DNA of 41,671 bases, taken from contig JAIPJR010000012.1 of NCBI GenBank assembly GCA_021734045.1, positions 1-41,671 of the forward strand, written 5' to 3'. Source of the stretch: Fidelibacterota bacterium (GTDB taxonomy: Bacteria; Fidelibacterota; UBA8477). Made by a program: the position numbers and the translations under genes. Positions 1 to 41,671 of this stretch are shown here, piece by piece. How positions within the stretch are numbered: the first letter of the stretch is position 1; each line of letters starts with the position of its first letter. The notes under the pieces are model-generated. The model was not told the origin of the DNA and did no database searches. It was given only the letters and a program-made list of their open reading frames with translations.

Positions 1-1810
1 CCACCAAACCCACTTCCGGAGTACCAATTCCCACAGAAATGACATAGGAACTGGTATCTTCTGTTTCAGTAGCGGTAAATTGAATGGTCAAATCAATCAC
101 GCCGGTTTGGGCAGAATCGGCCACCAACAATTCAAAGGGTAAATTACCCATAGCCGATTCCATAAAATCCAAATTCTCAAATTCTGCCGTTCCGGAAATG
201 ACCTCAACATAGGGCGATTCTGAGAATATGCTGCCGCTGATCCCCGTTGCTGCTCCACCACTGTTGGTTACCTCTGCCCAGACTTCAAACAGCTCGCCCG
301 GCACCAAAACTTCATCTCCGTCAGCATCATAAATTTCAAAATCAGCCAAACTCAGATGTGGGGTTGATTCGTACACTTCCACATCGGCATACATCGTGGA
401 GTCCGAATCGGATATATTCAGGACCGCCACCTGGGTGTTGGTGCCATCCCAGCCAATGGCTGCCGGAATGGTTTCGAAATCAAAATTGCGATTATTCGTA
501 CTCCCGGGCCAGGGATCACCGGAACTGGTGCCATTCCCAAAGGTGCCATCCGCTGCTGCCATGTCCACCATCCGGTGGGAATCATTGGAGTTGGTGGATT
601 GGGTATTATCCACATGCCAAATTAGTAACCCGGTCCCTACCAAATGAACATCGGAACCAATCCGCTGACGATTCTCCACCAAATAGTATTCCCGGCCAAC
701 ATCCAGACCCGGTCCCCACCAACTGGTCCAGGGATCCGGCTGGCCAAAACGCCAGAGTTTCAGGACATACGGATTCTCAACCACATTGGGAATCTCCATA
801 TAATTAATATTCTCTTCGATCAACACGGGCGTCACCCAACCCAACACCTCTTTCGACCAGGCAGAGAGGTGCGCGGGCTCCGTGGGTGTATTCCAGGAAC
901 CACCGCCCATCAATCCCCAGCGCCCAATTCCATCTGAGGAATAATCGGTATCATACAGGTCCGGCAAACCGATGGCATGACCAAATTCATGGCTGAATAC
1001 ACCAATTTCAATCATCCCCCCGCTGGTGGACAATGCCGGCTGCATGATATAGTCATTTACGCGAATCATACCGCCGTTGGCGCTGGAGTCATTGGTCGTA
1101 AAAGCGCTGCCCCACCAGGCCGAATAACGGTAGCGGTGAGACCAGATGTAGGGTCCGCCACCTTCGCCGCCGCGACCCGAATGGACAAAGAAACAGGCGT
1201 CCACAAATCCGTCGTCATCGCCGGAATTCGCAATGCCATCAGGACCGTCATTGTCGTACTGTGAAAAATCCACCGTGGTATCAGCCTGGATGAGTGTTTC
1301 CTGCAGAAAAGCGCCCACACCACCGGGCGGACCGGTGAAGCCATTATCGAAGGGCTCTGTTTGACTGCCTTCATAGTAAGCGTGGCCTTGGGAAACCGGA
1401 TACCAACCATAAACATCGCCAGACAGATGAAATTGATTATAGGACATTTCCAGATAATGCTCCCGCATGGTAATCGTTGGCCAGGGACCATCGAATAATT
1501 CCTGCTGCAGATTTTGGATGGGATAGGCGGGATCCCCTGCATCCGCGTAATTCCCCACAATCACCGGAAAAGACATGTAAAGCGTATCGGAAGCCATATC
1601 ACGATTAATGTTAAATTGGCTGGCTTTCACGCGCTGCAGCGCAGCTGCCAGACCACCCATGTGGTAAGTCTGTGCGGCACGCTGGTGGAATTCCAAAACT
1701 TTAGCAGATGGCGTAACACCGGGTTTTGCCGGACTCATGGCCACCAGTGTGCCGGCGGCAAAACCGGCGAGGAGTAAACGGGAAATGATTGTATTAAACC
1801 GAAAAAACAT
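1..1810 (-). CDS. Secreted M6-family metalloprotease (immune inhibitor A-like), C-terminus beyond window
   Basis: A continuous reading frame of 603 codons runs from the ATG at 1810 off the left edge, so the C-terminus is missing. An AAGGA ribosome site lies about 7 bases before the ATG. The first 25 residues look like a signal peptide (basic start, then LLLAGFAAGTLVA). The zinc site is explicit: H274-E275-F-G-H278 followed by AIGLPD, with D284 as the expected third ligand, which is the HExxHxxGxxD pattern of M6 peptidases. Downstream comes a short sequence typical of the family (RWGLMGGGSWN) and then beta-rich, Asp/Thr-rich segments that look like Ig-type or carbohydrate-binding modules. The protein is probably exported and acts on extracellular protein. 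A C-terminal sorting tail like that of the 25057-23168 gene would be expected outside the window. The peptidase call is firm; substrate and secretion route are inferred. Confidence 0.9.
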   Translation of the reverse strand, partial: MFFRFNTIISRLLLAGFAAGTLVAMSPAKPGVTPSAKVLEFHQRAAQTYHMGGLAAALQRVKASQFNINRDMASDTLYMSFPVIVGNYADAGDPAYPIQNLQQELFDGPWPTITMREHYLEMSYNQFHLSGDVYGWYPVSQGHAYYEGSQTEPFDNGFTGPPGGVGAFLQETLIQADTTVDFSQYDNDGPDGIANSGDDDGFVDACFFVHSGRGGEGGGPYIWSHRYRYSAWWGSAFTTNDSSANGGMIRVNDYIMQPALSTSGGMIEIGVFSHEFGHAIGLPDLYDTDYSSDGIGRWGLMGGGSWNTPTEPAHLSAWSKEVLGWVTPVLIEENINYMEIPNVVENPYVLKLWRFGQPDPWTSWWGPGLDVGREYYLVENRQRIGSDVHLVGTGLLIWHVDNTQSTNSNDSHRMVDMAAADGTFGNGTSSGDPWPGSTNNRNFDFETIPAAIGWDGTNTQVAVLNISDSDSTMYADVEVYESTPHLSLADFEIYDADGDEVLVPGELFEVWAEVTNSGGAATGISGSIFSESPYVEVISGTAEFENLDFMESAMGNLPFELLVADSAQTGVIDLTIQFTATETEDTSSYVISVGIGTPEVGLV

Positions 1811-2051
1811 GGGGATTTCCTTCTGTAACAGTCCGCATTAGCATAAACTGTAGTATAGTCTCCCGGTTGGCCAGAGAAACGCAAATTTATATCGCATTAA
1901 GCTCACAAAAAACGGGAGGAAGCGAGAGGGTGTGACAGGGGGCACGCCTGAGATAGAAATAGACTTACTACCTGATGTTTGATATTGTGTCTCAATTAAA
2001 ATCCCTTTATGTTCCGTTGCTTAACCAAAACGACACTTCGGGAGGAAAGTT
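1811..2051. promoter_or_regulatory. Divergent intergenic region between the M6 protease and the DUF6588 gene
   Basis: These 241 bases separate two divergent start codons and must hold both promoters. A TATACT hexamer on the minus strand near 1850 could be a -10 element for the protease, but I see no matching -35. Nothing clear is visible on the plus strand beyond an AT-rich stretch around 1975-2010. The GGAGGA ribosome site for the plus gene is at 2041-2046. Confidence 0.35.
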
Positions 2052-3155
2052 ATGCACTATCGGAAAACTTTAACTGTCAGTATCCTGGCTATGGGAATGA
2101 TGTTCAGCCAGGCCAGGGCACAGGACGGGATTGCAGAATCATTACAATCCATGTTGGAATCCAATGCTCAGCTATATTTACAACCATTTGTGAATGCCTT
2201 CAGCTCCGACATGAACAGCGGCTGGTATTACAAAGCGGGAACACACAAATTTCTGGGCTTCGATTTGAGTGTGAAAATGGCCGCAGCCCAAATCGGTGAT
2301 GACGAAAAAACGTTTAACTGGGTGTTGAGCGAAAATAGCATCACGCTGCCCCTGAACAGCGCCACCAGCGGGCAAATTAATGACCTTACACTGCCGTTCT
2401 CGGACCTGTATCAGGGTAGTAGTACGGAAACAGCCACCGTTTTCGGTGACGTCGGCGGGACCCTGACACCAAATCACAACCATGTGGTCGGTTTGATCCA
2501 TGACCAATTCATAGATGGTGGCCGATCAGAAGCTGAATGGAGTTTTATCGAGGGTGATGTAACCAACACCGTTCAAAACTCGGTTTCAGACTTTAACCTG
2601 CCTGATGGTTTTGATGTACCGGCCATGCCCATGCCCATCGTTCAGGCTTCCATTGGCCTGCCTATGGGTACGGAAGTTTCTGCCCGGTTTTTCCCGGAGC
2701 AGGATTTGGGTGATTTTGGCACCTTTAGTTTCTATGGCGGCGGACTGCGCCTGAATCTGGACCAGTTCATTCCCATCCCACTTTTCCCGGTTGATATTAC
2801 CGCCGGTGCGTTTTATCAGCAAATGAAGATGGGTGACATCATTACAGCCACGAATATGCACTACGGACTACAGGTGGGTAAGAGCCTGAACCTGCTGATT
2901 TTTGGTCTGGGTGCCTATGTTGACGCCGGAATTGATGCTACGACGATCGATGTAACCTATGACGCTGAGTTGCCGGATGGTCAGGGTGGTACACAAATTC
3001 TGCCTGTAAACTTCAGCCTGGAAGCTGATGGTGGCCCCCGCTTTGGCGGTGGTATTTATGTCAAACCGCTTCCCTTCGTGTATATCAGCGCCGCCTATTC
3101 ACAAACACCTTCCAATCAGGTACTCACCGCGGGTCTGAATATCGGCATGCGGTAA
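2052..3155 (+). CDS. DUF6588-type outer-membrane protein
   Basis: The product has 367 residues. It starts at an ATG preceded by GGAGGA at good spacing and begins with a signal peptide ending near QARAQ (about residue 24). The early block NSGWYYKAGTHKFLGFDLS is what I associate with the DUF6588 family of FCB bacteria, whose members are predicted outer-membrane barrels of unknown function. The rest alternates short hydrophobic and polar strands rich in Gly, Phe and Tyr (for example GTFSFYGGGLRLNLDQF) and ends in a strand-like AGLNIGMR, all consistent with a barrel. It is monocistronic: it diverges from the M6 protease and ends at a strong hairpin. The envelope location is likely; the function is unknown. 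Confidence 0.75.
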   Translation: MHYRKTLTVSILAMGMMFSQARAQDGIAESLQSMLESNAQLYLQPFVNAFSSDMNSGWYYKAGTHKFLGFDLSVKMAAAQIGDDEKTFNWVLSENSITLPLNSATSGQINDLTLPFSDLYQGSSTETATVFGDVGGTLTPNHNHVVGLIHDQFIDGGRSEAEWSFIEGDVTNTVQNSVSDFNLPDGFDVPAMPMPIVQASIGLPMGTEVSARFFPEQDLGDFGTFSFYGGGLRLNLDQFIPIPLFPVDITAGAFYQQMKMGDIITATNMHYGLQVGKSLNLLIFGLGAYVDAGIDATTIDVTYDAELPDGQGGTQILPVNFSLEADGGPRFGGGIYVKPLPFVYISAAYSQTPSNQVLTAGLNIGMR

Positions 3156-3214
3156 AATTATTTGCCTGGCCATACTGTTCTCTTTATGTAAAAAAAGCAG
3201 AATGGTATTTCACA

Positions 3215-3245
3215 ATAAAAGGGCGTGGATGACACGCCCTTTTAT
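3215..3245. terminator. Bidirectional rho-independent terminator
   Basis: A perfect 13-bp stem (3215-3227 paired with 3233-3245) with a five-base GATGA loop has a GGGCGTG core flanked by AAAA on one side and TTTT on the other. It lies between two convergent genes and can end transcription in both directions. Confidence 0.9.
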
Positions 3246-3270
3246 ATTGCATCATTTTTTTACAAAACCT

Positions 3271-3930
3271 TTACAGGTACGCCATTAACTCCAGAAAGTC
3301 TTTCACTAAAATGTCCGGCTTTTCCGCCTTTAATTGATCAACCGGTGTGTAACCGTGCATGATGGCAACAGCCGTCACCTTCGCGGCTCTGGCAGCGTGA
3401 ATATCCACGAAGCTGTCGCCCACAAACCAGACCGATTTGCTGTAGGGAATTCCCAACTTGACCAAACCATAATGAATCACCCGCGGATCGGGTTTTTTCC
3501 ACGCCGTGGAATCCTGCCCGAACATGAATCGAAAATAGCGATCCATTTCCAGTGCATGTAAAACACCGTGTACCACAGCTTCCGGCTTGTTGGAAATGAT
3601 GCCCAGGGGAATACCATCAAGAGCCTGTAAAAATTCTATCGCACGGGGATAAGGTTTAGTCTCATCAATAAGATGCGCCAGATAGTGCTCCCGAAATATT
3701 GCCAAGCCCTCATCAATCAGCGCCTTTGAAATCTCCACCGGCGGTAAAAATTCACTGAGACACTTCTCCACCAGGTAGGGCGCACCGTAACCCACATGTG
3801 ACATCACCAATTCTTTAGGCAATTCACCAAAACCCAGGTCATTCAGTGTACGGTTTAAATTGCTGGCGATATCATTACTGGAATCCACCAGGGTTCCATC
3901 CAAATCAAATAAAACGGCCGTCATCTTCAT
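3271..3930 (-). CDS. gph: HAD-superfamily phosphatase, phosphoglycolate-phosphatase type
   Basis: The product has 219 residues if the ATG at 3930 is used; a TTG at 3954 would add eight residues and an ATG at 3924 would remove two. No start has a clear ribosome site. HAD motif I is FDLDGT (D9 nucleophile and D11), motif II is the Ser in IISNKP, motif III is the Lys of KKPDPR and motif IV is GDSFVD. The helical cap between motifs I and II is typical of the Gph/PGMB class. It probably removes phosphate from 2-phosphoglycolate or a similar small metabolite in the cytoplasm, but HAD substrates cannot be told from motifs. It lies downstream of the etf terminator, so it probably has its own promoter. 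Confidence 0.8.
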   Translation of the reverse strand: MKMTAVLFDLDGTLVDSSNDIASNLNRTLNDLGFGELPKELVMSHVGYGAPYLVEKCLSEFLPPVEISKALIDEGLAIFREHYLAHLIDETKPYPRAIEFLQALDGIPLGIISNKPEAVVHGVLHALEMDRYFRFMFGQDSTAWKKPDPRVIHYGLVKLGIPYSKSVWFVGDSFVDIHAARAAKVTAVAIMHGYTPVDQLKAEKPDILVKDFLELMAYL

Positions 3931-4102
3931 GGGGCGAATATAGCTGGTATCCAATATGGGACGAAGGTTTTGTGGAAAAAAATGGCCGAAGGTGTCTGTG
4001 CTAACCCTGAAATTAATACGTCTGCATGATTCCGGATTTAATCAGGCGAACGATTCTAACCTCGGTTGGGACGCTGCCAGTGAACCGGCCTGACCAATTT
4101 CA

Positions 4103-4157
4103 GAAAAAGAAAAAATCCGCCACCTGTCTGCCGTAAATTTGGCTCACAAGTGGCGGA
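4103..4157 (-). terminator. Rho-independent terminator of the etfBA operon
   Basis: An 8-bp stem (TCCGCCAC at 4116-4123 with GTGGCGGA at 4150-4157) encloses a smaller GCC/GGC hairpin. On the minus strand it is followed by a long T-rich tract (4103-4115). It begins about 33 bases after the etfA stop codon. Confidence 0.75.
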
Positions 4158-4189
4158 AGAGTTGGATGGAATCTGAACTTCCGGGTAAG

Positions 4190-5170
4190 CTACTTCTCCA
4201 GCAACTGTTTGGCAGCTTTGTCCATTTCCGGAACCACTTCAAACAGATCACCGACGATACCATAATCGGCAACCTTAAAAATGGGCGCTTCCTGATCTTT
4301 ATTAATCGCCACGATATATTTGGACGAACTCATACCGGCTAAATGCTGAATAGCGCCGGAGATACCGCAGGCGACATACAGATTTGGGGAAACCGTCTTT
4401 CCGGTCTGTCCCACCTGATCAGCGTGGGGGCGCCAACCGGCATCCACTGCTGCGCGGGAAGCACCCACCGCTGCACCCAGTGTATCAGCCAAAGCTTCAA
4501 TGACCGGATAATTATCTGGTCCGCCCATGCCCCGGCCACCGGAAACAATAATGCCGGCTTCCGTCAACTCCGGACGCCCGCCGGACTTCATCTGTGTATC
4601 GGTTACCTTTACCTTCAAATCATCGTCACTCAGGCTGAATGACAAATCATTCACGGCACCATCACCCGGTTTTTCCACCGCCGGAAAGACATTGGGACGC
4701 AGCGTCGCCATGGCAGGTTTGGATTTCACGGCGATTTTTAGAAATGCTTTGCCCGCGTAAACCGGGCGTTTGATTTCCAGATGATCTCCCTGCCATTCCG
4801 CCGCAACAATATCCGCCACCAGGCTTGTGCCGGCCTTAATTGCCGTTAGCGGTGCAACATCACGCCCCATGGCAGAAGCACTGAACAGCACCACGTCCGG
4901 GTTTTCATGCTCTATGGCTGCAGCCATAATCGTTGCATACGCCGAGGGCGAATAGGCTCCTAGCTGTCTATCGTCAGCGACCAACACTTTTTGAGCACCG
5001 AATTTAGCCAGTTCATCAGCCAGACTTTTAACGCCATCACCCACCAGGCAGGCGATTACTTCGCCACCGGATGCATCCGCAATAGCACGCCCTGCTGACA
5101 CAGCTTCCAGTGCATAGGACTTCAATTTATTTTCACGCTGTTCCGCAAATACCAATACTTTAGCCATCAT
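4190..5170 (-). CDS. etfA: Electron transfer flavoprotein, alpha subunit
   Basis: The product has 326 residues, the usual family length. The start is the first of two adjacent ATG codons, seven bases after AGGAGG. The C-terminal FAD-binding domain (about residues 200-320) is canonical: SGGRGMGG, GASRAAVDAGW, QVGQTGKTVSPNLY, GISGAIQHLAGM and AINKDQEAPIF. The N-terminal domain matches the alpha/beta ETF fold. With EtfB it carries electrons from acyl-CoA and related dehydrogenases to ETF:quinone oxidoreductase. It is encoded six bases after etfB, so the two are co-transcribed and probably translated in equal amounts. No dehydrogenase or ETF-QO gene is nearby. This is the standard type, with no extra ferredoxin or fix-type domain. 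Confidence 0.97.
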   Translation of the reverse strand: MMAKVLVFAEQRENKLKSYALEAVSAGRAIADASGGEVIACLVGDGVKSLADELAKFGAQKVLVADDRQLGAYSPSAYATIMAAAIEHENPDVVLFSASAMGRDVAPLTAIKAGTSLVADIVAAEWQGDHLEIKRPVYAGKAFLKIAVKSKPAMATLRPNVFPAVEKPGDGAVNDLSFSLSDDDLKVKVTDTQMKSGGRPELTEAGIIVSGGRGMGGPDNYPVIEALADTLGAAVGASRAAVDAGWRPHADQVGQTGKTVSPNLYVACGISGAIQHLAGMSSSKYIVAINKDQEAPIFKVADYGIVGDLFEVVPEMDKAAKQLLEK

Positions 5171-5176
5171 TGCCTC

Positions 5177-5932
5177 CTATATCACCTTGGCTTCATCACG
5201 CAGTAAGCGCACCAACTCAGCCGCCGCTTCCGGACCCTCACCCACAATTCGACCAGCCGGTTTCTCCGGCGGATAGGTCATCTCCAGAATTTCAAAACCA
5301 CCATCCGTTAACGCTGCTTCTTTCATCTCGATAGGTTTTTTCTTTGCTTGCATAATGCCTTTCAGCGACGGATAGCGCGGCTCATTCAATCCTTTTTCTG
5401 CGGTAATAACACACGGCAGTGGTGCTTCCATGGTCTCCTTGCCACCTTCAATGTCCCGGACAATCGTGGCTTTTCCATCGGAAATGGTTAACTCCCGGGC
5501 GGTGCTCAGAACCGGCAGATTCAACAACTCACCCAACATGGAACCCACCTGATAGCCATAGTCATCTATAGCCATTTTTCCGGTGAGAATTACATCTGCT
5601 TCCAGGGTTTTAACCTCTTCCGCCAGCACTTGAGCAATAGAAACACCATCCATCAGCGCCGATTCTTCCGCGGTTAGCAATACCGCACGGTCAGCCCCCA
5701 TAGCTAACGCCGTACGGATGGAGCTCTGGGCCGCTTCCGGTCCTACAGAGACGACGATAACCTCACCATCACCATCCGCTTCGTTTAATTTTAATGCCTC
5801 CTCGACAGCGAATTCGTCGTAAGGATTTAAAATATACTTGACCCCGGCCGGATTCAGCGACTTCCCATCGTCCCCAATAGCCACCTTGGTCTCTGTATCA
5901 GGTACATGCTTGACACACACCACAATTTTCAT
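5177..5932 (-). CDS. etfB: Electron transfer flavoprotein, beta subunit
   Basis: The product has 251 residues from the ATG at 5932, which follows AAAGGAG at good spacing. An in-frame TTG at 5956 lies upstream of that site and is unlikely to be used. The N-terminus MKIVVCVKHVPDTE, the block NPYDEFAVEEAL, and the nucleotide-binding block ILTGKMAIDDYGYQVGSML are diagnostic of EtfB. In family members this subunit binds AMP and forms the heterodimer with EtfA. It is the first gene of the etfBA operon; the promoter should lie in the 104 bases up to the receptor gene at 6037, where I could not pick a confident hexamer pair. Confidence 0.96.
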   Translation of the reverse strand: MKIVVCVKHVPDTETKVAIGDDGKSLNPAGVKYILNPYDEFAVEEALKLNEADGDGEVIVVSVGPEAAQSSIRTALAMGADRAVLLTAEESALMDGVSIAQVLAEEVKTLEADVILTGKMAIDDYGYQVGSMLGELLNLPVLSTARELTISDGKATIVRDIEGGKETMEAPLPCVITAEKGLNEPRYPSLKGIMQAKKKPIEMKEAALTDGGFEILEMTYPPEKPAGRIVGEGPEAAAELVRLLRDEAKVI

Positions 5933-6036
5933 TTTCAATCTCCTTTTCCTAATCAATCACCATTCAACAGCTAAAACTAAAAACCAGAAATTCATGCACA
6001 AGCTAAAACCGACCGGCCAGTCAGTTTGCGATAATT

Positions 6037-8967
6037 TTATTTTGACACTTGTTGGTTAATTGGTTTTTCCAGCCGGTTGATGGTTACCAGCAATCGGTCA
6101 TCTTCATCCGCCGTCATCCATCCGGTTCCCATTAGTGTTTGCAATGTCTGGTCAGCACTGCATCCCAGCACGTCTGGCGTGTGAAGCGGCGCTATATGAC
6201 TCGTATCGTCCTGTATAAGGTGCAACCCATCCGAATGGAGTCCCAGCATGGAGCCGGGAGGCAGGGTAATCGTTTGCCACGCCGGTGACCAGTCCGCGAA
6301 AACACCCATCGGTGGTGCCGACGGTGTCTTTACGGTATGGGGTATACCCGATTTATCCACGATAAACGGCGGCGGGTTTCCTGCCGCCATACAATACGCC
6401 AAATCCGTCTCCTCATTCACCACGGCAGCAGTAACCGCCACATTAAATCCGGCTTTGGGCAGTCGGTACAAGGTCAAATTCATCTGTTCCAACCACCCGG
6501 ATAATGTCATTTCCTTCCAATCCTGGGACTGGAGCGACATTTTCAGAAAACCATTGAGATAACTGGTCTCCAATCCCGATCCGGCCACATCAACCACCAT
6601 GGCAAAAAAGCGCTCATCCCGTCCCCGGAAGGTATAATAAAAATCCCCACTGAATTCATTCCGGGGTCGAATAACCACGGACAACTTCCAGTTTTTTCCC
6701 ACCGTGGGTAGTTCCGTATTCGCCAGCTGTTGATTAAACTCCTCCGCCAATGCGATTTCCTCGGCCTGCCACTGCATGATCTCGCGCTCATGCCTGATCT
6801 GCACAATTCGGTATGTCAAGCGACTAAAAAAGACCACCGACACCAATAAGACGGCAACCAGAAATTCCCAACGCTGGTAGAAAGGCGGATTGATGACAAA
6901 TGTGGAAAAGCGATACACCGGTCCCCAATCAAGATGACCCACGCCGCGTGCCTGCACACCGATTTCATATTCACCCGGTGAGAGATTTGAAAATTGAAGT
7001 TGCGTATTAGCGCCCAGGCCAACCCAGTCACCAGGACGGTTCAAAAAGCGGTACCGAAATTCCGTAGTCCGATTCAAAAAATCCGGTGCACCCAAATCCA
7101 CCGTGAGCAACGGATGATTGTGAGAATATTTTTCAGCCCAGCCGGCGGTCGGTTGCCCGTCCTGCCAGAACTGATAGGGTACTACGGTGGGGACATGCTC
7201 GGGCAAGTCCATCCCGGTAGGAATATGAATCAATCCGCCAATGCTGCCGAACCATACCCCCGACGCTTCAGCCATTATTGCCCCATTATTCATTTCATTA
7301 GCGGGTAAACCATCGTCATATCCCAGAACCTCCACGAATTGATCTTCCAAACGAACAATCCCCTGATTGGTGCCCAGCCAGACCTCATTTCCCGGCCTTA
7401 TGCTTACGGAGTACACATTTGAACCGGGCAAGCCATCTTCCAGATTATACCACGCCAAGCGCTCCCCATTCTGATTCAGAACAATCAAACCAGCGTCCGT
7501 TCCCAGCCAGATTTTGCCGGTTAGATCTACCGCCACATCCCAAATAACACGGCTTGCCTCCCAAATCTGTACACGCCTCTGATTGAAATAATTTAGCCCC
7601 CGGTCCGTGGCAATGTATAACCCATCGCCGGCATCCGCCAACGCATGGCAATACATGCTGGAAAATCCCAATTCTGACGGAAATACCTCCCAATGCCCGT
7701 CGGCATGGTAAAGCCGCAAGCCCTTTTCCGTCCCCAGCCAGACCTGACCATCCTTGTTTAGCACATCCAATACTGCAAAATCCAGCAAATGCTGCTCAGA
7801 AATAAAATTCCCGTCATTGTCCATTTCGTAGATATCCGTACTGTTGTCATAACCAACCACAACACGATTATCAATGAACGGACTTATGCACCACGCCCGG
7901 GCTGACTTTGTGGCCGTACTGCGTTCAAATTGCTCATCATTTCCGGAGTGATAAATACCATCATCAGTCGCCACCAAAAGTCGATCCCCAATCCTGGCGA
8001 TGTGATTCACCATGGGATTGGCCAATCCGGACTTCTCAGTATAAGCGCGTAATTGATATGGGAGCACCTGCACCAGACCTTCGCCGTCCGTTCCAACCCA
8101 GAGGCTGCCTTGCCGGTCCAGGTAAACCGACCGGAAAAACGAATCCGGCAAGCCATTTTCCGCTGTTATAATTTCCCGTCGTTTCGGCGTGTGCTGATTA
8201 AAACGCACAATACCCGTGTAATAGAGCGAGGCGGCTACACTGTCTCCCCGAACCGCCACATCCGTCACCACCTCATTCCCAATAATCCGGCGCAAACCCT
8301 TGGTGTTTTTTAAGAACAATCCCGAGGAACTACCACACCACAATCCGGTAGAGGACGGGACCAGTTTCAGGAAAAATATATCCGGTGCCTCCCCTTTAAG
8401 TGTGGTACCGTTCCAGCGATACAATCCTGTACTGGTGGCCAGCCATAGCGCGTTTTGCCATTGAATCAGGTCTAACAGCAGACTCCCCTCGGGTAATGCT
8501 GCGCCGGGAACAACCAACAGTGTATCATCCTGCAAAACGCACAACCCATTCAAAAGCGTACCCACATACAACTCACCTTGATATGCTGCCACACCCCTTA
8601 CCTCTTGTTCCCTGGTCTTCGGCAGGAAATGAACTGAGTCGGTCACATCAAACGATATATACCCCAGACCCGCATTGGTCCCAATCCACATGGTGTTCGG
8701 TGTGGCTTCCGAAAAGCTCCGGATCCACTCGCTTTCCAAACCGTTTGTGTAGGTGAGTGTATAGACATTCGCACCAGTAAAAAGATTGATGCCCCCCATG
8801 GTGCCGACCCAGATGACACCACGGCTGTCCTGCACAATCTCATTGACCTGAGACTGGATTAAAATTGTCTCCGGACTATAATGCCGCAGGGGAACTTCCG
8901 CGGCAGCTACCATTCCCGCCGACCCAAACAACAGCATGATCAACAGAATATTTCCGGTTAACCTCAT
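6037..8967 (-). CDS. Membrane receptor: sensor propeller, Y_Y_Y domain, one transmembrane helix and SpoIIE/PP2C-type phosphatase
   Basis: The product has 976 residues. A signal peptide (about 1-22) precedes repeated blades with the two-component-regulator-propeller signature (IWVGTMGGINLF, MWIGTNAGLGYI, LWVGTDGEGLVQ, VWLGTNQGIVRL) to about residue 600. A Y_Y_Y Ig-like domain follows (FRYRFLNRPGDWVGLG). A single membrane helix lies near 702-718, then a short coiled linker. The SpoIIE-like PP2C domain (about 765-970) keeps all four expected acidic sites: GDFY, DVAGSG, HSDG and DEDDR. A periplasmic sensor therefore controls a cytoplasmic Ser/Thr phosphatase, rather than the usual histidine kinase. 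Its ATG overlaps the stop of the preceding phosphoesterase (ATGA). Likely targets, such as an anti-sigma antagonist, are not encoded nearby. Confidence 0.9.
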   Translation of the reverse strand: MRLTGNILLIMLLFGSAGMVAAAEVPLRHYSPETILIQSQVNEIVQDSRGVIWVGTMGGINLFTGANVYTLTYTNGLESEWIRSFSEATPNTMWIGTNAGLGYISFDVTDSVHFLPKTREQEVRGVAAYQGELYVGTLLNGLCVLQDDTLLVVPGAALPEGSLLLDLIQWQNALWLATSTGLYRWNGTTLKGEAPDIFFLKLVPSSTGLWCGSSSGLFLKNTKGLRRIIGNEVVTDVAVRGDSVAASLYYTGIVRFNQHTPKRREIITAENGLPDSFFRSVYLDRQGSLWVGTDGEGLVQVLPYQLRAYTEKSGLANPMVNHIARIGDRLLVATDDGIYHSGNDEQFERSTATKSARAWCISPFIDNRVVVGYDNSTDIYEMDNDGNFISEQHLLDFAVLDVLNKDGQVWLGTEKGLRLYHADGHWEVFPSELGFSSMYCHALADAGDGLYIATDRGLNYFNQRRVQIWEASRVIWDVAVDLTGKIWLGTDAGLIVLNQNGERLAWYNLEDGLPGSNVYSVSIRPGNEVWLGTNQGIVRLEDQFVEVLGYDDGLPANEMNNGAIMAEASGVWFGSIGGLIHIPTGMDLPEHVPTVVPYQFWQDGQPTAGWAEKYSHNHPLLTVDLGAPDFLNRTTEFRYRFLNRPGDWVGLGANTQLQFSNLSPGEYEIGVQARGVGHLDWGPVYRFSTFVINPPFYQRWEFLVAVLLVSVVFFSRLTYRIVQIRHEREIMQWQAEEIALAEEFNQQLANTELPTVGKNWKLSVVIRPRNEFSGDFYYTFRGRDERFFAMVVDVAGSGLETSYLNGFLKMSLQSQDWKEMTLSGWLEQMNLTLYRLPKAGFNVAVTAAVVNEETDLAYCMAAGNPPPFIVDKSGIPHTVKTPSAPPMGVFADWSPAWQTITLPPGSMLGLHSDGLHLIQDDTSHIAPLHTPDVLGCSADQTLQTLMGTGWMTADEDDRLLVTINRLEKPINQQVSK

Positions 8968-9698
8968 GGAATGATCTCCGATTCCTCGCGTTGTCCGGTT
9001 TCCAATGCCTTCCGGATAGGCATTGGGAAATTAAGCGTGACCATTTTCTCCAGTGTTGCTTGCCAGTTGTATTCAACCCGCAATAAATCCACCGAATAAT
9101 TGTCTTCATCCATTTCCAGAACCGCACAAGATGCACGAACATCCCCGTCAAACGCCCGCCCAACACAACCGGGATTGATGAACAATGTATTATCCACCTG
9201 CCGGGCAAAAGGATCATGGGAATGACCACAGATCACCAAATCAGACCGGCTCATGGCCGCCAACTCACGTAACCGCTCATCCGGTGTTGAACGAACCAAA
9301 CCCTCCATAAAGTCGGCTGGACTGCCGTGGACCATGTGTATCGTCTGATTATCCAGCTGTAATTTCATTTCCCGCGGCCAGCTTCTTACGACTTGGGCAA
9401 TCGCTGGTGTTATTTCACCCGCAGCGAATTCATACACCCAGCGTTTGGCTGCCATTTTCGGCCGCTCCGGCGGAGTCCCTTCAAAAAACGCCAGCGCCCA
9501 TTCATCCACATTCCCGCGAATGGAGGTAACGCCATGACTGTCAACCAACTCTGTAACCGCCACCGGATCCGGACCAAAAACCAGGGTATCACCACAATTG
9601 AGGATAAAATCAAAGTCCTCTGGGGGACAGGTTTCAAATACCGCCTCCAGCGCCTCCAAAACACCATGAATATCAGAGATCAATAAACCCAGCGTCAT
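8964..9698 (-). CDS. Calcineurin-like metallophosphoesterase
   Basis: The product has 244 residues. It carries the five metal-binding blocks of the class: SDIHG (D9, H11), NCGDT, GNVDE, HGSP and CGHSHDP. The NPGCVG stretch near the end and the overall size match the YfcE/MJ0936 branch, which in characterised members hydrolyses phosphodiesters or phosphoproteins with two divalent metals. It lacks a signal peptide and should be cytoplasmic. Both ends overlap its neighbours by four bases (ATGA), so it is translationally coupled to the lipoprotein gene before it and the receptor phosphatase after it. The substrate is unknown. Confidence 0.85.
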   Translation of the reverse strand: MTLGLLISDIHGVLEALEAVFETCPPEDFDFILNCGDTLVFGPDPVAVTELVDSHGVTSIRGNVDEWALAFFEGTPPERPKMAAKRWVYEFAAGEITPAIAQVVRSWPREMKLQLDNQTIHMVHGSPADFMEGLVRSTPDERLRELAAMSRSDLVICGHSHDPFARQVDNTLFINPGCVGRAFDGDVRASCAVLEMDEDNYSVDLLRVEYNWQATLEKMVTLNFPMPIRKALETGQREESEIIP

Positions 9699-10072
9699 GG
9701 CGTAACATTCGATTGTGTTTTTAAGGCAGTACCGTTTGGTGACTGTAACAGTATGACCTCCTTGTTTTTTGTCAAAACCAATCGTCGAACGACCTGCTTA
9801 GGACCGGTCACCACATCCACCCGTGTGCCTGAGTGAAGTTTCTGCTCAATCTCGCGGATATCATAACCGGTCTGCCCGGCAACCCGGAGGGGAATCCTTA
9901 TCCGGTGCGTTTGCCCATCATTATCAAAAACCTGCACCACCCACACATTCGGCTTGGTTTGAATCTCTCCCACCGTTCCAACAATTCTGTGATAGGAATT
10001 CGCCGCACAACTGCCCAATATGAATGCTACCACACTCAACCCAATCACCACCCGATTCGCCGCAAACGGCAT
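9695..10072 (-). CDS. Small predicted lipoprotein of unknown function
   Basis: The product has 125 residues from the ATG at 10072, which overlaps the stop of the sixA-like gene as TGATG; a TTG one codon upstream is an alternative. A G-rich stretch precedes the start. The N-terminus is a lipoprotein signal with lipobox LGSC around residue 21. The mature part is a small beta-rich domain (VGEIQTKPNVWVVQVFD, THRIRIPL) that resembles an OB- or SH3-like fold by eye. I do not recognise a named family. The envelope location between two phosphatase genes suggests a role in the same sensory pathway. Confidence 0.7.
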   Translation of the reverse strand: MPFAANRVVIGLSVVAFILGSCAANSYHRIVGTVGEIQTKPNVWVVQVFDNDGQTHRIRIPLRVAGQTGYDIREIEQKLHSGTRVDVVTGPKQVVRRLVLTKNKEVILLQSPNGTALKTQSNVTP

Positions 10073-10578
10073 CAATTCCCCCCCTGCTCTGCCAGCATGG
10101 CCAACTCCTCGCCCGTATAAAATCCCGTCAGTTCAGCCTTCCCCGGTGCAACCCGTTCACGGAATGATAAAATTGCCACACTATTGGGCGAAAACGCAAT
10201 ATGCAGCCCCGGCTTGCCTACCGCCCGGCTGACAAAATTATGAACAACCGGTAAATGGCCCACGTATAAAAAACCCGCCCCGGTAGGCATTCGCGCCATA
10301 GTTTGGAAATAATCGTCCAGGTTCGACTCGGCTAAAAAATACGCCGCTTTAACACCATCCTCGCCAATACCAAAAACACTACCCATGATAATGCCCGTTT
10401 CCCGGGCACGCCGTAACGGACTGGTATAAATGGCATCAAGATTCGGTACAATGCTTTTCAAACCACGAGCCGCCCGGGTCGCCAGCGCCACGCCTTCCGG
10501 TGTCAGGGCACGAAAATAATCCCCATTACTGGAAATGGATTCCGCATAACCATGCCGCATCATGAGTATCTGTCTCAT
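10072..10578 (-). CDS. sixA: SixA-type phosphohistidine phosphatase
   Basis: The product has 168 residues from the ATG at 10578, which follows AAGGGTAAAGGG; the frame extends further upstream but that part looks untranslated. The histidine-phosphatase signature is MMRHG (R8, H9, G10). The SPLRRARET block and the distal VGHLP histidine complete the catalytic pocket. SixA enzymes dephosphorylate phosphohistidine on HPt domains or phosphotransferase proteins. It is the first gene of a four-gene overlapping unit that also holds a metallophosphoesterase and a PP2C-type receptor. The family is firm; the physiological partner is inferred. Confidence 0.85.
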   Translation of the reverse strand: MRQILMMRHGYAESISSNGDYFRALTPEGVALATRAARGLKSIVPNLDAIYTSPLRRARETGIIMGSVFGIGEDGVKAAYFLAESNLDDYFQTMARMPTGAGFLYVGHLPVVHNFVSRAVGKPGLHIAFSPNSVAILSFRERVAPGKAELTGFYTGEELAMLAEQGGN

Positions 10579-10697
10579 CCCTTTACCCTTCAAAACACCC
10601 GCCCCGCCCAGTTCCGGTATCAGCACTTGATTTCAATCGTTGATTGAGGGAGAAATGTAGGCGGCAGGACAATAAATCCCAAGCGGCGGATTGGCCT

Positions 10698-11015
10698 TTA
10701 AATCGACTGTTTTGGAAGTCCGGCCAGCATCGCCTCCATCTGCTCACGATACGTTTCAAATGCCGTGCGTCCGTGTGGCGTTAGCTTCAAAAGTGTATGG
10801 GGCTTTTTATCCACAAATTCCTTTGTAACCGCGACATAACCGGCATTTTCCAGCTTGGAAAGATGAGAACTCAAATTGCCCCAGGTGAGGCCGGTGCGCT
10901 GCATGACAAATATAAAATCAGCGCTTTCTACCACATACAATTGGGTCATAATCGCCAACCGGGCGGGTTCGTGGATCAGTTTGTCCATATCCTGGGGAAC
11001 GACGGGATCACTCAT
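10698..11015 (-). CDS. Winged-helix transcriptional regulator (HTH_34/MarR-like)
   Basis: The product is 105 residues and has a compact winged-helix: RLAIMTQLYVVESADFIFVMQRTGLTWGNLSSHLSKLENAGYV (about 18-60) is the helix-turn-helix, and the following VTKEFVDKKPHTLLKLTPHG is the wing. The TGLTWGNLSSHLSKLE wording is characteristic of the small HTH_34 group. The ATG is one base after the stop of the membrane-protein gene. This tight pairing with a hydrophobic partner is common for the group and suggests they work together. It may bind the CAAAG/CTTTG repeats in front of the operon and regulate its own transcription. The ligand is unknown. Confidence 0.8.
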   Translation of the reverse strand: MSDPVVPQDMDKLIHEPARLAIMTQLYVVESADFIFVMQRTGLTWGNLSSHLSKLENAGYVAVTKEFVDKKPHTLLKLTPHGRTAFETYREQMEAMLAGLPKQSI

Positions 11016-11016
11016 G

Positions 11017-11622
11017 TTAATCTGCCAGGTTTGGTTTGGGATAAAGCTTCATGAATTGGAACAACAAGGTACTACCAACGCCCAGAAAGACCAGTCCCAC
11101 CACCAGTATTCCGGTCAATCCGTCAGCGCCCGTGTAGTAGGAAACAACTGCCGCCAGAGCAAGCAGCAGGGCCAGATACCAATAGCGCTTCAATTTGATA
11201 TTCAAGGCCAGAATGACAAGTCCCATGATTCCAATCAGGTAAAACGGTAAAAGCGGAATGGCATGGAATGTGGCGTTAATCCCGGCGCCCATATTTTCCC
11301 GTATCATGAAAATGACAATACCGGCCAGCAGGAAAATTCCCAAACCCGACCTGAATAGCTGCTTGGAGCGCTTCTTCCGGAAACTGCTTTCGCCCTTAAA
11401 ATTGACAAGACCAATGCGCTGAGCGGTGATTTTGCGTTTTAATAATGCCCAGAGCGGTACACACACTGCCGCCCACGCACCCACCAGCGCCGGAATATCC
11501 GCTTTAATCCAGCCGAAAATGCCAAGGGCGATGACACCCACCACAATTTCTAAAATCCCATCATTGAAGTAAGTGAGGAAACTGGTCCGCTCTTCCTGTT
11601 TTAAGTCTTGTAGTGTGTTCAT
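11017..11622 (-). CDS. Multi-spanning membrane protein partnered with the winged-helix regulator
   Basis: The product has 201 residues, starting at an ATG behind AAGGAGG. About six hydrophobic segments are visible (for example EIVVGVIALGIFGWI, LGIFLLAGIVIFMI, LPFYLIGIMGLVILAL and YLALLLALAAVVSYY), with a basic loop KRKITAQRIGLVNF after the second. The family is unknown to me by name. It is the first gene of a two-gene operon with the winged-helix regulator and has an obvious promoter. It may sense or respond to a membrane stress, but nothing in the sequence proves a function. Confidence 0.75.
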   Translation of the reverse strand: MNTLQDLKQEERTSFLTYFNDGILEIVVGVIALGIFGWIKADIPALVGAWAAVCVPLWALLKRKITAQRIGLVNFKGESSFRKKRSKQLFRSGLGIFLLAGIVIFMIRENMGAGINATFHAIPLLPFYLIGIMGLVILALNIKLKRYWYLALLLALAAVVSYYTGADGLTGILVVGLVFLGVGSTLLFQFMKLYPKPNLAD

Positions 11623-11645
11623 AGAACCTCCTTGCAGTTTAATGA

Positions 11646-11667
11646 CTTTGCATTACAAAGTTCTTTG
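11646..11667. promoter_or_regulatory. CTTTG/CAAAG inverted repeats: likely operator
   Basis: Three pentamers alternate in orientation: CTTTG (11646-11650), CAAAG (11656-11660) and CTTTG (11663-11667). CAAAGTTCTTTG forms a near-perfect 12-base palindrome just downstream of the -10 box of the membrane-protein/regulator operon, where a repressor would block initiation. The co-transcribed winged-helix protein is the natural candidate to bind here. Confidence 0.55.
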
Positions 11668-11668
11668 T

Positions 11669-11698
11669 ATTATACATGACAAGGCCTGGTAGATGCAA
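11669..11698 (-). promoter_or_regulatory. Sigma70-type promoter of the membrane protein/regulator operon
   Basis: On the minus strand, TTGCAT (11693-11698) is followed after 18 bases by a consensus TATAAT (11669-11674). The start codon is 47 bases beyond the -10 box. This is the clearest vegetative promoter in the window. Confidence 0.75.
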
Positions 11699-11699
11699 G

Positions 11700-11721
11700 A
11701 AAAATTATCACGCCCGGGCGT
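11700..11721 (-). terminator. Rho-independent terminator of the receptor/DUF4249 operon
   Basis: ACGCCCGGGCGT (11710-11721) is a perfect palindrome, followed on the minus strand by GATAATTTTT. It lies 16 bases after the DUF4249 stop, and its T-tract abuts the -35 box of the next operon, so terminator and promoter are packed together. Confidence 0.7.
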
Positions 11722-11737
11722 ATGATTTAATTTTGGA

Positions 11738-12679
11738 TTAAGGTGTAGAATCCATCGGCGCCGAGATCAGATTCACTGTGAGATAAACCTCATTCAGCGT
11801 ACCGGCGTAACCCAGTGCGCCATTGTCGAAAAAATTTCGCGCCGGGTGATTGGGCGGAAAATCCCGCAGGTAATAATGCTTGTAAAAGGTGTCATTCATC
11901 ACCCCGATGACCAATTCATAAACGCCCGGATCCACACCCAACACCGACAAAACCGGTCCCGGATACGAGAACATATTGGGTAATAAGCGCGGTTCGGCAT
12001 CCAACTTGTCGGTGTAAACCGTATAGAACCAGGCAGTGGGATCTTCCTGCCAGATCAGTCTGGCAGAATCCGGATACTGGGCAATCGTGGTATAGGTCAT
12101 GGTGTAGGTCCCATCGCCACGGATACCACTTGGGAATGTCCGCACCGAATCAACCGTTAAATTCTCTATCTGAATGGCGGGAAAGGGTGAGAAGGTGGTT
12201 GTGTAATCCACACCATCGACGGTTACGACCAGTGTGTATGTTTCGTCATCCAGCAACTGAAAATCCAATCGGTCCAGGGTATATCCGCCATAGGTCAGCG
12301 TATCAATGTACTGAACCAGCGAATCAGGATTTTGCATGATCTCGGGATTAAATTCCGGGATATTGTAAAAAGCAAAACTGCTGGCGGAATCCTGCCAACT
12401 GAAATGGCTGAGTGTATCAATTCCATGAAGTAGAACAGCGTCGGCATTTTTGACGTATAAGTGTTCCAAATCCATCGTATCCGAAATGGCAAACGTATGA
12501 TCCACCCGCAGAATGGATTTTCCCAGATTCGCCGGGAAAAAATCCCCTTCGATCTTGATCTGGGCGGTATAGTCAAAATTAAACTCGCTCAAGGGGACAT
12601 TTTTGGTACACGCCGCCAGCCAGGCTAACAAGGTAACGGCACACAAATTCCGGAGAATATTTCGAGTAGGTGCTTTCAT
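11738..12679 (-). CDS. DUF4249-type outer-membrane lipoprotein, partner of the TonB receptor
   Basis: The product has 313 residues from the ATG at 12679; the frame continues upstream inside the receptor gene but that part is not protein-like. The signal ends in a lipobox LAAC, with the lipidated Cys near residue 24. Then comes a beta-rich domain with the motif KIEGDFFPANLGKSILRVDHTF near its start and repeated V-x-Y strands, as in DUF4249 proteins. In FCB bacteria these are encoded next to carboxypeptidase-regulatory TonB receptors and are thought to sit on the cell surface. Its ATG overlaps the receptor stop as TGATG, so the two are translationally coupled. No substrate is evident. Confidence 0.75.
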   Translation of the reverse strand: MKAPTRNILRNLCAVTLLAWLAACTKNVPLSEFNFDYTAQIKIEGDFFPANLGKSILRVDHTFAISDTMDLEHLYVKNADAVLLHGIDTLSHFSWQDSASSFAFYNIPEFNPEIMQNPDSLVQYIDTLTYGGYTLDRLDFQLLDDETYTLVVTVDGVDYTTTFSPFPAIQIENLTVDSVRTFPSGIRGDGTYTMTYTTIAQYPDSARLIWQEDPTAWFYTVYTDKLDAEPRLLPNMFSYPGPVLSVLGVDPGVYELVIGVMNDTFYKHYYLRDFPPNHPARNFFDNGALGYAGTLNEVYLTVNLISAPMDSTP

Positions 12680-15114
12680 CAGAACTTGAAGGTTACTCCC
12701 ACAGTGGGCATGATGGGAAACATGGAGGTGGCGGTAACTTCCGAGGGCAGAACCGAATGGTCCCATTGATACAGCAGGACATTAAAATGGTTGAGGACAT
12801 TGAGAACCTGGAACTGGAATTCACCATTCCAGCTAAACCACCCAATCTTTCGCGACCAACTCACATCACCCCGATTGTAATAAGGAAACATCGCGCTGTT
12901 GCGATTTCCGTACAAACTTGTTTGATTTAAAAATGGTGTAAGCCAACTAATGTCGCCACCGCCATACATTTTTCCCACCACCGGTGTGTATGGCTGGCCG
13001 GAACTGATTGTCCAGCTCAGGCCCAACCGGTTTTTAGCGTTCAGATCGTAATTCACAACCGCCTTGAAGTTATGGCGCTTATCGTACTTGGGGGGGTAAA
13101 TCTCACCCTTACTCGCTTCCAGAATACCGTTACTATCCAGATCGACCTTTTTTTCAACCTTGCTGTAAGTATAAGACAACCAGCCGGATATCTTGCCGAT
13201 GTTGCGTTTCCAGATTGTCTCAAATCCGTAGGCCCGCCCCGTGCCGGCGATGTAATCATCATCGGGATTATATTGCTTCTGGATCGGATTGGAATCCAGA
13301 ATATTCAGGTAAGGCTTGTAATACACTTCGCAGGAGACCTGATTTCCATTACCAATCCACTGCTCAATCCCGGCTATGAAATGCCAGGCCCGCTCCGGAT
13401 CCAGGTAATGCGGCACCGGTAACCAGAAATCCACGATGCGCAGGACTGCATCGTCATTGTTGCTCGTAAACAGGAACTGGGTAAATGTCCCAGCGCTGAA
13501 CTTGAAGGCAGAATTTTCCAGGAACCGATATTTCAATCCACCGCGAATATCCGTCCACAGCTTGTTTGACTCGGAATACTTGCTGGTCCGAACGCCCAAT
13601 TGCAGATTGAGTAAAGCACCCACCGACCAGGTATCCTGCACGTAGGCACTTAAAATATTCGGCTTGGATTGATCGCTTAAAAATCGCGTGCCATCCTGAT
13701 CGAAGGTGAAATTGAAATTCAGATGCTTGTACTCCAGCCCCCCCTGTACCCGATGCGCCTCATTCACCTTCCAGTCCAGCCGCTCCGACAGGGTCCAGTC
13801 ACTCACTTTATTGCCAATATCAAAATTAGTGGTCGTGGTGTTTCCATTCGTATCAGTTGTTGTCTGTTCCAGATTGACTGTAAAATCGTAGATGGAATGT
13901 GCCAGCGTCGTTTCTGTGAAAAGCTGGGGTTTTACAACCGTTTTCAAGACGGCACTATTGGTCTGATTGCCCCACACCCAGTTTAGACCTACATCCTGTT
14001 TGGATCGATCACCCCCTCCGGTACTGAAGCTGAGCGTCAGGTCATCCGAGCCACGGTAAAAATTCACATCCAGTCGGTTTTTCGGATTCAATTGGGTGTG
14101 AATCTTACCCTGAAAATCGTAAAAATAATAGGGCAGGGTCGGAATTGTATCTTTTATGGAATGGAGCACATTGGCAATTTGGTCAAAATAGGTACGACGG
14201 ACCGAAAAGACCCAGCCGCCAGCCTTCACCGGTCCCTCCAGGAAAATTTTAGAACTGAGCAAACTCACATTCACGCTGCCATGACTCAAATCAAAGTATT
14301 CCGGATAAGGCCACCACTGCCCCATTTTGCCACCCGCCGGACTCCCCTCTTTGGACTGAATTTCCAACACGGAAGACATGCGTCCACCGAAACGCACCGG
14401 AAATCCGCCCGCTTGAAAATCGGCATTGGCGATGGCGTCGGTATTAAATGCTGAGAACACGCCGCCAAAATGGTAGGGATTATAAACCTCCACACCGTCC
14501 AAGAGGATGAGATTCTCATCCGGACTCCCGCCCCGTACCACCAGCGCGGCCGAAAAATCATTTTGCGCCACCACACCCGGTAACATCTGGATTGACCGGA
14601 ACACATCCGCCTCTACAAATGCCGGGACAACCTCCAGCTCTCGGGCAGACAAACTCACCCGGCTCACCTCCACCGACTTCTCGAAGCGCGTCCGGTCGGC
14701 TGTCACCACCACCTCCTGCAAAGCCACATCTTCCGGCACCAGTGCTACATCCTGCCGCGTATCAATGCCCGCGGTAACACTGACGGTCAGCTCCATGGTT
14801 TTGTGGCCAATGTAGGTGATTGAAAGGGTATAATTTCCTGGCGGTATCCGCTGAATCACAAAATACCCCCGCTGATCCGTTGTGGTTCCGCGTTGCGTAT
14901 TTTTCAATATCACATTCACATAGGGCAGCGGCTCAGCCGTTTCGGCATCGGTGATAAATCCTGCAAGCGTCCCCGTTTGCTGCGCACTGAGGGGATATGT
15001 GAGCAGCAATAATAGCACAATGATAGTGATGAAAACGAAATGGTCTCCCGGACCATGCCTACCTTGACACAACGGGATGAATGCAGTCCGAAGGGTGCTC
15101 TCAAAATTTTTCAT
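12679..15114 (-). CDS. TonB-dependent outer-membrane receptor with N-terminal carboxypeptidase-regulatory domain
   Basis: The product has 811 residues from the ATG at 15114; another ATG at 15132 would overlap the methyltransferase stop. After a long basic leader and hydrophobic signal (to about residue 45, LLLLTYPLSAQQ) comes a CarboxypepD_reg-like domain (GTLAGFITDAETAEPLPYVNV). A plug follows (QEVVVTADR, then RSIQMLPGVV, VVRGGSPDENLILLDGVEVYNP). A barrel runs to the end with the usual aromatic finish (PTVGVTFKF). The plug lacks the extended loops typical of SusC. It should import a large or scarce nutrient with energy from TonB. It shares an operon with a THUMP methyltransferase and a DUF4249 lipoprotein; no SusD-like gene is present, so this is not a classic polysaccharide locus. 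Confidence 0.93.
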   Translation of the reverse strand: MKNFESTLRTAFIPLCQGRHGPGDHFVFITIIVLLLLLTYPLSAQQTGTLAGFITDAETAEPLPYVNVILKNTQRGTTTDQRGYFVIQRIPPGNYTLSITYIGHKTMELTVSVTAGIDTRQDVALVPEDVALQEVVVTADRTRFEKSVEVSRVSLSARELEVVPAFVEADVFRSIQMLPGVVAQNDFSAALVVRGGSPDENLILLDGVEVYNPYHFGGVFSAFNTDAIANADFQAGGFPVRFGGRMSSVLEIQSKEGSPAGGKMGQWWPYPEYFDLSHGSVNVSLLSSKIFLEGPVKAGGWVFSVRRTYFDQIANVLHSIKDTIPTLPYYFYDFQGKIHTQLNPKNRLDVNFYRGSDDLTLSFSTGGGDRSKQDVGLNWVWGNQTNSAVLKTVVKPQLFTETTLAHSIYDFTVNLEQTTTDTNGNTTTTNFDIGNKVSDWTLSERLDWKVNEAHRVQGGLEYKHLNFNFTFDQDGTRFLSDQSKPNILSAYVQDTWSVGALLNLQLGVRTSKYSESNKLWTDIRGGLKYRFLENSAFKFSAGTFTQFLFTSNNDDAVLRIVDFWLPVPHYLDPERAWHFIAGIEQWIGNGNQVSCEVYYKPYLNILDSNPIQKQYNPDDDYIAGTGRAYGFETIWKRNIGKISGWLSYTYSKVEKKVDLDSNGILEASKGEIYPPKYDKRHNFKAVVNYDLNAKNRLGLSWTISSGQPYTPVVGKMYGGGDISWLTPFLNQTSLYGNRNSAMFPYYNRGDVSWSRKIGWFSWNGEFQFQVLNVLNHFNVLLYQWDHSVLPSEVTATSMFPIMPTVGVTFKF

Positions 15115-15118
15115 CCGC

Positions 15119-16243
15119 TTAATACAAATCATACTTCAGTAAGCGGCTTTCAATTGCGCCATTATACAACAATATCCGCTCTTTGGTTCGCAAGCCAACA
15201 AATTTCCGTAAAATCAGATTCCCGGTAAAAATCGAAGCCGTACAACCCTGTAATTCCTGTTTCAAATGATCCCCCAACTCCCGGTACAGCGCTTTGAGAT
15301 TTTCCACCTCATCCAGTCGCTCACCGTAGGGTGGATTGGTAATGACCAAACCTCCTCCCTGTCGGTGACCCACTTTTCGAAAATCGCCGGTCCGGATGGT
15401 TATCACCGAATCCAACCCCGCCGCGGTCACGTTTTTCCGAGCCATTTCAGCCACAGCCGCATCAATCTCCACACCGACTCCCCGCACCTGTAACGGAGAC
15501 TGCTCAGCTTCCAGTCCCTCCCGCACCGATTGTAGTGCCGCCACATCAAAGTCCTGCCAATTTTCACACGCGAACGACCGGTTCAGATTGGGCGCCATGT
15601 TGTGGGCGATCATAAGCGCTTCGATCAGCAGCGTTCCCGAGCCACACATGGGATCGTACACCGGTGATTTTCCGTCCCAATCGCTCAGCAGAACAATCGC
15701 CGCCGCCAACGCCTCCTTCATGGGTGCTTCCCCGGCCTTTAACCGGTAATGCCGGCGATGCAGGGATTCGCCTGAGGCGTCCAGTGAAAAGGTCACATGG
15801 GGTCCGTTCACAAAAAGATTGAACACCACCTGGGGCGCTTTCAAATCCACACTGGGACGGGCTGCACCGTTCGTCTTGCGGCGAAATTGATCCACAATGG
15901 CATCTTTCACCTTCTGGGCGGCGTATTGGGAATGGGTCATGGCTGACGCCACCAGGTTCACATCCACCCGGAAGGTCTGCTCCACCCGCAGGAGCCTAAA
16001 AATGTCGATCTTGGCAATTCCACGGTAGAGGGCGTCATAATCCCGGGCATTGAACGCCGCAATCGGCTTCAAAATTCGCGTGGCCGTGCGTAACGCCATG
16101 TTGGCGCGATACATGTCCCGGTTCTCGGCTTCAAATGCCACCCCGCTAAACTGGGGTGTGGTGGCTGAAATCCCCAACGACTGAAGCTCTTTTTCCAGTA
16201 CCGGCTCCACACCACGGGGACAGACAGCAAAAAATTTTTCCAT
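15119..16243 (-). CDS. rlmL: THUMP-domain 23S rRNA guanine-N2 methyltransferase (RlmL N-terminal-like)
   Basis: The product has 374 residues. A THUMP domain (about 45-155) precedes a Rossmann methyltransferase with the SAM-binding block DPMCGSGTLL near residue 195 and the catalytic NPPYGERL near residue 301. This is the architecture of the RlmL N-half and of the short YpsC-like enzymes that methylate G2445 of 23S rRNA or an equivalent. It lacks the RlmK half, so only one methylation is expected. The start is an ATG 32 bases from the divergent HMA gene, leaving little room for two promoters. It is the first gene of a unit that continues into the TonB receptor, an unusual combination that probably reflects chance co-transcription. 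Confidence 0.88.
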   Translation of the reverse strand: MEKFFAVCPRGVEPVLEKELQSLGISATTPQFSGVAFEAENRDMYRANMALRTATRILKPIAAFNARDYDALYRGIAKIDIFRLLRVEQTFRVDVNLVASAMTHSQYAAQKVKDAIVDQFRRKTNGAARPSVDLKAPQVVFNLFVNGPHVTFSLDASGESLHRRHYRLKAGEAPMKEALAAAIVLLSDWDGKSPVYDPMCGSGTLLIEALMIAHNMAPNLNRSFACENWQDFDVAALQSVREGLEAEQSPLQVRGVGVEIDAAVAEMARKNVTAAGLDSVITIRTGDFRKVGHRQGGGLVITNPPYGERLDEVENLKALYRELGDHLKQELQGCTASIFTGNLILRKFVGLRTKERILLYNGAIESRLLKYDLY

Positions 16244-16275
16244 CCCACATAATAAAGGTGCAGGCAGAAAAACCT

Positions 16276-16686
16276 ATGCGATTTAACACACCGGTTTCCC
16301 GATTGAAGGTGCTGAAAATCGGGTTACATTTAGATGTGAATTTCCGAACGATTAAGACATTTTTTTTCGGTATTATCCTGCTGTTGGTGATGAATTGCGG
16401 TGGTGAAAAGCTGGCGACCATGGCGCTGAAAATTGATGAGATGTGCTGTTCCGAATGCCAGAAACTTGTGGAACAGACGATTTTGGATCAGCCGGGTGTT
16501 AAAAACCTGGCGTTGAATTATGACAATCAAACCGTGGCGGTGACTCTGCGTGTCAAACAGCTCGCCCCTGAATCCCTGGTGAAAGTCCTGTTGGATGCGG
16601 GTTTGACCGTGGATGGCGTGGCCGATGATTCCACGGCTCATGCGGCCTTACCGGAAAACTGTCGCGATGAGTCCGTTCGTTTTTGA
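16276..16686 (+). CDS. Exported or membrane-anchored heavy-metal-associated (HMA) domain protein
   Basis: The product has 136 residues from the ATG at 16276. A hydrophobic segment (FFFGIILLLVMN, about 29-40) ends at Cys41-Gly-Gly, resembling a lipoprotein cleavage site, although Asn at -1 is not canonical. A GTG at 16336 would give a more usual signal length. The HMA domain follows with M56-C-C58-S-E-C61, the MxCxxC site that binds Cu(I), Zn or Hg, and the helix and strands of the fold (QTILDQPGVKNLALNYDNQTVAV). It is probably a periplasmic metal carrier. It is followed by an unrelated aminotransferase, and no metal ATPase is nearby. Confidence 0.7.
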   Translation: MRFNTPVSRLKVLKIGLHLDVNFRTIKTFFFGIILLLVMNCGGEKLATMALKIDEMCCSECQKLVEQTILDQPGVKNLALNYDNQTVAVTLRVKQLAPESLVKVLLDAGLTVDGVADDSTAHAALPENCRDESVRF

Positions 16687-16740
16687 CTTCGAAAAACAGG
16701 TGCTTTCTACACACACGGAAAACCCTCAATAGGAGTTTAC

Positions 16741-17874
16741 ATGACTCAAGCTGAATTTCGTGCCCTCTTTTCCCCCGCCACCAGCCAACGACTCTATTTT
16801 AATCACGCCGCCGTTTCGCCTCTGGCCGACCCGGTGTTGGACGCCATGAACGCCCACCTGGCGCGCCGCCGGGAAGGTTCATCGGAAACCTGGCCCAAAG
16901 CCTGGGAAGCGGCCCAGTCATTGCGCGACCTTTATGCCCAACTGGTCCACACCACACCCGATCGCATCGCTCTGATGCCCAATACGGCGACGGGATTGAA
17001 TATTCTGGCATCCGGACTAACCTGGGAGAAAGGTGATCGCATTCTTTTGAACGAACACGAATTCCCCGCCAATGTCATTCCCTTCCGCAATCTGGAACGA
17101 TTGGGTGTGACACTGGATTTCGTGAAGGCGGAAAAGGGCACCCTAACTGTGGAAGCTTTTGAAAAAGCCATTACCCCCCGCACGAAATTGCTCTCCATCA
17201 GCATTGTCCAGTACATGACCGGTTTCCGCGCGGATGTGAAGGCATTGGCAGAATTGTGTCACCGGCACCATATCATTTTCAGCGTGGATGCCATTCAGGC
17301 GCTGGGTGTGCTCCCTGTGGATGTGAAGGATGGCATTGATTTTCTGGCCACCGGCGGCCACAAGTGGCTCCAATCGCCCCTGGGCAGCGGATTTTTATTC
17401 GTCACCCGGGAGCTGCAGGACCGCATCCAGCAGGCACATCTGGGATATATGTCGCTGGAACAACCGGAGAAGTTCAGCGATTTCACACAACCCATTTCGG
17501 AGGAGGCCCGGCGGTATGAATTGGGCGCTTTTAATGCGGTGAATTGCGTGGGCGCCCGGGAAGCGATTGCGCTGCTTCTAGCCGCAGATCAGAAGGTGGT
17601 CTTCCAGCATGTGCGCAGACTGGTGCGCCATTTTTCAGAGCGACTCAGCGAAACCAATTTTCGTCCGGTATTTGAGTTCCCAGAGGCCAACAGCAGCGGC
17701 ATTTTCATCTTCACCCACAGGGATTCAAGTCGTAACCAGGCTATGCTGGAGGCCATTACCGCCCGGGATGTGGTCATTTCCCTGCGGGACATGGGATTGC
17801 GCTTATCACCCCATTATTACAATACCATTGCCGAAATCGATGCATTTATCGATATCTTGAAGGAGATCGGGTAA
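16741..17874 (+). CDS. PLP-dependent class V aminotransferase, not a cysteine desulfurase
   Basis: The product has 377 residues, with AGGAG eight bases before the ATG. It has the class V fold: FSVDAIQALG (Asp that pairs with the PLP nitrogen, about residue 183) and ATGGHKWLQSPLGSGF, with the Schiff-base Lys near residue 208. The C-terminal active-site region reads ISLRDMGLRLSPHYYNT, without the Cys of SufS, IscS or NifS. That favours the isopenicillin-N-epimerase-like or similar amino-acid lyase branch, and it cannot supply persulfide by the usual mechanism. It is followed after six bases by the NYN-domain gene, so the two are probably one transcript. The substrate is unknown. Confidence 0.85.
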   Translation: MTQAEFRALFSPATSQRLYFNHAAVSPLADPVLDAMNAHLARRREGSSETWPKAWEAAQSLRDLYAQLVHTTPDRIALMPNTATGLNILASGLTWEKGDRILLNEHEFPANVIPFRNLERLGVTLDFVKAEKGTLTVEAFEKAITPRTKLLSISIVQYMTGFRADVKALAELCHRHHIIFSVDAIQALGVLPVDVKDGIDFLATGGHKWLQSPLGSGFLFVTRELQDRIQQAHLGYMSLEQPEKFSDFTQPISEEARRYELGAFNAVNCVGAREAIALLLAADQKVVFQHVRRLVRHFSERLSETNFRPVFEFPEANSSGIFIFTHRDSSRNQAMLEAITARDVVISLRDMGLRLSPHYYNTIAEIDAFIDILKEIG

Positions 17875-17880
17875 CCTGCC

Positions 17881-18375
17881 GTGAAGACTTTCCTGATTGA
17901 CGGATACAACCTGCTGCGCCGTGTGCCGCAATACGCGGAATGGGAGCAGCAACTCACCCGCGAACATGCCCGGGACAAGGTGGAGGATGATTTGTCAGGA
18001 TTAACGGCGGTTAAAGACATCCGGCTGATTCTGGTCTGGGATGGACCACCACCCGGATCAAAAAGCTCGCAACGCCAGAAAGGTATCCTGACCATCCAGT
18101 ATTCCGGTGGTCGGTCGGCGGATGAGATTCTCAAACAACTCCTGCAGAAAAAAGGGGGCGAACTTGTGTTGGTCTCGGATGATGCCGATATCATCAAAAC
18201 TGCCCAGCTTGAAGGCCGGGAATTCCAGACGTGCCAAAATTTCTACAAGTATGTCCATGGACTTGTTCATGGTGAACAAAAGAGCAAAGCCGGCAAATAT
18301 CGTGAAGAGCCTTTATCAGACGACGAGGTGGACTACTGGCGGGAAATATTCGAGAAAAAAGATAAATCCGGTTAA
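17881..18375 (+). CDS. NYN/PIN-like ribonuclease, YacP (Rae1) family
   Basis: The product has 164 residues starting at a GTG, with GGAG inside the end of the preceding gene. The N-terminal FLIDGYNLLRRV (D7, N10), the middle LVWDGPPPGS and the acidic VSDDADI are the conserved blocks of the YacP/DUF901 NYN family. The Bacillus member, Rae1, cleaves mRNA in the ribosomal A site. A basic tail (KSKAGKYREEPLSDDEVDYWREIFE) is typical of the family and may contact RNA or the ribosome. It is encoded downstream of the aminotransferase, and its stop overlaps the convergent LptF/G stop by four bases (TTAA). Confidence 0.8.
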   Translation: MKTFLIDGYNLLRRVPQYAEWEQQLTREHARDKVEDDLSGLTAVKDIRLILVWDGPPPGSKSSQRQKGILTIQYSGGRSADEILKQLLQKKGGELVLVSDDADIIKTAQLEGREFQTCQNFYKYVHGLVHGEQKSKAGKYREEPLSDDEVDYWREIFEKKDKSG

Positions 18376-19811
18376 TTTTTCGTCCTATCACCATCACTCT
18401 GCTTGCGTCGCCGCCAGAAACGCGCCCAGTTGGCTGAAAGAACCCGCCGCTCCCGCATGGCCTGGTAACTAATCCATAATCCCACCGCTCCCATAATCAA
18501 ATTCGGCAGCCACATGGCCATGAAGGGGGTGATCATCAGCCGGTCCGCCAACTCCTCACCTGCGATGAGAAACGCCCAGTAGATGAAGAACATTCCAATG
18601 GCCACACCCAGCGTCCAGCTGCTCTTGCGGGTCATGATTCCCAGTGGTGCGCCAATCAGGACGAATACCAGACAAGCCACCGGCATGGCGTATTTTTTAT
18701 GAACTTCCACCTTCAGTCGGTTGATCTGCTTGTGGTAGCTCTCCATAATCCGCATTTCCCCACGGATCTTTTCGATGGTCCGATTCCACTCCCGGTTATC
18801 CCGCATCTCCGGCGTGTCATAATTCACCGGTTTTTTCTGCACCGTATCCAGAAATGTGGTAACCGAACGCAGACTGTCACCCGTTTTCCCAAAGGGGCTG
18901 GTTTGGTAAATGGTCTGAATTTTCCGCTTCAACTGCTCCACCGACTCCTCATACAAGCGGACTTTATCACGCATCTGTGCCGATGACATTTCCCTGTCGC
19001 CCCGGGCAGCCCGGTTGGTGCGCTCCAGTTGCATGTTGGTCACAGGAATGGCAATCCGGGTGGAGTCGAATCGCTCCCGCCGGTAATCATCCAGCTTTTT
19101 CATGTCCAGCAGATGCTTTTCGCCATCATATAGTGAGATAATGATCCGATCCCCTGCCACTGTCAGGTGGCCATAATCGGCATAGATTGAGACCTGACTC
19201 TCCTGATTGTCCTTGGAGAAAATGACGATGTTTTTCAAGCCGGTGGGCGTCACTTCATTCACCCGCAGGGTGTACTGAGGCAAATCGTCGATGAAATATC
19301 CCGGCGCAATATTCAAATCAGGCCGCAATCGGTAAATGGCACCGCCCAACAGGCGTGCCCGGTGATTCAGATCAGGCAGGATATTGTTGTTGAAGTAAAT
19401 GGTAAATGCCGCCACCACCGTGGCAAAAATCAGCGCCGGCCGGAGAATGCGTGGCAGGGAAATCCCTCCCGAGCGCATGGCTGTAATCTCGTGGTCCGAA
19501 GCCATGCGTCCGTACGCCAGTAAAACCGCCACCAGCACCGACATGGGAATGGCCAGGGCCAGCATCCAGGCGAGATTCAGACCCACAAATTCCAAAATCA
19601 CCCACAGGCTCAACCCCTTCCCCAGGATACGGTCCATGGAGCGAATAAGAAAATTCACCAGAAAAATAAAAGTGAGAATCAGCAGGGAATATGCGAATGG
19701 GGTAAACAATTCCCGGAGGATATAACGGTCCAGTTTCTTCACAGGCCAAGTATAGCGGCGCAGAGGCAATAGCCGGAAGGGTTTTTGTTCGCTGCTTTTA
19801 CCTTCAGACAT
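18372..19811 (-). CDS. LptF/LptG-family LPS export permease
   Basis: The product has 479 residues. N-terminal membrane helices (LDRYILRELFTPFAYSLLILTFIFLVNF, then AWMLALAIPMSVLVAVLLAYGRMASDHEITAMRSGG) match the coupling-helix region of YjgP/YjgQ permeases. A periplasmic beta-jellyroll and a charged, coiled-coil-like insertion (about 270-350, with EESVEQLKRKIQTIY and RTIEKIRGEMRIMES) follow. Two or three C-terminal helices (AMPVACLVFVLIGAPLGIM) end the protein. The insertion makes it about 120 residues longer than the E. coli proteins, as in other FCB bacteria. It works with LptB to extract LPS toward the outer membrane. It is not linked to the glycan operon, and only one of the two paralogues is here. 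Confidence 0.92.
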   Translation of the reverse strand: MSEGKSSEQKPFRLLPLRRYTWPVKKLDRYILRELFTPFAYSLLILTFIFLVNFLIRSMDRILGKGLSLWVILEFVGLNLAWMLALAIPMSVLVAVLLAYGRMASDHEITAMRSGGISLPRILRPALIFATVVAAFTIYFNNNILPDLNHRARLLGGAIYRLRPDLNIAPGYFIDDLPQYTLRVNEVTPTGLKNIVIFSKDNQESQVSIYADYGHLTVAGDRIIISLYDGEKHLLDMKKLDDYRRERFDSTRIAIPVTNMQLERTNRAARGDREMSSAQMRDKVRLYEESVEQLKRKIQTIYQTSPFGKTGDSLRSVTTFLDTVQKKPVNYDTPEMRDNREWNRTIEKIRGEMRIMESYHKQINRLKVEVHKKYAMPVACLVFVLIGAPLGIMTRKSSWTLGVAIGMFFIYWAFLIAGEELADRLMITPFMAMWLPNLIMGAVGLWISYQAMRERRVLSANWARFWRRRKQSDGDRTKN

Positions 19812-19942
19812 CCGGTATCCAGTCAGGCGTTTTAAAAGTCACAACATCATTCATTTTTAGGAAGTGTGAATTTCGTAAGTTGCAATCAAAATGAATTTCT
19901 GAATAAACGATCATCCTTATATTGCCACCGGGAGGAAACCTT

Positions 19943-20290
19943 ATGGCACTGACACCTGAGCAGTTAAAAAATATCGATGCCGCCGGAAAAGGATTTCTGG
20001 TCATTCAGCGTCCGCCACCGGAGATGAGGGACCGTTTGGATATAGACTTCCGGGTAGAGAATCAAAGTGTATTCATCTTCGAGATTCGTCCCCGGTGGGG
20101 TAAACAGGATGAAAAAAGAGAGTCTCCTGTTGCCAAAGCAACCTATGTTCAGACCAAGAATCGCTGGAAAATCTATTGGATGCGCGCTGATTTGAAGTGG
20201 CATGGCTATGAACCCAGTCCTGAAGTAAAACACATCACCGACTTTTTTAAAATCGTTCACGAGGATGCATGGGGCTGCTTCTGGGGATAA
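19943..20290 (+). CDS. DUF3024 protein
   Basis: The product has 115 residues and starts at an ATG five bases after GGGAGGAAA. The conserved block RPPPEMRDRLDIDFRVENQSVFIFEIRPRW, with a later KIYWMRADLKWHGY, matches the DUF3024 family, which is rich in aromatic and basic residues. There is no signal or membrane segment, so it is cytoplasmic. It is the first of six small plus-strand genes and is divergent from LptF/G. Its function is unknown. Confidence 0.8.
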   Translation: MALTPEQLKNIDAAGKGFLVIQRPPPEMRDRLDIDFRVENQSVFIFEIRPRWGKQDEKRESPVAKATYVQTKNRWKIYWMRADLKWHGYEPSPEVKHITDFFKIVHEDAWGCFWG

Positions 20291-20450
20291 TACCGCACGC
20301 TACCTGTCGCTTTGAATTGCCTGCATTTGACCTAAATTAATGCCTACAGCCAACTCATTCTTCCTATGAGTCAACTCCGGGACGCAATTGAGCTTCCCGG
20401 TCATTTGAATCTTGATTTTGCTTATAACCGGGGGAGAAAGGTCAATCGTC

Positions 20451-20924
20451 ATGACATCACCCGCCTCCCAAACCAAACAATCCAATCTCTTAATTTTCCT
20501 GGGCCTCACCCTGTTTCTCCTGGGACTCATTGTCGGACTTTTCGTCCAGAATATCACCAATCCCCGCATGGCGCTCTCCGCCCATCTGGAAGGGGTGATG
20601 AATGGCATGTTTCTCATTCTGTTGGGGCTGATCTGGAAGAAAATCATGCTGTCTGCCAGGTGGTTAACCCTCACCTTCTGGCTGGTACTGTTCGGAACCT
20701 ACGCCAACATCGCCGCTGTACTCATCGCCGCCGCAACCGGTTTTGGAAAAATGATGCCCATCGCCGGTGGACAGGCAGGAACAGGATTCTGGGAAGGTGC
20801 TATTTCATTTCTGCTCATTACGCTGGCACTGGCCATGGTGGCGGCGGGCTTTTTGGTTTTGTTTGGATTTTATAAGTACCTGCGCGGGCCAGAAACAAAT
20901 TCGTCCTCCGTTGGTTCAGAATAA
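20451..20924 (+). CDS. Four-helix membrane protein resembling hydroxylaminobenzene mutase HabA/HabB
   Basis: The product has 157 residues from the ATG at 20451, behind GGGAGAAAGG. Four hydrophobic helices are visible: LLIFLGLTLFLLGLIVGLFV, MFLILLGLIW, LTLTFWLVLFGTYANIAAVLI and FLLITLALAMVAAGFLVLFGFY. The block NPRMALSAHLEGVMNGMFLILLGLIW is what I associate with Hab-type mutases, which convert hydroxylaminobenzene to aminophenol. The enzymatic role has not been shown for the many distant relatives, so I would call this only HabA-like. Confidence 0.6.
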   Translation: MTSPASQTKQSNLLIFLGLTLFLLGLIVGLFVQNITNPRMALSAHLEGVMNGMFLILLGLIWKKIMLSARWLTLTFWLVLFGTYANIAAVLIAAATGFGKMMPIAGGQAGTGFWEGAISFLLITLALAMVAAGFLVLFGFYKYLRGPETNSSSVGSE

Positions 20925-21032
20925 CTCACCATTTTGTTATGCTGTCGCTCAGACTAAATTAAAACAAGTGGTTGGCTATCTGCCAATCCATCAACGGGGG
21001 TTTGAAATCTATCCAAACTAAGGGTGTATCTC

Positions 21033-21578
21033 ATGGATGCAGCACTTCAGACCATGATTGATAATATGCCGGAGAAGACCGGGAAATCCCTGTCCCAATG
21101 GCTTGAAATTCTGGAAAAGCAGGGTTTTGCCAAACACTCGGAAGCAGTGAATTTCCTGAAAAAGGAGCACGGTGTGACTCACGGCTATGCCAACACCATC
21201 GTCATGCTTTCGCGTGAAAAGCCGGTTGATTCGGAAGACTTGGTCGCACAGCAATACACCGGTAAGGAGAATCTGCTCCCCATCTATGAAAAATTAATCT
21301 CGGTGATCTCGGACTTTGGCTCGGATGTAAACATTGTGCCCAAGAAAGGCAGTGTAAGTCTTGTGGGTCCTAAACGCCAATTTGCGCTGATTAAACCCGC
21401 CACAAAAACCCGGATTGATCTGGGGTTGAAATTGCCGGGGAAACCGATTACCAAGCGGTTGGGCGATTCAGGTCCCTTTGGTACCATGTGCACCCACCGG
21501 GTTGTTCTGGAGAATCCTGAAGCTGTGGATTCAGAAATTATCCAATGGCTCCGGGAAGCGTTTGAAATCGCCCACTGA
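21033..21578 (+). CDS. DUF4287/DUF5655 two-domain protein
   Basis: The product has 181 residues from the ATG at 21033; an in-frame GTG at 21024 is an alternative. The N-terminal half (MIDNMPEKTGKSLSQWLEILEKQGF, KKEHGVTHGYANTIV) is the DUF4287 domain, a helical module with a conserved KTG/W pair. The C-terminal half (VPKKGSVSLVGPKRQFALIKPATKTRIDLGLKLPG, then HRVVLENPEAVDSEIIQWLREAF) is a DUF5655 beta-alpha domain. The combination is widespread in soil and gut bacteria as a cytoplasmic protein of unknown function. Its neighbours are VOC and DUF4199 genes. Confidence 0.75.
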   Translation: MDAALQTMIDNMPEKTGKSLSQWLEILEKQGFAKHSEAVNFLKKEHGVTHGYANTIVMLSREKPVDSEDLVAQQYTGKENLLPIYEKLISVISDFGSDVNIVPKKGSVSLVGPKRQFALIKPATKTRIDLGLKLPGKPITKRLGDSGPFGTMCTHRVVLENPEAVDSEIIQWLREAFEIAH

Positions 21579-21623
21579 AATTTAGTCAGAGCAACTATTG
21601 CTATAACATGAACAGGAGAGAAC

Positions 21624-22037
21624 ATGAAACGCGTGACCGGTATTGGCGGTGTATTTTTCAAGTGCAAGGATCCTGAGGCAGTTAAAGCCTGGTATGAAAA
21701 ACATCTGGGGTTGAAAACTGATGCCTACGGAACCAGCTTTGAGTGGCGCCAGGGTGATGACAGCAGCAAATTGGGTTTCACCCAGTGGAGCCCTTTCCCG
21801 GCCGACACAGACTATTTCCAGCCATCACAATCGGAATTCATGCTGAATTATCGTGTGGAGGATTTGCGTGCACTGGTTGAGGTTCTGAAACAGGAGGGTG
21901 TTACCATTCTGGATGAGATTGAAGAATACGCGTATGGTAAGTTTGTCCATATTCTGGATAACGAAGGCCACAAAATTGAGTTATGGGAACCGGTGGATAC
22001 CGAGTACGATACAGTCGTTGAGGGGCGCACCAAATAA
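21624..22037 (+). CDS. VOC-superfamily (glyoxalase/bleomycin-resistance fold) protein
   Basis: The product has 137 residues, with GGAG before the ATG. The start GIGGVFFKCKDPEAVKAWYEKHLGLK and the end FVHILDNEGHKIELWEP are the two halves of a single vicinal-oxygen-chelate domain. The Glu in IELWEP is the usual C-terminal metal-ligand position, but the first His typical of true glyoxalases is replaced by Gly or Phe. The substrate is unknown; it may bind a small toxic or signalling molecule rather than act as glyoxalase I. Confidence 0.8.
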   Translation: MKRVTGIGGVFFKCKDPEAVKAWYEKHLGLKTDAYGTSFEWRQGDDSSKLGFTQWSPFPADTDYFQPSQSEFMLNYRVEDLRALVEVLKQEGVTILDEIEEYAYGKFVHILDNEGHKIELWEPVDTEYDTVVEGRTK

Positions 22038-22081
22038 CTTCCCGATAAAGAGGAACCCATAGGCAACCGAAAGGACAGGTT

Positions 22082-22558
22082 ATGCAGAAATACAAAACCG
22101 AACTAAAGTGGGGTGTCATTTTCATGGTCACTTCACTCGTGTGGATGCTGCTGGAGCGCTTGGTTGGTCTCCACGGAGCCCATATTGACAAACACGCCAC
22201 CTACACCAATCTCTTCGCCATTCCGGCCATTGCCATCTATGTTCTGGCGCTGCTGGACAAGCGGAAACGGGATTTGGACGGGAAAATGTCCTATAAAGAG
22301 GGCGTCATCACCGGATTCATCGTTACAGCAGTCGTGGCGATTCTGAGTCCGCTGGCCCAATGGCTTACGGCGGTTGTCATTACACCTGGATATTTCCCGG
22401 CGATCATTGAGTACACCGTCTCCCGGGGAGAAATGTCCCGGGCGGCGGCGGAGGAATATTTCAACCTCTCCAGCTATATCTGGATGGGATTCATCGGCGC
22501 AGTGGGAATGGGTGTGGTCACCTCATTGGTTGTAGCCGCATTCACACGGAAGCAATAA
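22082..22558 (+). CDS. DUF4199 membrane protein
   Basis: The product has 158 residues and four membrane helices (GVIFMVTSLVWMLLERL, ATYTNLFAIPAIAIYVLALL, GVITGFIVTAVVAILSPLA and MGFIGAVGMGVVTSLVVAAF). A short charged loop KRKRDLDGKMSYKEG lies in the middle, typical of DUF4199. The family is common in Bacteroidota and its role is unknown. Its stop overlaps the ATG of the next VOC gene (TAATG), so the two are translationally coupled. Confidence 0.78.
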   Translation: MQKYKTELKWGVIFMVTSLVWMLLERLVGLHGAHIDKHATYTNLFAIPAIAIYVLALLDKRKRDLDGKMSYKEGVITGFIVTAVVAILSPLAQWLTAVVITPGYFPAIIEYTVSRGEMSRAAAEEYFNLSSYIWMGFIGAVGMGVVTSLVVAAFTRKQ

Positions 22559-22980
22559 TGTCCACCCCGCCATCATCTGCTCCCTTCAGTCGTACCATGA
22601 CCATCCTGTATGTATCGGATCAGGCAGCCAGTTGTGAATTTTACGAAAATATCCTCCGGCAAAAGCCAATTCTCAATGTACCGGGGATGACGGAATTTCA
22701 ACTCACGCCATCCCACTCGCTGGGGCTCATGCCCAATGATGGCATTGCCCGGATTTTAGGAAAAACCGTTCCTCATCCTTCCACAGGTAACGGAATTCCA
22801 CGCTGTGAACTCTACCTTTTTGTTGAAAAGCTCTCAGATTGGTTTGTAAATGCCATGCACCACGATGCAAAGCTGATTTCTCCAATGGAATACCAGGACT
22901 GGGGCGACCGCGTGGCGTATTTTGCGGACCTGGATGGACATATCATCGCATTCGCAGAACCGGTTTCAAGCGGGGATTAA
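22558..22980 (+). CDS. VOC-superfamily protein, second copy
   Basis: The product has 140 residues, beginning at the ATG that overlaps the DUF4199 stop. The start MTILYVSDQAASCEFYENILRQKP and the end DRVAYFADLDGHIIAFAEP follow the VOC pattern. It differs from the 21624 gene in the middle, so the pair is not a recent duplication. This one has no clear catalytic His or Glu set and may be a binding protein. It ends the six-gene small-protein block. Confidence 0.78.
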   Translation: MSTPPSSAPFSRTMTILYVSDQAASCEFYENILRQKPILNVPGMTEFQLTPSHSLGLMPNDGIARILGKTVPHPSTGNGIPRCELYLFVEKLSDWFVNAMHHDAKLISPMEYQDWGDRVAYFADLDGHIIAFAEPVSSGD

Positions 22981-23099
22981 TCGGCTGCAAATCTCAAGCG
23001 ATGGCACGGTGACAGACTATTTTACTGTCTTAATCAATTTGAGCTCTCCACGGACTGAATCATATCGTGATGATTTCCCGGACCTGTTTTTAGGATATT

Positions 23100-23128
23100 A
23101 AAAAGAGGCTGCCTGGCGAGACAGCCTC
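23100..23128 (-). terminator. Rho-independent terminator of the secreted-protein gene
   Basis: GAGGCTG (23105-23111) pairs with CAGCCTC (23122-23128), and on the minus strand the stem is followed by TTTTTAATATC. It lies about 40 bases after the stop of the 629-residue protein. Confidence 0.75.
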
Positions 23129-23167
23129 CTGTTTGAGTAATCAAGATTCAACTATAGGAACGAATTT

Positions 23168-25057
23168 TCACTTCATCAAAATCATCTTCCGCGTCTTGCT
23201 GAATCCATTCACTTCAAGCCGGGCGAAATAAACTCCGGTACTCACCTGTCGTCCCGCGTCATTCTGGCCCTGCCAGACCACAGATTGATGACCGGCTGAC
23301 AGGTGACGGTTCAGCAGCGTCCGGACCGGTTTACCCTGAACATCGTAGATCACCAGCTTTACCGCACCAGCTTCCGGCAATGCGAACCGAATGGTGGTGG
23401 ACGGATTGAAGGGATTGGGATAATTATTACCCAGAGCGTAGGTGGTCGGTATGGATTCCGGTTGGATGGAAACCACCGGCTCATGGACCGTGGCCTGAAA
23501 TGTGACCGCATTTCCATCCAGACACATGGGGATGGGTTCGGACGCACAATCTTGTGCTTCTGTGGTCAATGCAAATTCAATCTCTGTACCCGGCGCCAAA
23601 CCCAATCCGGCGATTGCCCTAAAATTCAGCGTCTGGTTTACGCCCATTGACAACTCGTTCAGCCAGGCGGCAGAATCCAGGAGCGTTATCAGGGGATTAT
23701 CCGCCGTGAGTTGTAATCCCACCGGGTGATTAAAATCCAATGGACCGGCATTGGTAATTTCAGCGCTAATGGTAAGGGTATCTCCCAGATACCAGGCCGA
23801 ATTGGTATCGCTGAAGCTGATCTGGATATTTTCAGCATGGATATCCCAGTGGGCGAAAATGGTGAAAAAGGGACCATTGACTGCTGCCACCGTATCCACA
23901 CCGTCGGTAACCTTTACCTGCCAGCGCAGGGAAAGGGAATCCTGATCAAGTGCGGCCATGTGGCTGTACACGCTGTCGAGAGCAAGCAGTTTTACTGTAT
24001 CAGGTATGGTATGTGTCCAGACATTACCCGCGTAAGCCAACTCCACCAGATATTCCAATTCATCACCGTCCGGATCAGTGGCCGGATGCCACATCAGTGT
24101 GAGTTCTGTACCGAGTGTGGCCTCTGAAATGGACACAAGTTCAGCATTGAACGGTTCAGCCAGAATAGGCGCTGTAGGCGGAAGATTCGGGATTTCTACC
24201 AGGGAGTCGGGAATCAGGAAAAAATCGAAATCATACAATCCACAGGAACCCTGCACCACCTGGTTCGCACCGGTGAAGTAAATCTGAATTTCATTGGTTC
24301 CCTGGGGATTGAGCTCGGCAATAAAGTCCGCATTGCCAATCGCCGGATTAATGGCTCCGGAAGCAGTGCCTTCCATAAAAGAGAGCATATAATCCTGATT
24401 CGATGTCATGGTAATATTATCAATCCGCATCAGGGTGTCATTTCCCAATAGTATCTGAGCGTGTCCACCGGAATAAACCCGATGATCCCCCCACGGCTCC
24501 GCAATACAGTAGAAAGAATCAACTTCCAGCATGAATCCACCCATGGTGAGCCGAACACTGTCCAACCCAGACAGAAAGTCCGTGTCTTCCGAGAGGGCAA
24601 AGCCTTCCGTCACCTCATCACACCCGGATTCCACCATCTCCATGTAGGCATTGGCGCCGGCACCACACATTTCCGGGCCGCTGGCATCAGTGAAAACCGA
24701 CCGCCCGGAAAAGTGAATGCCCCGATCCGGTAAAACCTGAATAAACACATGACCGGTGGCTGACAGACTACCATCACTCACGGAGAAAATCAGACTGTCC
24801 TCCCCCATAAAATTTGCATCGGGGGTGTAGGTGAGATCAGGCGCGGTTCCCGTCAGCATGCCATGAGCCACATTGGTCGTAATGGAATATGTTAACGCGT
24901 CACCATCCGCGTCACTGGCAGACAGGATAATATCCAGCGCGATCCCGGGTTGGGTGGTTACCGTGTCGGAAAAGGCGACCGGAGCGGTTTGCGCCAATAA
25001 GCCTGCACCGCTCATCATCAGTATCAAAATGCCTGTGAATCGTCTTAATTGCTCCAT
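23168..25057 (-). CDS. Secreted protein with cadherin-like domain and C-terminal sorting (T9SS/FlgD-like) tail
   Basis: The product has 629 residues, with AGGAG before the ATG and a signal peptide ending near LLAQ. Residues about 25-110 form a cadherin-like domain with the calcium-binding style DADGDALTYSI. The middle contains fibronectin-like or Ig-like blocks (WHPATDPDGDELEYLVELA). The last 85 residues begin with NYPNPFNPSTTIRFALPEAG and end FSKTRKMILMK, a type A sorting or FlgD-Ig-like tail. Such tails direct proteins through the type IX secretion system in FCB bacteria. It is probably a cell-surface or secreted adhesin-like protein, with no catalytic motif. It is transcribed alone. Confidence 0.85.
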   Translation of the reverse strand: MEQLRRFTGILILMMSGAGLLAQTAPVAFSDTVTTQPGIALDIILSASDADGDALTYSITTNVAHGMLTGTAPDLTYTPDANFMGEDSLIFSVSDGSLSATGHVFIQVLPDRGIHFSGRSVFTDASGPEMCGAGANAYMEMVESGCDEVTEGFALSEDTDFLSGLDSVRLTMGGFMLEVDSFYCIAEPWGDHRVYSGGHAQILLGNDTLMRIDNITMTSNQDYMLSFMEGTASGAINPAIGNADFIAELNPQGTNEIQIYFTGANQVVQGSCGLYDFDFFLIPDSLVEIPNLPPTAPILAEPFNAELVSISEATLGTELTLMWHPATDPDGDELEYLVELAYAGNVWTHTIPDTVKLLALDSVYSHMAALDQDSLSLRWQVKVTDGVDTVAAVNGPFFTIFAHWDIHAENIQISFSDTNSAWYLGDTLTISAEITNAGPLDFNHPVGLQLTADNPLITLLDSAAWLNELSMGVNQTLNFRAIAGLGLAPGTEIEFALTTEAQDCASEPIPMCLDGNAVTFQATVHEPVVSIQPESIPTTYALGNNYPNPFNPSTTIRFALPEAGAVKLVIYDVQGKPVRTLLNRHLSAGHQSVVWQGQNDAGRQVSTGVYFARLEVNGFSKTRKMILMK

Positions 25058-25148
25058 TTTACACTCCTGCTTCTAAAAACTCTCCGGAATCTCACATATG
25101 GTCTGTAGAAAACATTCCGGCGCTTGTTAAGGGTCACTGATTGATGAC

Positions 25149-25164
25149 AATAATTGTAATTATT
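25149..25164. promoter_or_regulatory. 16-base palindrome upstream of the secreted-protein gene
   Basis: AATAATT and AATTATT flank a GT spacer as a perfect inverted repeat, about 92 bases before the start codon at 25057. It may be an activator or repressor site. A weak TTAACA/TACAGA promoter pair lies between it and the gene on the minus strand. Confidence 0.35.
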
Positions 25165-25263
25165 CCTGGATGTGAATCAAATAATTAGAATGAGACCTGA
25201 AACACATGTGCTATGAATCAACTCAGACGAATAACCCTTGAGCTCCATCTTGAATGTGGTCTC

Positions 25264-25419
25264 TCATCGTCGCGGACAGAGCGTTCTGCTCAGCGTGACA
25301 GCCAGGGTGTTTTCAACCGCTATAACATCGTGCTTTGAGAATGGGGCGTCCAGCGGTCTGGTTAAGAAGGCCTTAAGCTCCTTCTGTGTCAATAAAAGGA
25401 CAGAATCAAACTGCTTCAT
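25264..25419 (-). CDS. Possible 51-residue protein (unsupported by a clear ribosome site)
   Basis: A frame with ATG start and TGA stop encodes a peptide starting MKQFDSVLLLTQKELKAFL and ending LSRTLCPRR. It is amphipathic, with a regular heptad feel early on. There is no clear Shine-Dalgarno sequence, and the hairpin CCCGC-GCGGG sits just before the start. I do not recognise it. It may be a chance frame or the remnant of a degraded gene. Confidence 0.25.
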   Translation of the reverse strand: MKQFDSVLLLTQKELKAFLTRPLDAPFSKHDVIAVENTLAVTLSRTLCPRR

Positions 25420-25500
25420 AGACCCGCTCTGCGGGGCGGAAATTACTAATCCGTAAAATAATAAATGGGCTTCAGCCCCTCAGAATAGAGGGGGAAAATC

Positions 25501-26298
25501 TCAGGACCCGCCGCTAAATGTTCCCTTATTAAACGGTCTGGCTGCCTTAGCGCCAATCCAATCAAAGAGAAAATTGGGAATATGACGTAACAACCAGCCT
25601 GTAACGGCCATGCGTTTGGGAAACGTGTAGCGTTTACGACGCCGGATGATGGCCTGGTACATTCGATTCCCCGCATCCTCTAATTCCAGCAAGAATGGCA
25701 TGGGAAAATGGTTGTTGTCCGTGAGGGGCGTTTTCACAAATCCGGGACGGATATCGGTGACCCATAAGCCATATCCGGAGACCGAGATACGTAGCGCTTC
25801 CAGATAGGTAATCAGTCCAGCTTTGGTGGCGCTGTACACACTACTTTTGGGCAGTCCGCGAAATCCCGCCACGCTGGAAATCCCAACCAGATGGCCATGC
25901 CCCTGCTCAATCATTTTCCGGGTAAAAAACTCCAGTGTGAGAATGGCACCGCGTAAGTTCAAATCAATCACCGTCCTCGCCGTGGACCAGTTTTGCTCAC
26001 CCGGGTAACGCAGATTGCCGCTCCAGCCCGCATTAGCCACCACCAGATCGATTCCTGCAGACTCGGTCCAAATTTTTTCACACGCCCCCTGCAATTCATC
26101 CAGTCGTGTCACATCACAGAGAACAGGATGGCCGTTTCCTCCCAACGCCTGGATTTCGTCTGCCACATCCTTCAGCTTATCGGCCGATCGAGCCAGCAGC
26201 CAGATTTGAGCATTGTCCCGGCGGGCAAATTCCAGAGCCAATTGTTTTCCCAAACCCGTGCTGGCCCCGGTTATAAGGATTTTCTGGTAGTGACTCAT
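25501..26298 (-). CDS. Short-chain dehydrogenase/reductase (SDR)
   Basis: The product has 265 residues. The cofactor site is TGASTGLG (residues 10-17), followed by NAGWSG, the catalytic Ser in ISSVAGFRG and YSATK, the Tyr/Lys pair. The dinucleotide-binding Arg in LLARSADK suggests a preference for NADPH. The C-terminal region (PFLLELEDAGNRMYQAIIRRRKRYTFPKR, with a hydrophobic WLLRHIPNFLFDW tail) resembles SDRs that act on lipids or membrane-associated substrates. It is cytoplasmic and transcribed after hemL across a 239-base gap, so it may have its own promoter. The substrate is unknown. Confidence 0.85.
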   Translation of the reverse strand: MSHYQKILITGASTGLGKQLALEFARRDNAQIWLLARSADKLKDVADEIQALGGNGHPVLCDVTRLDELQGACEKIWTESAGIDLVVANAGWSGNLRYPGEQNWSTARTVIDLNLRGAILTLEFFTRKMIEQGHGHLVGISSVAGFRGLPKSSVYSATKAGLITYLEALRISVSGYGLWVTDIRPGFVKTPLTDNNHFPMPFLLELEDAGNRMYQAIIRRRKRYTFPKRMAVTGWLLRHIPNFLFDWIGAKAARPFNKGTFSGGS

Positions 26299-26447
26299 CG
26301 TGCTAACATTCCTTTGTGGGTTGAGAAGCTGAAAATCAGCGCATCAGGGAAAAATTACGCGCATGTCAGTCTGAGGCACCGACTTTAGTCAGTGATCGAA
26401 GATGATATTACCCTAAAAATTATCAGTCGATACCCGTGTATTTCAAG

Positions 26448-26488
26448 CCTCGGCGGCCCTTCGACCATGCTCAGGGAGACCGCCGAGG
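26448..26488. repeat. Long palindromic hairpin between hemL and the SDR gene
   Basis: CCTCGGCGG (26448-26456) pairs perfectly with CCGCCGAGG (26480-26488), and inside it CCCT (26457-26460) pairs with AGGG (26473-26476). The loop CCCTTCGACCATGCTCAGGG resembles a palindrome I remember as dispersed in many bacterial genomes. Neither strand has a T-run directly after the stem, so it is more likely a REP-like repeat than a terminator. Confidence 0.5.
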
Positions 26489-26537
26489 AGCTTCTTGTGC
26501 TTACTCTTGCTCTTTTTCTCATTTTTTCTTCTTTCCC

Positions 26538-27824
26538 CTAAAAAACCTCCCCCAGCACCGCTTCCGCTTTCGCCAGGGTTTCGTCTAAAATTTCAATCGT
26601 ATGTGCCAGCGACATAAATCCCGCTTCATACTGACTGGGTGCCAGGTAAACACCCTCTTCCAGCATGCCGTTGAACCAGCGGTTGAATTTCTCAATATCA
26701 CATTTGGCCACATCCAGCGTATTACGAATGGCATTCTCCGAGAAAAAGAGCGTAAACATACTTCCCACACGATGCTGGGTCAGTGGATAGCCATTTTTAT
26801 CAATGATTTTCTGTAAACCAGTAGCCCAGTGTTTGCTTAAAGATTCCAGCTTTTCATAAGCCAGCTTATCCAGGCGCTTCAGTGTCTCAATTCCCGCTGT
26901 CACGGCAACCGGATTTCCACTCAGTGTCCCCGCCTGGTAAACGGGTCCCGAGGGTGAGACCTGTTCCATAAATTCCCGCTTACCACCAAACGCACCAATG
27001 GGCATGCCGCCACCAATGACTTTCCCAAAGGTGAGTAAATCAGCATCCACACCGTACAGCTCATTAGCGCCACCCCGCGTAACCCGAAAACCGGTCATGA
27101 CTTCGTCCAGAACCAGCAAAGCCCCCTTTTCTGAGCATAATTTCCGCAGATGTTGGAGAAAATCATCCTGGGGCGGAATGCAGCCGGTGTTGCCATTAAC
27201 GGGTTCCACAACGACACAGGCGATCTGGCCGGGATTTTTTTCAAATAATGCCTGCACTGTTTCAATGTCATTGAATTGCGCCAGCAATGTATCAGCAGCG
27301 GTACCTTTGGTCACACCGGGCGAGTTGGGTTCACCCAGGGTCAGAGCACCTGAACCGGCGGCAATAAGGAAAGAATCACTATGGCCGTGATAACAACCGT
27401 CAAATTTAATTATTTTATCCCGTCCGGTGACACCTCTGGCTAACCGAACCGCGCTCATGGTGGCTTCGGTCCCGCTGTTTACCAGCCGAACCATCTCCGC
27501 CGAGGGCACCCGGTCTACTATCATCTCCGCCAGTCCGATTTCCAACGCCGTCGGCGCACCAAAACTGGTGCCCTGCTGGGCAATTTTCTGGATTGCCGCT
27601 ACGATTTCCGGGTGGGCATGTCCCAAAATTAACGGTCCCCAGGAGCCCACAAAATCCACATAACGATTCCCATCCGCATCAAAAATGTAGGGACCGCGTC
27701 CTTTGGTGATGAATGGCGGCGTCCCACCGACGCCTTTGAATGCCCGTACCGGTGAATTCACCCCGCCGGGAATCGTTTGCTGCGCCCGGTTAAATAGTGT
27801 TTCGCTCTTGTCTAATCTCAATTG
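26538..27824 (-). CDS. hemL: Glutamate-1-semialdehyde 2,1-aminomutase
   Basis: The product has 428 residues, the usual length, from the ATG at 27824 behind AAGGACAG; an upstream in-frame TTG at 27860 is not needed. The sequence is canonical: SPVRAFKGVGG, VDFVGSWGPLILGHAHP, VNSGTEATMSAVRLARG, CYHGHSDSFLIAAGSG, LDEVMTGFR and LLTFGKVIGGGMPIGAFGG, with the PLP Lys at about residue 265. It converts glutamate-1-semialdehyde to 5-aminolevulinate, so the organism uses the C5 pathway to tetrapyrroles. It lies 66 bases after the WaaA-like gene and could be read from the glycan operon; no other heme gene is nearby. Confidence 0.97.
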   Translation of the reverse strand, partial: QLRLDKSETLFNRAQQTIPGGVNSPVRAFKGVGGTPPFITKGRGPYIFDADGNRYVDFVGSWGPLILGHAHPEIVAAIQKIAQQGTSFGAPTALEIGLAEMIVDRVPSAEMVRLVNSGTEATMSAVRLARGVTGRDKIIKFDGCYHGHSDSFLIAAGSGALTLGEPNSPGVTKGTAADTLLAQFNDIETVQALFEKNPGQIACVVVEPVNGNTGCIPPQDDFLQHLRKLCSEKGALLVLDEVMTGFRVTRGGANELYGVDADLLTFGKVIGGGMPIGAFGGKREFMEQVSPSGPVYQAGTLSGNPVAVTAGIETLKRLDKLAYEKLESLSKHWATGLQKIIDKNGYPLTQHRVGSMFTLFFSENAIRNTLDVAKCDIEKFNRWFNGMLEEGVYLAPSQYEAGFMSLAHTIEILDETLAKAEAVLGEVF

Positions 27825-27890
27825 CATGATCTGTCCTTGTTTGTTTTGAATCCGGCGCAAGTCTAATCCACTCCCGCGGCAGTGGCAAGC

Positions 27891-29189
27891 TTAGAAGCGG
27901 TTTTTACGGTGTCCGGCGCTGTAGAGATAAGCTTGCAACGCCGCTAAAATCCGGTCAGTTGCGCCCAGATAGATGTGGGTAAAGGTCTCCAGTGCCGTGC
28001 GCTTTTGTGCCAGTACTGCCGGGTCATTCACAAAATGCAAAAAACGGGTTAAATCCCCTGAGGAGTAAACCACAGTGGAAATTCCCAGATTCACCAGCTC
28101 AATGGCTTCATCCAGCAAATCATAAGCAGGACCATGCGCCGCCGGCACACCATAAATGGCGGGTTCTGTCACAGAATGCACACCGGTGGAAAACCCGGCA
28201 CCCACGTAAGCCAGGTGAGCGTGTTTATACAAATCCGCCAGATTCCCCATGTTATTCCATATCAAAACCGGCTCACCGGCATAGGCTGATATTTCGGTGT
28301 ATCGGGCGCTTTTCACATTTTGCCGGAAAAAACTCACCTCCCAGGGAACCAGCTCCCGTTCGCCCACCTCGTGGGGCACCACCACATGCAGCACGCCATC
28401 ATTATCGCGCACACTCGTACCAATGGCAGTACTGACAATATCCAAATCCGACGCCACCACGCTTCCATAAATCACGACCTTCCGATCACGGATTACGGAC
28501 GGCGAAAACCAAATCTGCTGATTCTGCTCAGCTCGTTCCCACACCTGATCAAAACGGGTATCGCCCACTACCCCGATTGGTCCGCTATACAATTGGCGCA
28601 GATTGTCCGCCAATCGCTCGGTTCCGGTAAAAATATGATCAATCTGATTGAATAGAATCCGGTTCATGCGCTTCCAGACCGGGCGAAGTCGCTTCGAGCT
28701 TCCGTAGAGATTGGCATTAATGAGAATAGATGGAATTTTTTCACGCTTTAATGTGCGCAGCAGATTGGGCCACAGATCGTGGCGAGTGTTGATAAATATA
28801 GTTGGCTGCAAACGGCGTACGAAACGGCTCACCCGCCACGGCAGATCCCAGGGCAGATACAGGATGGCATCAAACCGTTTGTCGGTGAAAATTTTCAGAT
28901 AAATCGTGGGTGAAGTGACTGTCTGAACCAGGTGGTAACGCTCATCACCGGCCAGGCGGCTGATGAGGGGCTTCATTTGCTCGAATTCACCGGCGGAGGC
29001 AGCATGGAGCCAGATTACTGACCTGCCTGACACGCGGCGGGCATTAAAACGAGACAGATTTTCCCTGATTTCCCGCTGACCGGACAGGCCGTCTCTGAGT
29101 TTTACATTTAAAAAACTTACTACCCAGAAAACCGGGTAGGCAAAAACAAGCACCAGATTATAGGCGATATAAAAGAGTCGGTTTTGCAT
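27891..29189 (-). CDS. WaaA/KdtA-like 3-deoxy-ulosonic acid transferase
   Basis: The product has 432 residues from the ATG at 29189. It has an N-terminal membrane anchor (FYIAYNLVLVFAYPVFWVVSFLN) and the WaaA acceptor/catalytic block WLHAASAGEFEQ, where the Glu (about residue 64) is the general base. A GT-B donor domain follows, with GDTRFD, the late YVGAGFSTGVHSVTEPAIYGVPAAHGP, and Pro/Gly blocks typical of CMP-Kdo transferases. Where classical enzymes have an ETELWPN-like stretch, this one reads NTRHDLWPN (about residues 132-140). It transfers a CMP-activated Kdo or related acid onto lipid A on the inner face of the membrane. The operon carries NeuB/NeuA-type rather than KdsA/KdsB-type genes, so the donor may be a nonulosonic acid. 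Confidence 0.85.
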   Translation of the reverse strand: MQNRLFYIAYNLVLVFAYPVFWVVSFLNVKLRDGLSGQREIRENLSRFNARRVSGRSVIWLHAASAGEFEQMKPLISRLAGDERYHLVQTVTSPTIYLKIFTDKRFDAILYLPWDLPWRVSRFVRRLQPTIFINTRHDLWPNLLRTLKREKIPSILINANLYGSSKRLRPVWKRMNRILFNQIDHIFTGTERLADNLRQLYSGPIGVVGDTRFDQVWERAEQNQQIWFSPSVIRDRKVVIYGSVVASDLDIVSTAIGTSVRDNDGVLHVVVPHEVGERELVPWEVSFFRQNVKSARYTEISAYAGEPVLIWNNMGNLADLYKHAHLAYVGAGFSTGVHSVTEPAIYGVPAAHGPAYDLLDEAIELVNLGISTVVYSSGDLTRFLHFVNDPAVLAQKRTALETFTHIYLGATDRILAALQAYLYSAGHRKNRF

Positions 29190-29212
29190 GGTGACAGCAG
29201 CCCGCGGATTGG

Positions 29213-29725
29213 TCAGGGAAGTGTGTTCTCCCAATTCCGGGCCAGTAAAATCAAATCAGCCAATTCCCGGAACGCACCTTCTCCACCCCGCCGGGTAAGC
29301 AAAATATGGGGCTTCAGCTGGGAAAATGCCGGCGTGTTCGCCGGTGCGGCGCTGAGTCCCGCCACCTGCATGGGTGCATAATCATTCACATCATCACCGA
29401 TATAGGCCACTTCTTCAGGGGAAAGATTCTGTCGTTCCAAGATTTCTTCAAATACGGACAACTTGTCATGAATCCCCAGATGACACGCTTCTATCTTCAA
29501 CTTTTTGGCCCGCTGCGCCACAATGGGCGAATCTTCACCGGTGATAATGGCGGTTTCAATCCCCGCCTGCCGCAACAGATGCACGGCCATACCATCGTAA
29601 TAAGAAAATCCTTTGGTCAACTCTCCGTCAGCGGAGTAGTAGATTTTCCCGTCGGTCCAAACGCCGTCGATATCAGTAATGATGAGCTTGATTTTACGAG
29701 CTTTGGTGAGAATTTCAGTGTTCAT
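29213..29725 (-). CDS. KdsC-type HAD phosphatase (3-deoxy-ulosonate phosphate phosphatase)
   Basis: The product has 170 residues. DIDGVWTDGKIYY (D18, D20) is the KdsC motif I, followed by ITGEDS (motif II) and GDDVNDYAPM (motif IV). The enzyme has no cap, as in the tetrameric C0 HAD group. KdsC removes phosphate from Kdo-8-phosphate, and close homologues do the same for the 9-phosphates of KDN or N-acetylneuraminate. AGGACC lies before the ATG. It comes after the S23-like gene and the NeuB-like synthase and before the WaaA-like gene, 24 bases from that gene's start. Here the NeuB/NeuA neighbours favour a nonulosonate-9-phosphate substrate, but Kdo-8-phosphate is not excluded. Confidence 0.85.
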   Translation of the reverse strand: MNTEILTKARKIKLIITDIDGVWTDGKIYYSADGELTKGFSYYDGMAVHLLRQAGIETAIITGEDSPIVAQRAKKLKIEACHLGIHDKLSVFEEILERQNLSPEEVAYIGDDVNDYAPMQVAGLSAAPANTPAFSQLKPHILLTRRGGEGAFRELADLILLARNWENTLP

Positions 29726-29802
29726 AGGGGTCCTGTAAAATTTCGAGAAAGAAGAAAGAGTAAAGAGTAAATCTCATAACAATTGGTCGCATTAATTTAC
29801 AT

Positions 29803-30210
29803 CTAACTTTCGCCTTCAATTTCGTACTCGGGCTTATCTTCTTTAATCTGGGTTGATAAGTTTGTGACCAGGCGGGAAAGCATTTTGACAATCTCTATCA
29901 GGAGGGACTTCCCAGCTGTCGTGCTCTCGCTTTTTAATTTCCCTGTAGCATAGAGGGCATCTGAGCAAGCCGCACACTCAAGCGCAGATCCACGCGCAAT
30001 TTCAAAATATCGGTGCCGGTCTTTTAAAGAACTTTTCCCATTCCTTTCAGCAATATTCAAGGGGATAGAGATTGCGGCCCGGTCAAGTTGGCTATATACA
30101 TCTTTAAAGGATTTGGAAAATGTTACTACCTTTGATCTCCACTCAATAAACCCAATTGCTGCCTGATATACCTTCAGTTTTTCGTGATCAAATTCCGGTA
30201 ATTTCGTCAA
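29803..30210 (-). CDS. S23-type four-helix-bundle protein (23S rRNA intervening-sequence/Avd-like fold)
   Basis: The product has about 135 residues if it starts at the TTG at 30210, behind GAGGAAAGA; the open frame reaches a TTG at 30252 inside the neuB-like stop. The core FDHEKLKVYQAAIGFIEWRSKVV, AAISIPLNIAERNGKSSLKDRHRYFEIARGSALECAACSDAL and IVKMLSRLVTNL is the four-helix-bundle family found in rRNA intervening sequences and as free-standing genes; Avd of diversity-generating retroelements shares the fold. Its role is unknown, perhaps nucleic-acid binding. It sits inside a sugar operon between neuB-like and kdsC-like genes, flanked by purine-rich tracts in opposite orientations, and looks like an inserted gene. 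Confidence 0.8.
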   Translation of the reverse strand: MTKLPEFDHEKLKVYQAAIGFIEWRSKVVTFSKSFKDVYSQLDRAAISIPLNIAERNGKSSLKDRHRYFEIARGSALECAACSDALYATGKLKSESTTAGKSLLIEIVKMLSRLVTNLSTQIKEDKPEYEIEGES

Positions 30211-30241
30211 CTTCTTTCCTCTTTCCTCTTCTTCTAAAGCT

Positions 30242-31291
30242 TCACCACTCAATATCCTCTTCCCGAATCACCACATCCGCCGCCAAGTCAATTTTAACCG
30301 TTTTACCCAATACCTGGGCAAGACGCGCCGGGGAAATGCCCGTGCCCGGTCCTTTGGTGGTAAGCATGTCTCGGGTGATGGGCGTGCCTCTGGGAATCGC
30401 GGTAGCGGAAACCACCGACTTGGCCAACTTGCGGAAAAAGGGTTTCTCAGATTCCTGAACCCGCTTTTCCCCATCACCTAATGACTCCTCAATGTGACGA
30501 ATATCCCGGATGAGCTTGGCGAGTCCACCCGGTTCCAGCGAAGCCGCATGGTCGCCACCCTTCATGGTACGGTCCAGCGTGAAATGCCGCTCCACAATTT
30601 TGGCACCCAGCGCCACCGCCGCTTCCGAAATGGCAATTCCCAATTCATGTCCTGAATACCCGATTACCATCTCCGGGAAAGTCTTGCGATACAGATCCAT
30701 CACCCGCAGGTTGATCTCATCAAATTTGGACGGATAGGTGGAGGTGCACTGAAGAATGGCCACCTGGTCAGTGTACTTTTTTACCAGGGCAACCGCCTGT
30801 TTGACCATGTCCAGGTTCGCCATTCCGGTGGAAAGAATAATGGGTTTCCCCATTTTTGCCGTATGCTCAAGCAGAGGTAGATTAGTCAAATCAGCCGAAG
30901 CCATCTTGAAAAAGGCTACTGGCAGTTCGTCCAGAAAATCCACACTTTCCTCATCCCAGCCCGACGCTGCAAAATCCACATTCATTTCATTCGCGAAGGA
31001 TAACAACTCCCGGTAATCCGCCTCGCTCAACTCCAGCGCTCGTTTATGTTCACCATATGTTTTGCCGAACGAATTGGGGTTTTCATAAGGCATTTCCAGC
31101 CCCTCACGGGTGAGAATGCGGTCCACATTGCGCTTCTGGAATTTCACCGCATCGGCACCGGCCTGCGCCGCTTCGTAAATAAGTTCCCGGGCAATTTTCA
31201 CATCACCCTGGTGATTAATGCCAATCTCCGCGATGATATAAGCCGGGTTCCCATCGCCTGCGGTTTTACTGCCTAACTTAAGTCCGGGCAT
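30242..31291 (-). CDS. neuB: NeuB-family N-acetylneuraminate (nonulosonate) synthase
   Basis: The product has 349 residues, with AAAGGAAT before the ATG. The TIM-barrel half carries AYIIAEIGINHQGDVKIA, GADAVKFQKRN, GYSGHELGIAISEAAVALGAKIVERHFTLDR and the MKGGDHAASLEP metal/substrate motif. The C-terminal SAF (antifreeze-like) domain begins near SVVSATAIPRGTPITRDMLTTK. NeuB enzymes condense phosphoenolpyruvate with N-acetylmannosamine or a derivative (or its 6-phosphate) to make sialic, legionaminic, pseudaminic or KDN-type acids. The adjacent KdsC-like phosphatase favours a 9-phosphate route. No NeuC epimerase or PseB/LegB-type gene is in the window, so the sugar precursor is made elsewhere. 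Confidence 0.93.
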   Translation of the reverse strand: MPGLKLGSKTAGDGNPAYIIAEIGINHQGDVKIARELIYEAAQAGADAVKFQKRNVDRILTREGLEMPYENPNSFGKTYGEHKRALELSEADYRELLSFANEMNVDFAASGWDEESVDFLDELPVAFFKMASADLTNLPLLEHTAKMGKPIILSTGMANLDMVKQAVALVKKYTDQVAILQCTSTYPSKFDEINLRVMDLYRKTFPEMVIGYSGHELGIAISEAAVALGAKIVERHFTLDRTMKGGDHAASLEPGGLAKLIRDIRHIEESLGDGEKRVQESEKPFFRKLAKSVVSATAIPRGTPITRDMLTTKGPGTGISPARLAQVLGKTVKIDLAADVVIREEDIEW

Positions 31292-31312
31292 ACAATAATT
31301 CCTTTGAATCCA

Positions 31313-32026
31313 TTATTTATGGTTGACTTGATTTGATTTTGCCATGCGCTCTAATATCTCAAAATCCAAGGGTGTGTCAATCTCCATACTATACCATTCC
31401 GGAAAGACAACATAACCGATTTTCCCGCCCAGACGATTCCCGATTTTCAAAAAATGCTGCCGCGTGAAAATGTACAGTGAGCCGTTTTCCACATAGCGAA
31501 TCTCATCAAGTTGCATGTCCTGCCGCCGCGGGCGCCGCAAAAAATCATACTCCGCTTCCGCAATATCACCTCGGGTACGCCAGAAAAACCGGTGGGTGGG
31601 TGAAAGACTGAGCAGACTGTCAAACCCCCCTTTGTCAAAATGGGTAATTGCTTCGTCCAGTGAATTTTCCGGCCGCAGTGGACTGGTAGCCTGGAGCAGC
31701 ACAACCTTCTCCGGTTGAACCCCCTGCCCTTCCAGCCATTCCAGTGCGTGGGAAATGGCGCTCTCAGTACTCGCCGTATCACCCGCCAGCAATTCAGGCC
31801 GTGGAATCACCCCGGCACCAAATTCCCGGGCAACTGCAGCGATTTCATCATCTTCGGTGGAAACCAACACCTGATCTACATGGCCAGCACTCAGTGCGTA
31901 GGTAATCGACCAGGCGATTAAGGGTTTGCCGTTGAATAACTTAATGTTTTTCCCGGGAATACCTTTTGAACCACCCCGGGCGGGAATGATGGCGATGGTT
32001 TTTACGGATGGATTTTCAAGAGTCAT
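31313..32026 (-). CDS. neuA: CMP-nonulosonate (N-acylneuraminate) cytidylyltransferase
   Basis: The product has 237 residues. The nucleotide motif IIPARGGSKGIPGKNIK (R17, K21) and LLQATSPLRPENSLDEAI, plus the late MEIDTPLDFEI, are diagnostic of the NeuA/KdsB-like CMP-sugar synthetases, nearer to NeuA. The gene overlaps the preceding one as ATGA, so translation is coupled. It activates the acid made by the NeuB-like enzyme for transfer, probably to the WaaA-like transferase encoded downstream. The family is firm; the exact acid is not known. Confidence 0.92.
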   Translation of the reverse strand: MTLENPSVKTIAIIPARGGSKGIPGKNIKLFNGKPLIAWSITYALSAGHVDQVLVSTEDDEIAAVAREFGAGVIPRPELLAGDTASTESAISHALEWLEGQGVQPEKVVLLQATSPLRPENSLDEAITHFDKGGFDSLLSLSPTHRFFWRTRGDIAEAEYDFLRRPRRQDMQLDEIRYVENGSLYIFTRQHFLKIGNRLGGKIGYVVFPEWYSMEIDTPLDFEILERMAKSNQVNHK

Positions 32027-32787
32027 TTCGCAGCGTGCTCCCGGTAGAATTTACGCAAATGTCCGCGCGATTGGTAATCATCAGCCCAGGAATCCAGTGT
32101 GGAACCCAGATCAATCCCAATTCCGCCGGTGGATTTGATATGATGACAAAAGGGTTTGGCATAAATCCCTGCTCCCACGAACCACACATCAACATCGTCA
32201 TTATGGGCGTCTATCTGTGTCAGGATGTTCAGAAACCGCTGTTGCGTCATTATCTGCACCCGTGAGCGGCGTTTTGGGATTTCGGTCTGAAACACGACCT
32301 TCGAATCGAACCGCGCAAAAAATGCGTCCAGGTTTCGATGGGTAATCAGACCAACTCGCCGGCCGGCAATCAACTTTTCTGCCTCTGGATTCACCAGGTT
32401 GGATCGAGCGGGATATTTGATGAAATCCATGTGAAAATTCATGTCACAATATACCAGCCCTTCCAGCCTAAAATTACGCAATATCTCCTCTTCCTGCGAC
32501 CACAGTCCGTGCCTGTGCTCCGGCTTGCTGATGCCCAGATAATCTGCCAGCTGGAAAGCCAGAATTAGTTGCGACCTTAGAAATAGGTGAAACCGAAATT
32601 GCCAGGGATAAACATTATAGTGGTACATTTTTTTGTAATACCACCGGGTGGGTATAGAAGGAATCACGCCATAGCCAAGCACCACATTTTCACCGTCACT
32701 TTTCCGAATAATACTGGTGGGTACCCGCCGGGTTACACGATCACTCAGTGCGGAAATGAGTTCATTGGTCGTCAGTATTTCAGACAC
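32023..32787 (-). CDS. Putative GT-D-fold glycosyltransferase
   Basis: The product has 254 residues, starting at a GTG that overlaps the stop of the GT2 gene by eight bases. The N-terminal VPTSIIRKSDGENVVLGYG and the C-terminal VDVWFVGAGIYAKPFCHHIKSTGGIGIDLGSTLDSW resemble the GT-D (DUF1792-like) family, in which the DGE acidic pair and the Gly-rich donor end are conserved. No signal or membrane segment is present. It probably adds a sugar to a lipid-linked or lipid A-linked glycan. The family call rests on short motifs and is moderate. Confidence 0.6.
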   Translation of the reverse strand: MSEILTTNELISALSDRVTRRVPTSIIRKSDGENVVLGYGVIPSIPTRWYYKKMYHYNVYPWQFRFHLFLRSQLILAFQLADYLGISKPEHRHGLWSQEEEILRNFRLEGLVYCDMNFHMDFIKYPARSNLVNPEAEKLIAGRRVGLITHRNLDAFFARFDSKVVFQTEIPKRRSRVQIMTQQRFLNILTQIDAHNDDVDVWFVGAGIYAKPFCHHIKSTGGIGIDLGSTLDSWADDYQSRGHLRKFYREHAAK

Positions 32788-33529
32788 GGGGATCCAACTT
32801 TCTGCGCACAGCCTCTGTCAGCCGCGCCAGGTAGGGGAAGTAAAAATAATAAAACCATTTTCGCTTAAACTGGTGGCTGTTGGTGCGAAAGTGTGTCTGC
32901 CAGTCCGAGAGTTTGCTACCGGAAGTGACTTTACCCTCATGAATTACCAGCACCCGCTCGTCCACCAGAATATCGTAACCCTTCTTCCACACGGTGAAAC
33001 ATAAATCTGCGTCCTCACCACTGGCCACCGCATAGTCTTGGGACCATCCGCCGAATTCATTCAGAAACTGGTTTTTACGGACAAAAAAGGCCACACCCGA
33101 AGGGTATTTTCTGAATCTACCAATGGTTCTCACGCTCTGCCCAGGCTCATACCGGAGCGCGGATTTTCTGCCACTGGTATACGCGGGTGTGACAATGCCT
33201 GCATTGGGGTATTTCTCAATCGTTTCCACCAGTTGTTCATCCCAGCCGGGCGGAAATTCCGTGTCATTATTCGCCATCAAGAGGTATTGGCCATCCGCCA
33301 GGGCCGCCCCCTGATTAAAGCCACCCGGGAAACCTTGATTCTCAGCAAAAATCAAAGCCCGGTCCGCCACCTGCTGCACCCAGTACTGGGTTTCGGCGGC
33401 GCTACCATTATCCACAATAATTAGTTCATACGGTAATTTGGTATTCTGACGGATGCTTTTAACAAAAGCCGCTGTGTAGGACTGATTGTCCCAGGAAAGT
33501 GTGATTACGGAGATGAGTGGTTGACTCAT
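32780..33529 (-). CDS. GT2-family glycosyltransferase
   Basis: The product has 249 residues from the ATG at 33529 (ATGA with the previous stop). The GT-A start ISVITLSWDN, ELIIVDNGS, FAENQGFPGGFNQGAALADGQYLLMANNDTEFPPGW (DxD-like NNDTEF) and a later GEDADLCFTVWKKGYDILVDERVLVIHEGKVTSG are typical of rhamnosyl- or galactosyl-type GT2 enzymes. It acts at the cytoplasmic face of the inner membrane. It is the sixth gene of the glycan operon in transcription order. Confidence 0.88.
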   Translation of the reverse strand: MSQPLISVITLSWDNQSYTAAFVKSIRQNTKLPYELIIVDNGSAAETQYWVQQVADRALIFAENQGFPGGFNQGAALADGQYLLMANNDTEFPPGWDEQLVETIEKYPNAGIVTPAYTSGRKSALRYEPGQSVRTIGRFRKYPSGVAFFVRKNQFLNEFGGWSQDYAVASGEDADLCFTVWKKGYDILVDERVLVIHEGKVTSGSKLSDWQTHFRTNSHQFKRKWFYYFYFPYLARLTEAVRRKLDPRV

Positions 33530-34449
33530 GAAGCAGCCAACTCCTGACACAATTGGTACACACGCTCCCGATTTCGACCATCCGACCGGTAAGCTGTGTA
33601 TTCAAAATAGCGCTGGTACCGCTCCCGATTCACACCTCGTTGCACCAATTTCTCCAAATCCAGTCGATTCTTACCCACACCGGGTAGGTTAAACGTGCGA
33701 TGGAACTGAAACAGCCCTTTTTGCCACCAGGGATAATAGGAGTAAACAGGTTTTTGATAGTAAAAAACAGGAATCAGAACGGATGTGGGTGAGGTGATAA
33801 CAGCATCAGCCCGCGCCACTTCGGCGAACAAATTTTCACCCTGAATCCTCTCCACCCAATCTGGAATACCCGCCCCATTCAACAATTCGCCTCGTGTATT
33901 TTCGTTGGGATGGGGTTTATAGGCCACGGTGTAATCCAGCACACGCGCCTGCTCCAGGACTTTTTGCCAGACTTGAAATATTTTCCCGGGAATTTTCCAG
34001 GTCCCCAAAAACAGAATGCGTGGCTTGGGATTGGATTGTATGGAATAATGCAGCAATTCATCAAACCGCGGATAGCCGGTTATACGCAGGTTCTCCGGTG
34101 CACATTTATAGCGTCGCATCATATCAAAATTGTGCTGCCCCCACAGGCATTTCACATCAGCGGCACCGATCTCCCGCCGGTAGTACTGCGGCCCCCCCTG
34201 ATAAAACATGGGTGCGCCATGTTCGATGGTCACATGAGGGATTCCTGTGGAATTGGCGCGCTGCCCAATCTCATTTTCCAGCTTCCACCACGCCTGGTTG
34301 GAAAGGACCACATCCGGCCGGGAATCCAGTGAATCCCAATTGTCTTCCGCTGTGCAAATCACCGCATCGCCCCGGGATTCGAAATAATCCACCAGCGGTT
34401 TCAGATTGGTGAGATAGATTTCTGCTGAATATGGAAATAGTACACGCAT
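33526..34449 (-). CDS. GT-B-fold transferase resembling CDP-glycerol glycerophosphotransferases
   Basis: The product has 307 residues from the ATG at 34449; a GTG one codon upstream is possible. The blocks VTIEHGAPMFYQGGP, RITGYPRFDELL, VAYKPHPNEN and ITSPTSVLIPVFYYQKPVYSYYPWW match the CDP-glycerol:poly(glycerophosphate) transferase group and related capsule proteins, where the HPNE and SPTSV patches line the donor site. It has no membrane helices. If it uses a CDP-alditol, it would attach a phosphate-linked polyol to the growing glycan; the IspD-like gene could provide the CDP donor. This is an inference. Confidence 0.65.
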   Translation of the reverse strand: MRVLFPYSAEIYLTNLKPLVDYFESRGDAVICTAEDNWDSLDSRPDVVLSNQAWWKLENEIGQRANSTGIPHVTIEHGAPMFYQGGPQYYRREIGAADVKCLWGQHNFDMMRRYKCAPENLRITGYPRFDELLHYSIQSNPKPRILFLGTWKIPGKIFQVWQKVLEQARVLDYTVAYKPHPNENTRGELLNGAGIPDWVERIQGENLFAEVARADAVITSPTSVLIPVFYYQKPVYSYYPWWQKGLFQFHRTFNLPGVGKNRLDLEKLVQRGVNRERYQRYFEYTAYRSDGRNRERVYQLCQELAAS

Positions 34450-34462
34450 CACGAAATCCGTA

Positions 34463-35077
34463 TCAGTAGGACGATCGCCGGCCCCAGCTATGATTCAGGT
34501 CGCTCTGTACACCCGCCACAATCCTGTCTTCCCAAACAAATTCATGGTTTTGGGCTAAAGAGCGAATGAACATAAAGTCGCCGCCACCCCGTAACGGCCA
34601 GGGGTGCTGCCGGGCGATTTCTGAACGCACCGCCACACAGGAGCCACCGATTTTCCCCCGCTCCACAGCCGTCCCGATGAGAGCGTAATCATGCGCTGGC
34701 CCCAGCTGAAATTTCCCCACCAGTACATCCGCATCCCTTTCCAGAATCGTTGCCACCCAGGTGGGGTCCAGCAGCATGTCATCATCATCCAGATAAATAA
34801 TGAAATTGCCATCGGGAATCCGCGTCAGTACTTGATTGAAATAGTCATTAAAGGGATTATGATGTCGAATCCACCAGCGGGGCTTGCGAATTTTCGCCGG
34901 CTGAAAAATCTCTTGGGGAATGTGGGCCCGCTCCACATAATCATCCGCAGGGTCATCCCGGATGATAATCCATTTCGGTAACACACTTTGTCGCTTTACA
35001 CTCTCCATGCACCGCTGAAATGGCTCCGGCCTGTGGTGAGTCCGGGTCAACAGGTAAACTTGCGGGGATTGTGTCAC
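34463..35077 (-). CDS. Small GT2-family glycosyltransferase with GTG start
   Basis: The product has 204 residues from the GTG at 35077, two bases after the stop of the LtaS-like gene; the open frame extends to 35248 but that part overlaps the upstream gene and is not protein-like. The GT-A motifs are VYLLTRTHHRPEPFQRCMESVKRQSV, WIIIRDDPADDYV and IIYLDDDDMLLDPTWVATIL, with the DDDD donor site. It is shorter than usual GT2 enzymes and lacks a C-terminal membrane part. Its acceptor is unknown. Confidence 0.8.
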   Translation of the reverse strand: MTQSPQVYLLTRTHHRPEPFQRCMESVKRQSVLPKWIIIRDDPADDYVERAHIPQEIFQPAKIRKPRWWIRHHNPFNDYFNQVLTRIPDGNFIIYLDDDDMLLDPTWVATILERDADVLVGKFQLGPAHDYALIGTAVERGKIGGSCVAVRSEIARQHPWPLRGGGDFMFIRSLAQNHEFVWEDRIVAGVQSDLNHSWGRRSSY

Positions 35078-35079
35078 GG

Positions 35080-37053
35080 TTATTGTTCCGGTGGTTTGTT
35101 GTTGTAGCGTAAATATTGCGCTGTAGCCATTATCCCGTGAGCCCGCTGCTGTAACTGCTGGAACGCTTCCGGGTAACGATGCTGTTGATCCTTCACCGGT
35201 TCGTCCGACCAGGGCAGGTACAGCCGGTTTTCCACGCCTTCCTGACATAAAACATAAAACGGCGGCTGGAGCCAGGCGAAGTCCGTGGTGTTGGCGCTGA
35301 ACATAAAAGCCCCCGGGCTGGCTTGTTGAACGGCACCAAAGACATCCCGTCCTAATGTGGTGTTGGTGTATGGCTGACCAAGAATGCCAAGGAGGGTGGG
35401 CATGATATCTATCTCGCTCATTACCCGGTCGATTGTCTCCGGGGCAATGTCCAAACCGGGACCATACAAAAGCAGCGGAACATGAAAGAAGTGGAGCGAT
35501 AAATCACCATAAGGCACCGGTTTCAGAATATGCCCAATCCCATGATCGCCAAAAAAGACAAAGAGTGTGTTTTCAAAATATGCTTCCTCCCGGGCCAGTT
35601 TCATGAAATGTCCCAGGGAAAAATCCATGAACCGGAACGCATTCAACTCCTCCTCACCATTAAACCCGTTTTGACGATACTCCTCGGTGAATTCCACGGG
35701 GGTAAACCCGGGTATCTTCTCCGGAATGGTATAGGGACGGTGATGTCCGGCGGTCAGGATAATTGCGAAAAAGGGTTCGGTTTCATCCTGTAATACCCGG
35801 TTGCTTGCCTCCAACAGATGGTAATCGGAAATTCCCCAGGCATTGGTTTCCGCCTCGCTGAAATCGCCCTCTTCGTGAATATCAATTCCGGTCACATTAT
35901 TACGAAAAAAGCCTCCTACATCTCCCCAATTGGCGCTGCCACCGATGAAAAAATGCTTCCGGTACCCGGCCAGGTCATTCAAAATAAGATTTTGACGAAT
36001 GGCATACGGATCGCGTGTGGAACTGCGATCAATTACCGCCACATCCGGAATGCCCGACATGGCAGAAAATATGGAGGCGGCAGTGGATAACTTGGGAACA
36101 TAAAAATTGGTAAAGTGCATGCCCTCCTCGCTCAATCTGTCGAAGGCTGGTGAAGCATTCATGGGATTCCCGTAGGCACCGACTTTAAAGGTGGGAAATG
36201 TCTCCAGAAAAATCATCACCACATTGGGAGCGTGCTTCCGTGGATGTGCCGGTTTAACAGCCCGGGTGTAATTCAGTGGCATTTTGAGACTGTCGGGGAT
36301 GCCCAGCCAATCTGCCACCAGAGGGTAATATGCTTTTACTCTGTCCTGATCGTAGGATTCTTCGATCCGGGTAAAGGTATTAAAAAAATAGAGCACTGGA
36401 TTTAATGCCAGTTGATTGGCCGGCTGGTAGGTGGAAAAAAAGGCGTCGCTCCAGCGCAGCGGATAGCGGGACCATTTTCCGTAGCCAATCCCGCCCAATA
36501 ACATGAAAACAGCTACACCCAATACAATTCGAGCCGGCCAGCCCGGTTGGGCATCACTTACCGTTGACATTATCCGGTGAGACATCCGCCAAAATCCGTA
36601 CGCGCCGCCTACCAGAAGCAGTACACCAGCCACCGCCGGATAGGACTGCCAGACCATTTTCAACGTGGTCACCGGAGAACTGGCAAACGCCAGCAGGGAA
36701 GCGTCCATACGAATCATGAGATAATCGTAGAAACCAAAATCCAAGACATAGAGGAAAAATATCACCGTCCAGAGAATCAGGAAATACCAACGCCAGAAGG
36801 TCATCTGCTTGGGGCGCGACGCTGAAATACCCAATCCCGGTATGGCACTGAACAGAAAAAAGGGCAACACCACAAGCACCACCAGTCGCAAATCCAGACG
36901 CAATCCGATAAACAGGGCTTTGGCAGTTACATCAAGAGGAACCGGAAGAAATTGGGGGATAAAAATGGCCAGAAAGAGAAGCCGAAACAGCGTCAATCCG
37001 GCAATGAGACCTAGCGCTAATCGCCAGGTAATCCGCAGGCGGGTCAGGAACAT
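35080..37053 (-). CDS. LtaS/MdoB-like membrane phosphoglycerol transferase or sulfatase family protein
   Basis: The product has 657 residues. Five N-terminal membrane segments (LALGLIAGLTLFRLLFLAIFI, VVLVVLPFFLFSAI, YFLILWTVIFFLYVLDFG, SYPAVAGVLLLVGGAYGF and ARIVLGVAVFMLLGGIGYG) precede an extracytoplasmic alkaline-phosphatase-superfamily domain. That domain starts at VVMIFLETFPTFKVGAYGNPMNASPAFDRLSEEGMHF. The candidate nucleophile is Thr in KLSTAASIFSAMSG, and metal ligands include FFGDHG and the Glu of LET. In LtaS and related proteins this arrangement transfers phosphoglycerol, or phosphoethanolamine in others, from a lipid to an envelope glycan. A Gram-negative role would be decoration of LPS, capsule or periplasmic glucans. 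It starts three bases after the GT2 stop. Confidence 0.82.
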   Translation of the reverse strand: MFLTRLRITWRLALGLIAGLTLFRLLFLAIFIPQFLPVPLDVTAKALFIGLRLDLRLVVLVVLPFFLFSAIPGLGISASRPKQMTFWRWYFLILWTVIFFLYVLDFGFYDYLMIRMDASLLAFASSPVTTLKMVWQSYPAVAGVLLLVGGAYGFWRMSHRIMSTVSDAQPGWPARIVLGVAVFMLLGGIGYGKWSRYPLRWSDAFFSTYQPANQLALNPVLYFFNTFTRIEESYDQDRVKAYYPLVADWLGIPDSLKMPLNYTRAVKPAHPRKHAPNVVMIFLETFPTFKVGAYGNPMNASPAFDRLSEEGMHFTNFYVPKLSTAASIFSAMSGIPDVAVIDRSSTRDPYAIRQNLILNDLAGYRKHFFIGGSANWGDVGGFFRNNVTGIDIHEEGDFSEAETNAWGISDYHLLEASNRVLQDETEPFFAIILTAGHHRPYTIPEKIPGFTPVEFTEEYRQNGFNGEEELNAFRFMDFSLGHFMKLAREEAYFENTLFVFFGDHGIGHILKPVPYGDLSLHFFHVPLLLYGPGLDIAPETIDRVMSEIDIMPTLLGILGQPYTNTTLGRDVFGAVQQASPGAFMFSANTTDFAWLQPPFYVLCQEGVENRLYLPWSDEPVKDQQHRYPEAFQQLQQRAHGIMATAQYLRYNNKPPEQ

Positions 37054-37056
37054 GGA

Positions 37057-37911
37057 TTAGCTTGCCTGCCGGGTGAGATTATCCATCCAGGTCGATTTTT
37101 TTCGGGAAGGATTGGCGTGGGCATCCCGGTAATTGCTACAGCCATACTGCGCTTCAAATGCCTGGCGCACCGCTTTATGCCGGAACAGCGATCCCACAAA
37201 AGGCTTCCAGCGTTTGGAACAGCCGTCAACGGACTGGATTTTGTCCGTGTAAGCCGCTTCGTGGGGTTTGGCGCTTTGCAATTCGCGATGAAGTTTAAAC
37301 CACAGGTCTGAATCAATCCCGCTGGAAACCGATTCGGTCCATTCACCAAATCCACCGATCTGCTTCCACAAAGATTGATGCATTCCAAATGTTGTGCCCT
37401 GAACCCGGTGGCTTTTATAACTACGAGCCCGGCCTTTCCGGTCGATGACCTGGCCAAAAACCACCCGATAGCGATCCAGCAAGTGTTTGAATTCCAGCAG
37501 ACTGCCGGTTTGGTTTAGATAATTATCGTCATCAAAAAAAATGAGTTTATCCGCCTGAGCCCGTTCAACCGCCAGATTCCATAACCGGGCTTTGGAGGAG
37601 CAGGGTTTGGTTTTTTCCAGATAAAGCCAATGCGTGATGGGCGGAACCTCCACCAGTGGGAATCGCTCCTTCACAATAGCCAACGCTTCTTCACCCGTAA
37701 AGTCGTAATACTCTCGACCATCAGGGAGTACCAGAGAAGCCGCTTCATTGGAATGACGACGATACAACGGTGATCCGTCGTCACAGACCAACACTTCCGC
37801 TTCAAGACCCTTGCACTGCCGGGCCAGTTCACTGAATGTTCGTGTCACCGTCTGCAAGCAGGGATGATCCAGCGTGGGGGTGTAGTGGGCAATAATAACG
37901 GATAAATCCAA
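37057..37911 (-). CDS. GT2-family glycosyltransferase with TTG start
   Basis: The product has 284 residues from the TTG at 37911, six bases after AAGGAA; the open frame reaches 37947 but runs into the IspD-like stop. The motifs are LDLSVIIAHYTP, EVLVCDDGSP, LIFFDDDNYLNQ (DDD donor site) and GGFGEWTESVSSGIDSDLWFKLHREL. It differs from the two other GT2 genes here and lacks membrane segments. It is probably one of the inner glycan-building enzymes. The call of a TTG start is supported by the good ribosome site. Confidence 0.85.
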   Translation of the reverse strand: MDLSVIIAHYTPTLDHPCLQTVTRTFSELARQCKGLEAEVLVCDDGSPLYRRHSNEAASLVLPDGREYYDFTGEEALAIVKERFPLVEVPPITHWLYLEKTKPCSSKARLWNLAVERAQADKLIFFDDDNYLNQTGSLLEFKHLLDRYRVVFGQVIDRKGRARSYKSHRVQGTTFGMHQSLWKQIGGFGEWTESVSSGIDSDLWFKLHRELQSAKPHEAAYTDKIQSVDGCSKRWKPFVGSLFRHKAVRQAFEAQYGCSNYRDAHANPSRKKSTWMDNLTRQAS

Positions 37912-37921
37912 GGTTAATTCC

Positions 37922-38605
37922 TTACGAGTGCCAACGCGCAGCCACAATAGCCGCTAACTCCAGATCCAGTGATGTGGTGATTTTAAAATTGTCCGGGGTC
38001 CCTTCAAACAGATGCACCGCTGCATCCGGATTCGAAGCCAACACCAACCCAATCTCATCGGTTCCCGCCACACCGGACGCGTGCGCTGCGCGAATGGTGG
38101 ACGCCTGAAAGCCTTGTGGCGTTTGCATGGCTTTTAAATTTTCCCGATCCAGTTGCTGCCAGGCGGTTCCCACTGACATGACAACCGTATCCCGCAGCGG
38201 TAAAACCGGCGCTGCCGCCTCATAACCATCCAATGCTGCTAAACATTCGTTGATGATTTGTTGACTGACAAAGGGTCGGGCTGCATCATGGATCAAAATT
38301 TTCCCGGCCTCCTCCGGGCAGGCCGCCACACCATTGGCAGAGGATTCCTGCCGCGTCACCCCGCCTAAAACCACCCTGCAGCGCTGATACGCATTTTTCA
38401 CCCGCTCCAGGTATGGTTGCGACGTGACAATGACAAGTCCATGAATAGCCGGATGTAGCAAAAAGGTGTTCACAGAATAGCTGAGAATTTCCTCACCACC
38501 CAGCTGCATGAATTGCTTGGGCAAATCACCCCCCATGCGGGTTCCGTGCCCCGCCGCCACAATCACTGCCCAATTGGACTGATTAGTGTCACTGCGCAAG
38601 ATCAA
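37922..38605 (-). CDS. IspD-family cytidylyltransferase (MEP pathway or CDP-alditol)
   Basis: The product has 227 residues with a TTG start at 38605; no ATG exists upstream in frame, and the start may be a few codons later. The IspD blocks are AVIVAAGHGTRMGGDLPKQFMQLGG, VLGGVTRQESSANGVAA, LIHDAARPFVS, AMQTPQGFQAS and NFKITTSLDLELAAIVAA. IspD makes CDP-methylerythritol; the very similar TarI makes CDP-ribitol. The usual IspF partner is absent, and the gene heads a glycan operon that contains a CDP-glycerol-transferase-like and an LtaS-like protein, so a CDP-alditol role is possible. It is the first large gene of that operon. Confidence 0.8.
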   Translation of the reverse strand: MILRSDTNQSNWAVIVAAGHGTRMGGDLPKQFMQLGGEEILSYSVNTFLLHPAIHGLVIVTSQPYLERVKNAYQRCRVVLGGVTRQESSANGVAACPEEAGKILIHDAARPFVSQQIINECLAALDGYEAAAPVLPLRDTVVMSVGTAWQQLDRENLKAMQTPQGFQASTIRAAHASGVAGTDEIGLVLASNPDAAVHLFEGTPDNFKITTSLDLELAAIVAARWHS

Positions 38606-38679
38606 ACAACGACCTCGTGGCTTTCATTTTCAGGAGAATAACGCGTCAACACGAACACGCGCGTGGAAAAATCAGACAT
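38602..38679 (-). CDS. Possible 25-residue leader or remnant ORF coupled to the IspD-like gene
   Basis: A frame starting at ATG 38679 encodes MSDFSTRVFVLTRYSPENE..., ending at a TGA that overlaps the TTG start of the IspD-like gene as TTGA. This is the same four-base style seen between other genes of the operon. There is no strong ribosome site. The frame remains open upstream to about 38763, with another open minus-strand frame before it reading NGHHQALVGGKG. Either it is a leader peptide or it is the end of a frameshifted, degraded gene. Confidence 0.3.
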   Translation of the reverse strand: MSDFSTRVFVLTRYSPENESHEVVV

Positions 38680-38764
38680 GGTGAAAAATATCCCAAATCC
38701 CCGGTGAACAAACAGCCTTTTCCACCCACCAGCGCCTGATGATGACCATTCAGCTCCAGGAGTA

Positions 38765-38789
38765 AGTTAATAAATTAATAAAATTAACT
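38765..38789. promoter_or_regulatory. Inverted repeat overlapping the -35 box of the nagB-like gene
   Basis: AGTTAAT (38765-38771) and ATTAACT (38783-38789) form a 7-bp inverted repeat with an 11-base AT-rich spacer. The right arm contains the -35 hexamer TTAACT (38784-38789), so a protein bound here would block RNA polymerase. Confidence 0.5.
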
Positions 38790-38811
38790 CACCTTTTCAT
38801 TACAGTATAAA
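38784..38811 (+). promoter_or_regulatory. Sigma70-type promoter of the NagB/PIG-L gene
   Basis: TTAACT (38784-38789) and TATAAA (38806-38811) are separated by 16 bases. The -10 matches five of six consensus positions and the -35 four of six. The chosen start codon is 89 bases beyond the -10 box, leaving a leader of about 80 bases. Confidence 0.6.
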
Positions 38812-38822
38812 CAACAGTTTAT
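38807..38822. promoter_or_regulatory. Inverted repeat overlapping the -10 box of the nagB-like gene
   Basis: ATAAAC (38807-38812) and GTTTAT (38817-38822) are perfect inverted arms with a 4-base spacer. The left arm overlaps the TATAAA hexamer. Together with the repeat at 38765-38789 it brackets the whole promoter. Confidence 0.5.
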
Positions 38823-38900
38823 GCATTTATCAGATTTCATTTATTGGTGGTATTCGGGTGATTTTTTAGCGAACATTAAAGACTGAGAATGGAGCGAGGC

Positions 38901-41252
38901 ATGCAATTTTCAAACCCGACCCCCGTTGAATCCTACTTCCTGAAACAAAGTGGTCACAAATTCAGGTATGCGCCGGTGGAGAAGGTCCCGATTGTGGAGG
39001 TCTCCAATTTCCCGGCCATGGGTCAGGTCACTGCGTTGCGATTTTTGGAATGGGTTCAGCGGAATCCTGAAGGTGTCATTTCGCTGCCAACGGGTAAGAC
39101 CCCCGAATACTTCATCCGTTTCGTTGAGTACTATCTGAAAAACTGGCATCTGCCCAAGGTTCGTGAACTGCTGGAGAGGGTGGAAATTGATCCGGGCATC
39201 AAGCCCAAGACGGAGGGGCTCCAGTTTGTCCAGATTGACGAGTTCTTTCCCATCATGCCTACTCAGCACAACAGCTTTTTTGATTATGTTCAAAAATATT
39301 ATCTGCGCAATTTTGGCATCCCGGAAGATCGGGCTCAATTAATTGATGCCACGCAATTGACCTATCCCGGCGGGCATTCGTTCCAGGAGGTCTGGCCTGA
39401 TCTGAATGTTGATTTGTCCTTACGGGTACGCCATCCCAAAACCCGCCTGGAACGGCTGCAAAAGGAATCCATTGAGGTGGTGGATCAATTTTGTACCAAT
39501 TACGAGGAGCAGATTCGCACCAAAGGCGGCATTGGTTTTTTCCTGGGTGGGATTGGTCCGGATGGGCATATCGCCTTCAATGTCCGGGGTTCCGATTATT
39601 TTTCCACCACACGGCTCATGCCGACCAATTTCGAGACCCAGGCGGCTGCTGCCACCGATCTGGGTGGTATTATCGTAGCCAAAAACCGGCTGGTCATTAC
39701 CATTGGACTGGACACAATCGCTTATAACCCCGATGTGGCGGCCATCATCTTCGCCGCCGGTGAAGCCAAAGCCAAAATCGTGGCCGATGCCGTCCAGCTT
39801 CCCGCTGCCAATACCCGTCCCGGTGCACTGCTTCAGCGCTTGAAAAATGCGCGTTTTTACATCACCACCGGCGCAGCCCTGAACCTGGATGCCCGTAAAG
39901 AGGTGACATTAGACCGGAAGAAAACGCTGAGCACAGAAGATGTTGAGCGGGAAATCATTGACCTTTCGCTAAAAACCAATACCCGCCTGACCCAACTCAC
40001 CGAGAAACAGGCCAAGGCGGATCCGCTGATTAAAATCGTTTTGAAAAAAACGAAAAAACCGGTGAAAGAACTGGCCGAGGCGACAAGCACTTCCATTCTC
40101 AACAAGCTGCAAACCGGGCTCACCGATATTGAAGGCGAGACTTTTCTTCACACCGCGCCCCATCACGATGACATTATGCTGGGCTATCTGGCCCATGTGG
40201 TTCACATCGTCCGTACACCGAAAAACAAACATCACTTTACCTACATGACCAGCGGATTTAACGCAGTGACCAATGAATTTGTCCTGAACCACCTGCAGAA
40301 TGTGCTGAATTTTCTGGGAAGTGAAGAATTTTTACGGCTCCGGGAAGAGGATTATTTTAATCCCGACTTCAAGTTGGGTTGGACCCGGGATGTTTATCAC
40401 TATCTGGATGGTGTGGCTGCGCGCAGTCAGAGCATTCAGGACGAAGCTGCCGCACGGCGTCTGATTCGGATTCTACTCACCCTGTATGAATACGAGACGC
40501 TGGAAACACTTCCACGGCGCATCGAAGAATTGCAGCAATATTTCGAAAATCAGTATCCGGGTCAAAAAGATCTGCCCCATGTCCAGCGACTCAAAGGGCG
40601 GATTCGGGAGTGGGAAGCGGATTTGGTGTGGGGGCATTATGGATTCGACACCGACGCGGTACACCACATGCGGCTGGGCTTTTACAAAGGTGACATTTTT
40701 ACAGAAGAACCAACGGTAAACCGGGATGTGATGCCCATTCTGCGGCTCATGGAAGCGGTGAAGCCCACGGTGGTGACCCTGGCGCTGGACCCGGAAGCCA
40801 GCGGACCGGACACGCATTACAAAGTTTTACAGGCCATCGCAGAAGCACTGCGTCTCTACACCAAAAAACATCCTAAAGCCAAAATCAAGGTGTGGGGCTA
40901 TCGCAATGTCTGGTACCGATTCCATCCCAGCGATGCCAATATCTTCGTTCCGGTTTCATTGAATTCCATGTCCATACTTCACAATACCTTTCACAATTGT
41001 TTTGCCAGCCAGACCGATGCTCCCTTCCCCAGCTATGAACATGACGGTCCTTTTTCCGACCTGGCACAAGCCATTCATGTGGAACAGCATCAGCGGCTGA
41101 AAATCAACCTGGGCAGCGATTTCTGGTACAACAACGACCATCCCCGCTTGCGGGCAACTCACGGCGTGTTGTTTCTGAAGGAAATGGAACTGGATGAGTT
41201 CTATACCCGGGCGCGGGCGTTGCGGGATGTGACAGAACACGTGGCCCTGTAA
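38901..41252 (+). CDS. nagB: Glucosamine-6-phosphate deaminase fused to a PIG-L/LmbE-type deacetylase domain
   Basis: The product has 783 residues from the ATG at 38901, six bases after GGAG; an ATG four codons earlier lacks a ribosome site. The NagB half (about 20-330) has LPTGKTPEYF, QIDEFFPIMPTQHNSFF and FFLGGIGPDGHIAFN (Asp and His near residue 217). It converts glucosamine-6-phosphate to fructose-6-phosphate and ammonia. A linker of about 80 residues leads to a PIG-L domain with TAPHHDDIMLGYL (PHHDD near 420), the zinc-binding motif of N-acetylglucosaminyl deacetylases. The pair could deacetylate and then deaminate an amino sugar in one protein. The gene has its own promoter with two inverted repeats and lies divergent to the glycan operon. 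Confidence 0.92.
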   Translation: MQFSNPTPVESYFLKQSGHKFRYAPVEKVPIVEVSNFPAMGQVTALRFLEWVQRNPEGVISLPTGKTPEYFIRFVEYYLKNWHLPKVRELLERVEIDPGIKPKTEGLQFVQIDEFFPIMPTQHNSFFDYVQKYYLRNFGIPEDRAQLIDATQLTYPGGHSFQEVWPDLNVDLSLRVRHPKTRLERLQKESIEVVDQFCTNYEEQIRTKGGIGFFLGGIGPDGHIAFNVRGSDYFSTTRLMPTNFETQAAAATDLGGIIVAKNRLVITIGLDTIAYNPDVAAIIFAAGEAKAKIVADAVQLPAANTRPGALLQRLKNARFYITTGAALNLDARKEVTLDRKKTLSTEDVEREIIDLSLKTNTRLTQLTEKQAKADPLIKIVLKKTKKPVKELAEATSTSILNKLQTGLTDIEGETFLHTAPHHDDIMLGYLAHVVHIVRTPKNKHHFTYMTSGFNAVTNEFVLNHLQNVLNFLGSEEFLRLREEDYFNPDFKLGWTRDVYHYLDGVAARSQSIQDEAAARRLIRILLTLYEYETLETLPRRIEELQQYFENQYPGQKDLPHVQRLKGRIREWEADLVWGHYGFDTDAVHHMRLGFYKGDIFTEEPTVNRDVMPILRLMEAVKPTVVTLALDPEASGPDTHYKVLQAIAEALRLYTKKHPKAKIKVWGYRNVWYRFHPSDANIFVPVSLNSMSILHNTFHNCFASQTDAPFPSYEHDGPFSDLAQAIHVEQHQRLKINLGSDFWYNNDHPRLRATHGVLFLKEMELDEFYTRARALRDVTEHVAL

Positions 41253-41606
41253 GACGCTAAAACTTTTTCTCTTTCCTGATCAAATCAAATCCCATGGTCA
41301 ACCCAGGTCGGGGGCGCAATGCTCCCGGCTTGGACATTTTTCAGAAATCGTTGAGGACCTGCTGCTTGCGTCCGAGAGAATTCCATTAACCCCGACGACT
41401 TTTCATCCAAGATTCGACCCTGAAAGATTCTGAACCGGTGGTGTTAGGATAAGGGGAAATGGGGTTCGAGCTATGCAATCACAATGGGGAATGGGGAGGT
41501 TGTGTACAAGGAGATCATTTCCCATTGCCCATATAGACGCCAAGGAGCATGAAATAATTCTATCGACTAATCATACTCTGCTCAGAGTCATGTACACAAT
41601 AAATCA
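41253..41606. other. Gene-free region at the right end
   Basis: About 354 bases hold no convincing gene on either strand. Visible items are an imperfect G-rich inverted pair (CAATGGGGAATGGGG around 41480 and TTTCCCATTGCCC around 41518) and a short ACTCTG-CT-CAGAGT hairpin (41575-41588). The latter lies just after the stop of the minus-strand partial gene and may belong to its 3-prime end, though no T-run follows. Confidence 0.4.
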
Positions 41607-41671
41607 TTAGTCCAAACTATCCAGAGATTTTATTTCCTCTTTCTGTTGAGGTTTTGGTGCTGGTTTCACCC
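41607..41671 (-). CDS. C-terminal end of a minus-strand protein (partial)
   Basis: A frame entering from the right edge ends at TAA 41607 and encodes VKPAPKPQQKEEIKSLDSLD. The Pro/Lys-rich linker and acidic, charged tail are typical of a real protein end rather than of random sequence, but only about 20 residues are visible. No family can be named. Nothing downstream contradicts it. Confidence 0.4.
   Translation of the reverse strand, partial: VKPAPKPQQKEEIKSLDSLD

Follow-up and report, generated by a model that had tools for sequence, protein, structure and literature searches.

The question raised by this locus is whether four overlapping genes, which encode three different hydrolases and a lipoprotein, serve a single signaling pathway or are only transcribed together. 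The window, meaning the whole stretch of 41,671 nucleotides that was analyzed (contig C74 of genome G000), was compared with a set of 60 genomes of Ca. Neomarinimicrobiota relatives. All four genes are read from the minus strand and encode a SixA-like histidine phosphatase (10578..10072, 168 residues from an ATG start, with a possible alternative in-frame GTG start upstream at 10626), a small lipoprotein (10072..9695, 125 residues), a YfcE-type metallophosphoesterase (9698..8964, 244 residues) and a receptor with propeller, Y_Y_Y and SpoIIE domains (8967..6037, 976 residues). They meet as TGATG at 10072 and as ATGA at 9695-9698 and 8964-8967, and these junctions and the overall limits (6037..10578) agree with an earlier sequence-only reading of this DNA, whose domain names are likewise borne out by the Pfam matches, the lipoprotein being without a family. 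Its description of one operon with three distinct hydrolase folds and a membrane-spanning receptor whose propeller is periplasmic also stands.

A 1- or 4-base overlap is possible at seven of the 31 same-strand neighbor pairs in the window, four of them outside the operon, and thus the overlaps indicate an operon and nothing more special. The dN/dS values from comparing the window with its nearest relative (0.21 for sixA, 0.30 for the lipoprotein, 0.11 for the phosphoesterase and 0.09 for the receptor) show that all four are real functional genes under purifying selection. In that relative the 4-base overlap is retained at the last two junctions and a gap of 2 bases separates sixA from the lipoprotein gene, and the third genome of the genus has a 4-base overlap at these two junctions as well (TTGA and ATGA). 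A promoter scan returned 8 matches vs 10.1 expected, which is chance level and says nothing about transcript ends; a promoter may lie in the gap of 72-120 bases before sixA. Just ahead of the operon and likewise on the minus strand (10698-11622), two genes spaced by a single base encode a membrane protein and a winged-helix regulator (HTH_34), and the window also encodes a TonB-dependent receptor with a carboxypeptidase-regulatory domain (12679-15132), whose gene is overlapped and followed by that of a secreted-looking protein without a Pfam match (11738-12766).

The receptor gene is followed, again on the minus strand, by etfB (5177..5938) and etfA (4190..5170, by BLAST synteny), for the electron transfer flavoprotein (ETF) beta and alpha proteins, and by pgp, which encodes a HAD/phosphoglycolate-phosphatase-like hydrolase (3271..3954) and is syntenic with etfBA in family f1, in G003 and in genus g3. 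The three genomes of the genus agree in the order from sixA through the lipoprotein, phosphoesterase and receptor genes to etfB, etfA and the HAD gene, the contig of the third ending inside sixA, and this order and two of the three overlaps persist while protein identity within the genus falls to 41-69%. In G003, which represents a sister family (f2), a full-length receptor (29% identical) is likewise followed by etfB, etfA and HAD, and a 784-residue FecR-domain protein (L083:2551-4905) is encoded upstream of the receptor, where the sixA-lipoprotein-phosphoesterase trio would be. The SixA relative of G003 (38% identical) is encoded on a different contig, next to an enolase-like gene, the lipoprotein is absent and the phosphoesterase is represented only by a general paralog. 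Hence the receptor-etfBA-HAD arrangement common to the genus and G003 is the older unit, and the upstream trio was either added at the level of the genus or lost elsewhere. The conservation of gene order that the sequence-only reading proposed to survey holds for the genus, and the separation of the genes in relatives that it had set against its own proposal is what we see in the sister family. Co-occurrence, whose absence was part of that condition, is present for one pair, as the receptor and the window-type SixA have identical distributions, both being confined to G000-G003 (4 of the 60 genomes), although they are unlinked in G003. An ETF tree does not separate G003, f1 and g3, so G003 may or may not be the family nearest to f1 and the co-occurrence may represent a single event. 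The four-gene combination is confined to one genus; its parts are familiar and the arrangement is new.

From its signal-peptide-like start the receptor runs through a two-component-regulator propeller and the Y_Y_Y domain to a single transmembrane helix, beyond which a helical linker leads to the SpoIIE-type PP2C domain; there are Pfam matches to Reg_prop (1.8e-16), Y_Y_Y (3.9e-7) and SpoIIE (3.9e-20). The hydrophobic helix is near residues 714-735 and is followed by a basic stretch; the topology of this and the other operon proteins was read from the sequence, without a predictor. The propeller is nearest in the PDB to the HTCS sensors 4a2l, 3v9f and 3ott. An identity as PorZ was considered and rejected, as NF052228 scores 52 bits vs a cut-off of 260 and the propeller repeats in common explain the match. 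Pfam gives no histidine kinase or receiver match, and the C-terminus is the PP2C domain (PF07228, 73 bits vs a cut-off of 25). It is a divergent PP2C, in that the match spans positions 2-134 of the 192 in the model and the last third is unmatched. The motifs SGDF, DVxGxG, SDG and DD, whose four Asp residues we take to be the metal-binding positions, are kept in four receptor orthologs that are 29-82% identical, and the same motifs are matched in a GAF-type SpoIIE protein of this genome. The structures nearest to the PP2C domain are 3es2/3eq2, which are P. aeruginosa RssB (PMC12143880), and 3ke6 (Rv1364c), and helical linkers are established as a general means of relaying a signal from a sensor to PP2C (PMC12143880). 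A search of a limited set of papers for propeller-SpoIIE architectures found none, which is not proof of their absence.

It is established that SpoIIE-type phosphatases usually target STAS proteins that are phosphorylated by RsbW-type kinases (PMC11619594). The sequence-only reading saw no kinase, which is true of the locus but not of the genome, where two free-standing, RsbW-sized HATPase_c_2 kinases and two STAS proteins are encoded on contigs C83, C99 and C106, and RsbW-type kinases and STAS proteins score above the Pfam cut-off in all five genomes searched. The STAS protein on C99 has no Ser/Thr site and is encoded between an RsbW-type kinase and a sigma-54-type activator; such a three-gene module of RsbW-type kinase, site-less STAS and activator (L141:6122-8338, L144, L145) is conserved in the genus. 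The STAS protein on C83 (G000:C83:431-775) is the only one of the two with a canonical DSTG site, and only two SpoIIE genes, for the receptor and the GAF-type protein, were found in the genome. Hence the C83 STAS and the kinase on C106 (G000:C106:8683-9186) are, by elimination, likely partners. In B. subtilis, RsbU and RsbP share RsbV, and by analogy the receptor and the GAF-type phosphatase are likely to have this STAS-kinase pair in common; alternatively, the GAF-type SpoIIE may be the sole phosphatase of this STAS. As the kinase and STAS are unlinked to the receptor, their pairing with it rests on elimination and on the indirect synteny described below, and with the assembly 92% complete a further partner may exist.

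We lean, if only slightly, toward the view that the receptor is an RsbU-like transmembrane partner-switch phosphatase that acts on an off-locus STAS protein and that the other three genes are accessories. From its domains, topology signals and intact catalytic residues, together with the presence of the kinase and STAS and the synteny, we infer that a periplasmic ligand would bind the propeller/Y_Y_Y sensor and that the signal would pass across the membrane and through the helical linker to the cytoplasm, where, as in RsbU-type phosphatases, the SpoIIE-type PP2C would be dimerized and activated. The PP2C would then dephosphorylate the DSTG protein on C83, which the C106 kinase would otherwise keep phosphorylated, and the dephosphorylated STAS would free the partner of the kinase, probably a sigma factor, and so switch on a stress-type gene program. 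The SixA-like protein, the YfcE-type phosphoesterase and the lipoprotein would be accessories coupled to the receptor in the genus, and the two enzymes would not be further erasers of its signal.

The SixA-like protein matches PF00300 (His_Phos_1, 2.4e-7) and the catalytic RHG and second catalytic GH are present in the alignment, while its score against the sixA equivalog TIGR00249 of NCBIfam, 53.8 bits, is below the cut-off of 74.5. No signal peptide is visible in its sequence and the phosphoesterase is also cytoplasmic by sequence, and with no export signal both would act in the cytoplasm. E. coli SixA dephosphorylates NPr, and SixA homologs are known from genomes without HPr (PMC7948535). 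HPr/NPr (PF00381), the SixA target studied best though not one that strictly defines the enzyme, was found in none of five genomes (this genome and four relatives), with a positive E. coli control. This result and the sub-threshold TIGR00249 score leave unsupported the earlier suggestion that the enzyme erases phosphohistidine in a phosphorelay. Ndk is a demonstrated SixA target in E. coli (PMC12934123) and is encoded in this genome and thus, with HPr not found, it is a reasonable candidate target here. By analogy, the most likely substrate would be a phosphohistidine carried by some housekeeping enzyme, for example Ndk, with Ndk itself, and nucleotides as substrates of the SixA-like protein or the phosphoesterase, being guesses. 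In genus g3 a different, RHS-type SixA subfamily adjoins Ppx/GppA genes; its weak matches were rejected as orthologs, as the alignment and mutual best hits show it to be distinct. Another SixA-like subfamily in G052 is encoded beside a polyphosphate kinase gene, and the contexts in g3 and G052 suggest a polyphosphate-related role for these subfamilies. In family f6 a SixA-like gene abuts genes for a conserved protein of ~322 residues without a Pfam match and for an acyltransferase-like protein.

The phosphoesterase matches PF12850 (Metallophos_2, 1.7e-25) and scores 73.6 bits with TIGR00040 (YfcE), above the cut-off of 56.25. Its best PDB match, near full-length, is 3qfm (1.4e-12), which we take to be the S. 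pneumoniae Ap4A hydrolase SapH, and its metal-ligand motifs D-x-H, GD, GNVD, HG and GHSH are invariant across the three genomes of this genus. Outside the genus it has distant relatives only, with about 23-32% identity in the long matches. By analogy with these matches its substrates would most likely be small nucleotides, and neither 3qfm nor TIGR00040 points to a protein substrate, so the proposal of three phosphatases for signaling proteins finds no support in this enzyme. The lipoprotein has the lipobox L-G-S-C, retained in each of the three genomes, and a body conserved from C22 on, but it has no Pfam match and among the 60 genomes was found only in this genus. AlphaFold models from three-sequence alignments (pLDDT 45 for the lipoprotein and 32 for the phosphoesterase) are too poor for fold comparison.

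The sequence-only reading combined these proteins into a module dedicated to erasing signals: SixA, PP2C and the phosphoesterase would all strip a single pathway sensed through the propeller and the lipoprotein. The tight operon retained throughout the genus and the matching distribution of the receptor and the SixA subfamily, albeit unlinked in G003, speak for such a module, but we consider it very unlikely, given the YfcE/3qfm type of the phosphoesterase, the failure to find HPr, the absence of the lipoprotein and of a close phosphoesterase where the receptor and SixA persist, and a co-occurrence that may be one event with G003 unplaced in the tree. The idea of three protein phosphatases that erase one signal is thus without support as regards the phosphoesterase, and for SixA it is unproven. 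It is possible, though we do not think it probable, that the genes are co-transcribed without a common pathway, as a lineage-specific packing of housekeeping hydrolases, with SixA and the phosphoesterase in phosphohistidine or nucleotide housekeeping, upstream of the older receptor-etfBA-pgp locus. This would fit the turnover of the upstream genes beside a constant receptor-etfB-etfA-pgp unit, as seen in the FecR-domain gene that replaces the trio in G003, the Ppx/GppA or polyphosphate kinase neighbors of other SixA subfamilies in the phylum and the frequency of overlaps in the window, whereas the order and overlaps that survive divergence within the genus, and the co-occurrence of the receptor with its SixA subfamily, speak against it.

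The partner-switch mechanism itself leaves room for a more specific output, to which the ETF locus may be a guide. The receptor ortholog is directly upstream of etfB in all three f1 genomes and in G003, with about 40-120 bases between the two genes, and an apparent C83 ortholog, a DSSG STAS, is the gene immediately after etfA in each of the six f3 and f8 genomes read (G033, G028, G023, G034, G038 and G029) and one gene away from etfA in G024 (f4). In the genome of the window this STAS is unlinked to etfBA, and in genus g3 neither neighbor of etfBA is a partner-switch gene. The pattern was noticed post hoc and its two arrangements are alternatives, no genome seen having both, but the flanking of etfBA by receptor and STAS in different families is the strongest sequence pointer to the receptor's substrate, regulation not being thereby shown. 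A partner switch that regulates etfBA and acyl-CoA oxidation according to a periplasmic substrate would be compatible with our preferred mechanism and would name its output. We regard this as unlikely, in spite of a partner-switch gene on one flank of etfBA in f1, f2 (G003), f3 and f8 and one gene further off in f4, as adjacency shows no regulation, g3 is an exception, and the receptor-etfB gap and the chance-level promoter scan also tell against it. Less probable again is an energy- or starvation-status module, in which the operon would couple a transmembrane PP2C stress switch, historically tied to the ETF locus, to a reset of the nucleotide state by the SixA-like protein, acting on Ndk phosphohistidine, and by the phosphoesterase, acting on dinucleotide polyphosphates; if true, such a module has not been described before. 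The recurrence of partner-switch genes beside etfBA provides a testable guess as to what the STAS switch senses or controls in this uncultivated marine phylum.

The receptor, the SixA-like protein and the phosphoesterase each have known counterparts, from which they also depart. Like E. coli SixA (nearest solved structures 4hbz and 3f2i), the SixA-like protein is a short branch-1 histidine phosphatase with RHG and a second His, but it falls under the equivalog cut-off in a genome where HPr/NPr was not found, and it represents a separate subfamily found outside the genus only in G003. The phosphoesterase resembles YfcE/3qfm-type enzymes in its near full-length 3qfm match, its metal ligands and its TIGR00040 score, yet over its length the identity with relatives from beyond the genus does not exceed about 32%. 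With the RsbU/RsbP/SpoIIE-type PPM phosphatases the receptor shares the C-terminal SpoIIE-type PP2C, the set of metal-binding Asp residues and a helical linker after the sensor, and the genome shares with their partner-switching systems an RsbW-type kinase and a DSTG/DSSG STAS; the receptor differs in sensing through a propeller and Y_Y_Y domain that lie in the periplasm, on the far side of a membrane helix, and in that the kinase and STAS are not encoded beside it, such adjacency being frequent but not required. The periplasmic propeller and Y_Y_Y sensor followed by one membrane helix is that of the HTCS hybrid two-component systems of Bacteroides (4a2l, 3v9f and 3ott), in which the output is not a PP2C domain, and the receptor is without their histidine kinase, receiver and AraC domains. 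An HTCS-kind propeller on a PP2C would be a clear natural exchange of sensors between histidine kinases and partner-switch phosphatases.
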